In this document: piece by piece, positions 1 to 41,420 of the stretch
Layout: every line of letters starts with the position of its first letter
Numbering within the stretch: the first letter of the stretch is position 1
IMG/VR virus record: IMGVR_UViG_3300018080_000296
Span: 1 to 41,420 of that record
Direction: 5' to 3' (one strand)
DNA length: 41,420 nucleotides
From: a virus
Position numbers and translations under genes: made by a program
The notes under the pieces: model-generated
The model's database searches: none
Told to the model about the DNA's origin: nothing
What the model saw: the letters and a program-made list of their open reading frames with translations, nothing else

Positions 1-236
1 TCTAATCATCATTTATTATCCCTTTCAAACGGGTCGTTTAGAATACTTTGGAGTGAATAAGCCTCGGTAGAAATAACATCTTCTATATGCTTAACCCTCT
101 TCTTAAGCTCTAAGATTTGCTCTGTACTTCTAATCCTGCTTTCTACATTCCGACGAATTCTAATCTCATGATCCTTAATCACAAGATCTTGGTAGTCAAT
201 CTGCCGAGCAATTGAAGAAGTAAAGATTTGCAACAA
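1..236. repeat. terminal redundancy, left copy
   Basis: This stretch matches the last 236 bases of the window (41185-41420) at 229 of 236 positions. All seven differences are transitions. It covers the C-terminal three quarters of a small membrane-protein gene. The simplest reading is the overlap of a circular or circularly permuted genome assembled from two close variants. A diverged tandem gene copy or an imperfect terminal repeat is also possible. Confidence 0.85.
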
Positions 237-323
237 TACTAGCATTACTCCTGCAACGGCTCCTACAATCCCTGCAAACCAAGTAAGGTGTTTCTTGGCA
301 CAGGAGTCTTGATCATCTTTCAC
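9..323 (-). CDS. small membrane protein with coiled coil
   Basis: 104 residues, not recognised by family. A charged N-terminus (about 1-13) precedes one hydrophobic membrane segment (about 14-36), followed by a charged, heptad-like helical stretch to about residue 90. One membrane anchor plus a coiled coil resembles phage holin or inner-membrane spanin proteins, but that is inference from shape only. The start is GTG, with a GAGGTG Shine-Dalgarno close upstream that overlaps the end of the preceding GC-rich gene. It lies in the virion operon; across the circular junction the next gene is another membrane protein, so the pair is the best lysis-module candidate here. A variant copy of the same gene ends the window. 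Confidence 0.7.
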   Translation of the reverse strand: MKDDQDSCAKKHLTWFAGIVGAVAGVMLVLLQIFTSSIARQIDYQDLVIKDHEIRIRRNVESRIRSTEQILELKKRVKHIEDVISTEAYSLQSILNDPFERDNK

Positions 324-331
324 AAAACACC

Positions 332-1504
332 TCAGGTTCCTATTCCTGTCATCATCAGGCTACCACCCGACGGAGACCCTGTCACCTCGATCACGATGGT
401 CTCGTCGTCCCAGAACACCTCGCTCCGGTCCCCCAACGTAGGAGCTACGCCGTGGTAGTCTCCCACCAACCCGTCATCAGCCCCGTTGTCCTCCCCGTGG
501 ACGAGGGCGATGTGGAAGTCGGTGTCCCCCCACGTCGGCTCGTCTTGTAGGTTGCTGATCGTCCAGTCGTCGCCGGAGTGCGTCACGGTCGTCCCCGTCT
601 GCACACTGAGCATCTCATCGTAATGCCCCGAATCTTCTGCGTCGCCACCGAGCGTCAGCCCCCCCACATCATAATACGCACGGGCCACCTGCCCGCCAGA
701 GGTCACGGTGTAGTTCGTCTCGTCCATCTGCAACTCGGCAGAGGCCCACTCGGCGTAGCCGGACGTATCAAACACGAGCAACGTACGGGCAACCGACGCG
801 TAGCTCGACGAGGTATGCACCGACTCGACGCCCGCTTGTTCCAGTCGTTGGACGCTTGTGGCGGCGTCCCGCACCGCGTCCCAGTCGGCGGGATCGGACA
901 AATCACGGTTGCGATGCAGTACTACGTCAGATGAAGCGACGTCCGGGTCGAGGTCGATCGTCCGGCCGTCCAGCGATTTCGGCGGGGAGATCGTCAGCAG
1001 CGGACCATCCACGGTCAGCATCCCCGAAAGCAACAACCGCTTCCACTTCTGACCGAACCGAATCCCCAACAGGTTCGGCCGAACAATCCCAGGAATCCGT
1101 ACGCCAGGCACCCCGTCCCGACTCAGCACCCTCTCGACACCGCGACTCCCATAAAGTTTCAACCGGATCGGCCCGAGGTCTGAGCTCCAACGCAGCCGAT
1201 GGCCGAACTCCCGCAGCCGCGTGGCAACGGCCCCCTCGGCCTTCTCGTCCTCGTAGTCGTCCATCATCTTCTTGATCGCGACCGACGCATCCTTGTCGGC
1301 CGGGCCGATCGCCACCCAGTCCTCCCGCCCCCCGTGCGACCAGACCACCGCGACCGACTGGTCCCGCCGCTCGACGCGGAGGTCCTCGTCGATCAGCCCA
1401 AGCCGGCCGTCGGCATCTTCATACCCTACGACTCTTGGATAGATCAACGCACGGTTCGTGTCTACCCTCACTGCTGAGAGATTGTTAGGATCGGGGTGGG
1501 ACAT
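332..1504 (-). CDS. GC-rich virion-operon protein, possible fibre or receptor binding
   Basis: 390 residues, not recognised. The start at MSHPDPNN is chosen because it sits 1 base after the stop of the upstream gene; the open frame extends 56 codons further but that part lies inside the neighbour. The protein is rich in Asp, Gly, Ser and Val with many short beta-like stretches and no membrane segment. The C-terminal 120 residues are Gly/Thr/Asp-rich, as in phage surface proteins. Base composition is strikingly GC-rich, with C- or G-ending codons, unlike both neighbours, which suggests recent transfer from a high-GC genome. A receptor-binding or adhesion role is inferred from position next to a small beta-rich protein and from the foreign composition. 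An enzyme cannot be excluded. Confidence 0.65.
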   Translation of the reverse strand: MSHPDPNNLSAVRVDTNRALIYPRVVGYEDADGRLGLIDEDLRVERRDQSVAVVWSHGGREDWVAIGPADKDASVAIKKMMDDYEDEKAEGAVATRLREFGHRLRWSSDLGPIRLKLYGSRGVERVLSRDGVPGVRIPGIVRPNLLGIRFGQKWKRLLLSGMLTVDGPLLTISPPKSLDGRTIDLDPDVASSDVVLHRNRDLSDPADWDAVRDAATSVQRLEQAGVESVHTSSSYASVARTLLVFDTSGYAEWASAELQMDETNYTVTSGGQVARAYYDVGGLTLGGDAEDSGHYDEMLSVQTGTTVTHSGDDWTISNLQDEPTWGDTDFHIALVHGEDNGADDGLVGDYHGVAPTLGDRSEVFWDDETIVIEVTGSPSGGSLMMTGIGT

Positions 1505-1505
1505 T

Positions 1506-1883
1506 CTATGCACTAACCTCAAGGAAAATAGCCACGCCTTCAAAACTTCCAGCAGAAGCAGAAACTTGAAGACCCTTTCCAGATGGAGAAACAACGAGAC
1601 CGGAAGAGGATTCAAGCGAAACCATACCACCCTGTTGCTTGAATGGCATGGCTCCAGTAAGGGCAGTTCCATCAGAATCTTGAATCGTTAACGTCGATCC
1701 ATCAGCTCCTGTCATAGTGCCAAAGATACCAAGGAGAATGAACTTAGATCCCGTAGTTGCGGTATGAATGACTTGACTTCCAGAAGTCAAAACTGCACGT
1801 TCGATATCATTCCAAGTCTTGCTATTGTAAACCAAGGCATTTACAAGGCTCAGTTGAGCAATGTTTGGTGATCTAAGTGCCAT
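1506..1883 (-). CDS. small beta-rich structural protein
   Basis: 125 residues with alternating hydrophobic and Ser/Gly/Thr residues throughout and no charged tail. This is the pattern of a small beta-sandwich such as a phage decoration or fibre-associated protein. The family is not recognised. Its start overlaps the last 34 bases of the large terminase gene, and its stop lies one base before the start of the GC-rich gene, so the three are probably translated in a coupled way. The N-terminal part (about 1-30, asking for intact bilayer-free, polar beta strands) has no signal peptide. A structural role is inference from composition and operon. Confidence 0.65.
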   Translation of the reverse strand: MALRSPNIAQLSLVNALVYNSKTWNDIERAVLTSGSQVIHTATTGSKFILLGIFGTMTGADGSTLTIQDSDGTALTGAMPFKQQGGMVSLESSSGLVVSPSGKGLQVSASAGSFEGVAIFLEVSA

Positions 1884-3589
1884 GATTGTACCTTCCTAGA
1901 CGATTTACTTTCTAAATCGTGAGAGATTCCAATGAAGGACCTTTTTACAGGTCGAGCCTTATCTTTACTTTCTTTCCTCAACTCTTGCTTATACTCTTCT
2001 ACGATGTTATTCACGCTCCAGGGGTCGTAAATAACCGCTCTCCCACCACTAACCGCTCCTCTTGTAAGTCCCCACAGCTGGAGCTGATAGGCCAAAGCAT
2101 CAGCGAGATCATCATTCTTCCCATAAGGAAAGACTAAAAGCTCTGAAATCAAGTCCTGCTGATGCGGACGAAACTTTAGAGTTCCTGAAGCGATTACAGG
2201 TTGAAGCCCCTGAACCCTCAACTCTTTCTTAGTCGTCGAACCTTTGAGTTTTTCAACGAGAAAAAACGTGCTATCCTGCTTCTGCTTTTCTCTAATCCAA
2301 TAGAGCAGGCTGGATTGATACGCAACAGACTCAACTCCGACTTTTACAGGCATATATTTACGCACATGGCGAAAGAGCAAATCTATGAGATCCCCGGGGT
2401 CACACTTAACTCTCGAGGATTCAAGAACATAAATATTTCCTGTTGTTAAGTCTTTCCCACAAGTGATTACAGCACTCCAGTCAGTCTCGCCCTTGGATTC
2501 TTTTGGATCTCCCGCAGGATCGACCGTAGTATAACAGACAAGATTTTGAGGTTCTTTCTCGAAATACTTAAACCACTCTTGCCTGAATATCATATCATCC
2601 GACCGGATGGGTTTATTCAAGTAGAGACAAGAGTAGAGATACGGACCCATCCGAGCTTTTAGTTTTTCTAACGCACTTCTACTAAATCTCGATGGATAAG
2701 CCGGCTCACCTTTTTCATCTGCTTCACCCTTTTCGTTCTCAAGAGCCGCTCGTTTATAAACCACAAACCAAGGCTCGTTTTCTTCTACCCACGAGATGAG
2801 ATCTCTCTGAAACCACCGAGTCCCCACGACGAGGTTCTGTGATTTCTCCACGTCAATCAGCAGCGGCGGGACGAGCCGGTGGTAACCAATTGCTTGTTCT
2901 ACATCATCTTGAGAAGGAAGAAGGTTATCAAACCCAAGATCTTCTTTATCAGGAGCTACGGTGTCGTCTTCAATAATCAACCCAAAGTGCCGGCTTGTAA
3001 CCTGAGTCTTAGTTCCAGCAGCTTCAAAAGTGCTCTCTGCCCAAGCTTTGTCTCGATGAAGGCAAAGAGAATCTGCTCTCCAAGTTTCGTTTTTCGTAGG
3101 AACAATGTCTGGAAAGATTGTTTGAAACATGAGAGAACCCTGACCAAGTACTTTACCAGCAATGGATGAAAACTTAGCCAGGGCATTAGAGTGCGTATTT
3201 TGAGTCAAGAGGCATCGGACATTCGGATCTCTTACCCCTCTCCATAAAGGATAAGAGATAGAACAAAGTGTCGTTTTCAACCACCCACGAGGGAGCTCGA
3301 TCAGCAACTGCCTAATTCCCTCTTCAAGAGACTCTTCAATCTTCTCTTCTAAAAGCCTCAAATGTTTATCTCTCAAGGTCTTTACATAAACATCTTTCTC
3401 AAACCCTAAAGACTCATCCCAACCGTCGTAAAGTTCGAGAAGATGACAAAGAGGAAGGTGGATTTGTGGATCAAGCCAGTCAAAGCCTAAGATTCCCTTG
3501 GCGAAGAAGAAAAGGTTCCCCATGGCGAGCTGCCGAAGCTCTGCTATCTGATCCTTAGATAGACTCTCTTGTGTAATTATCTCACTCAT
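1850..3589 (-). CDS. terL: terminase large subunit
   Basis: 579 residues. This is the DNA-packaging motor: an N-terminal ATPase and a C-terminal RNase H-fold nuclease that cuts concatemers and pumps DNA through the portal. The adenine-binding and Walker A-like segment is PRGWLKTT (100-107), the Walker B motif is LIIEDD (204-209), and GTRWFQRD (256-263) fits the coupling motif. Nuclease acidic residues are D357 (in TTVDPAGD), E420 (in VGVES) and D493/D494 (in KNDDLADAL), the typical order. The ATG at MSEII is preferred to an in-frame TTG six bases earlier because AGGGG lies at good spacing. It overlaps the small-subunit stop by 8 bases and the next gene by 34. Confidence 0.95.
   Translation of the reverse strand: MSEIITQESLSKDQIAELRQLAMGNLFFFAKGILGFDWLDPQIHLPLCHLLELYDGWDESLGFEKDVYVKTLRDKHLRLLEEKIEESLEEGIRQLLIELPRGWLKTTLCSISYPLWRGVRDPNVRCLLTQNTHSNALAKFSSIAGKVLGQGSLMFQTIFPDIVPTKNETWRADSLCLHRDKAWAESTFEAAGTKTQVTSRHFGLIIEDDTVAPDKEDLGFDNLLPSQDDVEQAIGYHRLVPPLLIDVEKSQNLVVGTRWFQRDLISWVEENEPWFVVYKRAALENEKGEADEKGEPAYPSRFSRSALEKLKARMGPYLYSCLYLNKPIRSDDMIFRQEWFKYFEKEPQNLVCYTTVDPAGDPKESKGETDWSAVITCGKDLTTGNIYVLESSRVKCDPGDLIDLLFRHVRKYMPVKVGVESVAYQSSLLYWIREKQKQDSTFFLVEKLKGSTTKKELRVQGLQPVIASGTLKFRPHQQDLISELLVFPYGKNDDLADALAYQLQLWGLTRGAVSGGRAVIYDPWSVNNIVEEYKQELRKESKDKARPVKRSFIGISHDLESKSSRKVQSWHLDHQTLLN
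1901..1919 (-). repeat. hairpin motif, copy 1
   Basis: On the minus strand this is CGATTTA-GAAAG-TAAATCG, a perfect 7-base stem with a 5-base loop inside the last codons of terL and just upstream of the next start. Eighteen bases (with one flanking A) recur on the plus strand at 5814-5831, before another gene. It could be an RNA processing or translation-control hairpin. Confidence 0.45.
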
Positions 3590-4058
3590 CCTCAACCCCT
3601 ACTTTCTCCCCTTTTGACTCCTTCATCGCAGTTACAAGGAGCTGAACCTGATCTGTATTTATCGTAATAGTTCCAGTTTTAGATCCGTCCTCTCCCAAGG
3701 CTCTGCCGAAAACACGATCTAAGACTGAATTTGATGCCTTGAGAGCAATGCTTTCGTCTTCAGAAGAGATGAGACTTTCTACTTTAGTCGCAGCTTCGAG
3801 GCTTGCTCTCTCAAGTTTTGTTTTCGCCGCGGCAACATCTAAAGTAATGGCTTCTTCAAGGCTTTTGTTTTTACGCTCTCTCCGACGAGCCAACTCGTCT
3901 TGCACAATTGGTGAGTTAAGCACCAACCCCACCGCCTCGCGGGTCATTCCCAGTTCTTCTGCAATTGCCTTGTTAGACAGTCCCGCAAGAGCAAAGTCCA
4001 CCATCTTGTGGTGTCTCGGAAGCATTCTTTGAATTTCACCGCGGCGTTTTTGATTCAT
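3582..4058 (-). CDS. terS: terminase small subunit
   Basis: 158 residues, first gene of the virion arm. Residues about 15-50 form a helix-turn-helix (MVDFALAGLSNKAIAEELGM, then TREAVGLVLNS), the DNA-recognition part expected of small terminases. A long charged helix with coiled-coil character (about 58-95) follows and would build the oligomeric ring. The C-terminal 40 residues (GTITINTDQVQLLVTAM and a charged tail) would contact the large subunit. The gene directly precedes terL with an 8-base overlap. Identification rests on HTH-plus-coiled-coil architecture and on position; sequence identity to a named family is not claimed. Confidence 0.85.
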   Translation of the reverse strand: MNQKRRGEIQRMLPRHHKMVDFALAGLSNKAIAEELGMTREAVGLVLNSPIVQDELARRRERKNKSLEEAITLDVAAAKTKLERASLEAATKVESLISSEDESIALKASNSVLDRVFGRALGEDGSKTGTITINTDQVQLLVTAMKESKGEKVGVEDE

Positions 4059-4090
4059 GACTTTTCATCTCGACAGGTTTCGCCTTTCGA

Positions 4091-4164
4091 CTCAATAGGT
4101 TTAGTCTCAATAGGTTTAGTCTCGAAAGGTTTAGTCTCAATAGATCTAATCTCGAAAGGGTGGT
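4091..4164. repeat. 15-base tandem repeats upstream of terS
   Basis: Five consecutive units begin at 4091, 4106, 4121, 4136 and 4151. The first two are identical (CTCAATAGGTTTAGT); the others differ mostly by CTCGAAAGG for CTCAATAGG. A sixth weak unit follows. They lie in the leader or promoter of the virion arm, 33 bases before the terS start. Such repeats can be protein-binding iterons or a structured leader. Confidence 0.75.
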
Positions 4165-4286
4165 CTCAAAAGACTATCGAAAAGGGGAAGGGTAGGGGGA
4201 GTAGGTAAAAAACTTTTAAGTAACTTTCACACACCATAGATTTCCAAAGAGGGTCAAGCTTTTGTGCCGACCCAGGGGTGGGAGGG

Positions 4287-4323
4287 TTGACAGTTCAAAA
4301 GTGGAAAAGACGTACATCTTTTC
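4287..4323 (+). promoter_or_regulatory. TTGACA element with overlapping palindrome
   Basis: A consensus -35 hexamer TTGACA (4287-4292) is followed by the inverted repeat GAAAAGA-CGTACA-TCTTTTC (4304-4323). No good -10 hexamer sits at 16-18 bases; TACATC at 4313 is 20 bases away. It may be a repressed or factor-dependent promoter, with the palindrome as an operator. Confidence 0.35.
4301..4315 (+). repeat. GTGGAAAAG-GTAC motif, copy 1
   Basis: GTGGAAAAGACGTAC. It matches 4348-4362 at 14 of 15 positions, 47 bases away. It forms the left half of a 7+7 palindrome with 4317-4323. Operator-like. Confidence 0.5.
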
Positions 4324-4347
4324 AGGTATCGCGGTCCGGGACGGAAT

Positions 4348-4362
4348 GTGGAAAAGTCGTAC
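4348..4362 (+). repeat. GTGGAAAAG-GTAC motif, copy 2
   Basis: GTGGAAAAGTCGTAC, followed by CGGTTTTCAC, which forms an imperfect inverted partner. A third, slightly longer version lies at 5236-5254. Confidence 0.5.
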
Positions 4363-4444
4363 CGGTTTTCACCTACTCACCCGGCGGTTAGGTGAATAGT
4401 TAACTCGGCAGGAAAGTTTACTGAAAAAAATACTGATTTTCCTG

Positions 4445-4474
4445 TTGACCTGGACCCCCCTCGGTGCGTACAAT
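4445..4474 (+). promoter_or_regulatory. sigma-70-like early promoter
   Basis: TTGACC (4445-4450) and TACAAT (4469-4474) are separated by 18 bases, with transcription expected to start near 4481, about 60 bases before the first early gene. It is the best host-type promoter found and would be used directly after infection by host RNA polymerase. Confidence 0.55.
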
Positions 4475-4539
4475 ACTCGTGAAATGGCCGACCCGCCGGG
4501 GTTGGCGACGAGTTTTCCCAATTGAAAAGGGAGTGTATC

Positions 4540-5058
4540 ATGCCGAAGACTTACCGAAGTGCAACGTACGTTCTGCAGGTGGGTTCAAGGAAGGATGGTT
4601 CAGCACGGTTCTTCAAGTACAGCGGTATCGTGCCGAACGTCGGATGCTCGCCGAGTGGGATGCTGGCAGAGCTCGAACAGGACAAGGGAAAGGACGCCGC
4701 CTGGGAGATTCTCAGAAACAAAGGCGTCGATCTCTGGGCACGGCAGAAGGCCGTGCACCGCCTGAACACGTGGGAACAGGCCAAGGAAGGCAAGGTGTCG
4801 GACAAGGCAGTGTTTTCCACAATCGCAGCCGCCGGGGCTGACTTTCAAGCCTACTGGGCAGAGAAAGGAGGCGACTTACTCGAAGCCGGAAAGAAATATC
4901 TGGCCGAGAACACCAAGAACGCCGAGAACTGCCCGCTCGACGAAGTCAGCGAAGACGAGGCAGACGTGATCAAGAAAGCACGGTCAGAAGAGTGGAAGAA
5001 GGTCACCGGAAAGGTCGAGAAGGACGAATCGGATGAGAAGGGTGAATCCGACAAGTAG
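4540..5058 (+). CDS. first early protein, unknown function
   Basis: 172 residues, not recognised. The start at MPKTYRS is chosen over one six codons upstream because AAAAGGGAG lies at ideal spacing before it. The protein is Lys- and Glu-rich, mostly predicted helical from about residue 40 on, and ends in a strongly charged tail (DESDEKGESDK). No membrane segment or Cys cluster is present. It follows the promoter directly and is followed by a strong GC-rich hairpin, so it is probably a separate, highly transcribed early unit. Its GC-rich codons contrast with the replication genes. Being first behind a host-type promoter suggests a host-takeover or DNA-binding role, but this is inference. Confidence 0.75.
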   Translation: MPKTYRSATYVLQVGSRKDGSARFFKYSGIVPNVGCSPSGMLAELEQDKGKDAAWEILRNKGVDLWARQKAVHRLNTWEQAKEGKVSDKAVFSTIAAAGADFQAYWAEKGGDLLEAGKKYLAENTKNAENCPLDEVSEDEADVIKKARSEEWKKVTGKVEKDESDEKGESDK

Positions 5059-5069
5059 ACCGACCCGGA

Positions 5070-5101
5070 GTGGGCCGTGGGGAGACAATCCCACGGCCCA
5101 C
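5070..5101 (+). terminator. strong hairpin after the first early gene
   Basis: A perfect 12-base-pair stem (GTGGGCCGTGGG paired with CCCACGGCCCAC) closes an 8-base loop, 12 bases after the stop codon of the 172-residue gene. It is not followed by a T-run, so it may be a terminator needing help, an attenuator, or an mRNA 3'-end stabiliser. Confidence 0.55.
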
Positions 5102-5235
5102 CGGCCGTCAAGAGTCGGTTTCAAGCTTCTCTTGTCCAGAAAGCCTTCTTGTCTAAAACCCTGAATCGAATCGGCGGACTACAGACGAGCGGACTATGGA
5201 CGACGGCCGGAAAAGTAGGGGCGGGTATGGGAGTA

Positions 5236-5254
5236 GTGGAAAAGTGTTGTACCG
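5236..5254 (+). repeat. GTGGAAAAG-GTAC motif, copy 3
   Basis: GTGGAAAAGTGTTGTACCG resembles the site at 4348 (GTGGAAAAGTCGTACCG) with two extra bases in the middle. It lies upstream of the second early gene group, so the motif may mark sites bound by one regulator. Confidence 0.45.
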
Positions 5255-5405
5255 TGTCTCTTGAGAGAGAGAGAGTGAGAGAGAGAGATGAGAGAAGAGA
5301 GACACGAGACTCACATCACGAGACTCATATCACCGCCCCGACCACCCCTCGGCCAACCGCCCCGGAAAGCGGCCGTCGTCGATAGTCCCCTAGTCCGTCG
5401 TCGGC

Positions 5406-5447
5406 CCGCCGGCCCGTCACGACTCCCGAGTCTTTAAGAGTTAAGAC
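5406..5447 (+). repeat. direct repeat, left copy
   Basis: CCGCCGGCCCGTCACGACTC and the following AGTCTTTAAGAGTTAAGAC recur at 5760-5815, where a 14-base insertion separates the two halves. The copies flank the 72-residue gene. The first half in the right copy coincides with what looks like a tRNA 3' end, as in integration or recombination scars. Confidence 0.65.
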
Positions 5448-5469
5448 CCTTAGATACAAGGAATTGAAG

Positions 5470-5688
5470 ATGGAAGATTATGAGTACGTTGAGAAGATGA
5501 ACCGAGTTGGCGAAGATTGCCAACTCGAACTCGAAAACCTTCGGGTAGACCTCGATGAATCCCTCGAGGCTGCCGAAGACGACGAGTGGGAACAGAAAGA
5601 CGTTGCGAGAATCGGCACCGAGGTTCTCCAGAAGGTGCTCAAGGGCTTGCAGCTGGCCCGCAAAGACCTCCTTACCCTGCTTCCCTAG
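5470..5688 (+). CDS. small acidic helical protein
   Basis: 72 residues, not recognised. The ATG follows AAGGA at good spacing; a TTG two codons earlier is less likely. Residues 1-45 are very acidic (many Glu and Asp) and strongly helical; the last 25 are Leu/Lys-rich and amphipathic. The net negative charge is the kind seen in phage anti-host or DNA-mimic proteins, but there is no motif to support a function. It is bounded on both sides by copies of a 40-base direct repeat, so the gene could have arrived or could be lost as one cassette. Confidence 0.6.
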   Translation: MEDYEYVEKMNRVGEDCQLELENLRVDLDESLEAAEDDEWEQKDVARIGTEVLQKVLKGLQLARKDLLTLLP

Positions 5689-5697
5689 CTTCATGCA

Positions 5698-5772
5698 GCG
5701 GGCATTGACGTCGAGTAGATTCATGCAGCGGTGCTGGTGCTACCCACGCGGGTTCGATTCCGCCGGCCCGTC
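5698..5772 (+). other. tRNA-like remnant
   Basis: A T-arm-like GCGG-GTTCGATT-CCGC (5748-5763) is followed by GGCCCGT. A matching CGGGC at 5699-5703 lies exactly 75 bases upstream of the end, the length of a tRNA. The T stem lacks one base and I find no normal D arm, so it is at best a decayed or captured tRNA end. It contains a 12-base repeat TTCATGCAGCGG (5690 and 5721, partly outside). Confidence 0.25.
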
Positions 5773-5815
5773 ACGACTCCCAAGTCTTAACTCCCGAGTC
5801 TTTAAGAGTTAAGAC
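5760..5815 (+). repeat. direct repeat, right copy, with inverted repeat
   Basis: This repeats 5406-5447 but carries 14 extra bases. Because of them, GTCTTAACTC (5784-5793) and GAGTTAAGAC (5806-5815) form a perfect 10-base stem with a 12-base loop before the next gene. Confidence 0.65.
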
Positions 5816-5833
5816 GATTTAGAAAGTAAATTG
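5815..5833 (+). repeat. hairpin motif, copy 2
   Basis: CGATTTA-GAAAG-TAAATTG. It shares its first 17 bases (plus the preceding A) with the hairpin at the end of terL, here on the plus strand and in a gene leader. One stem pair becomes G-T. Confidence 0.45.
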
Positions 5834-5856
5834 TCAGAAACTTTTGTCAGAAACTT
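5831..5856 (+). repeat. 13-base tandem repeat in a leader
   Basis: TTGTCAGAAACTT occurs twice in direct succession, followed by a partial third TTGT, ending 18 bases before the start codon of the 180-residue gene. It may be slippage or part of a translation or transcription control element. Confidence 0.6.
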
Positions 5857-5874
5857 TTGTGAAAGGAACCTTAA

Positions 5875-6417
5875 ATGTCAAACCCCTTTGACTCGCCCCT
5901 CGACCCTTTCGACCCTTCCGGCTCTTCTGACTTCTCTTCTATCATTCAAGCCCTTATGTCAAGGCTCAACGAAGAGGACCGTTTCGTGTCTTACCTCAAC
6001 TCTTGTCCACGGGGAATCTCATCTTTAATGGCAGCAGCAGTTTTGGTAAATGGAAAAGAACTTGATAAAGAGTATGTTCAACCTACATGTGGAAACCCCC
6101 TTTCCCAAGTCCCCTCTATCATCGGGCCAAAGCTCTTATCTCAACTCCGCCTGATGCAAACCTGGGACGACGAACTTCTTAAGCAAGAAGTCCTCATCGC
6201 ATTCTGCCAGATCTGCATCTACTCCGCCCATGTTTTCGACGACACCACCCCATTCTTGGAAGTTACCCAAGGGGCGGAAGAACAGCTGGAAGGGAACAAC
6301 CCCGACACCATCTACCGCTTTGCTCTCTCCACCGCCACCGCCATCTTGGAAAAGGCCCAAGCCCTGGGTTGGTACCCTGATCGCAATAACGCCGGAGCGT
6401 TTCCGGCAAACTCGTAG
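5875..6417 (+). CDS. unknown early protein
   Basis: 180 residues, not recognised. A clear AAAGGAA ribosome-binding site precedes the ATG. The N-terminal 20 residues are Pro/Asp/Ser-rich and likely disordered; residues about 22-160 look helical with scattered Cys (about 45, 72, 113 and 116), which do not form a clean zinc motif. The C-terminus (TAILEKAQALGWYPDRN) is an amphipathic helix with a short tail. No membrane segment is seen. It begins the chain of accessory genes up to 9.7 kb. Just after its stop lies a 30-base element found again after the pentapeptide-type gene. Confidence 0.7.
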   Translation: MSNPFDSPLDPFDPSGSSDFSSIIQALMSRLNEEDRFVSYLNSCPRGISSLMAAAVLVNGKELDKEYVQPTCGNPLSQVPSIIGPKLLSQLRLMQTWDDELLKQEVLIAFCQICIYSAHVFDDTTPFLEVTQGAEEQLEGNNPDTIYRFALSTATAILEKAQALGWYPDRNNAGAFPANS

Positions 6418-6447
6418 CAATAGAGCAATGGCACAAGCATAGAAAGG
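6418..6447 (+). repeat. 30-base intergenic element, copy 1
   Basis: It ends in GGCACAAGCATAGAAAGG and matches 8159-8188 at 26 of 30 positions. In both places it follows the stop of an unrelated gene and supplies the AGAAAGG ribosome-binding site for the next start. Confidence 0.7.
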
Positions 6448-6454
6448 TTTAAGA

Positions 6455-7069
6455 ATGAACGCTAAGGATATCAAGATTGGAATAGAAGTTGCTGTTCCAG
6501 TCAATAGTGGTAGCTATCAATACCGCGTCGGCCGTGTTGCACGAATCGCTGACTCGAAGGTCAAACTCGTCGGCAGCGTCTTCGAGTGGCCTGCTTCCGA
6601 CTGCTGTCCTGTCACCCCACCCCCGCCGGAAGAAACTCTCCAATTCCTCGGCATCCAGGAACTCGGTCCACTGGTGGACGTCCGCCACATTCCCGCCTAC
6701 ATGCAGTGGGTAACAGATATTTCCATGCTGATGAAAGGGCCATGGAAACAGCCCCATGCAAATCCCACCCTCCGGTGGAGCATCGGCCGCTCCAACGAGC
6801 CGACATACAAGTTGGGTGACTGGTTCATGGACAAAACATTAGGCGTTTGCCTGACCTTCACAGCCAAAAACACCCTTAATTTGGTGTATCTTCCAAAAGG
6901 TCGTATATGGAACGACGGCGTCCATCTCGGAATTGGAGAAAGCACTATGTTCACACTCGACGAACTTCGTACCCTCTTTGACATTCCTGACCTCCGCCCT
7001 GCCATTAAGGCTGAAGTCCAAGATATATTCGCTGAGATTATCTGCGACAGGTTTGGGGATGAAGAATGA
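6455..7069 (+). CDS. IKxGxEVAVPVN-family protein A
   Basis: 204 residues. The N-terminal 45 residues (IKIGIEVAVPVN, then QYRVGRVARI, then VKLV) look like a small SH3/KOW-type beta barrel: a charged turn, a V-G-x-V strand pair and a final VKLV strand. The middle holds Pro-rich PPPPEE and a WSI-GR segment (about 108-112); the C-terminus is helical and ends in GDEE. A paralogue at 8299-8919 aligns end to end, strongest in the first 48 residues, in LGIxELGPLVD and in LRPAxKAEVQ. A third, shorter relative lies at 7232. The function is unknown; an RNA-, DNA- or protein-binding adaptor is inferred. The stop overlaps the next micro-ORF start in ATGA. Confidence 0.75.
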   Translation: MNAKDIKIGIEVAVPVNSGSYQYRVGRVARIADSKVKLVGSVFEWPASDCCPVTPPPPEETLQFLGIQELGPLVDVRHIPAYMQWVTDISMLMKGPWKQPHANPTLRWSIGRSNEPTYKLGDWFMDKTLGVCLTFTAKNTLNLVYLPKGRIWNDGVHLGIGESTMFTLDELRTLFDIPDLRPAIKAEVQDIFAEIICDRFGDEE

Positions 7070-7242
7070 CTTCGACAAAGCTCTATTTGGTATGTAAAGC
7101 GAAGTGCATGGCTATTTTGTGTCCCTTTTACAGCCGGTTTGTAAAAGCCTGTGGGTCCTCTTGCGACGGTGCGTGGAACGCATGTCTGACGTGTGGATGT
7201 TTCCAGCCAAACGAGCGAAAGGCAGTGAAGAATGAACATTAA
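7066..7242 (+). CDS. 58-residue Cys-rich micro-protein
   Basis: This frame starts in the ATGA overlap with the stop of the preceding gene and ends 11 bases inside the next gene, exactly filling the gap. It contains eight Cys: C10-x3-C14, C19, C29-x3-C33, then C40-x2-C43-x-C45. That spacing suggests one or two zinc sites or a disulphide-rich fold. There is one hydrophobic stretch (MAILCPFYSRF) but no clear signal peptide. The last residues KNEH arise from the overlap with the start of the next gene, as in the micro-ORF before 8299. Coupling on both sides is the main reason to accept it as a gene. Confidence 0.6.
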   Translation: MTSTKLYLVCKAKCMAILCPFYSRFVKACGSSCDGAWNACLTCGCFQPNERKAVKNEH

Positions 7243-7750
7243 AGAACTAAGAATCGGTCAACATGTCGCAGCTGAGATTGGCGCCAGATGGGCGGAAAGC
7301 AAAATCATCTCCCTAAGCGAGCACAGTGGAGTATGGCTCGTGTCTGAAACAGCAATGGGTTCATTCCTTCTCTTTCCTAACGACATATCTCCCCTGCCTA
7401 GCCGCCCGACAAAAGACAGATTAACAGCCTTAGCCTATGCAATGGGTTGGGATGGAGCGAAGATTGTTGGCCTGATCGACGTAAGCAAAGCCAAAGACGA
7501 CGATTTCTGGTACTCCAATGCTGGTGGAATAACACATGGACCAATAAAGCCAGTTCTCGGCCGTGCTATCCGCTGGCAGGTCAAGCCGATCAAGATTGAG
7601 CCTCCTACCATCACCGACGCCGATCGGGATGAGGCGATTCGGTTGGCATTGGATCATCTCTTGTATTCAATGTCGCCTTCGTCAAAGGGGGTAGACAAGG
7701 TAGCGGCTCTCCGCGATAAGTTCGCGGCGGCGAAAGGCGGTGCAGCATGA
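7232..7750 (+). CDS. IKxGxEVAVPVN-related protein B
   Basis: 172 residues. The start MNIKELRIGQHVAAEIGARW resembles the N-termini of its neighbours at 6455 and 8299, again followed by strand-like segments (SKIISLSEHSGVWLV), so a shared SH3/KOW-like barrel is inferred for residues 1-50. After that the sequence is unrelated to them: a Gly/Trp-containing middle and a helical C-terminal 50 residues (ITDADRDEAIRLALDHLLY, then KVAALRDKFAAAKGG). The helical end is like those of small phage regulators. Ribosome-binding GAAAGGCAG lies upstream inside the Cys-rich micro-ORF. The stop overlaps the next start by 4 bases. Confidence 0.7.
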   Translation: MNIKELRIGQHVAAEIGARWAESKIISLSEHSGVWLVSETAMGSFLLFPNDISPLPSRPTKDRLTALAYAMGWDGAKIVGLIDVSKAKDDDFWYSNAGGITHGPIKPVLGRAIRWQVKPIKIEPPTITDADRDEAIRLALDHLLYSMSPSSKGVDKVAALRDKFAAAKGGAA

Positions 7751-8169
7751 CCCTAAAAGACCTGCAAGCCATCCTTGCTGACCATACCAAGTGGCTGTGT
7801 GGCAAAGGAGGCAAAGAGGCCAACCTGTACTGGGCCAACCTGAGCGGCACATGCTTAGACCCCGACAACGCCCCGAACGGGGATGTTGAGGGGTTCGCTC
7901 ACCACGGCGAGTTTGTCATCGGCTACCGCACTCGCCAGGCCGGTCATATTGACAAGTACCGCGACGGACGAGTCTACTCGGCTGACTGGTTCTCCACGTC
8001 CGACACGGAGTGTCATCCCGGCCTGTATCTGTGGCCGACGCTGGATGATGCTATCGCGTGGCAGAAAGATGCCGAGATCATCCGAGTCAGGACAAAGCCG
8101 GCTGATGTCCACCGAGCCGGCAGCAAGTGGCGTTGCCGGTGGTTCGAGGTACTCGGGGCAATTGAGTAA
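7747..8169 (+). CDS. pentapeptide-type N-terminus with C-terminal domain
   Basis: 140 residues. Residues 4-24 (LKDLQAILADHTKWLCGKGG) and the following ANLYWANLSGT match the usual beginning of phage pentapeptide-repeat proteins, but only about two A(N/D)Lxx units remain before a Pro/Asn linker. Residues about 55-100 (IGYRTRQAGHI, VYSADWFSTS, HPGLYLWP) are the conserved module that often follows pentapeptide repeats in phage proteins. It is therefore a shortened version of that architecture. Its biochemical role is unknown; such proteins are common in accessory regions of phages. The start overlaps the previous stop in ATGA. Confidence 0.7.
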   Translation: MTLKDLQAILADHTKWLCGKGGKEANLYWANLSGTCLDPDNAPNGDVEGFAHHGEFVIGYRTRQAGHIDKYRDGRVYSADWFSTSDTECHPGLYLWPTLDDAIAWQKDAEIIRVRTKPADVHRAGSKWRCRWFEVLGAIE

Positions 8170-8188
8170 CGGCGCAAGCATAGAAAGG
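8159..8188 (+). repeat. 30-base intergenic element, copy 2
   Basis: It matches 6418-6447 at 26 of 30 positions, but here its first bases include the stop codon of the pentapeptide-type gene. It carries the AGAAAGG site used by the 36-codon micro-ORF. Confidence 0.7.
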
Positions 8189-8198
8189 AAGATTCACT

Positions 8199-8309
8199 AT
8201 GATCCCCGCCAACACCGCTGGAGAAGCCCAGAGGAATCACATGGCCGAGTGTAACAGAGTAGCGAATATGACAAGCCAGACAAAGGAAGGAGCAAGTAAT
8301 GAACATTAA
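8199..8309 (+). CDS. 36-residue micro-protein
   Basis: ATG with AGAAAGGAAG at good spacing; 36 codons. It is polar and Asn/Ala/Gln/Thr-rich (starts MIPANTAGEAQRNHMAE), with one Cys and no membrane segment. It ends in SNEH by overlapping the first 11 bases of the next gene, the same overlap arrangement as the Cys-rich micro-ORF at 7066. It may act mainly as a translational coupler or leader for protein C. Confidence 0.5.
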   Translation: MIPANTAGEAQRNHMAECNRVANMTSQTKEGASNEH

Positions 8310-8919
8310 AGAAATCAAGATCGGAATGGAAGTCGCTGTTCCAGTCAACGAAGGCAGCTGGCAGTACCGCGTCGGCCGCGTTGCAAGATTCTCTAATTAT
8401 TCGGTCAAGCTCGTGAACTGTGTCACTGAATGGCCCGCCATTAATTGCCAACCAGTTCCCCCACTCCCCTCGGAAGAAACTCTCCAAGCTCTCGGCATCG
8501 AAGAACTAGGTCCGTTGGTAGATATTCGCAGGATTTCCCCTAAAGTAAAGTGGATATCTATTGTGGGTACGATCAAAGAAGGTGCTGATAGCGGGTTTGA
8601 ACACCACCTTATCCTCCGTTGGAGCATCGCCCGCATCCACGAACCCGAGCCGAAGTATGGCTTGGGCGACTGGTTCGTGAACACAGCGAACGACGTCTGC
8701 TTCTTGACCTTCACGACCGAACACACCATCAACTTGATGTATCCCGTGTCAGGCCGCAGGTGGAACGATGGAGCAAGGCACGCAACTCACAAGTTCTCTC
8801 TTACTCTCCCCGAACTCCGTACCCTCTTACGTGTCCCCGGCCTCCGCCCTGCCACCAAGGCCGAAGTCCAGGAAGCGTTCGCCAGGATTCTCCACGACAA
8901 GTTTGGAGATGAAGAATGA
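8299..8919 (+). CDS. IKxGxEVAVPVN-family protein C
   Basis: 206 residues, paralogue of protein A. The N-terminal barrel-like part reads IKIGMEVAVPVN, QYRVGRVARF, VKLV. Shared later blocks are EETLQALGIEELGPLVD, the LRWSIAR segment, LGDWF, and the C-terminal LRPATKAEVQ with the ending KFGDEE. Compared with A it carries a few extra residues in the middle, and both end in the same acidic tail. Nucleotide identity remains visible in the first 140 bases, so the duplication is not ancient. The function is unknown. A ribosome-binding AAGGAGC lies 7 bases upstream, within the 36-codon micro-ORF; the stop overlaps the next start in ATGA. Confidence 0.75.
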   Translation: MNIKEIKIGMEVAVPVNEGSWQYRVGRVARFSNYSVKLVNCVTEWPAINCQPVPPLPSEETLQALGIEELGPLVDIRRISPKVKWISIVGTIKEGADSGFEHHLILRWSIARIHEPEPKYGLGDWFVNTANDVCFLTFTTEHTINLMYPVSGRRWNDGARHATHKFSLTLPELRTLLRVPGLRPATKAEVQEAFARILHDKFGDEE

Positions 8920-9149
8920 CTCCCTCCGAGATCGAATACCATCTCCGCGAACTCCACGAGATCGACGTTGACAACCTCAAGGCCGGCCGGATCACTCGGC
9001 AGGCTATGAAAGAGGCGATGGATCGGGTGCAGGCGTACATGGGGCTGATGTACGCCAACAGGCTACGTGAAGGGAAAGCGGCATACCCTCGACACCTGGC
9101 CGACGAACTGAACAACATGCTGCAAGCCGCGAGAGAGGATGGTGAATGA
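8916..9149 (+). CDS. small helical protein
   Basis: 77 residues, not recognised. It is entirely helical in appearance: a first amphipathic helix (SEIEYHLRELHEIDVDNLKA), then a basic helix (TRQAMKEAMDRVQAYMGLM) and a last helix (HLADELNNMLQAAREDGE). No Cys or membrane segment is present. It overlaps both neighbours by 4 bases (ATGA), placing it in a coupled string. It may be a small DNA-binding or adaptor protein. Confidence 0.7.
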   Translation: MTPSEIEYHLRELHEIDVDNLKAGRITRQAMKEAMDRVQAYMGLMYANRLREGKAAYPRHLADELNNMLQAAREDGE

Positions 9150-9418
9150 TGGGATGCCGAGCGTTCAATAACAAGCATCAGCGAGACTGGCAAAAACCAC
9201 GCGACGAAGCTCTTCAGCCGTCGTGCAAGGTGTGTGGCATGATGGAAGTCACGAAGCCAGACGGCAGCTATCGTTCGGACATTCCACAGTGCCCAGGTTG
9301 CGGGCGTCCCCTTGTTGTGCTCTGCCCAGATTGCGGCGGCATGGGAGGTCGGACCGTGCCAGGCCATGACAACTACTACGGTCCAGCCGGGCACCGGTGG
9401 GAAGAGTGCCAGAAGTGA
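9146..9418 (+). CDS. zinc-ribbon protein
   Basis: 90 residues. Three CxxC knuckles are visible: C27-x2-C30, C49-x2-C52 and C60-x2-C63, the last in the glycine-rich CPDCGGMGG that resembles DnaJ-type zinc-finger repeats. The C-terminus contains HRWEEC. It is thus a metal-binding protein able to hold one or two zinc ions, perhaps for RNA or protein contact. Its start overlaps the preceding stop (ATGATG), and a GTGA overlap couples it to a 26-codon frame downstream. Confidence 0.65.
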   Translation: MMGCRAFNNKHQRDWQKPRDEALQPSCKVCGMMEVTKPDGSYRSDIPQCPGCGRPLVVLCPDCGGMGGRTVPGHDNYYGPAGHRWEECQK

Positions 9419-9495
9419 GGTGGGCACGGATGGTTGCCACAAGTGCTTTTTACAACCTCGACAACAGGCTCGACGGAAGAGGACCAGCCCAATGA
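9415..9495 (+). CDS. 26-codon micro-ORF linking two zinc-ribbon genes
   Basis: GTG start in a GTGA overlap with the previous stop; the stop lies in an ATGA overlap with the next gene. The product would be short, basic and polar (MVATSAFYNLDNRLDGRGPA in its central part). An internal ATG at 9430 is an alternative start. The only evidence is exact end-to-end tiling without gaps, which otherwise would leave 73 unexplained bases in a very compact region. Confidence 0.4.
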   Translation: MRWARMVATSAFYNLDNRLDGRGPAQ

Positions 9496-9668
9496 GTGAC
9501 CACCCCACCAACATTCGAGCCCGTGTGTTCGACCAGTGCGACGATTGCGGCACTATCGCCATGTGTTATCTTGTCGGGGACGACACGCTGCTGTGCCCAG
9601 ATTGCTACGCGGACATGATGGGTAACGATGATATGTACTACGACTACGACGACAAACAGGACGTGTAG
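9492..9668 (+). CDS. 58-residue zinc-ribbon protein with acidic tail
   Basis: MSDHPTNIRARVFDQC begins a short protein with the knuckles CDDC and CPDC separated by 16 residues, a canonical zinc-ribbon spacing, preceded by a basic strand. The end is very acidic and Tyr/Asp-rich (DMYYDYDDKQDV). The frame remains open upstream, but the start in the ATGA overlap is preferred because the upstream part lies within the previous zinc-ribbon gene. Small zinc ribbons with acidic tails can bind RNA polymerase or other host proteins; that is inference. Confidence 0.65.
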   Translation: MSDHPTNIRARVFDQCDDCGTIAMCYLVGDDTLLCPDCYADMMGNDDMYYDYDDKQDV

Positions 9669-9670
9669 CC

Positions 9671-9754
9671 ATGCCGACAAACCGAGTGAACCCAAGAAAC
9701 GTGGAACCCGATCACCGGATTCCGCAAGACGAAGGAACCAAGAATGATCTCTAA
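9671..9754 (+). CDS. 27-codon micro-ORF
   Basis: ATG two bases after the preceding stop; it ends 11 bases into the next gene. The peptide is polar and starts MPTNRVNPRN. It lies at the boundary where the GC-rich block gives way to AT-rich replication genes. It repeats the tail-overlap pattern of the other micro-ORFs, but there is no strong independent evidence for translation. Confidence 0.35.
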   Translation: MPTNRVNPRNVEPDHRIPQDEGTKNDL

Positions 9755-9962
9755 TGAAGAAATCAGAACCCACCTTATCTCCTTCCTTGATGAAGCTTCT
9801 TCTAGTTTAGAAGTTAAGTCAAGAATTAACTTCATCCTCTCAGTTATGGAGTGTTATTGTGAAACCAAAGAAGCAAATGTTGACTCTATTGAAACCTATC
9901 GATGGCAAGATAAAAAGGAAGGGCTTAAGGTCTGTAAAGAGGTCTTTAACTTTTCATCTTAA
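9744..9962 (+). CDS. small protein, unknown
   Basis: 72 residues, not recognised, with an AAGGAACC ribosome-binding site before the ATG. It is a mixed-charge, helical protein (SNEEIRTHLISFLDEASSSL) with two Cys in ECYCE at about 36-38. It is the first gene with the AT-rich codon use of the replication part. It is followed by 49 non-coding bases with a 15-base tandem repeat. Confidence 0.65.
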   Translation: MISNEEIRTHLISFLDEASSSLEVKSRINFILSVMECYCETKEANVDSIETYRWQDKKEGLKVCKEVFNFSS

Positions 9963-9965
9963 ACC

Positions 9966-9995
9966 TTTGACTCTTAGACTTTTGACTCTTAGACT
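9966..9995 (+). repeat. 15-base tandem repeat
   Basis: Two exact units TTTGACTCTTAGACT lie in the gap before the small membrane protein. The 15-base period equals that of the repeats near terS and the sequence is related (reverse strand AGTCTAAGAGTC), so a shared origin or function is possible. Confidence 0.6.
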
Positions 9996-10011
9996 TTCAA
10001 AGGAAATTTCA

Positions 10012-10119
10012 ATGTCAAGACTAAGCTTCGAAAACTTCATCTCAATCTTGTTCTCTCTAATATCTCTAGTCTTTTTAGGAATAGCTTTCTACATCTACCT
10101 TTATGGACCTAAGAGTTAA
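10012..10119 (+). CDS. 35-residue single-pass membrane protein
   Basis: The ATG at MSRLSFENF follows AAAGGAAA at ideal distance; the longer upstream frame is rejected because it overlaps the neighbour and is Leu/Arg-biased. After nine residues comes one long hydrophobic segment (about 10-30: ISILFSLISLVFLGIAFYIY) and a short tail. It is an inner-membrane micropeptide of the size seen in early phage regions. The function is unknown; holin activity is unlikely from its early position. Confidence 0.6.
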   Translation: MSRLSFENFISILFSLISLVFLGIAFYIYLYGPKS

Positions 10120-10121
10120 AG

Positions 10122-10490
10122 ATGGCTAAAAGTTCTTGGAACATTTATTACCACAAAAGGTTAGAAAAGTACCAAGCAAGGATAACTTTTGAAGGTAAGT
10201 TAATCCACCTAGGAACCTTTTCCTCCCTTTCCTCTGCTATTATTGCTCGAAACAAGGCACTAGCAGAACTATATGGCCCAGGAAGTCTCTCTATTGCCTG
10301 GCATGAAATAAACCATCCGACTAGTAGGGAGAAGAAACTTGAAGAATTAAAGAAGCAAAGGGAAGAGAGATTAAATCTCTTAGAACCTCAAGAGATTGAG
10401 ATTGAGACTCCTGAACCCTCAACCCCACCACCACCCGACTCACTCATTGACCAAATCTTTACCATCGGTAAAAAGAAAGGAAGCTCATGA
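10122..10490 (+). CDS. AP2-like DNA-binding protein
   Basis: 122 residues. Residues about 4-50 match the three-strand-plus-helix AP2 fold found in phage and homing-endonuclease proteins: WNIYYHKRLEKYQARITFEG, then KLIHLGTF and a helix that ends in ALAELYG. The rest is a charged helix (SREKKLEELKKQREERL) and a Pro-rich linker. No HNH or other nuclease motif is seen, so it looks like a stand-alone DNA-binding protein, possibly a relic of a homing endonuclease or a regulator. Its stop overlaps the next start by 4 bases. Confidence 0.65.
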   Translation: MAKSSWNIYYHKRLEKYQARITFEGKLIHLGTFSSLSSAIIARNKALAELYGPGSLSIAWHEINHPTSREKKLEELKKQREERLNLLEPQEIEIETPEPSTPPPPDSLIDQIFTIGKKKGSS

Positions 10491-10831
10491 AACCTACTTG
10501 GCTGGAATCACTTGGCAGCTATGAAACTCTCCCCACCCCATGGGTACATATCACCCATAATATGTTCTGGGAAGAGTACATCTCCAAGAGACCGATTCAA
10601 ATTGAGACTAGAAAAGGCTTTGGAGACAGTAAAGTTCTTATCGTCTTTTACCAAGTGAATCAAGCAATTGGAATTCTCCTCAATCAGGATGGAAGTAACA
10701 AGACTTTCTTTCGGTTTGGTTGTCTTCATAAATGGATTGAAACCTACCGTCCGCCAAACAATCAATCAGGTCTTCACAGATATAAATGCAATCTTTGTGG
10801 AACTGAAAAGACAGTAGATACTTCAGACTAG
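10487..10831 (+). CDS. unknown protein with C-terminal zinc knuckle
   Basis: 114 residues, not recognised. AAAGGAAGC precedes the ATG. The centre is a strand-rich segment (SKVLIVFYQVNQAIGILL). The C-terminal 40 residues contain FGCLHKW (C at about 84) and the knuckle CNLC at about 105-108, so one zinc site formed by Cys/His is likely. It is the last gene before a structured intergenic region and may end an operon. Confidence 0.6.
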   Translation: MKPTWLESLGSYETLPTPWVHITHNMFWEEYISKRPIQIETRKGFGDSKVLIVFYQVNQAIGILLNQDGSNKTFFRFGCLHKWIETYRPPNNQSGLHRYKCNLCGTEKTVDTSD

Positions 10832-10833
10832 AG

Positions 10834-10909
10834 TTTCGTGAAGTAATTTTTCCCCGCCGGCCGGCGGCCGTCGATACCCTATTAAAGCACGAAACCTAAC
10901 TTTACGAAA
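10834..10909. repeat. nested palindromes in an intergenic gap
   Basis: An outer inverted repeat (TTTCGTGAAGT, 10834-10844, with ACTTTACGAAA, 10899-10909; 10 of 11 pairs plus a wobble) encloses a perfect GC-only palindrome CCGCCGGCCGGCGG (10854-10867) preceded by a T-run. It is an island of GC in AT-rich sequence. It may be a factor-dependent terminator, an origin element or an operator for the next gene. Confidence 0.55.
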
Positions 10910-10918
10910 GAGATTCTC

Positions 10919-11152
10919 ATGGCTGAAACTAAATGGTTTATGATTCAGAAACCTGACTATGTAGAGTTTTTCAGGTTTCTAACCCTTGGAAAGTCAGTTG
11001 TGAGAATCTACCTCTCTACTAACTCTCCCAGAATCCTCGCCTACCATCAAACCAGCCCTGGCTCGCGTGAGCCTATGGGCATTTATCTCAACGAGCTTGA
11101 GTTTTTCATTACTCAGGCTAAGAAAGTCAAGGAGAAGAAGCATGAAGGTTGA
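10919..11152 (+). CDS. small protein, unknown
   Basis: 77 residues, not recognised. It is strand-rich (KWFMIQKPDYVEFFRFLTLG, VVRIYLST) with a helical Lys-rich end (QAKKVKEKKHEG). No motif is present. A weak GAAAGAG ribosome-binding site lies before the ATG. The last 11 bases overlap the following gene, so the two are probably coupled and share the terminator at 11.53 kb. Confidence 0.6.
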   Translation: MAETKWFMIQKPDYVEFFRFLTLGKSVVRIYLSTNSPRILAYHQTSPGSREPMGIYLNELEFFITQAKKVKEKKHEG

Positions 11153-11516
11153 AGAGTCTGTTGTTACGAGTAAGAAGAAGCCCGTTGGTAAGGCTCAGTA
11201 TGAAGTCTATGATTCTGTCTCGGAAGCCGTTGAGCATCAGGGTGAAGAGCGAATCTTGAACCTTATCAACACTCAGCACGCGACTAATGCGAAGAATGAA
11301 GTCCGTGCTCAGGCTGGCCCGCCGTCGAAGTCGAAGCTTCAGAAGAAGGCTATGGCTTCGATCACGCCTGAGGAGTTCGCCTCTTGCGCTGGAGATGAGA
11401 TTGCGTTGCAGAACCTCATCGACACCAAGGCTGAGGAGCTGAAGAATCAGATTCTTGCCGAACGAGCTGCTTTGGCGGAAGACGATTCGGAAGATTCTGA
11501 CGAAGATGAAGACTAG
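11142..11516 (+). CDS. acidic-tailed early protein
   Basis: 124 residues, not recognised. The ATG at MKVEESVV is chosen because AAGGAGAAG precedes it; the frame is open further upstream but there it lies inside the neighbour. The middle is helical and Ala/Glu-rich (TPEEFASCAGDEIALQNLID). The end is almost purely acidic (EDDSEDSDEDED), as in phage single-strand-DNA-binding proteins and histone-like partners. Codons are more GC-rich than those of adjacent genes, and a strong terminator follows, both signs of high expression. A role as ssDNA-binding protein is a guess from tail and position. Confidence 0.65.
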   Translation: MKVEESVVTSKKKPVGKAQYEVYDSVSEAVEHQGEERILNLINTQHATNAKNEVRAQAGPPSKSKLQKKAMASITPEEFASCAGDEIALQNLIDTKAEELKNQILAERAALAEDDSEDSDEDED

Positions 11517-11527
11517 TTAGTCTTCTC

Positions 11528-11577
11528 AAGACTTGGGGAAGGGAGACTAACAATCTCCCTTCCCCGGTCTTGTTTTT
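11528..11577 (+). terminator. rho-independent terminator
   Basis: A 12-pair stem GGGGAAGGGAGA (11535-11546) with TCTCCCTTCCCC, a 7-base loop, five further outer pairs (AAGAC with GTCTT) and a following TGTTTTT. It ends the unit of the acidic-tailed protein. Confidence 0.9.
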
Positions 11578-11595
11578 AGTCCCTAGGATATAAAC

Positions 11596-11793
11596 ATGAT
11601 AACTCAATCACAAACTAAAGTCCGCTTCTATGGATGTGCGTCTTCTAATCTCACACCTACATGCAGAGGTATAATTCATGCACTTTTCAACAAGATTTCT
11701 AAAGGAAATGGTCATGACTTTACCTTGCCGGAAAGGCGTGCACTAAGGGAACTTTTCCAGACTTTAGAAGTTTACCAAGAATACTTTGAATAA
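11596..11793 (+). CDS. small protein, unknown
   Basis: 65 residues, not recognised, with TAGGA upstream. A strand-rich first half contains two Cys (CASSNLTPTC), and a basic helix follows (FTLPERRALRELFQTLEVYQ). It is the first gene after the terminator. Its product is small enough to be a regulator, but no HTH is evident. Confidence 0.6.
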   Translation: MITQSQTKVRFYGCASSNLTPTCRGIIHALFNKISKGNGHDFTLPERRALRELFQTLEVYQEYFE

Positions 11794-11817
11794 ACCCTCC
11801 TTCAACAAGGATCTCTT

Positions 11818-11997
11818 GTGGAACCTGAATATATTGAAATTGCTATGGAAATCTATGGAAAGAGGCTTCCCGACACCTTGAGGGATATTCTCCAACGGAC
11901 AGAAATCCTCTGTAACAAAGCCGGTGGAAGTCTCTTCAGCCGACAAGTTATTGCTACCATCATCTCTTCTTGGGAAGCTAGAAACTCAATTCTTTAA
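11818..11997 (+). CDS. 59-residue protein with GTG start
   Basis: The GTG is preceded by AAGGA with a 6-base spacer, and the frame ends in a TAATG overlap with the next start, so it fills an otherwise empty 203-base gap. The product is helical with a central amphipathic run (RLPDTLRDILQRTEIL) and one Cys. Its end (SRQVIATIISSWEARNSIL) could be a recognition helix, but no fold is assigned. Confidence 0.6.
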   Translation: MEPEYIEIAMEIYGKRLPDTLRDILQRTEILCNKAGGSLFSRQVIATIISSWEARNSIL

Positions 11998-12251
11998 TGC
12001 TCAAAGCTAAGACATCTTATGCTCCAGTAGTTCCCCACGAAACCCTTTATCCTTCCCGCCCACAAGGTTGGCTAAAGACTCTCAGAGAAAAACGACTTCA
12101 AACACTCTTAGATTTTCGAAAATCCAGATCTAAGAGTCGTAAATCCAAAAGTCGAAAACCAAAACAAACCTTGAATGAGAAATTTATGAAACTCATGTCT
12201 CCAGAACAACAAAAGGCTTGGATTAAGATGAGGAGTCAGAATGGAAGCTAA
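11997..12251 (+). CDS. basic Arg/Ser/Lys-repeat protein
   Basis: 84 residues. The middle (about 40-56) is a run of R/K-S-R/K triplets (RKSRSKSRKSKSRKPKQ), giving a strongly positive, disordered segment flanked by helices. The C-terminal SPEQQKAWIKMRSQNGS looks like a short helix. The charge suggests binding to nucleic acid. It overlaps the sigma factor start by 11 bases, suggesting coupled translation and perhaps a joint role in transcription. Confidence 0.6.
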   Translation: MLKAKTSYAPVVPHETLYPSRPQGWLKTLREKRLQTLLDFRKSRSKSRKSKSRKPKQTLNEKFMKLMSPEQQKAWIKMRSQNGS

Positions 12252-12753
12252 AACTAAGAGGGAGAAGATTCAAGAAGTAAGAGACAAACCTCTTGAATCT
12301 TTACGAAAAGTAGAGAGAATTGCAAGGCATGTCTTGAGAAACACCTATGGAATAGATATAGAAAACCTTGCAGTCGACATCTGGCTGGAGATCTGGCAAA
12401 AATCGAAACCGTTGTGTTATACTCAAGTCAAGAATCGTTGTATCGATGAGATTAGAAAACGAATGAGGAAAACAGAAGTCTCTGCTGATCCTAGTCTTCT
12501 CAACTCAAAACCATCTCTAGACGAGGAAGCTCCGGGGAAGCTTTCTGACATCGACCGGCGAATCGAAATTGACTCTCTAATGAAGTGTCCCCACCTCTCG
12601 GCCTATCAACACCGGCTTATCTTTCTCCACTTTTACAAGGATATGACTTGTGGAGAAATAGCCTCTTCTCTCCGAGTAGACCGTTCGACTATCTCAAAAG
12701 AGATTCGCTCGGCTCTTACAACCATTAGACTGTGGCAAGAAAAGAGACTTTAA
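12241..12753 (+). CDS. ECF-like RNA polymerase sigma factor
   Basis: 170 residues. Region 2 spans about 20-80: a helical part leads into IENLAVDIWLEIWQK and QVKNRCIDEIRKRMRK, the core-binding and -10-reading pattern. A variable linker (80-110) follows. Region 4 spans about 113-165, with HRLIFLHFYKDMTCGEIASS and the recognition helix LRVDRSTISKEIRSALTTIR. The two-domain size is that of extracytoplasmic-function sigma factors. With no phage RNA polymerase in the window, it is a candidate for steering host polymerase to the virion arm. Its stop overlaps the nuclease start in TAATG. A non-sigma HTH protein is the main alternative. Confidence 0.75.
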   Translation: MEAKTKREKIQEVRDKPLESLRKVERIARHVLRNTYGIDIENLAVDIWLEIWQKSKPLCYTQVKNRCIDEIRKRMRKTEVSADPSLLNSKPSLDEEAPGKLSDIDRRIEIDSLMKCPHLSAYQHRLIFLHFYKDMTCGEIASSLRVDRSTISKEIRSALTTIRLWQEKRL

Positions 12754-13769
12754 TGATTAATGAAAAGCCAATTTTTGGAATTACCCGCAGGCAGTTTGAA
12801 GAGACTCTTCCTGATGAAGATCTTAGAGAAGTAAAATGGCTCTCGTATTCTTCCGCAAAAGAAATCCACCGATGCCGGCGGCGATTTTTCTGGCATAAGA
12901 AGCTCGGTCTTACCAAACCCTTTAGTGTGGATGCCATGAAATATGGTGCAGCCATTCACTATGCTCTCCCTCATGCTCAACGCGGAGATATAGCTATGGC
13001 TATGGCAGCGTTTCAAGAAGCTTGGGCTGGTGGGATTGAAGATTCAAAACGAAACACGTCTAGGGCAAAAGCCCTGTTGATGGATTTCATGCGAAGCCAC
13101 TCTCCAGCAATTTATAAACTAATCCCACCGCCAGGAACCTTTGAGTCTTCCGACCCTGTTTCCGACGACGAAGTTCCCTTTGCCATTGATCTTGGCTTCG
13201 ACATTCCTATCGTCGGACGAGTAGACGCTCTTGCTGATTGGCCCAACCGTGGATTGTGGGCAGTTGAATATAAGACTTCTTCCTCTCTAGGAACTACATT
13301 TCTTGAAAGCTTCGAGTTCGAACCCCAAGCTCTCACCTATGCCCTTGCCCTTGTAACTCAAGGAATTGAAGTTGAAGGTGTAATCATTGAAGGCTTGGGA
13401 GTTATGAAGTCATCGACTAAATCCCTCACCGCTCCGATTCGTGTTTCTAATCATGAACTTTCCTCAGTAGTTGACTGGTACGGCGAGGCGATTAAGAAGC
13501 TTCAAGACTGTGAACGAGATAACTATTGGCCGAAAGACCTCAGCGGTTGCACAGCCTATACGTCTTTCGGCTGTCCTTGGTACTCGTGTGAGTACCGTTA
13601 CCTTTGTAAGGCCGGTAAAGACTGGCCAGAAATGGTAGGTCTTTATGAAACAGAAGAACCCAACCCCTTTGTTGTTTCCCCAAGGAATTCAGATAACTCA
13701 AGCACTGGCGAACCCAGTCAGGAGAACCATACTCCAGTATCTGAGACAAAACCGGCCGAAAACATTTAG
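12753..13769 (+). CDS. PD-(D/E)XK exonuclease with Fe-S cluster (Cas4/RecB type)
   Basis: 338 residues. The start MINEKPIFG lies in the TAATG overlap; an in-frame GTG 21 bases earlier is less likely. The nuclease core is GRVDAL (D158) and AVEYKTSS (E172, K174), followed by the helix motif EPQALTYALAL. Four Cys suit a 4Fe-4S cluster: one near the N-terminus (C41, in IHRCRRRFF) and a C-terminal group among C266, C274, C279 and C285, the distribution of Cas4 and AddB. Such enzymes trim double-stranded ends for recombination. The gene sits before a winged-helix gene and a RecA-like ATPase. The last 40 residues are disordered and overlap the next gene. Confidence 0.85.
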   Translation: MINEKPIFGITRRQFEETLPDEDLREVKWLSYSSAKEIHRCRRRFFWHKKLGLTKPFSVDAMKYGAAIHYALPHAQRGDIAMAMAAFQEAWAGGIEDSKRNTSRAKALLMDFMRSHSPAIYKLIPPPGTFESSDPVSDDEVPFAIDLGFDIPIVGRVDALADWPNRGLWAVEYKTSSSLGTTFLESFEFEPQALTYALALVTQGIEVEGVIIEGLGVMKSSTKSLTAPIRVSNHELSSVVDWYGEAIKKLQDCERDNYWPKDLSGCTAYTSFGCPWYSCEYRYLCKAGKDWPEMVGLYETEEPNPFVVSPRNSDNSSTGEPSQENHTPVSETKPAENI

Positions 13770-13953
13770 GTTCACTCACCTTGGAAGTCTAATAACTAAG
13801 TACAAAGTTTCTTCCATTGCCTATCACCTGAGAGAGCTAACTCGACTAGGCTTGATAGAGAAAAAGGGTCGTAACTATAAGGCAAGATTGCTTCCAGAAA
13901 ACACAGAGAAGGTGATTAAGTTTCTTCTCGACAACCCAGAGGAATTAGAATGA
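13645..13953 (+). CDS. winged-helix DNA-binding protein
   Basis: 102 residues. Residues about 19-90 form an ArsR-like winged helix: ANPVRRTILQYLRQN, a second helix, the recognition helix YKVSSIAYHLRELTRLGLIE and a wing (KKGRNYKARLL). No metal-binding Cys of ArsR sensors is present. The first 125 bases overlap the disordered tail of the nuclease in another frame, so the true start could be later (TTG codons near 13672). The stop overlaps the next start in ATGA. It is the only classical repressor-like protein seen and may bind the repeated operator-like sites, which is inference. Confidence 0.75.
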   Translation: MKQKNPTPLLFPQGIQITQALANPVRRTILQYLRQNRPKTFRFTHLGSLITKYKVSSIAYHLRELTRLGLIEKKGRNYKARLLPENTEKVIKFLLDNPEELE

Positions 13954-14714
13954 AACTATCAGAACTCACGCTCAGGCCGCCAAAAATCCTCCTTCTGGGA
14001 GAAGCAGGAACAGGAAAGACAGCATTGGTTACATCTCTTGGTCCTGGTCTTGGAGTTGTAGACATAGATGAAGGACTCCTGACTGCTGCAACCCTAGATG
14101 ACAGCTTTAAGAGCAAGAGAAAAGGGATTGAAGTAATTCCGTCTTACGAAGATAATCCAAGCGTTCCCACGGCTTGGACTCGTGCAGAATCTGCTATCGT
14201 CCGAATTGCAAGAGACTGTAAGTCTGGTAAGTGTGATCTCAAAGCTCTATGTCTTGACTCTTACACAACCCTCGCCGATGCGTGTCTCGCTTCTGTTATG
14301 TCTGAACACAACAAGCTCGGAGATGCTCCACAGATTCAACACTGGGGAGAAACTTTTAGACGTCTTGAATCTCTTCTTGCAACTCTTCGATCCCTTCCGC
14401 TTATAGTTATAGTGATTGGACATATTTGTAGAATCGAAGATGCAAATGGTAATATTGCTGTTGAGATCAACACTCCTGGAAAGAAGCTGCCACAAAAGAT
14501 TCCTACATTCTTCTCTGAAATCTGGTATATGAGAAGTGTAGGCGTTGGCAAAAAGGTCCAACGAAAGGTCTACACACAACCAACCCCAAGTTTTCCTGCT
14601 CGTACACGCTCTAACGTCGAAGATGGCCTTGATGCTCAGCTCGGAATGGTTGAGTTTCTCCGACGATGCGGAGTGGATTACGAGGCGTTTTCCTACTCGG
14701 GCAAGAAGTCTTAG
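13950..14714 (+). CDS. RecA-like ATPase (AAA_24/Sak4 type)
   Basis: 254 residues. Walker A is GEAGTGKT (17-24); a Walker B-like strand is LKALCLDSYT near 92-101; a later strand LIVIVIGHICRIED fits the sensor position. This compact P-loop architecture, followed by a DUF669-like gene, is typical of phage proteins for single-strand annealing or recombination (Sak4-like family). It would load on ssDNA, with the nuclease upstream making the ends. The GC-rich DUF669-like gene is 31 bases downstream. Confidence 0.8.
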   Translation: MKLSELTLRPPKILLLGEAGTGKTALVTSLGPGLGVVDIDEGLLTAATLDDSFKSKRKGIEVIPSYEDNPSVPTAWTRAESAIVRIARDCKSGKCDLKALCLDSYTTLADACLASVMSEHNKLGDAPQIQHWGETFRRLESLLATLRSLPLIVIVIGHICRIEDANGNIAVEINTPGKKLPQKIPTFFSEIWYMRSVGVGKKVQRKVYTQPTPSFPARTRSNVEDGLDAQLGMVEFLRRCGVDYEAFSYSGKKS

Positions 14715-14745
14715 CCCCAACAGCTACTAGAGAAAGGCAACACAC

Positions 14746-15159
14746 ATGAGTGACGGAACCCTGGATATTGACTTTGACGACGTCAACGAAGACCCGCAGC
14801 CGATGGAAGTCGGTCGTAAGACTGGCATTATCACCAACGTCCCTGAAGTCGTCCCCACCAACAAGGGTGATAAGGAGAAGATTGTCCTTGAAATCAAGGT
14901 GATCTCTCCGGAAGAGGACGAAGGCAGTACTATTCAAGACCATATCACGTTGAATCAGAAGACGCGGATCAAGCGAGTTATCCTCGCCTGTGGTCTGACT
15001 CCTGCCAAGGGATTCGACCTTTCTTCTCTGACTGGCTGCCAGCTTGACTTTATGGTCAACCACCGTGAGTACAAGCCTGCGGGTGAGCTTGACGAGAATG
15101 GCGATCCTCTCGTCAGGATCGTTCCAAACATCCGGGATTACATCATCCCGACTAGCTAG
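14746..15159 (+). CDS. DUF669-like ssDNA-binding accessory protein
   Basis: 137 residues. The N-terminus is acidic (GTLDIDFDDVNEDPQPMEVG), followed by OB-fold-like strands (KTGIITNVPEVV, KIVLEIKVISPEE), helices (RIKRVILACGLTPAKG) and a strand pair (QLDFMVNHREYKPAG). Content and position after a Sak4-type ATPase fit the DUF669 group found in phage recombination modules. The coding sequence is richer in GC-ending codons than its neighbours and is followed by a strong terminator, both suggesting high expression, as for an ssDNA-binding protein. The assignment is moderate. Confidence 0.65.
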   Translation: MSDGTLDIDFDDVNEDPQPMEVGRKTGIITNVPEVVPTNKGDKEKIVLEIKVISPEEDEGSTIQDHITLNQKTRIKRVILACGLTPAKGFDLSSLTGCQLDFMVNHREYKPAGELDENGDPLVRIVPNIRDYIIPTS

Positions 15160-15167
15160 ACTTACTT

Positions 15168-15216
15168 GAGTCTGGAGAGTAGGTATCAAGGCCGCCTACT
15201 CTCCAGGCTCTTTTTA
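15168..15216 (+). terminator. rho-independent terminator
   Basis: A 16-pair stem (12 perfect pairs CTGGAGAGTAGG with CCTACTCTCCAG, plus four outer pairs including one wobble), an 11-base loop and TTTTT at 15211-15215. It closes the recombination unit after the DUF669-like gene. Confidence 0.9.
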
Positions 15217-15256
15217 TTTCAAACTTCAGTTTCAAGCTCTAGTCTCAGGAGATTCC

Positions 15257-16624
15257 ATGAAAGTTTTCAACGTATCTATCCAAGAGTTAGAAGTTGTAGA
15301 TAGAGGAAGAAAAGAGTTTAAGAATATCTCCGAACTCTCTGACTCTATCAAAAAGCATGGGCTTATTCATCCCATTGTAGTTACACCCCTAGAAGAGGAA
15401 GATAAGCCCTCACGAGAAGGTGTTAAGTTTCGACTTGTAGCTGGAGAGAGAAGGTTTCGGGCCATGTGTCTCCTTGCCTGGAAAGAGTTTCCTGCAATCC
15501 TTCTCCAAGAATGTTCTCCCCTTCAGAGAAAAGAGATTGAACTTGAGGAGAACATTCAGAGAAGTAATCTCGAGTGGCAAGAAGAAGCTGAGATGTTTGC
15601 TCAGATTCATGAGCTCAAACAAAAGATCTACGGCCCAGCTCTAGGTAAGTCTGATGAAACTGATGATTCAGAAAAGCCAGAAGGTTGGGGAGTTAAAGAT
15701 ACTGCTGAATTAACAAATACATCCTCTGGTGCTGTATCTAAGAAGATTAAACTTGCTAAGAAGCTTCGCGAAAGACCGGAACTGAAAAAGCGGGTTAAGA
15801 ATCTTCCAGCCTCTGCCGCGATGAGAGAGATTGAAAGAATTGAAAAAGCAGAGAGACTGGAGAGATTACACAAAGATTCAAAGTCTAGTTTCTCGACTAA
15901 ACTTCTTCATGGCTCTTGCCTCGACCTGATTAAGGATGTCAAGTCAGAATCCATCGACTTAGTCCTTACCGACCCACCCTATGGAGCTACGTATATCGAC
16001 AAGGAGCATAAGAAAGATACAAAGAGAAAAGACAACTCTCTTTTTGGAACTCTTACGGATCAAGACAACCTCACAGCTCCAAAGGTTGCATCTCTTTTCG
16101 AGGCTCTCTCTCCTGAGTTGTTTAGAGTTATGAAAACAGGATCTCACTTCTATATCTTCTTCGCTCTTGAATGTTTTCACTCTATCTCCTCAAGCCTTCA
16201 AGATTCTGGCTTTATCACAAGTACCGTTCCCCTTGTTTGGGACAAGGGAAGATCTACTTCTTCTTTCAAGGGTTATAAGTATCAAGGCTCACATGAGTTA
16301 ATTCTCTTCGGCCACAAACCGCCAAATCCCAGACGTCTTGCCAAGGGAAGTCGAGATGTCTTGAGTTTCAAACCACAGAGTGGAAAGGTCAAACTCCACC
16401 CCTTTGAAAAGCCTTTAGACTTACTTGATTTCCTTATCGTTCAGAGTACATTTTTGGGACAAAAAGTTCTTGATCCCTTCGCCGGTTCAGCCTCTACCCT
16501 CAAGGCAGCAGCAGCATGTGGTCGAGTAGGTCTAGGCTTTGAGTTAAATGAATCTAGATACAAAGTTGCGTCAACTTCTCTTATCTCAGAACTTTCCAAG
16601 GAGAAGAGCGATGAATCTGAATGA
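15257..16624 (+). CDS. ParB-like domain fused to DNA methyltransferase
   Basis: 455 residues. The first 120 form a ParB/Spo0J-type domain: ELSDSIKKHGLIHPIVV, LVAGERRFRA and ELEENIQRSNL. Residues about 140-200 contain an HTH (TSSGAVSKKIKLAKKL). The C-terminal half is an N6-adenine or N4-cytosine methyltransferase of the beta order: DPPYG (239-243), a target-binding middle and the AdoMet site DPFAGSAS (406-413) followed by GLGFELNESRY. No restriction enzyme partner is present. The fusion would let a sequence-reading ParB part direct methylation, perhaps to protect phage DNA. A ribosome-binding CAGGAG lies before the ATG. Confidence 0.85.
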   Translation: MKVFNVSIQELEVVDRGRKEFKNISELSDSIKKHGLIHPIVVTPLEEEDKPSREGVKFRLVAGERRFRAMCLLAWKEFPAILLQECSPLQRKEIELEENIQRSNLEWQEEAEMFAQIHELKQKIYGPALGKSDETDDSEKPEGWGVKDTAELTNTSSGAVSKKIKLAKKLRERPELKKRVKNLPASAAMREIERIEKAERLERLHKDSKSSFSTKLLHGSCLDLIKDVKSESIDLVLTDPPYGATYIDKEHKKDTKRKDNSLFGTLTDQDNLTAPKVASLFEALSPELFRVMKTGSHFYIFFALECFHSISSSLQDSGFITSTVPLVWDKGRSTSSFKGYKYQGSHELILFGHKPPNPRRLAKGSRDVLSFKPQSGKVKLHPFEKPLDLLDFLIVQSTFLGQKVLDPFAGSASTLKAAAACGRVGLGFELNESRYKVASTSLISELSKEKSDESE

Positions 16625-16823
16625 ACACGAAAAAGCTCTCAGGAATTGTCTCGACCAAGCATTAGGGTTTTGGGGATTGTACCGAACCTTGGCAGAGATT
16701 AGAATGCAGGTAATTGAAAGAGGACAGGGAAATCTAACCCCGCCGCTTGAACTGGCAATGAGAGAAATGGAGAATAAGATTAACTCTTACTCTCTCCCTG
16801 TTGCTGCAAAAAAGGAGTCTTAA
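16611..16823 (+). CDS. small helical protein, unknown
   Basis: 70 residues. The start is decided by AAGGAGAAG at ideal distance, although the frame is open upstream inside the methyltransferase; the gene overlaps that stop by 14 bases. It is helical with a Trp/Tyr-rich middle (ALGFWGLYRTLAEIRMQVIE). No motif is present. It lies between the methyltransferase and the ligase and ends one base before the ligase ATG. Confidence 0.65.
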   Translation: MNLNEHEKALRNCLDQALGFWGLYRTLAEIRMQVIERGQGNLTPPLELAMREMENKINSYSLPVAAKKES

Positions 16824-17654
16824 ATGTCTACATCTTGGGATGCTGTTCCCATGCTTGCTAAGAAGTATGATCCGAAAAAGACTAAAACCAAGTTTCCCCT
16901 CTTAGTCCAACCTAAACTTGATGGTGTTAGAGTCTGTTGGAATGGAAATCGAGCATATTCACGAACAGGCAAACCATTAAATATCGGCGGCCAGCTTTTA
17001 CGAAACTTAGAGACAGCAGCTAGGGGTATTCCCCTCGATGGAGAACTCTATGCTCACGACGCAACCTTTGAACAGATTTCCGGTGGGGCAAGAAGGCTTG
17101 TAGCAAAGACTCATGAAGTTCCGCTGACTTTCGTCGTCTTTGACCTTCCTGGCACCGCCTCTTGTGGAGATAGATTGCGGCATCTCAAATCTCTTGGCTT
17201 CAATCCCTTTGACGAAATCAAAGACTACAACCCTGGTGAGATCCTAACCCTTGAACACTCCTGGCTTTTCTCAGTAAGTGAAATTGAATCTCAACTCCAG
17301 ACTTATATCTCCAGAGGTTTTGAAGGCATGATTCTTCGAAACCCAGATGCTCCGTACTTGGGTAAGCGAACTCCTTATCTACTCAAGTATAAAAGATTCA
17401 TCGAAGAAGAAGCTACGGTTGTAGGGCTAATTCCTGGAAAAGGTAAGCATGAAGGACGCCTTGGAGCGCTTAGGGTGAGGGGAGTCTCTTGGGTCTGCAA
17501 TGTCGGAACTGGTTTTAGTGACGAAGAAAGAGAACGGTTTTGGGACAGTCCTGAGTGTATTATGAAGAAACTCATAACAGTTTCCTACCAAGAAAAAACT
17601 GCTAACGGAACCCCACGGTTTCCTAGCTTCAAAGGAGTAAGAGATTATGAGTAG
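16824..17654 (+). CDS. ATP-dependent DNA ligase
   Basis: 276 residues, a minimal phage ligase. Motif I is QPKLDGVR with the adenylated K31. Motif III is LDGELY (71-76), motif IIIa/IIIb is FVVFDLPG (103-110), motif IV is EGMILR (167-172) and motif V is LLKYK (186-190). A C-terminal OB domain starts near 198 (ATVVGLIPGKGKHEGRLGAL). It seals nicks after DNA synthesis or recombination using ATP. No zinc finger or extra N-terminal domain is present, and it is shorter than the 359-residue T7 enzyme. It overlaps the polymerase start by 8 bases. Confidence 0.93.
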   Translation: MSTSWDAVPMLAKKYDPKKTKTKFPLLVQPKLDGVRVCWNGNRAYSRTGKPLNIGGQLLRNLETAARGIPLDGELYAHDATFEQISGGARRLVAKTHEVPLTFVVFDLPGTASCGDRLRHLKSLGFNPFDEIKDYNPGEILTLEHSWLFSVSEIESQLQTYISRGFEGMILRNPDAPYLGKRTPYLLKYKRFIEEEATVVGLIPGKGKHEGRLGALRVRGVSWVCNVGTGFSDEERERFWDSPECIMKKLITVSYQEKTANGTPRFPSFKGVRDYE

Positions 17655-20049
17655 TCTCGGCTTTCCAGTCTCTAAACCTAAGTTTTCCGATAGATTCATC
17701 CCAGGAATTGGTCCTAAAGATGCTAAGATTGCTATTGTTGGAGAAGCTCCGGGAAAGGAAGAAGATAGTGTCGGAGAGCCTTTTGTAGGATCATCTGGAA
17801 AACTTCTTAAAGACATGCTTCTGAGAGTAGGGATTAACTTTAATAATTGCTATGTTACAAACGTAGTAAAATATCGTCCCCAAAGCAACAACTTTGCTCT
17901 ACTCTATAAAGATGCTAAGAAGACGAAACCTAATGACTACCTACAGCTGTGGCAAAATGCCCTAATCAAGGAACTCAGAGAGATCTCTCCAAATATCATC
18001 ATCGCTCTTGGCAACGAGCCACTTCAAGCTTTGACAGGAAAGAAAGGCATAACTAAATGGAGAGGGTCTATTGTCTCCAGCCCTGCGGGGAAAACCATTG
18101 GGACATACCACCCTGCTATGATTCTCCGCAAATATGAATACCGAAGTATCTCAGAACATGATCTAAAGAGAGCTCTAGAAGAAAGTACGTCACCTACTCT
18201 AGACTTGCCTTCTGTTGACTGTATTGTTGAACCTAGCTTTGCCGAAGCTATGGATTATCTCAGAACTAAACACAGTCGACTCTCTTTTGACTATGAAACT
18301 TCAGGCTCTCTCGCCAGAGTTATTGGCCTCGCGGCGTCGAGCCGACAGGCTATATGTATACCTTTTATGTCTTCTGGAGTCCGAGAAGGTTCTAAGGTCA
18401 TCTCTCTAGAAGATTCCATTACCGCAAACAATTATTGGACAGAGGAAGAAGAAAGAAGCATCTTGGATGAGATCTTCCGTCTGATGACAAGTGAAGAGGT
18501 TGAGAAAGTTGCACAAAACTTTCCCTTCGACTCGGTTATCCAAATGGTTAATTTTGGAATCCCTGTCAACAACCTCTGGATGGACACCATGGTGGCTCAA
18601 CATTGTTGCTATTCTGAGCTTCCTAAATCTCTAGACTTCCTTTGTTCATTCTACACCCGTGTTCCGCGGTATTCAGATTATGAACCCTCTAGTGATAGGT
18701 CTACATGGATCTATAACTGCCACGATGCTGCTGTAACCTTTGAAGTTGCCCTAGCTCTTGAGATGGAAATGAGAGACCTAGGAGTTGAGGACTTCTACCG
18801 TGAGGTTGCTCACCCTTGCATGCTTGCTCTCTGCCGGACAGGATATCGAGGAGTTAGTATAAATAAGGAAGCAGTCAAAAGAAGGAAGAAGATTGCAGAA
18901 GAATCCAAGTCTAAAGCTCTCAAAAGCTTAGAATCTTCTGTCGGACGGCCTGTTAATCCTAACTCTCCAAAACAGGTTAAAGAACTTCTGTTTCGAGACT
19001 TGGCCCTTCCACCGCAGATTTCTAGAAAGACTGGAAAAGAGACTACTGATGCTGAGACGATAGAAAAGCTGATTCTCAAACACCCAGATTTTAAGAAGTT
19101 TCTCCAGCCTATTCTTGACTACCGAGATGCAGTAAAGACACTAAGTTTTCTTGAAATGAAACTTGACAGTCGGGGAAAGATGGTAACTTCCTTCAACGCA
19201 ACTGGTACTAAAACTGGTAGGATTTCTAGTTCTAAGACAGCTCTTGGATTTGGATCTAATCTTCAGCAACAACCCCGTGGGGAGTTTAGAGAAATCTACG
19301 TTGCAGATTCTGGAAAAGTTCTAGTCAAAGCTGACTTATCTCAAGCTGAAATCCGGGTAGTTGCTGGAATTGCAGGGATTGAAGACCTGCTTAGAAACTT
19401 CAAGAATCCTGATTTTGACATCCACCGATGGAACGCTTCTCTTATCTTTAGTAAACCCATTGAAGAGATTTCTAAGAAAGAACGACAGCAGGCAAAACAT
19501 TGTCTCCACTCTGCTAACTACAAAGGCGGTCCTGGTACTGCCCAGAAACATGCAAAGGTTCCATATCGAGTTGCTAAGGTTGCTCTTGAGAAATATATTC
19601 GAGCAATCCCAGACCTGTCCCGCTGGTGGGAAGAGACAGAAGATAAGATTAGAAGCACTAGAAAACTCACCACTCCTTATGGGAGATTAAGGGTTTTTCT
19701 CGGCCGTATGGATCAAACGACATTCCGCTCAGGGATTGCACAAGTTCCTCAGTCAACAGTAGGAGACCACATCAACATTTGTCTCTCAATTCTTGACTCT
19801 GACCTTCCTAAAATCGATCCCGATGCTTTTCCGATCCTGCAGGTTCACGATGAAATTGTCTGTGAAGTCCCTAACAACCCAGAGGTAATTCGCGCTTGTG
19901 GGAATAAGATAAAAGAGACTCTAGAATCTCCAATCTCAATTGAAGATAGAGAGATTATCATCCCCACCGAAGTCCTGGTTGGTAAGTCTTGGGCACCGTC
20001 TAGTCTTATTCCCCTTGAAACCTATATCGAAAGAAACTTTAATGGCTAG
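17647..20049 (+). CDS. uracil-DNA-glycosylase/family A DNA polymerase fusion
   Basis: 800 residues, the replicative polymerase. Residues about 1-175 are a family 4 uracil-DNA-glycosylase-like domain: GEAPGKEED (32-40), PFVGSSGKLL, TNVVKYRP (N72) and TYHPAMILR (H155). Its usual Fe-S Cys are absent; at the place of KCRP stands KYRP. Residues about 190-400 are a 3'-5' exonuclease: FDYETSG (D215, E217), QNFPFD and YNCHD. The polymerase follows: motif A DLSQAEIR (D563), motif B R613-x3-K617-x3-H621-x3-Y625 and motif C HDE (734-736). H621 stands where E. coli has F762. SPO1-type polymerases carry a comparable N-terminal domain. Confidence 0.93.
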   Translation: MSSLGFPVSKPKFSDRFIPGIGPKDAKIAIVGEAPGKEEDSVGEPFVGSSGKLLKDMLLRVGINFNNCYVTNVVKYRPQSNNFALLYKDAKKTKPNDYLQLWQNALIKELREISPNIIIALGNEPLQALTGKKGITKWRGSIVSSPAGKTIGTYHPAMILRKYEYRSISEHDLKRALEESTSPTLDLPSVDCIVEPSFAEAMDYLRTKHSRLSFDYETSGSLARVIGLAASSRQAICIPFMSSGVREGSKVISLEDSITANNYWTEEEERSILDEIFRLMTSEEVEKVAQNFPFDSVIQMVNFGIPVNNLWMDTMVAQHCCYSELPKSLDFLCSFYTRVPRYSDYEPSSDRSTWIYNCHDAAVTFEVALALEMEMRDLGVEDFYREVAHPCMLALCRTGYRGVSINKEAVKRRKKIAEESKSKALKSLESSVGRPVNPNSPKQVKELLFRDLALPPQISRKTGKETTDAETIEKLILKHPDFKKFLQPILDYRDAVKTLSFLEMKLDSRGKMVTSFNATGTKTGRISSSKTALGFGSNLQQQPRGEFREIYVADSGKVLVKADLSQAEIRVVAGIAGIEDLLRNFKNPDFDIHRWNASLIFSKPIEEISKKERQQAKHCLHSANYKGGPGTAQKHAKVPYRVAKVALEKYIRAIPDLSRWWEETEDKIRSTRKLTTPYGRLRVFLGRMDQTTFRSGIAQVPQSTVGDHINICLSILDSDLPKIDPDAFPILQVHDEIVCEVPNNPEVIRACGNKIKETLESPISIEDREIIIPTEVLVGKSWAPSSLIPLETYIERNFNG

Positions 20050-20545
20050 TATTAAATCTCACCAACGTCCTTGGGTTATCTCTACTTGGGAAGAGTATAG
20101 TAGATCAATTATTGACATTGTAACTTCACGGCAAAAGACCAAGGAAATCTATGTCGCTACTTACTCTTTTTACATTAGAGACTTCTGTGCATCTTCAGAA
20201 AAGACATACTTAGATCCGTCTCCAGAGACTGTAATGTTATCAGTTATTTCCGGTCTAGGTATTCCCGTTAATCTCATGATTGGAGTTCCAATCACTGATG
20301 AGATAAAAGTAAGGATTAAGGATTTAATTTCAGAGTTTCCAAATATCAAAGTTAAGAGCATTGACGAGTTTCATGCTAAAGCTTGGTACTTTGAAAGATC
20401 CCACCCAATTGCTATTGTAGGATCAAGAAACTTTTCTGTATCTTCCTGGACTAACTTTGATATTGAAGTCTCTGGATCCTGCGCTAAGTTTATTGGAAAA
20501 AAGCTCAAAAGCCTTTGGAATGGACCAGGGTGTTATGTCAAGTAA
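20042..20545 (+). CDS. phospholipase D-like nuclease domain protein
   Basis: 167 residues. The start at MASIKSHQ overlaps the polymerase stop by 8 bases. One HKD-type motif is visible: FHAKAWYF (H111, K113), then GSRNFS (127-132) and NFDIEV (138-143), which give the H-x-K, Asn and Glu of PLD family nucleases. With a single motif it would have to dimerise, as Nuc and BfiI-type enzymes do. The N-terminal half has Rossmann-like strands (TKEIYVATYSFY, VNLMIGVPI). Position between polymerase and helicase-like genes suggests a DNA or RNA processing role. I do not know the substrate. Confidence 0.75.
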   Translation: MASIKSHQRPWVISTWEEYSRSIIDIVTSRQKTKEIYVATYSFYIRDFCASSEKTYLDPSPETVMLSVISGLGIPVNLMIGVPITDEIKVRIKDLISEFPNIKVKSIDEFHAKAWYFERSHPIAIVGSRNFSVSSWTNFDIEVSGSCAKFIGKKLKSLWNGPGCYVK

Positions 20546-21725
20546 GCAAAACTTTCTAGCTCACTATGTAAGCCTTGCTGATGGAACAGAGATTCCCAAA
20601 GAGTTTGCAATCTGGTGTGGTGTCTTTGGAATCTCTGCGGCTCTTAGTCGGCGGGTCTGGGTAGATCTAGGCATTTTCAAGGTTTATCCAAATCTATATA
20701 CAGTCCTGGTTGCCGGTTCCGGTAGATGTAGAAAGTCTACTGCGGTGGACCAAGTCCATGAAATCTTACTTGGTCTCGAACCTAGGCCAAACCTTATCTC
20801 TCAAAGAATTACACCTGAAGCATTGATTGATGCTTTGAGTGTTCAGGAGTTCACGGGAGAAGGTGTGGAAATGGCAATCGAAAGATCAGCAGAAGGTATT
20901 GTTATTGTTGATGAACTCAGCACTTTCCTGAATAAGAAGACTTACGAAGCTGGTCTAGCTTCTCTTCTCATTCCTTTCTTTGACTGTAAGCCTGAATTTG
21001 AATACAGAACTAAGGGACGTGGAGTAGAACGGCTTGAAGAAGTATGTCTAGCCATGCTTGCAGCCTCAACAGTTGATTGGATTAAAGATGCTATACCGAT
21101 TGACGCCGTGGGCGGTGGGCTTACGTCTAGGATGATCTTCATCTATGTAGACGAACCCGCACCGCCCGTGGCATTTCCAGAAGTTACAGAACAACAACGC
21201 GAATCAAGAGAATCTTACCGCCGGTTTCTCCAAAGGTGTCTAGGGATTTCTGGTGAATTCAAGCTCTTACCAGAAGCTAAGAAGTTCTATAAAGAGAAAT
21301 ACGATGAGTTCTACAAAGGTTCTAGTTTCTTTTCAGTTCCAACTCTTTCAGGCTATGCTAGTAGAAGGCATATTCATATGCTAAAGCTTGGAATGTGCCT
21401 ATCTCTTGCAATGGGAGAAGAAAGCCTGAAGATTAGAGAAGAACATTTAATTGCTGCCGACAACATGCTTAGTCTTATCGAACCTAATCTTCCAAAGGTC
21501 TTGAATCTCATTGCCTCAACTGAGAAAGGAAACATTTGCGAATCAATCTACGCAAAGATTGCCAGTGTAAAGGCTGTTTCCAAACATGAACTTATTCAGG
21601 CTTTCTCTCATAAGATTGACTCTGAAGAACTTATGAGACATTTATTGACTCTTCAAAGGTCTAAAAGGATTATCTTAGTTGTCCAAAACGACACAGCTTA
21701 CTATGCAATTAACCCAAAAGTATGA
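20535..21725 (+). CDS. DUF3987-like ATPase, helicase/primase candidate
   Basis: 396 residues. The ATG at MSSKQNF is preferred (AGGG upstream), though one five codons earlier is possible; both lie in the PLD gene end. Residues about 12-45 (AHYVSLADGTEIPKEFAIWC) and the P-loop GSGRCRKST (61-69, K67), then GIVIVDELS (121-129), are the arrangement of DUF3987/YfjI-like P-loop proteins often found beside phage primases and helicases. A later VGGGLTSRMIF is also typical. The C-terminal third is helical with a winged-helix feel. It is the only replicative helicase candidate in the window. Its 3' end overlaps the converging late gene by 25 bases. Confidence 0.75.
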   Translation: MSSKQNFLAHYVSLADGTEIPKEFAIWCGVFGISAALSRRVWVDLGIFKVYPNLYTVLVAGSGRCRKSTAVDQVHEILLGLEPRPNLISQRITPEALIDALSVQEFTGEGVEMAIERSAEGIVIVDELSTFLNKKTYEAGLASLLIPFFDCKPEFEYRTKGRGVERLEEVCLAMLAASTVDWIKDAIPIDAVGGGLTSRMIFIYVDEPAPPVAFPEVTEQQRESRESYRRFLQRCLGISGEFKLLPEAKKFYKEKYDEFYKGSSFFSVPTLSGYASRRHIHMLKLGMCLSLAMGEESLKIREEHLIAADNMLSLIEPNLPKVLNLIASTEKGNICESIYAKIASVKAVSKHELIQAFSHKIDSEELMRHLLTLQRSKRIILVVQNDTAYYAINPKV

Positions 21726-22606
21726 AGTCTTGAAAACACTGGAACAACAGAGACTTTGAGGTCATCTCGAAATTGCTTTTCTTCAACCTCAATGTTCTCA
21801 GCTGTTCTAACAACCCTAGCACAAGCCTCATAAAGAAGAGGACTCCAAGAAGATGCAATGCCAATGACAAGATTAGAGGTTTCTGCTGAATCATTCTCAT
21901 CAATGTCAAGACTGTTCCAAAAGTGCTTGAGGATGACATTCTTGAGTTTAGAAACCTTAGTCTTACCCTTAGGAGTTTTGGCCGGCCAAGGAAATCTAGA
22001 AACTACGAGATTAACTGTCCAACTCTCTTTGAAACTAAGATCCCCACGGAGAAACTCCGAAACTGTTCCATAAATACCCTCAATGAGATTAAAGGTTCCG
22101 TTAAATGGGATTCCATACCTGACGCTTGTTACCTCAAACCCATCCTCGGTAAAGGCACAGCAAAGAGAGACAGGTCCACAGTAGTGAATGGTTCTCAACC
22201 CTTGTTCAAAATTAGACTTACCTGCAAGGCTTTGAAACAACACATTAGAGTCTACATATCTGGCAGCAAACGCTGTGGGAACTCTAGCTCCCACCCCACC
22301 ACGCATCGTGCCGTAGATGGGGATTCCCAACAACGTCTGTCCTGTCCAACCATGTTTCCAAAAGCCTGTGAAGGTAAAGTCAGGGCGAGTATCTCGACTG
22401 TCGGCAACCTTAAATCCAAGAGCTTCTGCAATAGTAGCAGAAATCTTCCCATCCCATACATATTCACAGACATTCACATCTGTTGGAAAGTCTACAATGC
22501 TAACCGCTGCCTCGCTAAAGTCCTTAACTACTTCATCTCCATCTTGGAAAATCCGCCTCTTGAGATACTGGACTGCACTCTCGTTGGTATTAAATGCAAC
22601 CTTCAT
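21701..22606 (-). CDS. last gene of the virion arm, unknown
   Basis: 301 residues, not securely recognised. AGGAGAAGG precedes the ATG. The central GPVSLCCAFTEDGFEVTSVRYG and the following VSEFLRGDL faintly recall the C-terminal lobe of ATP-grasp (PurD-like) proteins, but the ATP-binding part is not evident, so this remains a guess. The middle contains a Gly-rich GTMRGGVGARV. There is no signal peptide or membrane segment. It is the terminal gene of the long leftward operon and converges on the ATPase gene. A possible lysis or tail role cannot be excluded. The gene is 41 bases downstream of the giant virion protein. Confidence 0.55.
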   Translation of the reverse strand: MKVAFNTNESAVQYLKRRIFQDGDEVVKDFSEAAVSIVDFPTDVNVCEYVWDGKISATIAEALGFKVADSRDTRPDFTFTGFWKHGWTGQTLLGIPIYGTMRGGVGARVPTAFAARYVDSNVLFQSLAGKSNFEQGLRTIHYCGPVSLCCAFTEDGFEVTSVRYGIPFNGTFNLIEGIYGTVSEFLRGDLSFKESWTVNLVVSRFPWPAKTPKGKTKVSKLKNVILKHFWNSLDIDENDSAETSNLVIGIASSWSPLLYEACARVVRTAENIEVEEKQFRDDLKVSVVPVFSRLHTFGLIA

Positions 22607-22639
22607 AACCTTCTCCTGACTATTTCTAAAGTAAATCCT

Positions 22640-22662
22640 GAGGACCTTTACTCAAGGTCCTC
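22640..22662 (-). terminator. hairpin around the stop codon of the giant gene
   Basis: A perfect 9-pair stem, GAGGACCTT and AAGGTCCTC, closes the 5-base loop GAGTA on the minus strand, with the TAA stop of the 2,022-codon gene inside the loop and stem. No T-run follows. It may be a partial terminator or a processing site lowering expression of the last gene. Confidence 0.45.
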
Positions 22663-25600
22663 GCCCATTTGCTTATTTGCAGAAGCCTGAAACTCCCAAA
22701 GCCTTCGGTAAAATCTGAGTCTAAGATTAGTAAGTCTTTTTTGATCTTCCTCACTAAGGCTAAGGTAAAACGGAACTTGATATTTCTTACTAACAGCCAC
22801 AGGATCCAAGGTCTTGAGACTTGAAGAAAGTCCTTGAGCATCTTCTCTCATCTCACCTATAATATAAGCCTTTAGCCTATCTCCACTAAGGTCCAACTCC
22901 TTACCTGTCTTTTCCGCCGCTTCTCTTCTCTCTTTCCAAAACTCTCTAACCGCTCTTACGTATGCACTCTTATCTCCTCGAATCAAAGCCTCTTTAACTT
23001 CATAAAGCTCAGGATTTATCTTCCCTACCCCAAAACTCCTCTTCTTAAGATACTTCTCTTCCCACTTTCTACTCTTTCTCCTAAACTCTTTCCATTCCTT
23101 AAAGTCAGGGTAAGCAAAATCTTCAATTATATTCCATACTCTTCTCAACGCCCCGAAGTTTCTCCTTACCCACTTTTCAGACTGGGCACTAAGAGGAAGC
23201 TCACCATCGGTGTTATAAGTAGAATAGTCAAGTTTTTGCATCAGCATATTCCACGGGATAGCCACAAGGGTCGCAACCGCATTCACCTTAGGAATAGCTG
23301 ATGCAATAACCTCTGCCGTGGTGTTGTTATATTGATCTTCAAGGGTAATCCACCGAGTCGCCGGACCAAGGAATTGAACTTCGATAAAACCATTCAAGGC
23401 TCTATCAAACACCTCTTCAAGCGGTGTTTCTTCTTCATCTTTATCCCTTTTCTTCCCAAGAGCTTCTCTCAAAATCTGTGTTCCCATTCCTGCACCAACA
23501 TAGCTAAACACAGTACTGAGATAAGTCTTAATCCTACCAGCGAGCTGTTTATAGTTATAATTTTCATCTCCTCTTTTCAGAGCATTTATATCTTCTCTTA
23601 ACCCTCTAAACAACTGCATAACTCTCCTAGCTTGTCCACTAGAATAACTCCTATAAGGGAAGATTTCTCTAAGAAGAGGGTTCTGAGTCAGCTTTCCTTG
23701 TCTCCAAGTAGCCTCAGTAATAAACTGTGTCTTATCAACCAACCGCTGGACAATCTTAGCATAAGTTTGATCAGACATTTCACCGCTATTAACTGCATCT
23801 ATTTCCTCTTGTGTAAGATCTAGATCCCTTGCGGTGGGGATTTCAAGTTCTGAAATCCCATTAACCTTCCAATCATCTGCCAAAATCATTCCAGCCGCTG
23901 CTGTGATTACATTATTCTTCTGAAGCTGAAACCTCAAAGTCGTAGCCCATGCTATTCTTTCACGAATAGCATGTTGAAAGCTGGTCATGGTGTAGGTAGT
24001 TTCAAACTTCGAGGCAACACCGAGAGTCCTTAAAGCTCCAAGAGCCTGAGCTCTAGATACAATGTTTTTCCAACCCTCTGTCTTAGAACTTGTTGGTCTA
24101 AAAACTTGTTTCAAAGCTTTAGCAAATCTACCTACCCCAACATAAGGGACGACCAAAAGAGGCTGGAAAACATTAGGAATTGCAGCAGCTGAAATCTGTA
24201 AAGACCCAATGATACTTGATAAAGCTCGCCAAGACCGATAGGCATATCCTACGCCGGTTTCATAAGGCTGTCCACCACGAAGGAACGTAAGAACCCTATC
24301 GAAGTCCTTATAGTTTCTGCCTTCTTGGATAAACCTCTTTCTAAGGTCTCCAGCAACATCTGTAAGATCTTCAGAGAGGCGTTCGTAAAAGTCCATCAAG
24401 AAATCTCTACCCTCAAGACCGGGATTAACACCCTTGACTTTCCTAGCCTCTCTTTTAAGACCTTTCATAACATCTTCAGAAAGCTCCTTCTCACCTACCA
24501 TGTATTTCAAGATTTCATTCTCTAAAATCTCCATAAGATTCTGTTTTGTCATAGTAGTAGTAGGAACCCCTACGATTTTAGCAAGCTTTTTGAGCTTCTT
24601 GAGATTCAAGGCAAGGACATAATCCCTTCCTAGCCAATCGCCTACCATCTCTAAAACATTCTCTTGAAGTCGGCTTTTAGAAAGCTTAGTCTTAGCCTTT
24701 GGATTCAAGACTTTAATAACCCTAGCCACTTCTCCCTTGGTTGCTGACTTCAACTTACCCTGTCCAAAGTATTCAACATTTGCAATCCTTCTTGCCTGTC
24801 TATCTGCCGCAGACTCGAAGAGAACGGAGGGAGAAGTTCTCAGAATCTTAATATTTCTACCCGTTGTGGGACTCTTGATAACAGCAGGGAAGTTAGGAAT
24901 CCTTCTACCAACTTCAAGCATGCCGAGTTTTCCGGTGGGTGCTCCCTCATGAACCTTACTAGGTGCGATCATTTTAGAAATACTTGTAAGGGTCATCTCA
25001 GGATTCATCTCTTGAACTTTCGTAAGAAGGGCAGTGTAAAGTTTTGATCCTTTTCGTTGAAGGATATCCAACCCTTCAGTCGTCATAAGCCTAGGAACTC
25101 GACCATTTTCAGCCTTGATAAACGGAACAACCTTTCCTCTACGTTCTTGGTAAATCCGCATATTCTCAGAAATCGTCCCAAGTTCCTTCATCATCCTATT
25201 ATGCATCTTTTTCCAACGCTCAGCATAAGCGTCAATTGGAGAAAGGTCTTGTTCAATCATCTTAACGTAGTTGGTGATTCCATCTTCATCAAAAGTCTCT
25301 AACCACTTAAGAGTCTTTTTCGGGGTTCTCTTCACCAGTTTTGTAAGCCTGTTGATATACGGCCCCGCAAGCATCCTTGATCGTATCTCGACCTCAGTAG
25401 CTAGTTTGATGAACTCATCACCAGCAGGAGTTCCTCGAATGTCGGTTAAAAAGTCGACGTAGCTTCCAATCTCTCTAGCCAGCTTTTTAACAAACCCTTC
25501 AGGCTTGGCCTCGAAAGCATATCTAAGAGATTCCACAGCTCCTTGGGTCTTATAATTCCTACCTGAAGCTGGGATTGAAAAATACTCGTCTATGGAAATT

Positions 25601-28600
25601 GGGTTATCATAAACCGACGCCCCACGGACTCGGCTAAGATCCTCAAAGTTCAGGTCGAGACTATTTAAAATGCTCTTTACATTCTCTGAAAGTACACTCT
25701 CGCCATGTTCATCAAAGGCTTTGAAAAGAGAATCACTATGCCCATAGAGTCTGAGCATTTCATTAATCATCCTCTTTCCAACCCTAATAACTGCCTTGCC
25801 TACGTCAGATTTCTTTGCCTTTTCCCACAACTTTCCACGGGTAAAGACAACGGCAAAGAGCTCTGCTGAGGCTTCTTCAGTAGCCTCTGTCTCCGTAAAG
25901 TCTAGATCTCTCCCTCTGCCATAGTTCTCCCAGGCTTGTCTCATCTCATTCTTATAGTTCTCTTTGAGAAAATCCTTAAGTTTAGAAGCCAAGCTAGGAT
26001 CAAGATGAGAAATACTGTGGAAGAGTTCATGGGCAAAGAGGTAAGGAATCGAGTCCCTAGACTCAACATTTAGAAAGATAAAAGCAGAGTCTCTTGAGTC
26101 AACAAACCCAGAATTATTATCATTCTCTCTACGATACCACAAGACTTCCCTCCCAATAGACTTAGCAAGATCGGTGAACAAATCTGCAACGACTTCTTCT
26201 GTCTGACTAACTACTCCAAGAGAAGCTCTTACAAGGTTGTCTGAAACAGCATAACCCTCTTCACTAAGAGTTGTTGAGATCTTCAACTTCCTTGATTGAA
26301 CTTCTTCAGGACTCAATCCTTCGAAACTTGTACTCTCAGCAGCTTCATGCATTGGAAGCTGCTTGATCTTTCGATTCATCTTATCAAGGTATTCTCGATA
26401 AGACATCCCGCCGAGATTTTCACCTCTAGTGTCAAATCCTGAATCTTGTAGAATATTATCAACTTGAGTAGATGTAGCAACAGACAATGCTCCGATGATA
26501 ACACCGAAAAGAGTCTCATTAGTATTGTCTGAATCGAAACTTTTGACTGTACTCAAAAGACAGTTTTTAAGTTTCTCCATCTCACTACTTATTCTCTTCT
26601 TACTCGGCATAGCAAGAGAACCGAGAACCCTCTGCACTTCTGTACTTACCTTTTCTGGAATGTTAAAGTCAAGAGAGGCACGGATAGAAGATGGCTGATT
26701 CATTGGTTGAGGTCGGTATTCTCGAAGGCCCTCTTTTCTAAGGTCTTCCCAGAACCTAGGATCAACATCTAGTTTTATAACTTGTGTTTCAGGCTTAGAG
26801 CCTTTTGTTTTTTCAATTTGCTTAAGATCTACAAGCCTGACCTTTCCTCCCTCTTCCTGCTCTTTAATCTCCCTAACTGACTTCTCCCCTATACTCTCTC
26901 TTACCTGCTTCTCTTGAGTCTCCATAAAAAGCTGACTCTTCATACGCTCAAGAACAGCTTCTTTTCCCTTTTCTTTAACTAGCCCTTCGTAAAGGGCCTC
27001 TTCTGCAGCTTTTGGCCTATCACCCTCTTTAGCTTTTCTCGTAGCCTTCTCAATGTAGTCAAGAACACGACTTGCCTGCTCTCCAGAGATATCCCAAGTC
27101 TCAGCAAATCTAGCAATTTCAAGATTAGACTTAGCCCCAGAAACAAAGCCCAGAAGTGCCATAGGAAGAGTTTGCCAGAAAATATCTTCCTGACCTACAA
27201 AAGTTTCATAAAACCATTCATCAGGATTAATCTCACCCTTGTAGAGACTCCTGATGGGTTCTTTTACTCCGGCTTGAATAGTTTCCGTAGTCACCTCTGC
27301 TGTCTGGACCTCAAGCCCTCTGAAAAGTGCTCCAGCAGTTACGCCAAGAATGCCTTTAGATGCAAGACCTTGTCTCAAACTTGCAGAAAGCGTTCCGAGT
27401 TTTGGAACCTTAGAGAGAAAAGACCAAGAGAACTTTTCTGTATAATAAGTTGCAGCAAAGGTAGCTCCAGCAATGCCTAACTTCTCTTCAATAGGGACCT
27501 GGTTACCAGTTTGCATCTCGTAGTCATCAATCTCCTCAAGAGTTTCCTCTGTTTCCAAAAGCCCAAAAAGAGTAGAGATTCTAGCACCGGAAGATGCAGC
27601 AGAACTTGCACCAGAGAGGGTAATAGCTCCTGCAACATTAGCAATCCCATCTCCAAAAAGTCCCAACTTCGTCTCTGACTTACTATCCTGTTTCCAATTC
27701 CTAAAACCCTTACTTCCCCACCGCAACTCTTTGTCATCCAAAGCCCCAGTAGTTCTACCTAGTAGAAGCATCAACCCTGTGATGGAATTGTTGATAAAAT
27801 TAGAGCCAGCACTAGTAAACTCTTCAACTCCAGATCTGCTCTCTTTACCCCACCGCTTTCCGTATCCTTTAGAAAGAATCTGATCAAGAGTCTTCAAATC
27901 CCACTTCTCAACAACCTTACTCAACTCTTTCAACCGACGTTTTCGGTTTGAAATCCCCACGACGTCGACGAGATCAGAAGTGATCTTACTAAGGGGTTCA
28001 CTGAGCTTACTCTTATCAGTAAGGTTCTTAGTATAAGGCAAAAGCCTTGAGAAAAGATCAAGTTTAAGATCCTTTCTCAGCTTTTCATTCGTCTCTGTAT
28101 CTGCTGAGTAGATAGCTCCAATAATCCCAGGCCAAGCAAGTTCTGCCGCCACCAAAAACCCAATCTCTTCAGGCTTGGCAACAGTCATAACTTTCTGCTT
28201 CTTCATCTCTTGGAGAGTTAATCCCATTGAATACCACTTAGGATCAATAAGCTCCCTAAATACAGGCTTACTCAACCTCTTAAAGGTCTCACGCCGATCA
28301 GCTGAAAGCTCTTGAATCTCAAAAGGCAGATCAGGATCTGCATCCTCAACATTGCTTTTACGGTCATAGAATCTCGACCTAACCTGATCTAATTCAGGAT
28401 CATACTCAAAACCTTTTGGTAGCTTAGGGACATCCCCGGTGGCTGTTCTAGGGTTTCTTACCAAGTTACGCAAGAACATTTCCCTATTATATCTTTTAGA
28501 TCTCTTGAGATCATCCTCTCCCCACAACAACCTAGCCTGCTTAGCAATAAGTTCAGGGTTTGTGTTATAAGGAGCTGACAACTTAGACGCTTCTTCTACG

Positions 28601-28716
28601 TACTTTGAAGGAATGTTTTCCAGAGGAACGTAGAGATATCTATTCTTAATCTCTTCATCACTCTGTTGAAGGGGAGTAAATTCAGGGATTTCAGGTTTGT
28701 CAGGAACAACGCTCAT
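22648..28716 (-). CDS. giant virion/ejection protein with metalloprotease motif
   Basis: 2,022 residues, about 15% of the genome. It begins in an overlap with the preceding stop (TCATTA region). Residue positions 896-900 are HELFH, in FAHELFHSISH, a gluzincin-type zinc motif; a nearby Glu-rich segment could supply the third ligand. Before it lies a stretch of Gly/Ala-rich hydrophobic segments (about 350-500), and after it long charged helices with a late part (TRWITLEDQY region) typical of phage polyvalent or internal virion proteins. No lysozyme or transglycosylase motif was found. Position at the end of the virion arm after two coiled-coil proteins fits an ejection protein that crosses the host envelope with DNA. 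Confidence 0.7.
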   Translation of the reverse strand: MSVVPDKPEIPEFTPLQQSDEEIKNRYLYVPLENIPSKYVEEASKLSAPYNTNPELIAKQARLLWGEDDLKRSKRYNREMFLRNLVRNPRTATGDVPKLPKGFEYDPELDQVRSRFYDRKSNVEDADPDLPFEIQELSADRRETFKRLSKPVFRELIDPKWYSMGLTLQEMKKQKVMTVAKPEEIGFLVAAELAWPGIIGAIYSADTETNEKLRKDLKLDLFSRLLPYTKNLTDKSKLSEPLSKITSDLVDVVGISNRKRRLKELSKVVEKWDLKTLDQILSKGYGKRWGKESRSGVEEFTSAGSNFINNSITGLMLLLGRTTGALDDKELRWGSKGFRNWKQDSKSETKLGLFGDGIANVAGAITLSGASSAASSGARISTLFGLLETEETLEEIDDYEMQTGNQVPIEEKLGIAGATFAATYYTEKFSWSFLSKVPKLGTLSASLRQGLASKGILGVTAGALFRGLEVQTAEVTTETIQAGVKEPIRSLYKGEINPDEWFYETFVGQEDIFWQTLPMALLGFVSGAKSNLEIARFAETWDISGEQASRVLDYIEKATRKAKEGDRPKAAEEALYEGLVKEKGKEAVLERMKSQLFMETQEKQVRESIGEKSVREIKEQEEGGKVRLVDLKQIEKTKGSKPETQVIKLDVDPRFWEDLRKEGLREYRPQPMNQPSSIRASLDFNIPEKVSTEVQRVLGSLAMPSKKRISSEMEKLKNCLLSTVKSFDSDNTNETLFGVIIGALSVATSTQVDNILQDSGFDTRGENLGGMSYREYLDKMNRKIKQLPMHEAAESTSFEGLSPEEVQSRKLKISTTLSEEGYAVSDNLVRASLGVVSQTEEVVADLFTDLAKSIGREVLWYRRENDNNSGFVDSRDSAFIFLNVESRDSIPYLFAHELFHSISHLDPSLASKLKDFLKENYKNEMRQAWENYGRGRDLDFTETEATEEASAELFAVVFTRGKLWEKAKKSDVGKAVIRVGKRMINEMLRLYGHSDSLFKAFDEHGESVLSENVKSILNSLDLNFEDLSRVRGASVYDNPISIDEYFSIPASGRNYKTQGAVESLRYAFEAKPEGFVKKLAREIGSYVDFLTDIRGTPAGDEFIKLATEVEIRSRMLAGPYINRLTKLVKRTPKKTLKWLETFDEDGITNYVKMIEQDLSPIDAYAERWKKMHNRMMKELGTISENMRIYQERRGKVVPFIKAENGRVPRLMTTEGLDILQRKGSKLYTALLTKVQEMNPEMTLTSISKMIAPSKVHEGAPTGKLGMLEVGRRIPNFPAVIKSPTTGRNIKILRTSPSVLFESAADRQARRIANVEYFGQGKLKSATKGEVARVIKVLNPKAKTKLSKSRLQENVLEMVGDWLGRDYVLALNLKKLKKLAKIVGVPTTTMTKQNLMEILENEILKYMVGEKELSEDVMKGLKREARKVKGVNPGLEGRDFLMDFYERLSEDLTDVAGDLRKRFIQEGRNYKDFDRVLTFLRGGQPYETGVGYAYRSWRALSSIIGSLQISAAAIPNVFQPLLVVPYVGVGRFAKALKQVFRPTSSKTEGWKNIVSRAQALGALRTLGVASKFETTYTMTSFQHAIRERIAWATTLRFQLQKNNVITAAAGMILADDWKVNGISELEIPTARDLDLTQEEIDAVNSGEMSDQTYAKIVQRLVDKTQFITEATWRQGKLTQNPLLREIFPYRSYSSGQARRVMQLFRGLREDINALKRGDENYNYKQLAGRIKTYLSTVFSYVGAGMGTQILREALGKKRDKDEEETPLEEVFDRALNGFIEVQFLGPATRWITLEDQYNNTTAEVIASAIPKVNAVATLVAIPWNMLMQKLDYSTYNTDGELPLSAQSEKWVRRNFGALRRVWNIIEDFAYPDFKEWKEFRRKSRKWEEKYLKKRSFGVGKINPELYEVKEALIRGDKSAYVRAVREFWKERREAAEKTGKELDLSGDRLKAYIIGEMREDAQGLSSSLKTLDPVAVSKKYQVPFYLSLSEEDQKRLTNLRLRFYRRLWEFQASANKQMGEDLE

Positions 28717-29870
28717 TATTCACTCTCTTCCTCTCCACCCTTATAGGTATTGATAAGAAGATCAAGATGATCCCTCTGAGCCTTATCTAGTCTAGAGTAG
28801 ACACTCTTAAACTCCTTAGAATTAAACCTTCCAGCTTTAATCATATCTACAGCCGAAGAAAAATCTCCGCCCATAACACCAAGGTTTTTGAGCTTCTTAA
28901 ACACATTTGTCAGCGCTGCTCTAGCAACCTTATCCTTAGCCTTCTCATCCATAGGACCAAGAAAGATGTTGGTAGAAGAACTTGAATCCCTACCACTAAC
29001 TCTCTGAGGTTCTCCCTCAAGGCTGATAAACCCTTCTTCTACAAGAACAGCTAATTCTTCTGACGTAGCAGCTTTGATGATTGCAGACCCTACAATTTTC
29101 TTATATTCTTCATCAATAGCTTTCTTCCTAGCTATATACGCATCACCCTTAAACTTCTTCAACTCAGCCCTAGCCTGTTCTAGCTCTACCAACTTAGTCT
29201 GTTCCTCGGTACCAAGAACTGTCTTTATATCTTTAAGACTAGGATCAGTCAAAATACCTTGAATAACTTTTGCAACTGGATCGGCTTCTCTATCTCCATC
29301 TGCACTAGCTAGAGAATCAATTGCAGCAAGCAAAGTCTTTCTACCTTCTTCTGGCATATGAAGCCATTGAGTTGTGATATCTAAAATCACCTCTCGGCGT
29401 TGTGCCCGCAACATATTCTTTGCTGCTTGCCTCTCCCTTTCATCTCTACTCCGAGCCAAAGCCTCTGCAGCTGCTGCTGCTGAAGCTCTAGCCTGTTCTG
29501 CAGCTTGTCTCTCGTTTTCTGTATCAATCTTTTCTTGACCAAGCTGTCCCTCTAACTCCATCTGACCCCTGACATAGTTAGGGTTTTTCTTCAAATACTC
29601 CCGCCTCTGCTTATTTACCTCATGCTGTGCTCCAGCTGCTGATTTTGCAGCTGCAGCTCTTGTAGCTTGTTCCTCAAGAGCAATTCTCATCGAATCCAAT
29701 TTGATACTATTTGCCTTATGCTCTTGATAAAATCTAGCCTTTTCCATCTGCTTTTGCAGCCTAAGACTGTTGAGCTGTTCAGAAAGATATTTTTGATTAA
29801 GAGCAGAGGAAACATTATCTTGAGAATTACTCTTTTGCGGTCCGACTTGTCCTAGATATTGAACAGGCAT
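28716..29870 (-). CDS. coiled-coil internal virion protein
   Basis: 384 residues. GGAGATCAAG precedes the ATG. From about residue 20 to 180 it is a long Ala/Gln/Glu/Arg-rich coiled coil (LNSLRLQKQMEKARFYQEH, RQAAEQARASAAAAAEALAR), followed by a globular helical part and an acidic end (YKGGEEESE). Its stop overlaps the start of the giant gene by one base. Size, composition and place resemble the internal core proteins of podoviruses (T7 gp14/gp15 class), which leave the head with the DNA. No enzymatic motif is present. Confidence 0.65.
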   Translation of the reverse strand: MPVQYLGQVGPQKSNSQDNVSSALNQKYLSEQLNSLRLQKQMEKARFYQEHKANSIKLDSMRIALEEQATRAAAAKSAAGAQHEVNKQRREYLKKNPNYVRGQMELEGQLGQEKIDTENERQAAEQARASAAAAAEALARSRDERERQAAKNMLRAQRREVILDITTQWLHMPEEGRKTLLAAIDSLASADGDREADPVAKVIQGILTDPSLKDIKTVLGTEEQTKLVELEQARAELKKFKGDAYIARKKAIDEEYKKIVGSAIIKAATSEELAVLVEEGFISLEGEPQRVSGRDSSSSTNIFLGPMDEKAKDKVARAALTNVFKKLKNLGVMGGDFSSAVDMIKAGRFNSKEFKSVYSRLDKAQRDHLDLLINTYKGGEEESE

Positions 29871-29879
29871 CTTGATCTC

Positions 29880-30830
29880 CTAGCTGAAAAGGTCATCTTC
29901 GACTTGCTGATCAGTAGGACCGTCTTCCGGCCGGCGAGCAGGAACAATAGGAACTCCACGACCGAAAGACGGTCCACCACGTCTACCGAGGATTGAGTTA
30001 ATTTGTCTATAAAGATTCGTAGAACTGGGACTAAAACTAGGAGTTTCTACACCCTCATGCCATGCAAGCATATGAGATTGTGAAGGAAGTCCCAGAGCAG
30101 CGTTCATCCAGTTCGATGCACTCTGTTGTGCAAGTTGAGCCTCAAGCCCCAAAGCATCAAGCTGAGTACGAGCAAGCTGAGAGATCAGATCTTCTTCAAT
30201 AGACTCAAAAGCCCTCGCAACAGCATTTCCACGTCCAGTAGAGAACAGTGCTCCAGATTGTGCAAAGCTTTCTTCAATTCTAGGCCGAACATCTTCTTCA
30301 AACTGACGAATCATAGGATCGGAAACACCAACTTGAAACAATTCTGCAATAGCTTCTGGACTCAAATCAACTGCTGGTTCTCCTCGAAGAGACCTACTCA
30401 GACTCCCTTGTCCTTCTCTAATATCTTGTGTTAATTGAGCCTGTTCAGTAAGCTCTGGAGTAGGAAGGTTTCTAGCTTGCTCAGGTGTAAGAAGCTCACC
30501 AAGCCGGCCGCCAAACCTCTGTGCAGTCTGAAGCTGCTCGTTAAGGTAATCTACATAACCCTCACCCTCTGAAGTCCCACTAACCATATTCGCTTGCAAA
30601 GTGCCGTCAGGAAGCCTCTCGATACGATAGTTAGAAGGCAAGCCCGGTGGACCTCCTGGAGCTCTCAAAGCACCTGACCTAACTCTTTCATACTGGTCCT
30701 CTCCATAGCCCACCATACCACCAGCAAGTGCATTTACCAACATCTGTTGAGGATCAGTCAGACTGCTTCTAGTTCTTAGAATTTGCTGAACTTCATTCTG
30801 TGTCTGAGTCTGTCCTGAAGTGTCATACAT
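29880..30830 (-). CDS. internal virion or tail-associated protein
   Basis: 316 residues. The start at MYDTSGQTQ is chosen because GGAGAAAAAAG lies before it; an upstream in-frame start is within the neighbour. The N-terminus is Gln/Thr-rich and disordered. A central amphipathic region (about 165-240) contains FAQSGALFSTGRGNAVARAF and long Gln/Ala helices (LARTQLDALGLEAQLAQQ), a pattern recurring in phage DNA-ejection and adaptor proteins. The last 45 residues are Pro/Gly/Arg-rich (GRRGGPSFGRGVPIVPARRP). No enzyme motif is present. The next gene downstream starts 9 bases after its stop. Confidence 0.65.
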   Translation of the reverse strand: MYDTSGQTQTQNEVQQILRTRSSLTDPQQMLVNALAGGMVGYGEDQYERVRSGALRAPGGPPGLPSNYRIERLPDGTLQANMVSGTSEGEGYVDYLNEQLQTAQRFGGRLGELLTPEQARNLPTPELTEQAQLTQDIREGQGSLSRSLRGEPAVDLSPEAIAELFQVGVSDPMIRQFEEDVRPRIEESFAQSGALFSTGRGNAVARAFESIEEDLISQLARTQLDALGLEAQLAQQSASNWMNAALGLPSQSHMLAWHEGVETPSFSPSSTNLYRQINSILGRRGGPSFGRGVPIVPARRPEDGPTDQQVEDDLFS

Positions 30831-31353
30831 CTTTTTTCTCCTTGCTTTCAGCAAGACTAGATTCTTTGATTCCCATATTTTTGATAATCCTATCTTCGAA
30901 ATTCTCTACATCAAGCTCTACAATCTTAGCTACTTCTTCAAATCCCCACCGGCGGAGAATAGCCTTAGAGCTTCGAGTCGTCTCTCCCTTAACTTTACTT
31001 CTTCCGATTTCTTGAGTCCAAGAACAAAGTTTAAGGATAAATCGGTCGACAACCTTTTCTTCCTTGAACTCTGGATCACACCAGATCTGGAACAAGAAAG
31101 TATGATCCTGACGTGGTGGGGCAGTTGCAACAAAGAAGCCAAGGACTTTAATTTCTTCCTCTCCCTCTCCCTCTCCTTTTCCCTCACTAGGCACAACGTC
31201 GAGAGCAACCATTACAAGGATCTTATCCCCATTCCTTGTAAGATTCTCTCTAATAACATCAACAATATCTTCTTTCTTGAACCCCTCATTAGGGAGAATC
31301 TTATCTTCGATCAAGTTAAGTTTTTCAGGGTTCATCAGCCGTGCGATTCTCAT
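30823..31353 (-). CDS. GNAT-like acetyltransferase candidate
   Basis: 176 residues, with GAGGAG before the ATG. The order of elements (VMVALDVV strand, KVLGFFVATA strand, a helix FKEEKVVDRFILKLCSWTQE, and the final AILRRWGFEEVAKIVELD) matches the last part of GNAT folds, where a W/RRxGF helix-strand ends the domain. The acetyl-CoA loop (Q/RxxGxG/A) is not obvious. A low-complexity GEGEGEEE loop (about 58-66) interrupts it. Similar small genes sit in podovirus tail regions. It may modify a virion or host protein, but this is uncertain. Its stop overlaps the start of the 316-residue gene by 8 bases. Confidence 0.45.
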   Translation of the reverse strand: MRIARLMNPEKLNLIEDKILPNEGFKKEDIVDVIRENLTRNGDKILVMVALDVVPSEGKGEGEGEEEIKVLGFFVATAPPRQDHTFLFQIWCDPEFKEEKVVDRFILKLCSWTQEIGRSKVKGETTRSSKAILRRWGFEEVAKIVELDVENFEDRIIKNMGIKESSLAESKEKKDV

Positions 31354-31369
31354 AATTCACTCCTCTAGT

Positions 31370-31900
31370 CTAATGATCGTTTCCAATTTGAACAGTAGTT
31401 AAGTGGTCCATATCAGCCTTGCCAAAGATAATTATCGAGACCTTGTACCATGCTTCACCAGTTCCGGTAGCTGTTATATACAAGTATCCTGTTTGATAAT
31501 CTACATAAAACCTAGCCCCAAACCCAGCACCACCACCATAAACTTGACTTGCGGTAAAGGTTAAGTCTATTGCATTGAATGGATCATTCCAGAGAATAAC
31601 TCCAGAAAGGCCGTCTTCTGAACCAGACCTATCTTCAAGTTCTGCAAACGAAGGAGCTCCATATGCTTCCCAAGCAAAACTAAGCTGTCTCCAATCTCTA
31701 TCATCTAGCGTATGTTCAGAAACTCCAGTTCCATCATCTTTGTAATGAATCAAAAACTCTACAACCTCTGGTTCAAAACTGTTCCTTGAACTAGCATGAA
31801 GTTCGAAAACTTGAGTCAAATAACTTCTCATCCACTCTGGCATCTCCAAAGGAAAAGGAATACCTAGAAGCAACCTACTCAATCCTGTATCTTCTTTCAT
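31370..31900 (-). CDS. beta-rich structural protein, unknown
   Basis: 176 residues, not recognised. The first 60 residues are helical with acidic patches (SSRNSFEPEVVEFLIHYKDD); the rest is strand-rich with aromatic residues (GYLYITATGTGEAWYKVSII), as in carbohydrate-binding or fibre domains. Its start overlaps the preceding stop in ATGA. Placement straight after the nozzle-like protein suggests a tail-tip part. Confidence 0.55.
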   Translation of the reverse strand: MKEDTGLSRLLLGIPFPLEMPEWMRSYLTQVFELHASSRNSFEPEVVEFLIHYKDDGTGVSEHTLDDRDWRQLSFAWEAYGAPSFAELEDRSGSEDGLSGVILWNDPFNAIDLTFTASQVYGGGAGFGARFYVDYQTGYLYITATGTGEAWYKVSIIIFGKADMDHLTTVQIGNDH

Positions 31901-33426
31901 TCTACCGTACCTCCTTGGGAGTAGAACACTCTAAGTCTGCGAATCCAAAACCTTCCAGCTCCAGTTCTACGGACTCGAAAACGAATCTTTGCTGAACTCT
32001 TGTCAAACCTAAAGCTATAAACAGCCCAGCTTGCCGTCAGTGTTTGAGCAGATTGAATCTGTGTCCAACTACTTCCTTCGTCAACAGAATAGTACAAATC
32101 AACCGAGGTATAACTTGTTCCTGTATAGTTCTCCCCAAGCAACTCTACTTCAACCTTAAGCCACCTGTTTTCAATTGTCTGACTAAGCTCAAGATCAGTA
32201 AAGTCCTTCGTCTCCCACGAAGCTGTAAAGTTAGACCCATCATCTTGGTCATTAGCCTCAGAAAGTGTATGAATCCAGGCACTGTGGCAAAGACCAGGAT
32301 ATTTGTCAATCAATCCCATTCCATAGGGCCGACTTGAATACGATCCTTTTGCCCAAATATAAGAATTAGGATCGTTAGGATTAGTATATGAAAGGATATA
32401 GAGAACATGAGTATTTGCTCCTGTTGGGAGGATCCAGTAAACTCGACGCAATCCCGGATAGTGAAAACCAAAAGCTCTTTCGGAATAGGACGAATCAAAG
32501 TTATCTCTAAGGTCTTGAGACACTCCAAGTCCAATTGGAATAAGAGTTCCAGACCCACTAAAAGCAAAGAACCCGTCATGGGTCATAAGAAGGTGAACAT
32601 TCCCAATATTTACTACACACCGACCTGAAATAAGCCAAGTATCTTGACAAAGAGTTCTAAAAGAGAAAAGATTATTAGCATTACCAAGATAAGTCATAAG
32701 AGCAATCGACCGTTCTGAATAGATTGCAAGACTTCCTTGGATTCTCTTCAAACACCAAATTCCGCCATCAAGATCAGGAAGTTCCACCAACCCTGCTTGG
32801 TAACCAGTCCAGTCAGTAGCATCTCCCAATGCATGCCATGCGATAGCGTTAGGATAATAAGCTATTGTCGCAGGGGATCCTCCATCATTTGTAGTGAGGT
32901 TTCCAATCACCAACCGATTGTAGTAACTCTCCATAGCTCTACAAGTTTTGAAATTCGTAATTGGATCGATACTTGCAGCTGCTATTGCTCCCATATCAGT
33001 AGACTTGAATACAGAATTATCATTCTTCCCATTAGTGAAGAAGAGAATGTCATTAGCATCATCTTGGACTCTAGCCCAAGAGAGGTAATTATCCTCATCT
33101 CCATCCCAATCCATTGCTGTTCCTGTATCAAGATCGCTCCAACTACCGCTAGAGATATTATAAACGGTTGTAGTCGAAACAGCAATTATCTGTTCAGTCC
33201 CGTTTCTCTGGGTAAAGCTGAAACACCCAATAAAGGTCTCACCAGATTGTTCATCAGCATAATCGGCATAACCCATTCGAGGAACAACCAATCCATCTTT
33301 AGACAACACATTTGACATGTTAGATGCGACACTAGGATCAATTGCCCAGCCAGGGTTCCACAGATCCACACCCCTTAATGGGTAGCCTGCTTCTTGAATC
33401 TTGATATTTCTATCAGTAGGGATCAT
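31897..33426 (-). CDS. tail nozzle / stabilisation protein
   Basis: 509 residues. The start overlaps the connector stop by 4 bases. The body consists of repeated short strands with W, Y and G at regular spacing (FIGCFSFTQRNGTEQIIAVS, ILFFTNGKND, RLVIGNLTT, LLMTHDGFFAFSG), a beta-propeller-like pattern seen in tail nozzle proteins (P22 gp10/T7 gp12 class). The N-terminus (KIQEAGYPLRGVDLWNPGW) is typical of such proteins. The C-terminal 100 residues (TGTSYTSVDLYYSVDEGSSW) form a beta-sandwich and an RVRRTGAGRFWIRRLRVF end. It closes the tail below the connector. Confidence 0.8.
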   Translation of the reverse strand: MIPTDRNIKIQEAGYPLRGVDLWNPGWAIDPSVASNMSNVLSKDGLVVPRMGYADYADEQSGETFIGCFSFTQRNGTEQIIAVSTTTVYNISSGSWSDLDTGTAMDWDGDEDNYLSWARVQDDANDILFFTNGKNDNSVFKSTDMGAIAAASIDPITNFKTCRAMESYYNRLVIGNLTTNDGGSPATIAYYPNAIAWHALGDATDWTGYQAGLVELPDLDGGIWCLKRIQGSLAIYSERSIALMTYLGNANNLFSFRTLCQDTWLISGRCVVNIGNVHLLMTHDGFFAFSGSGTLIPIGLGVSQDLRDNFDSSYSERAFGFHYPGLRRVYWILPTGANTHVLYILSYTNPNDPNSYIWAKGSYSSRPYGMGLIDKYPGLCHSAWIHTLSEANDQDDGSNFTASWETKDFTDLELSQTIENRWLKVEVELLGENYTGTSYTSVDLYYSVDEGSSWTQIQSAQTLTASWAVYSFRFDKSSAKIRFRVRRTGAGRFWIRRLRVFYSQGGTVE

Positions 33427-34109
33427 CTAACCACCCGAGAATGCCCAGCGAAAGGATCAAGATAGTCGGTAGCCTTGTTGAGATTAACTGCCTCAATAGC
33501 TCCTTCTGCTTGGAATCTCTCAGCAGGATCAAACCGATCAGTTTTAGCAGCTAACGCTGCTGAATCCATAGCCCTTTTATAAAAGAGCTGAGACTTGGAG
33601 TAGTTTTCAATAGTTGAGTAAACCTCACTTGTGCAAATGTAAACAAGAGCAAGATCAAGCTTTGGAACAGGATTCGCCGTGGCGTCTGAGGCAAAGTCAG
33701 CAGGAATCTTCAAGTACGTAAGCCTGACTGTATATACATCATCAGGCTCTGGCAACAGATAAAGTTTCGAGTCGTCGATATATCCTACAACACTTCTATT
33801 ATCACTCTCAGCAGAAATGTTCGGCCATCGGTTCAAGACCCATTTTTTACTATGTACTTTGATCTCCCAACTCTGAGTCGAGTCAATCCAAAGAGCTTGA
33901 ATCAGCTCTTGGAAGTCAGAAGGAAGAGCAACATAACCCTGGGATGCAACGGTAGAGACATCAGCCTCTTCTACCATTGATCTAAACCGGTAGAGTTGAC
34001 AAAACTGTTTAAGATGAAGATCAAGCATATTCTCAACCAGAGTATCTTTATCATCTCTAGCTGTAATTGCTTGAACTCTAGACTTAATCTGAGTCCTTGT
34101 TAGAGCCAT
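33423..34109 (-). CDS. head-tail connector / adaptor protein
   Basis: 228 residues. The start at MALTRTQIK follows GGAGCTAGAG; the frame is open upstream inside the neighbour. The N-terminal helix bundle (IKSRVQAITARDDKDTLVEN, LDLHLKQFCQLYRFRSM) precedes a strand part (GYVALPSDFQELIQALWI, KLYLLPEPDDVYTVRLTYLK) and a C-terminal helix bundle (EVYSTIENYSKSQLFYKRAM). This is the layout of podovirus adaptors (P22 gp4/T7 gp11 class) that bind the portal. It overlaps the upstream gene by 26 bases and the nozzle gene by 4. Confidence 0.75.
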   Translation of the reverse strand: MALTRTQIKSRVQAITARDDKDTLVENMLDLHLKQFCQLYRFRSMVEEADVSTVASQGYVALPSDFQELIQALWIDSTQSWEIKVHSKKWVLNRWPNISAESDNRSVVGYIDDSKLYLLPEPDDVYTVRLTYLKIPADFASDATANPVPKLDLALVYICTSEVYSTIENYSKSQLFYKRAMDSAALAAKTDRFDPAERFQAEGAIEAVNLNKATDYLDPFAGHSRVVR

Positions 34110-34422
34110 CTCTAGCTCCCTTCTCTTGACGTTCGAGTTCTTTAAGAACTGCACCAGCGTAGCTAGGGATTAGAACCCGTGAAACTACATCTTTAATCAT
34201 CTCTAGGCTATCTTCAGACAAGTCTACAAACGGCTTAGTAGAGACTAGAAGATCAGCAAGGTTTTGTCGTTCAAGGATAATCTTAGAATCCTTAGGACAA
34301 CTCCCATCTTCCATAAGAGCAGCAGAAATCAAATATCCTAGCGTAGCTCTTCCAAGACCTTCAACCTCAATCGGCTTTCCATTCCAGGCATGAACCTCAA
34401 CATCGAATGCGTACTTAGGCAT
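34084..34422 (-). CDS. small protein, unknown
   Basis: 112 residues, not recognised. GAGGTAACTG precedes the ATG. A compact alpha/beta protein: strands at 1-20 (YAFDVEVHAWNGKPIEVEG), two helices and a charged tail ending in SNKDSD. It lies between a fibre-like gene and the connector, where podoviruses often place an assembly chaperone or head-completion factor. Confidence 0.6.
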   Translation of the reverse strand: MPKYAFDVEVHAWNGKPIEVEGLGRATLGYLISAALMEDGSCPKDSKIILERQNLADLLVSTKPFVDLSEDSLEMIKDVVSRVLIPSYAGAVLKELERQEKGARDGSNKDSD

Positions 34423-34435
34423 CAGTTACCTCTTT

Positions 34436-35395
34436 CTATTCAGAATCCCAGAACTTAAGATACTTAGCAGTGCCGTTGATGAGAACTCGAATACTTCCAG
34501 CTGCATTTCCTGGATCAGCAGCATTAGTATAGATAATGTCTCCAGAACCATCCTCACCGGTAAAGGCAAACATATTCTTAACCTTAGCCTTAGCCGTAGC
34601 ATTCCCTGTTCCAGTAACTCCAAAGTGATGAACCGCATACTGAGTTACGGAAGACGGGTCGGAACTATCGCCAGAAACGTAAATCTCACTCATCCCAGCA
34701 TAGTAAGTTCCACCAGCAGCAACAGCAGCATCAGGAAGAATCCAGCCAAATCGACCACCGACTCCCAAACCAGTCAGTGCAGCAGAACTCTGGTGGGCAA
34801 TGCTGGCATGAACACCATGGGCATTAGCTACTGCAGCGTCGTAGAGGTTGGTATTAGCTCGAAGACTCTCGCCACTCCCACCAGCTCCATTTAACGCATG
34901 TCGGAAATACCCACCGCGAGAATCTCCACTCGTCGCAGTAGATTCAGTCCGGAACTCCAAAAAGTTCTTATCAGCGTCAGAAGTCGTCGACGGGTCTCCA
35001 GACGTACCCACACCGATAAGAAGGCCGTTTGCACTATCAGCACCATTAGCAGCATCTGGCTTGATAAGAGCACTTGCGGTGAGGACTCCACCAACACCCA
35101 GAGTCCCTGTATTAGAGATGTTTCTAAAGCCGGAAACATCCTTATTAGAGTCTACAACAACTGCTTTCGACGCAGCTACTGTCCCAGCAGTAACACCAAG
35201 TTCAGTCGCGGCAATAGAGCCAGAGCGAACAAGAGTCATGTCTCCATCGTAAGCTGGAAAGGTAATATCTGCATTTGCAGTAAGAGTAGTTCCAAGCTTG
35301 AATTGTGTGTAGTATCCATCACTCTGAGAGATCGAAAGATAGCCACCGTTTTGCGTGGCTCTCTTAATCTGTGTAATCACATTGTGAATACTCAT
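34436..35395 (-). CDS. fibre-like or head-surface protein
   Basis: 319 residues, strongly biased to Gly, Ala, Ser and Thr with almost no Lys-rich helix: a beta-rich surface protein. The N-terminal 60 residues contain SISQSDGYYTQFKLGTTLTA and ATELGVTAGT, similar to the shaft start of phage fibres. The region about 150-235 (GGYFRHALNG, NLYDAAVANAHG, GVGGRFGWILPD) looks like a repeated beta domain. The gene is GC-richer than its neighbours, as expected for an abundant protein. Its start overlaps the glycosyltransferase stop in ATGA, so the two may work together on virion surface glycosylation. Confidence 0.65.
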   Translation of the reverse strand: MSIHNVITQIKRATQNGGYLSISQSDGYYTQFKLGTTLTANADITFPAYDGDMTLVRSGSIAATELGVTAGTVAASKAVVVDSNKDVSGFRNISNTGTLGVGGVLTASALIKPDAANGADSANGLLIGVGTSGDPSTTSDADKNFLEFRTESTATSGDSRGGYFRHALNGAGGSGESLRANTNLYDAAVANAHGVHASIAHQSSAALTGLGVGGRFGWILPDAAVAAGGTYYAGMSEIYVSGDSSDPSSVTQYAVHHFGVTGTGNATAKAKVKNMFAFTGEDGSGDIIYTNAADPGNAAGSIRVLINGTAKYLKFWDSE

Positions 35396-36162
35396 GATTC
35401 ACCACCTTCTCCCGACGAGGGTTCTAGACCTTCACGAAGTCTTCCGTTTGCGTCAGGTACAAACGATGACTCTTTCTCAAGTAAAAGCTCTTGAGGAATA
35501 GTGAGGCCGTTTTGAATGAGGAAAGCTCTCCTCAACTCTGTTGCAATCTCAGGAGTAATGTTTATCTCGTCAAGATGACCACAGATTACATCACTCCTTC
35601 CATAACACCTACCACCTGCCCGATGGACTTTTCTGAAGAAATACGTATCTTCATAGATAACTCCACCGGGAGAATCTTTACAAGGTTCAATCTTAAAATA
35701 CGGCGGACTGAGAAAGTTACGAACCCAGTTGAGTGAAATCAAAGCACACCCAAGGCCGCAAGTATCAACCCTTTCAACTGGGTTCTTGGGATCCACGTGA
35801 CGAAGAGAAACCTCTTCACCAGTCTCAATCTCCTTACCCCATAAACTAGCATAGGGATACCCACGTTGGACATAATACCCCACCACAACCGGAGCCTTCT
35901 TCTCTTGCATTGTCTCAAAGAGCCTAGTAAATCCATTGTCAGGAATGATATTATCAGCATCAAGGAAGAATAAGTAATCTTGCTCATTCTCCAAAGCTGC
36001 TGTGATTATCTTTTCCCTAGCTCTATCATACGGCACCTGCTTGATAGTTTGCAGAAGAGCTGGTTCACCTACCTTAGTCATCTCTTTAGTAATTCTAAAG
36101 ACAGACTGAAGGTTTCGCGGTGGGAACATCTCCAACGTAGGTATCCCTAAAGCCAGTTTCAT
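35392..36162 (-). CDS. glycosyltransferase (GT-A, family 2-like)
   Basis: 256 residues with GAGGAGATAAAG before the ATG. Residues about 1-60 hold the nucleotide-sugar fold (MKLALGIPTLE, VPYDRAREKIITAALE). DADN (68-71, in YLFFLDAD) is the metal-binding DxD. A later region (DTCGLGCALISLNW, then GGVIYEDTYFFRKVHRAGGR) carries the acidic ED typical of the catalytic base site, followed by GHLDEI. The last 40 residues are disordered. It probably adds sugar to a virion protein or to a host polymer; location between decoration and fibre genes favours a virion protein, which is inference. Confidence 0.75.
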   Translation of the reverse strand: MKLALGIPTLEMFPPRNLQSVFRITKEMTKVGEPALLQTIKQVPYDRAREKIITAALENEQDYLFFLDADNIIPDNGFTRLFETMQEKKAPVVVGYYVQRGYPYASLWGKEIETGEEVSLRHVDPKNPVERVDTCGLGCALISLNWVRNFLSPPYFKIEPCKDSPGGVIYEDTYFFRKVHRAGGRCYGRSDVICGHLDEINITPEIATELRRAFLIQNGLTIPQELLLEKESSFVPDANGRLREGLEPSSGEGGES

Positions 36163-36177
36163 CTTTATCTCCTCACC

Positions 36178-36723
36178 TTAATAGCAGCAAACCAGACCCT
36201 TTTTGGTCGTAGTCGTAAGCGTAGAACTAAGAGTCTCAAGAGCAATGATATAGCGGGAATAGATAGGAGCTGTTCCCATCGCAGTCGAGTACGCAGCATG
36301 AACAGTACCATCAGCCGGAACCAACGAAGTTCCGACAGCGATATCAGTCGTCTGGTAACAGTTAAACTTGATACTGGCATAAACGCCAGAGATCATAATC
36401 CAACCGTAACCGCCGTCACTCCCACCATCAGAACTGGCTTTGGCAATACTCGTCGAAGTAACAACTCCAGCCATGAACCCAAGCTGAGCCGTCACTCCGT
36501 CGGTAACATACTTGAACATATCCACGCCATCAGACGCATCGTGACTAACAACGTCACCAGCGGCAAGGGCAGAATCATGCTGGTTCTGAACCCAACGATA
36601 GCGGAATCCGTTGTCATCCTCTCGAATCGAACCAATCCCTACAATATCTCCATAATCTGCACGAGAAGAAGAATAGGCCGAGTTCTGAGTAACATTTTGT
36701 GTAGCAAAAGCAGTCTTAAGCAT
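36178..36723 (-). CDS. capsid decoration or small head protein
   Basis: 181 residues, Gly/Ser/Thr/Val-rich, mostly strands (DYGDIVGIGSIREDD, TAQLGFMAGVVTST, GYGWIMISGVYASI). It follows the major capsid gene by 11 bases, with AGGAG before the ATG. Location and composition fit a head decoration protein with an irregular beta-tulip-like fold. There are three Cys, two adjacent near the C-terminus (VCCY), which might crosslink; there is no other motif. Confidence 0.65.
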   Translation of the reverse strand: MLKTAFATQNVTQNSAYSSSRADYGDIVGIGSIREDDNGFRYRWVQNQHDSALAAGDVVSHDASDGVDMFKYVTDGVTAQLGFMAGVVTSTSIAKASSDGGSDGGYGWIMISGVYASIKFNCYQTTDIAVGTSLVPADGTVHAAYSTAMGTAPIYSRYIIALETLSSTLTTTTKKGLVCCY

Positions 36724-36734
36724 CAGAAACTCCT

Positions 36735-37790
36735 CTAGGAAACCGTAGCTTCAGTCAGCATACCAAACCGACGAAGCTGGGTTCCAATCATATTAAGAGC
36801 GCTCAAGATATGAGCAACTCGATTAGTCGAAAGGGTAATATCCTTAAAGTTAGTCATCGAGAACCACATATTCGGGTCGTAAACAACCTCGATGTAATTC
36901 GTGTTGAGGAACAACATCATGTTATTAGAGTTAGAGTCAACAAGCCCATCAGCCCAAACCATCGGCTTGCCCTTGAAGTTAAGAACCTCAAACCCAAGAT
37001 CAGCAGCTCGGGTATTCATGTTCTTAACAATCTGACTAGAATCAAGAGCAAAGTCCTCGTAAGTCTCAAAGACCTCTTGAGAGGTTACGATAAGATTCGG
37101 TGTCTCCTTATTTGCTCCGACAGTGTTATACATCTTCTTCATGTCAGAGATAAGGTTGACATTCATAGGACTCGTAAACGTCATATAGTACGGACCCCAC
37201 CAAGGATTCGTACCGCTCGACGTAGGCTTGTAAACACCGTTAGTCGCGGCGGTGTAACCACTCGGCCGAGAAATGTGCCCGTAGGTATTACTCGTAGCAC
37301 TAGCATAGAGGGGAACCAGCTCGAAAAGACCTTGTGGAGCCTTGTCAGTCGTCTCAGCAGTGCTGGACGTTGCAGTAACAAGAGCATCCTCAAAGTGCTC
37401 AACCAATCCTTCACGGGCGGCAGAGATTCGGTCTTTTACATAATCCCGAATCTTGCTCGGACCAGAATTGATCTGGTCATCCATGGCATTTCGCTGGACA
37501 TGACTAGCCACATACCGCCAGTCCCAGCGAGCCATGGTGAGCAAATCCGGCTCACCGTAAGGAAGCGTGTCAGTCTTAGAGACATTCTCAGCTTCCTGAG
37601 TCCCGTAACGAATCGTTCGGGTGATATACTGTCCGCCGACTTGAGTAGTGAAACAACCTTTTTCACGAAGGAGCACCCACAAAACATTCGCATCAAGAAT
37701 GTTGTCGATAGCATCCTTCCGAATCTTATACCAGGTCGAGACGAAATCATCGTCGATCGTCCTAGTAAGAGAGGGAAGACTTGTAGCCAT
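36735..37790 (-). CDS. major capsid protein
   Basis: 351 residues, GGAG before the ATG. The layout is that of HK97-fold capsids without a large delta domain: an N-arm and first strands (TIDDDFVSTWYKIRKDAIDN), a long spine-like helix (SKIRDYVKDRISAAREGLVE), a P-domain sequence with SGTNPWWGPYYMTF, and a C-terminal A-domain with WFSMTNFKDITLSTNRVAHI. It lies between scaffold and decoration genes. The coding sequence is notably GC-rich for this arm, consistent with abundant expression. The precise family is not assigned, but the position makes the function nearly certain. Confidence 0.88.
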   Translation of the reverse strand: MATSLPSLTRTIDDDFVSTWYKIRKDAIDNILDANVLWVLLREKGCFTTQVGGQYITRTIRYGTQEAENVSKTDTLPYGEPDLLTMARWDWRYVASHVQRNAMDDQINSGPSKIRDYVKDRISAAREGLVEHFEDALVTATSSTAETTDKAPQGLFELVPLYASATSNTYGHISRPSGYTAATNGVYKPTSSGTNPWWGPYYMTFTSPMNVNLISDMKKMYNTVGANKETPNLIVTSQEVFETYEDFALDSSQIVKNMNTRAADLGFEVLNFKGKPMVWADGLVDSNSNNMMLFLNTNYIEVVYDPNMWFSMTNFKDITLSTNRVAHILSALNMIGTQLRRFGMLTEATVS

Positions 37791-37808
37791 AGTTATACTC
37801 CAAGAGGA

Positions 37809-38549
37809 CTAGCTGCTCAGTCCTCGTTCAAGGATTTCAGAAAATCCAGCTTTTCCAGAAGGAACCTTCCCTCTGGAACCTCTGCCAGAAACTCTCGAAG
37901 CAGAGGAAGTTGGCCGTTCTGTCTCAGTACGGTCAGGCTGAAAAGCCTTAACCCCACCGTTTTTCCTTGCCTTAGCAAGAATATAAAGCTCTTCGACAGA
38001 ATGGCCTGGTGTAGCCTTGTTGATCTCCACCATGTCTGTAACGTAACCATCAAAATCTGGGTACTTCTGCTTGACTTGAGCGATTTGTTGAGAGAGCTTT
38101 TCCTTCTCACTAGCACTTACATGACTCGAAACACCATTAAGCTGATCCTTAAGGGGTTTCACAGCCTGCTCAATCGCTTGAGCTACTTGAGAAGATACAG
38201 TCTTATTCACCTTAGAAAGAACGAAGTCAGCGAGCTTCTTAGGATCAGGATCTTCCTCATCCCAATTAATCTCTTCCTCTTCCTCTTCCTGAGGATCTTC
38301 ACTCTCAGCAACAATCTTGATCTTTTCTCCACGCTGCTTTGCGTCAAGAACTGCCCGGATATTTGGGTCTGCCATGAGCATCGTCAGCGTCTCGTTACTT
38401 TTGGACTTACTCTCAAGCTCTTCTAACTTAGAACTTTCTGGACTTTCCTGTTCCTTAGAACCTTCATTGGTATCCTCGTTTTCCTCTTCTGAACTATAAG
38501 GATCCCAATCCTCAATTTCCTTAATCGTTTCTTCAAAATCCTTAGCCAT
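37809..38549 (-). CDS. capsid scaffold protein
   Basis: 246 residues. A very acidic N-terminal third (SSEEENEDTNEGSKEQESPE), a central helical part with coiled-coil heptads (about 120-180: SKVNKTVSSQVAQAIEQAVK), and a basic Ser/Gly/Arg C-terminus (SGRGSRGKVPSGKAGFSEIL) with a terminal helix. That charge pattern and the position straight before the major capsid gene are typical of scaffold proteins, which shape the procapsid and leave it afterwards. There is no visible protease motif, so removal rather than self-cleavage is likely. Confidence 0.8.
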   Translation of the reverse strand: MAKDFEETIKEIEDWDPYSSEEENEDTNEGSKEQESPESSKLEELESKSKSNETLTMLMADPNIRAVLDAKQRGEKIKIVAESEDPQEEEEEEINWDEEDPDPKKLADFVLSKVNKTVSSQVAQAIEQAVKPLKDQLNGVSSHVSASEKEKLSQQIAQVKQKYPDFDGYVTDMVEINKATPGHSVEELYILAKARKNGGVKAFQPDRTETERPTSSASRVSGRGSRGKVPSGKAGFSEILERGLSS

Positions 38550-38742
38550 TTTTCGATTCCTTTCTCAAATCTCCAAGATACTGCCGGTAGTTTAACTTAA
38601 GTTGTCGTAAAACCCTCTTAAACTCAAGAGGTGTAATAGCGTTTTCTCGCGGGGAAGTAATCTTAATCCCTACTTGACCATCTTCAGAAAACCTCACAAT
38701 GATCCGTTTTTTGACTTCCTTAACTTCCGTCTCTTCACTCAT
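38542..38742 (-). CDS. small protein, unknown
   Basis: 66 residues. A charged N-terminus, then a strand pair (RIIVRFSEDGQVGIKIT) and a basic helix (EFKRVLRQLKLNYRQYLGDL). It overlaps the scaffold start by 8 bases and the zinc-ribbon gene by 4. It resembles no family I recognise; small genes of this sort are common between portal and scaffold. Confidence 0.65.
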   Translation of the reverse strand: MSEETEVKEVKKRIIVRFSEDGQVGIKITSPRENAITPLEFKRVLRQLKLNYRQYLGDLRKESKNG

Positions 38743-38999
38743 AACAAAGCTCCAGATTCTAGCTTATGCTTTTTGCAGTAATCTCTAAGGTCTTTCTTTC
38801 TCTCGAAATGTACAGGATTTTCCTCTACGTGTTCAAGAGTAATAGGTTTCCAAGGATCAGGCAAAAAGCTAACAACCTCAACCCTTTTGATCTTGCCTTT
38901 GCACTGAGGACACTTGCTCTCTCTGTTTCTGTCCTTGATTCTGCGAAACTCCTCTATTTCCACCTGGCACTTCTTGCATTTGTAGACGTAAAGCGGCAT
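38739..38999 (-). CDS. FmdB-type zinc-ribbon protein
   Basis: 86 residues starting MPLYVYKCKKC, the hallmark of the FmdB regulatory-protein family. One zinc site uses C8, C11, C30 and C33. The C-terminal 45 residues are charged with an HFERKKDLRDYCKKH helix. The start is fixed by AAGGGAGACGAG upstream, so it begins 122 bases inside the end of the portal gene. It may regulate late expression or act in head assembly. Confidence 0.75.
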   Translation of the reverse strand: MPLYVYKCKKCQVEIEEFRRIKDRNRESKCPQCKGKIKRVEVVSFLPDPWKPITLEHVEENPVHFERKKDLRDYCKKHKLESGALL

Positions 39000-40644
39000 C
39001 TCGTCTCCCTTCACTAACTACCCTTGAAACCTCAGGATCATTAAGAGCAGAAACAATAAGATCAACCATTCTAGAAGGATCTATACTCGGGTCTTGACTA
39101 AGCAGCTGGAACAACGTAACTGCCTTTTGGAACCTTGTATTTCTGTCATCTCCAAACTCTACATCATACCTATATTTACTCTTAAGTTCACTCATAACAG
39201 CCTGTACCCACTTAGGTTCAGACCCGGGCATTGTCAACTCCACCCACCGCGGCGAACTCCAGTATTTGAAAATCACTGCATTCAACTTATTAGTCAAGTC
39301 TTCGTAAAGATCAGCAATCACTTTCTGCCGTCTTGACATCCTCTGCCCACTTCCCTGCTGTACAAGCATTGCTTCATGAGCAGTACGTCTTCCCTTAGTC
39401 TCGTACTCTCCAAGCTGATTTCTTGAAAACCCAACGCTTTCTCTTGCATCACTCCTGATATGATAAGAGTCTTGGTAGAGAAATTGGTTGTTATTACTTG
39501 CTGTAAAAGGTTGAACAGCCTCTTTTAGGGAATTACCAGCTTCAATCTTGACTCCCAACCCTACGTCTGTTGAAAGAATATTTTCAAGTTGTTCTTCTGA
39601 AATAGCTCCATCAGAGAACAGAAACTTAAGAACAGATGCCTTTCGCTGTTTCGAAGCTTGGATTGAAATATCGAAAAGCTCATTCTGGTAATGACTCAAG
39701 TAGTATGCATCAGGAGTAGTCCAAAATGCCCGAGCCACTGGAATGAAAGAGATAGAACAAAAGGGAAGAGATCCGAGTTGGAGCGAGTCTGATTCATTCC
39801 TCAGAAACTTATCAAACCCACTAGCAAGTGTAACTACTTTTCCCGTTACCTTGTCGTGGATTTCCCACAACTCACAGAACTTAGCCTCGTTCCCTTCGTT
39901 AAGACGGTTCAACGCCGAGAACCCGCCAGACTCACTCAGCCTAGAGAGTTTATGAACAGAAAGATAACTCTCAGTAAAATCCTTCATACTCATCATAGGT
40001 TCAAGATCTCGACGATTTGTATACTTAGGATCTGCCTTGATCTCATCAATTCCGCGAATTACCCGATGGGCAATCCAACGAGCATCCTTGAGGCTTTTAG
40101 TTCCCCAAGGAAGTACAATATCATGGGGAAGAACCGCTTTTACCCAAGGCATTCCAGGACGGGCTGAGTCATCAAACTCAATCCTTCTACCCTTTGAGTC
40201 AAACTGAGAAAGGCTAACACCGAGTGCCTCGTCGTTTACATGGATTCCAAGTTCTGGTGACCAACCCCACTCAGAGTCGTATCCGATTTTTAAGAATCCC
40301 CTGCCGTAAAGATAAGCATGGAGAACAGCTTCTTGAATCTCGAGATCAACATTCAACTCATCGATAAGCTGGTTGTCTACACTCTCAATGATTCTCGCAG
40401 CCTCGTGCCCCGTAGCTCTAGTGGCGGAAACACTCACCCTTGGCTGAGAAGAAGAAAGATGTGAGATCATAGCATCACCTACGCTCATAATGAGATTAGG
40501 CCCATATGAGCTGTGGGGATTCACGTTGTAGAAGAAAGATTCATTCTGAGTCCAGATTTCTTCAAGACCGTAGTCTCTCCGAAACTCCAGACCCTTTTCA
40601 ATCTCAACAAACCAATCTTCAGGTTTTAACTCTTTGAAAGCCAT
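38878..40644 (-). CDS. portal protein
   Basis: 588 residues, the dodecameric DNA channel at one vertex. It has an N-terminal region with YNVNPHSSYGPNLIMSVGD, a core (LHAYLYGRGFLKIGYD and AVLPHDIVLPWGTKSLKDAR), the long helices about 310-350 (YLSHYQNELFDISIQASKQR), a GRRTAHEAMLVQQGSGQRM segment and a Gln-rich C-terminal tail (NQGQKQREQVSSVQRQDQKG). This is the order seen in phage portals of the P22-like or Mu-like broad group. It lies between the membrane-protein gene and the zinc-ribbon gene; its last 122 bases overlap the latter in another frame. Confidence 0.88.
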   Translation of the reverse strand: MAFKELKPEDWFVEIEKGLEFRRDYGLEEIWTQNESFFYNVNPHSSYGPNLIMSVGDAMISHLSSSQPRVSVSATRATGHEAARIIESVDNQLIDELNVDLEIQEAVLHAYLYGRGFLKIGYDSEWGWSPELGIHVNDEALGVSLSQFDSKGRRIEFDDSARPGMPWVKAVLPHDIVLPWGTKSLKDARWIAHRVIRGIDEIKADPKYTNRRDLEPMMSMKDFTESYLSVHKLSRLSESGGFSALNRLNEGNEAKFCELWEIHDKVTGKVVTLASGFDKFLRNESDSLQLGSLPFCSISFIPVARAFWTTPDAYYLSHYQNELFDISIQASKQRKASVLKFLFSDGAISEEQLENILSTDVGLGVKIEAGNSLKEAVQPFTASNNNQFLYQDSYHIRSDARESVGFSRNQLGEYETKGRRTAHEAMLVQQGSGQRMSRRQKVIADLYEDLTNKLNAVIFKYWSSPRWVELTMPGSEPKWVQAVMSELKSKYRYDVEFGDDRNTRFQKAVTLFQLLSQDPSIDPSRMVDLIVSALNDPEVSRVVSEGRRDAALRLQMQEVPGGNRGVSQNQGQKQREQVSSVQRQDQKG

Positions 40645-40647
40645 TGG

Positions 40648-41196
40648 CTATTCCAGAACTTTATCTGTTGCAGAAACAAAACCTTCTTTGTCCTTTACAT
40701 TGCTGACAACCTTCTTAGTCTCTTTAGTCTCAACCACGTCAAGAGTCTCATCGATCTGTTCCAAGAGACCTTCAGGGCCGTCTTCCGCAATCTTTTGCCT
40801 AGCAGCTTGAATACCAGCAATAAGATTACTAACAACCCGACCGACCTTTACACGATTCCAAAGGATTCCAGCCCCACCGAGCCAACCGATTCCAGTCAAA
40901 CCACCAAGAATAGTAAGAAGGCTTGGAATTGCAGTATCAACCTTGTATGTCATGCCATAGTGTTCAGTACCCTCAACCAAAATAGGTTGACCGTTAGCAT
41001 CGAGGTCAGGGATATAATCGCCATCAGCATCAACTGCAAGAATATCCGGAGCACCATCTCCGTCAAGATCAAACGGAATCGTTCGCGGCGGGTGAGTACA
41101 ACCAGCAGTGATACTCATAAGAAGGGCAAGAATAACACCGACAACAGTTCCGCCTAGAAGTCCATAGCTAAAACCTTTGATAAGTCTAATCATCAT
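40648..41196 (-). CDS. membrane protein with Asp-rich calcium-like repeats
   Basis: 182 residues. An N-terminal hydrophobic segment (about 8-33, GLLGGTVVGVILALLMSITA) ends in AGC, a weak lipobox-like site, so it may be a lipoprotein or anchored protein. Residues about 43-67 carry two DxDGDxxxD units (DLDGDGAPD, DADGDYIPD), typical of thrombospondin/dockerin-like Ca sites. A second hydrophobic stretch (about 90-112) follows, then a charged helix. The start overlaps the upstream membrane gene in ATGA. The role is unknown; with its neighbour it could disrupt the envelope (lysis/spanin-like) or be part of the virion. Confidence 0.65.
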   Translation of the reverse strand: MMIRLIKGFSYGLLGGTVVGVILALLMSITAGCTHPPRTIPFDLDGDGAPDILAVDADGDYIPDLDANGQPILVEGTEHYGMTYKVDTAIPSLLTILGGLTGIGWLGGAGILWNRVKVGRVVSNLIAGIQAARQKIAEDGPEGLLEQIDETLDVVETKETKKVVSNVKDKEGFVSATDKVLE

Positions 41197-41420
41197 TTGT
41201 TATCCCTTTCAAACGGGTCGTTTAGGATACTTTGAAGTGAATAAGCCTCGGTAGAAATAACATCTTCTATATGCTTAACCTTCTTCTTAAGCTCTAAGAT
41301 TTGCTCTGTACTTCTAATCCTGCCTTCTACATTCTGGCGAATTCTAATCTCATGATCCTTAATCACAAGATCTTGGTAGTCAATCTGCCGAGCAATTGAA
41401 GAAGTAAAGATTTGCAACAA
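41185..41420. repeat. terminal redundancy, right copy
   Basis: Near-identical to positions 1-236 (seven transitions). If the copies are one locus, the unique genome is about 41,184 bases and the gene order continues from the 104-residue membrane protein into the 182-residue gene. Confidence 0.85.
41193..41420 (-). CDS. small membrane protein, partial variant copy
   Basis: The 75 C-terminal residues of the same protein as at 9-323; its N-terminus lies beyond the window. The copies differ at three residues: RR to RQ, VES to VEG and KKR to KKK. It overlaps the start of the next gene by 4 bases. It is either a variant of the same locus in a circular genome or a second copy. Confidence 0.75.
   Translation of the reverse strand: MLQIFTSSIARQIDYQDLVIKDHEIRIRQNVEGRIRSTEQILELKKKVKHIEDVISTEAYSLQSILNDPFERDNK

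Follow-up and report, generated by a model that had tools for sequence, protein, structure and literature searches.

A short, cysteine-rich open reading frame fills the space between two genes of a tailed phage, and the question is whether it encodes a protein or was merely left open by the sequences on either side of it. The frame lies in IMG/VR virus record IMGVR_UViG_3300018080_000296, all 41,420 bases of which were analysed here as the window. The tailed-phage gene set of this window includes an SU10/P22-like portal, a family A DNA polymerase, an ATP-dependent ligase, a ParB-methylase fusion and a sigma-like factor. The polymerase occupies 17647-20049 and carries a uracil-DNA glycosylase domain at its N-terminus; the fusion at 15257-16624 joins an N6/N4 DNA methylase to a ParB-N domain. 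The Cys-rich frame itself sits within a rightward gene island at approximately 4.5-10 kb, where the G+C content is around 52-53%, compared with 40-47% across most of the remaining window. Two adjacent small frames of the island (9146-9418 and 9498-9668) carry CxxC elements and have a 17-base repeat in common (TGCTCTGCCCAGATTGC / TGCTGTGCCCAGATTGC); their zinc-ribbon-like Pfam scores are weak and fall under the curated cut-offs. Our preferred reading, which we hold at about even confidence, is that the Cys-rich frame is an orphan, lineage-specific small gene of an early-gene island, probably translationally coupled and possibly metal-binding. The features on which the argument turns are collected in Table 1.

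Table 1. Frames, genes and junctions around the Cys-rich frame.
Feature	Positions	Strand	Description
Cys-rich frame	7066-7242	+	58 aa; starts at the ATGA formed with the end of A; TAA ends 11 bases inside B
Protein A	6455-7069	+	204 aa, no family; C-terminus ...FGDEE, end DNA GATGAAGAATGA
Protein B	7232-7750	+	172 aa; gene start ATGAACATTAAAGAA
Protein A'	8299-8919	+	Paralogue of A, 56% identical; followed by ATGA-coupled 77-aa gene at 8916
36-aa frame	8199-8309	+	Terminates in ...SNEH and stop, 11 bases inside A'
A junction	7052-7069	+	TTTGGGGATGAAGAATGA: weak Shine-Dalgarno-like GGGGA, ATGA stop/start overlap
B leader and start	7215-7248	+	Ribosome-site-like GAAAGG, ATGAACATTAAAGAACT
Rival frame	7104-7235	+	43 aa, GTG start, no clear ribosome site; ATGA overlap with B

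The translation of 7066-7242 is MTSTKLYLVCKAKCMAILCPFYSRFVKACGSSCDGAWNACLTCGCFQPNERKAVKNEH, followed by the stop codon. It agrees with the description given in an earlier note on this DNA, namely 58 residues with eight cysteines (at 10, 14, 19, 29, 33, 40, 43 and 45) in CxxxC spacing twice and CxxCxC once; the full spacing is C-x3-C-x4-C-x9-C-x3-C-x6-C-x2-C-x-C. Both ends also lie where they had been placed, as the TGA of A closes the ATGA at 7066-7069 and the TAA at 7240-7242 falls 11 bases inside B, which starts at 7232. If the frame is left out, the gap between A and B is 162 bases. The accompanying remark that a frame of this size would be missed by the usual gene cut-offs is doubtful, because its 177 bases exceed the Prodigal minimum. 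That minimum is 90 bases, with short genes penalised.

The earlier note had further argued that random frames rarely fit a gap exactly. This argument does not hold at this locus, since both ends of the frame are set by duplicated gene edges. A and A' share the identical end GATGAAGAATGA, which yields an ATGA overlap regardless of the downstream sequence. B and A' share the start ATGAACATTAA, in which a TAA 11 bases in stops any frame arriving in that register, and the 36-aa frame and the Cys-rich frame end identically, in NEH and stop, 11 bases into A' and B respectively. In local order-2 Markov DNA with a fixed ATG, 54 or more codons stayed open in 17% of simulations and the frame ended near the next start in 8%. 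The chance of an open, in-register frame given fixed ends is thus approximately 6% (~1/3 x 0.17), and with the ends supplied by duplicated edges the exact fit is weak evidence. The lesson for method is that duplicated edges, here an A-type end and a MNIKE-type start, can manufacture small gap-filling frames, so that an exact fit should not by itself be taken as evidence for a gene.

The relationship between these genes is also visible outside the shared edges. The N-terminus of B resembles that of A, and the motif MNxKxxxIGxxVA is common to A, A' and B. Sequences similar to the leader and start of B occur at 7730-7763 and 8282-8315. The Cys-rich frame takes its C-terminal tail from the bases of the B leader and start as far as 7239; this tail is thus the B leader read in a different frame, which counts against the frame as a gene. 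The A-type gene is duplicated together with its leader (6410-6447 vs 8151-8188, 84%, within the region 6410-8921), and the DNA identity of A and A' is ~71-82% in blocks. With B as a third N-terminal copy, A, A' and B form an expanding orphan family without a database match. The 36-aa frame carries a ribosome-site-like AAAGGAAG and precedes an A-type gene, as the Cys-rich frame does.

These edges raise the possibility that the gap is a spacer between duplicated genes, in which the Cys-rich frame has opened by chance and any peptide made by reinitiation is functionless. The start would then come from the A-family C-terminal codons GAT GAA GAA TGA and the stop from the MNIKE start of B. Such an origin agrees with the two duplicated edges, with the like ending of 8199-8309 inside A', with the ~6% expected for an open frame between them and with the lack of relatives described below. 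The codon score of the frame is likewise not gene-like (-0.035 per codon, vs 0.07 to 0.27 in local genes). At such length, synonymous codon scores fail to separate frames. What speaks against chance is that openness and Cys richness came together in only 0.11% of dinucleotide shuffles of the gap, the separate figures being 4.9% for an open frame and 1.4% for 8 or more Cys. In 20,000 order-2 Markov simulations, no open frame reached 8 Cys. The combination therefore exceeds what chance would give in the gap, at about 1 in 1000 shuffles, although the frame was picked post hoc, and we regard a functionless chance frame as rather unlikely.

The main positive sign for the Cys-rich frame is its in-phase TG codons. 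Nine of its codons begin with TG (eight TGY, one TGG and no TGA), while the other two frames of the gap have six and five, the next frame including three TGA. Among the 280 window frames of at least 40 aa, it ranks first in Cys richness. In ~270 kb of other phage DNA, 1130 frames were 45-100 aa long and 4 of them, 2 of these distinct, were as rich in Cys; all four look like shadow or low-complexity frames. The Cys content is thus uncommon for this frame, but such values do occur once a frame is selected from the whole window.

A second reading of the gap takes 7104-7235 as its true coding frame, and the Cys-rich frame as its shadow. It would be either a short GTG-start gene or the remnant tail of a gene in which a frame break near 7095 may have cut off a start at 7066. 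This frame meets B as well, through a 4-base ATGA overlap of the type usual in the operon, which further undercuts the exact fit claimed for its rival. At its end, the codons line up in phase with those that close B (AKGSEE vs AKGGAA, each followed by the stop), and its codon-position G+C (0.56/0.39/0.54) is similar to that of local genes. The values for the Cys-rich frame are 0.38/0.53/0.56, and its many TGY codons alone shift codon-position G+C away from the gene-like pattern. Periodic Markov frame models of order 3 favoured 7104-7235 (posterior 0.92-0.997), also when the shared tail was removed, but models of order 1 and order 2 made no choice or were mixed, with some for the Cys-rich frame. 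Moreover, the GTG is without a ribosome-site-like sequence, a stop codon lies just upstream of it, and no relatives of the frame were found. Frame statistics fail to decide between 7066-7242 and 7104-7235; taking all of this together, we think it distinctly unlikely that 7104-7235 is the coding frame of the gap.

Other candidates for the gap were set aside. A minus-strand frame of 180 aa (6697-7239) lies for the most part opposite A and was regarded as a shadow of that gene. No RNA element was indicated by an Rfam match or a tRNA, and folding was no better than that of shuffled sequence (z +1.35).

Searches for relatives of the 58-aa peptide in IMG/VR, phages, plasmids and GTDB found none, nor did those for A and B in IMG/VR and phages, for an alignment of A and A' in IMG/VR, or by blastn for the DNA around the Cys-rich frame in phages. 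This lack of relatives counts neither for nor against the frame as a gene. Pfam, PHROGs, NCBIfam and PADLOC gave no family for the peptide, and no profile match placed it with known zinc-ribbon or zinc-knuckle proteins. The 8-Cys spacing, searched as a DNA pattern in IMG/VR and GTDB, had been forecast to be near-unique, which proved wrong as repeats also match it; the matches listed were mostly low-complexity, Cys-repeat frames, and none of those listed had positive similarity outside the cysteines. A stricter 7-Cys pattern returned three matches, all unrelated Cys-repeat frames. Solved structures held no meaningful match to the peptide, and its single-sequence structure model was poor (pLDDT 53).

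The nearest kin phage found was L007 (IMGVR_UViG_3300033145_002303), which shares TerL (50%), capsid (40%) and portal (36%), as well as PolA in two pieces (52% and 43%). The PolA alignment starts at residue 16 and includes the glycosylase domain. From TerS to the region matching ~11 kb of the window, L007 has no detectable homologue of the island genes and carries other, non-homologous small frames, one of them with CxxC-like elements (L025:6610-6909). Since non-homologous genes stand at the same place in L007, the island appears to be one of fast turnover.

The case for translation of the Cys-rich frame comes from its junction with A, an overlapping stop and start within one operon. ATGA junctions also open genes at 7747, 8916 and 9146. 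The counterpart at A' is TTTGGAGATGAAGAATGA, ending at 8919, and the 77-aa gene that follows it is a credible one. Because the A junction resembles this A' junction, which appears to work, reinitiation at 7066 is plausible. The earlier proposal of a translated small protein is thus strengthened by the ATGA style of the operon and by the A' junction, but loses the support of the exact fit and has the codon statistics and the rival frame against it.

If the Cys-rich frame is the small coupled gene that we prefer to see in it, ribosomes finishing A at its TGA would restart on the overlapping ATG to make the peptide, and B would then be initiated mainly at its own GAAAGG site. The eight cysteines would, most likely, coordinate one or two zinc ions, giving a small folded protein; the small CxxC-rich frames at 9146-9418 and 9498-9668 in the same island provide supporting context. 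Both the translation and the metal binding are inferences. The folded peptide might act during takeover by binding a partner from the host or the phage, which is a guess from its position among early accessory genes. The most specific form of this account, an orphan early protein with a new 8-Cys metal-binding arrangement made by termination-reinitiation from A, strikes us as unlikely.

Small phage proteins of the zinc-knuckle or zinc-ribbon type with CxxC elements are known, Lar-like proteins being an example. The peptide is likewise small and Cys-rich and contains a CxxCG and a CPF element, but it is without a second CxxC pair and has CPFY where CPFC would be expected. A standard zinc ribbon or knuckle requires two CxxC (or CxxH) and was rejected, as the peptide has C40-C43 only; its remaining closely spaced cysteines form CxxxC and CxC pairs.

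Termination-reinitiation at overlapping stop and start codons has been found by experiment for gene pairs of E. coli and H. volcanii (PMC6728339). As in ATGA-type coupled pairs of that kind, an ATGA overlap is found here, preceded by a weak Shine-Dalgarno-like element within gene A, and the coupling is putative. Families of smORFs are backed by evidence of conservation or selection (PMC11188072), and the Cys-rich frame differs from them in that no family was found. It is nonetheless short, intergenic and lineage-specific, like the unannotated small genes collected in catalogues such as GMSC (PMC11364881) and the smORFs (PMC11188072), and intergenic smORFs typically turn over fast and lose detectable similarity to one another (PMC11188072). 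The Cys-rich frame is ordinary in kind, and its peptide, if made, would be one more orphan small protein of a class that is large in phage accessory regions.
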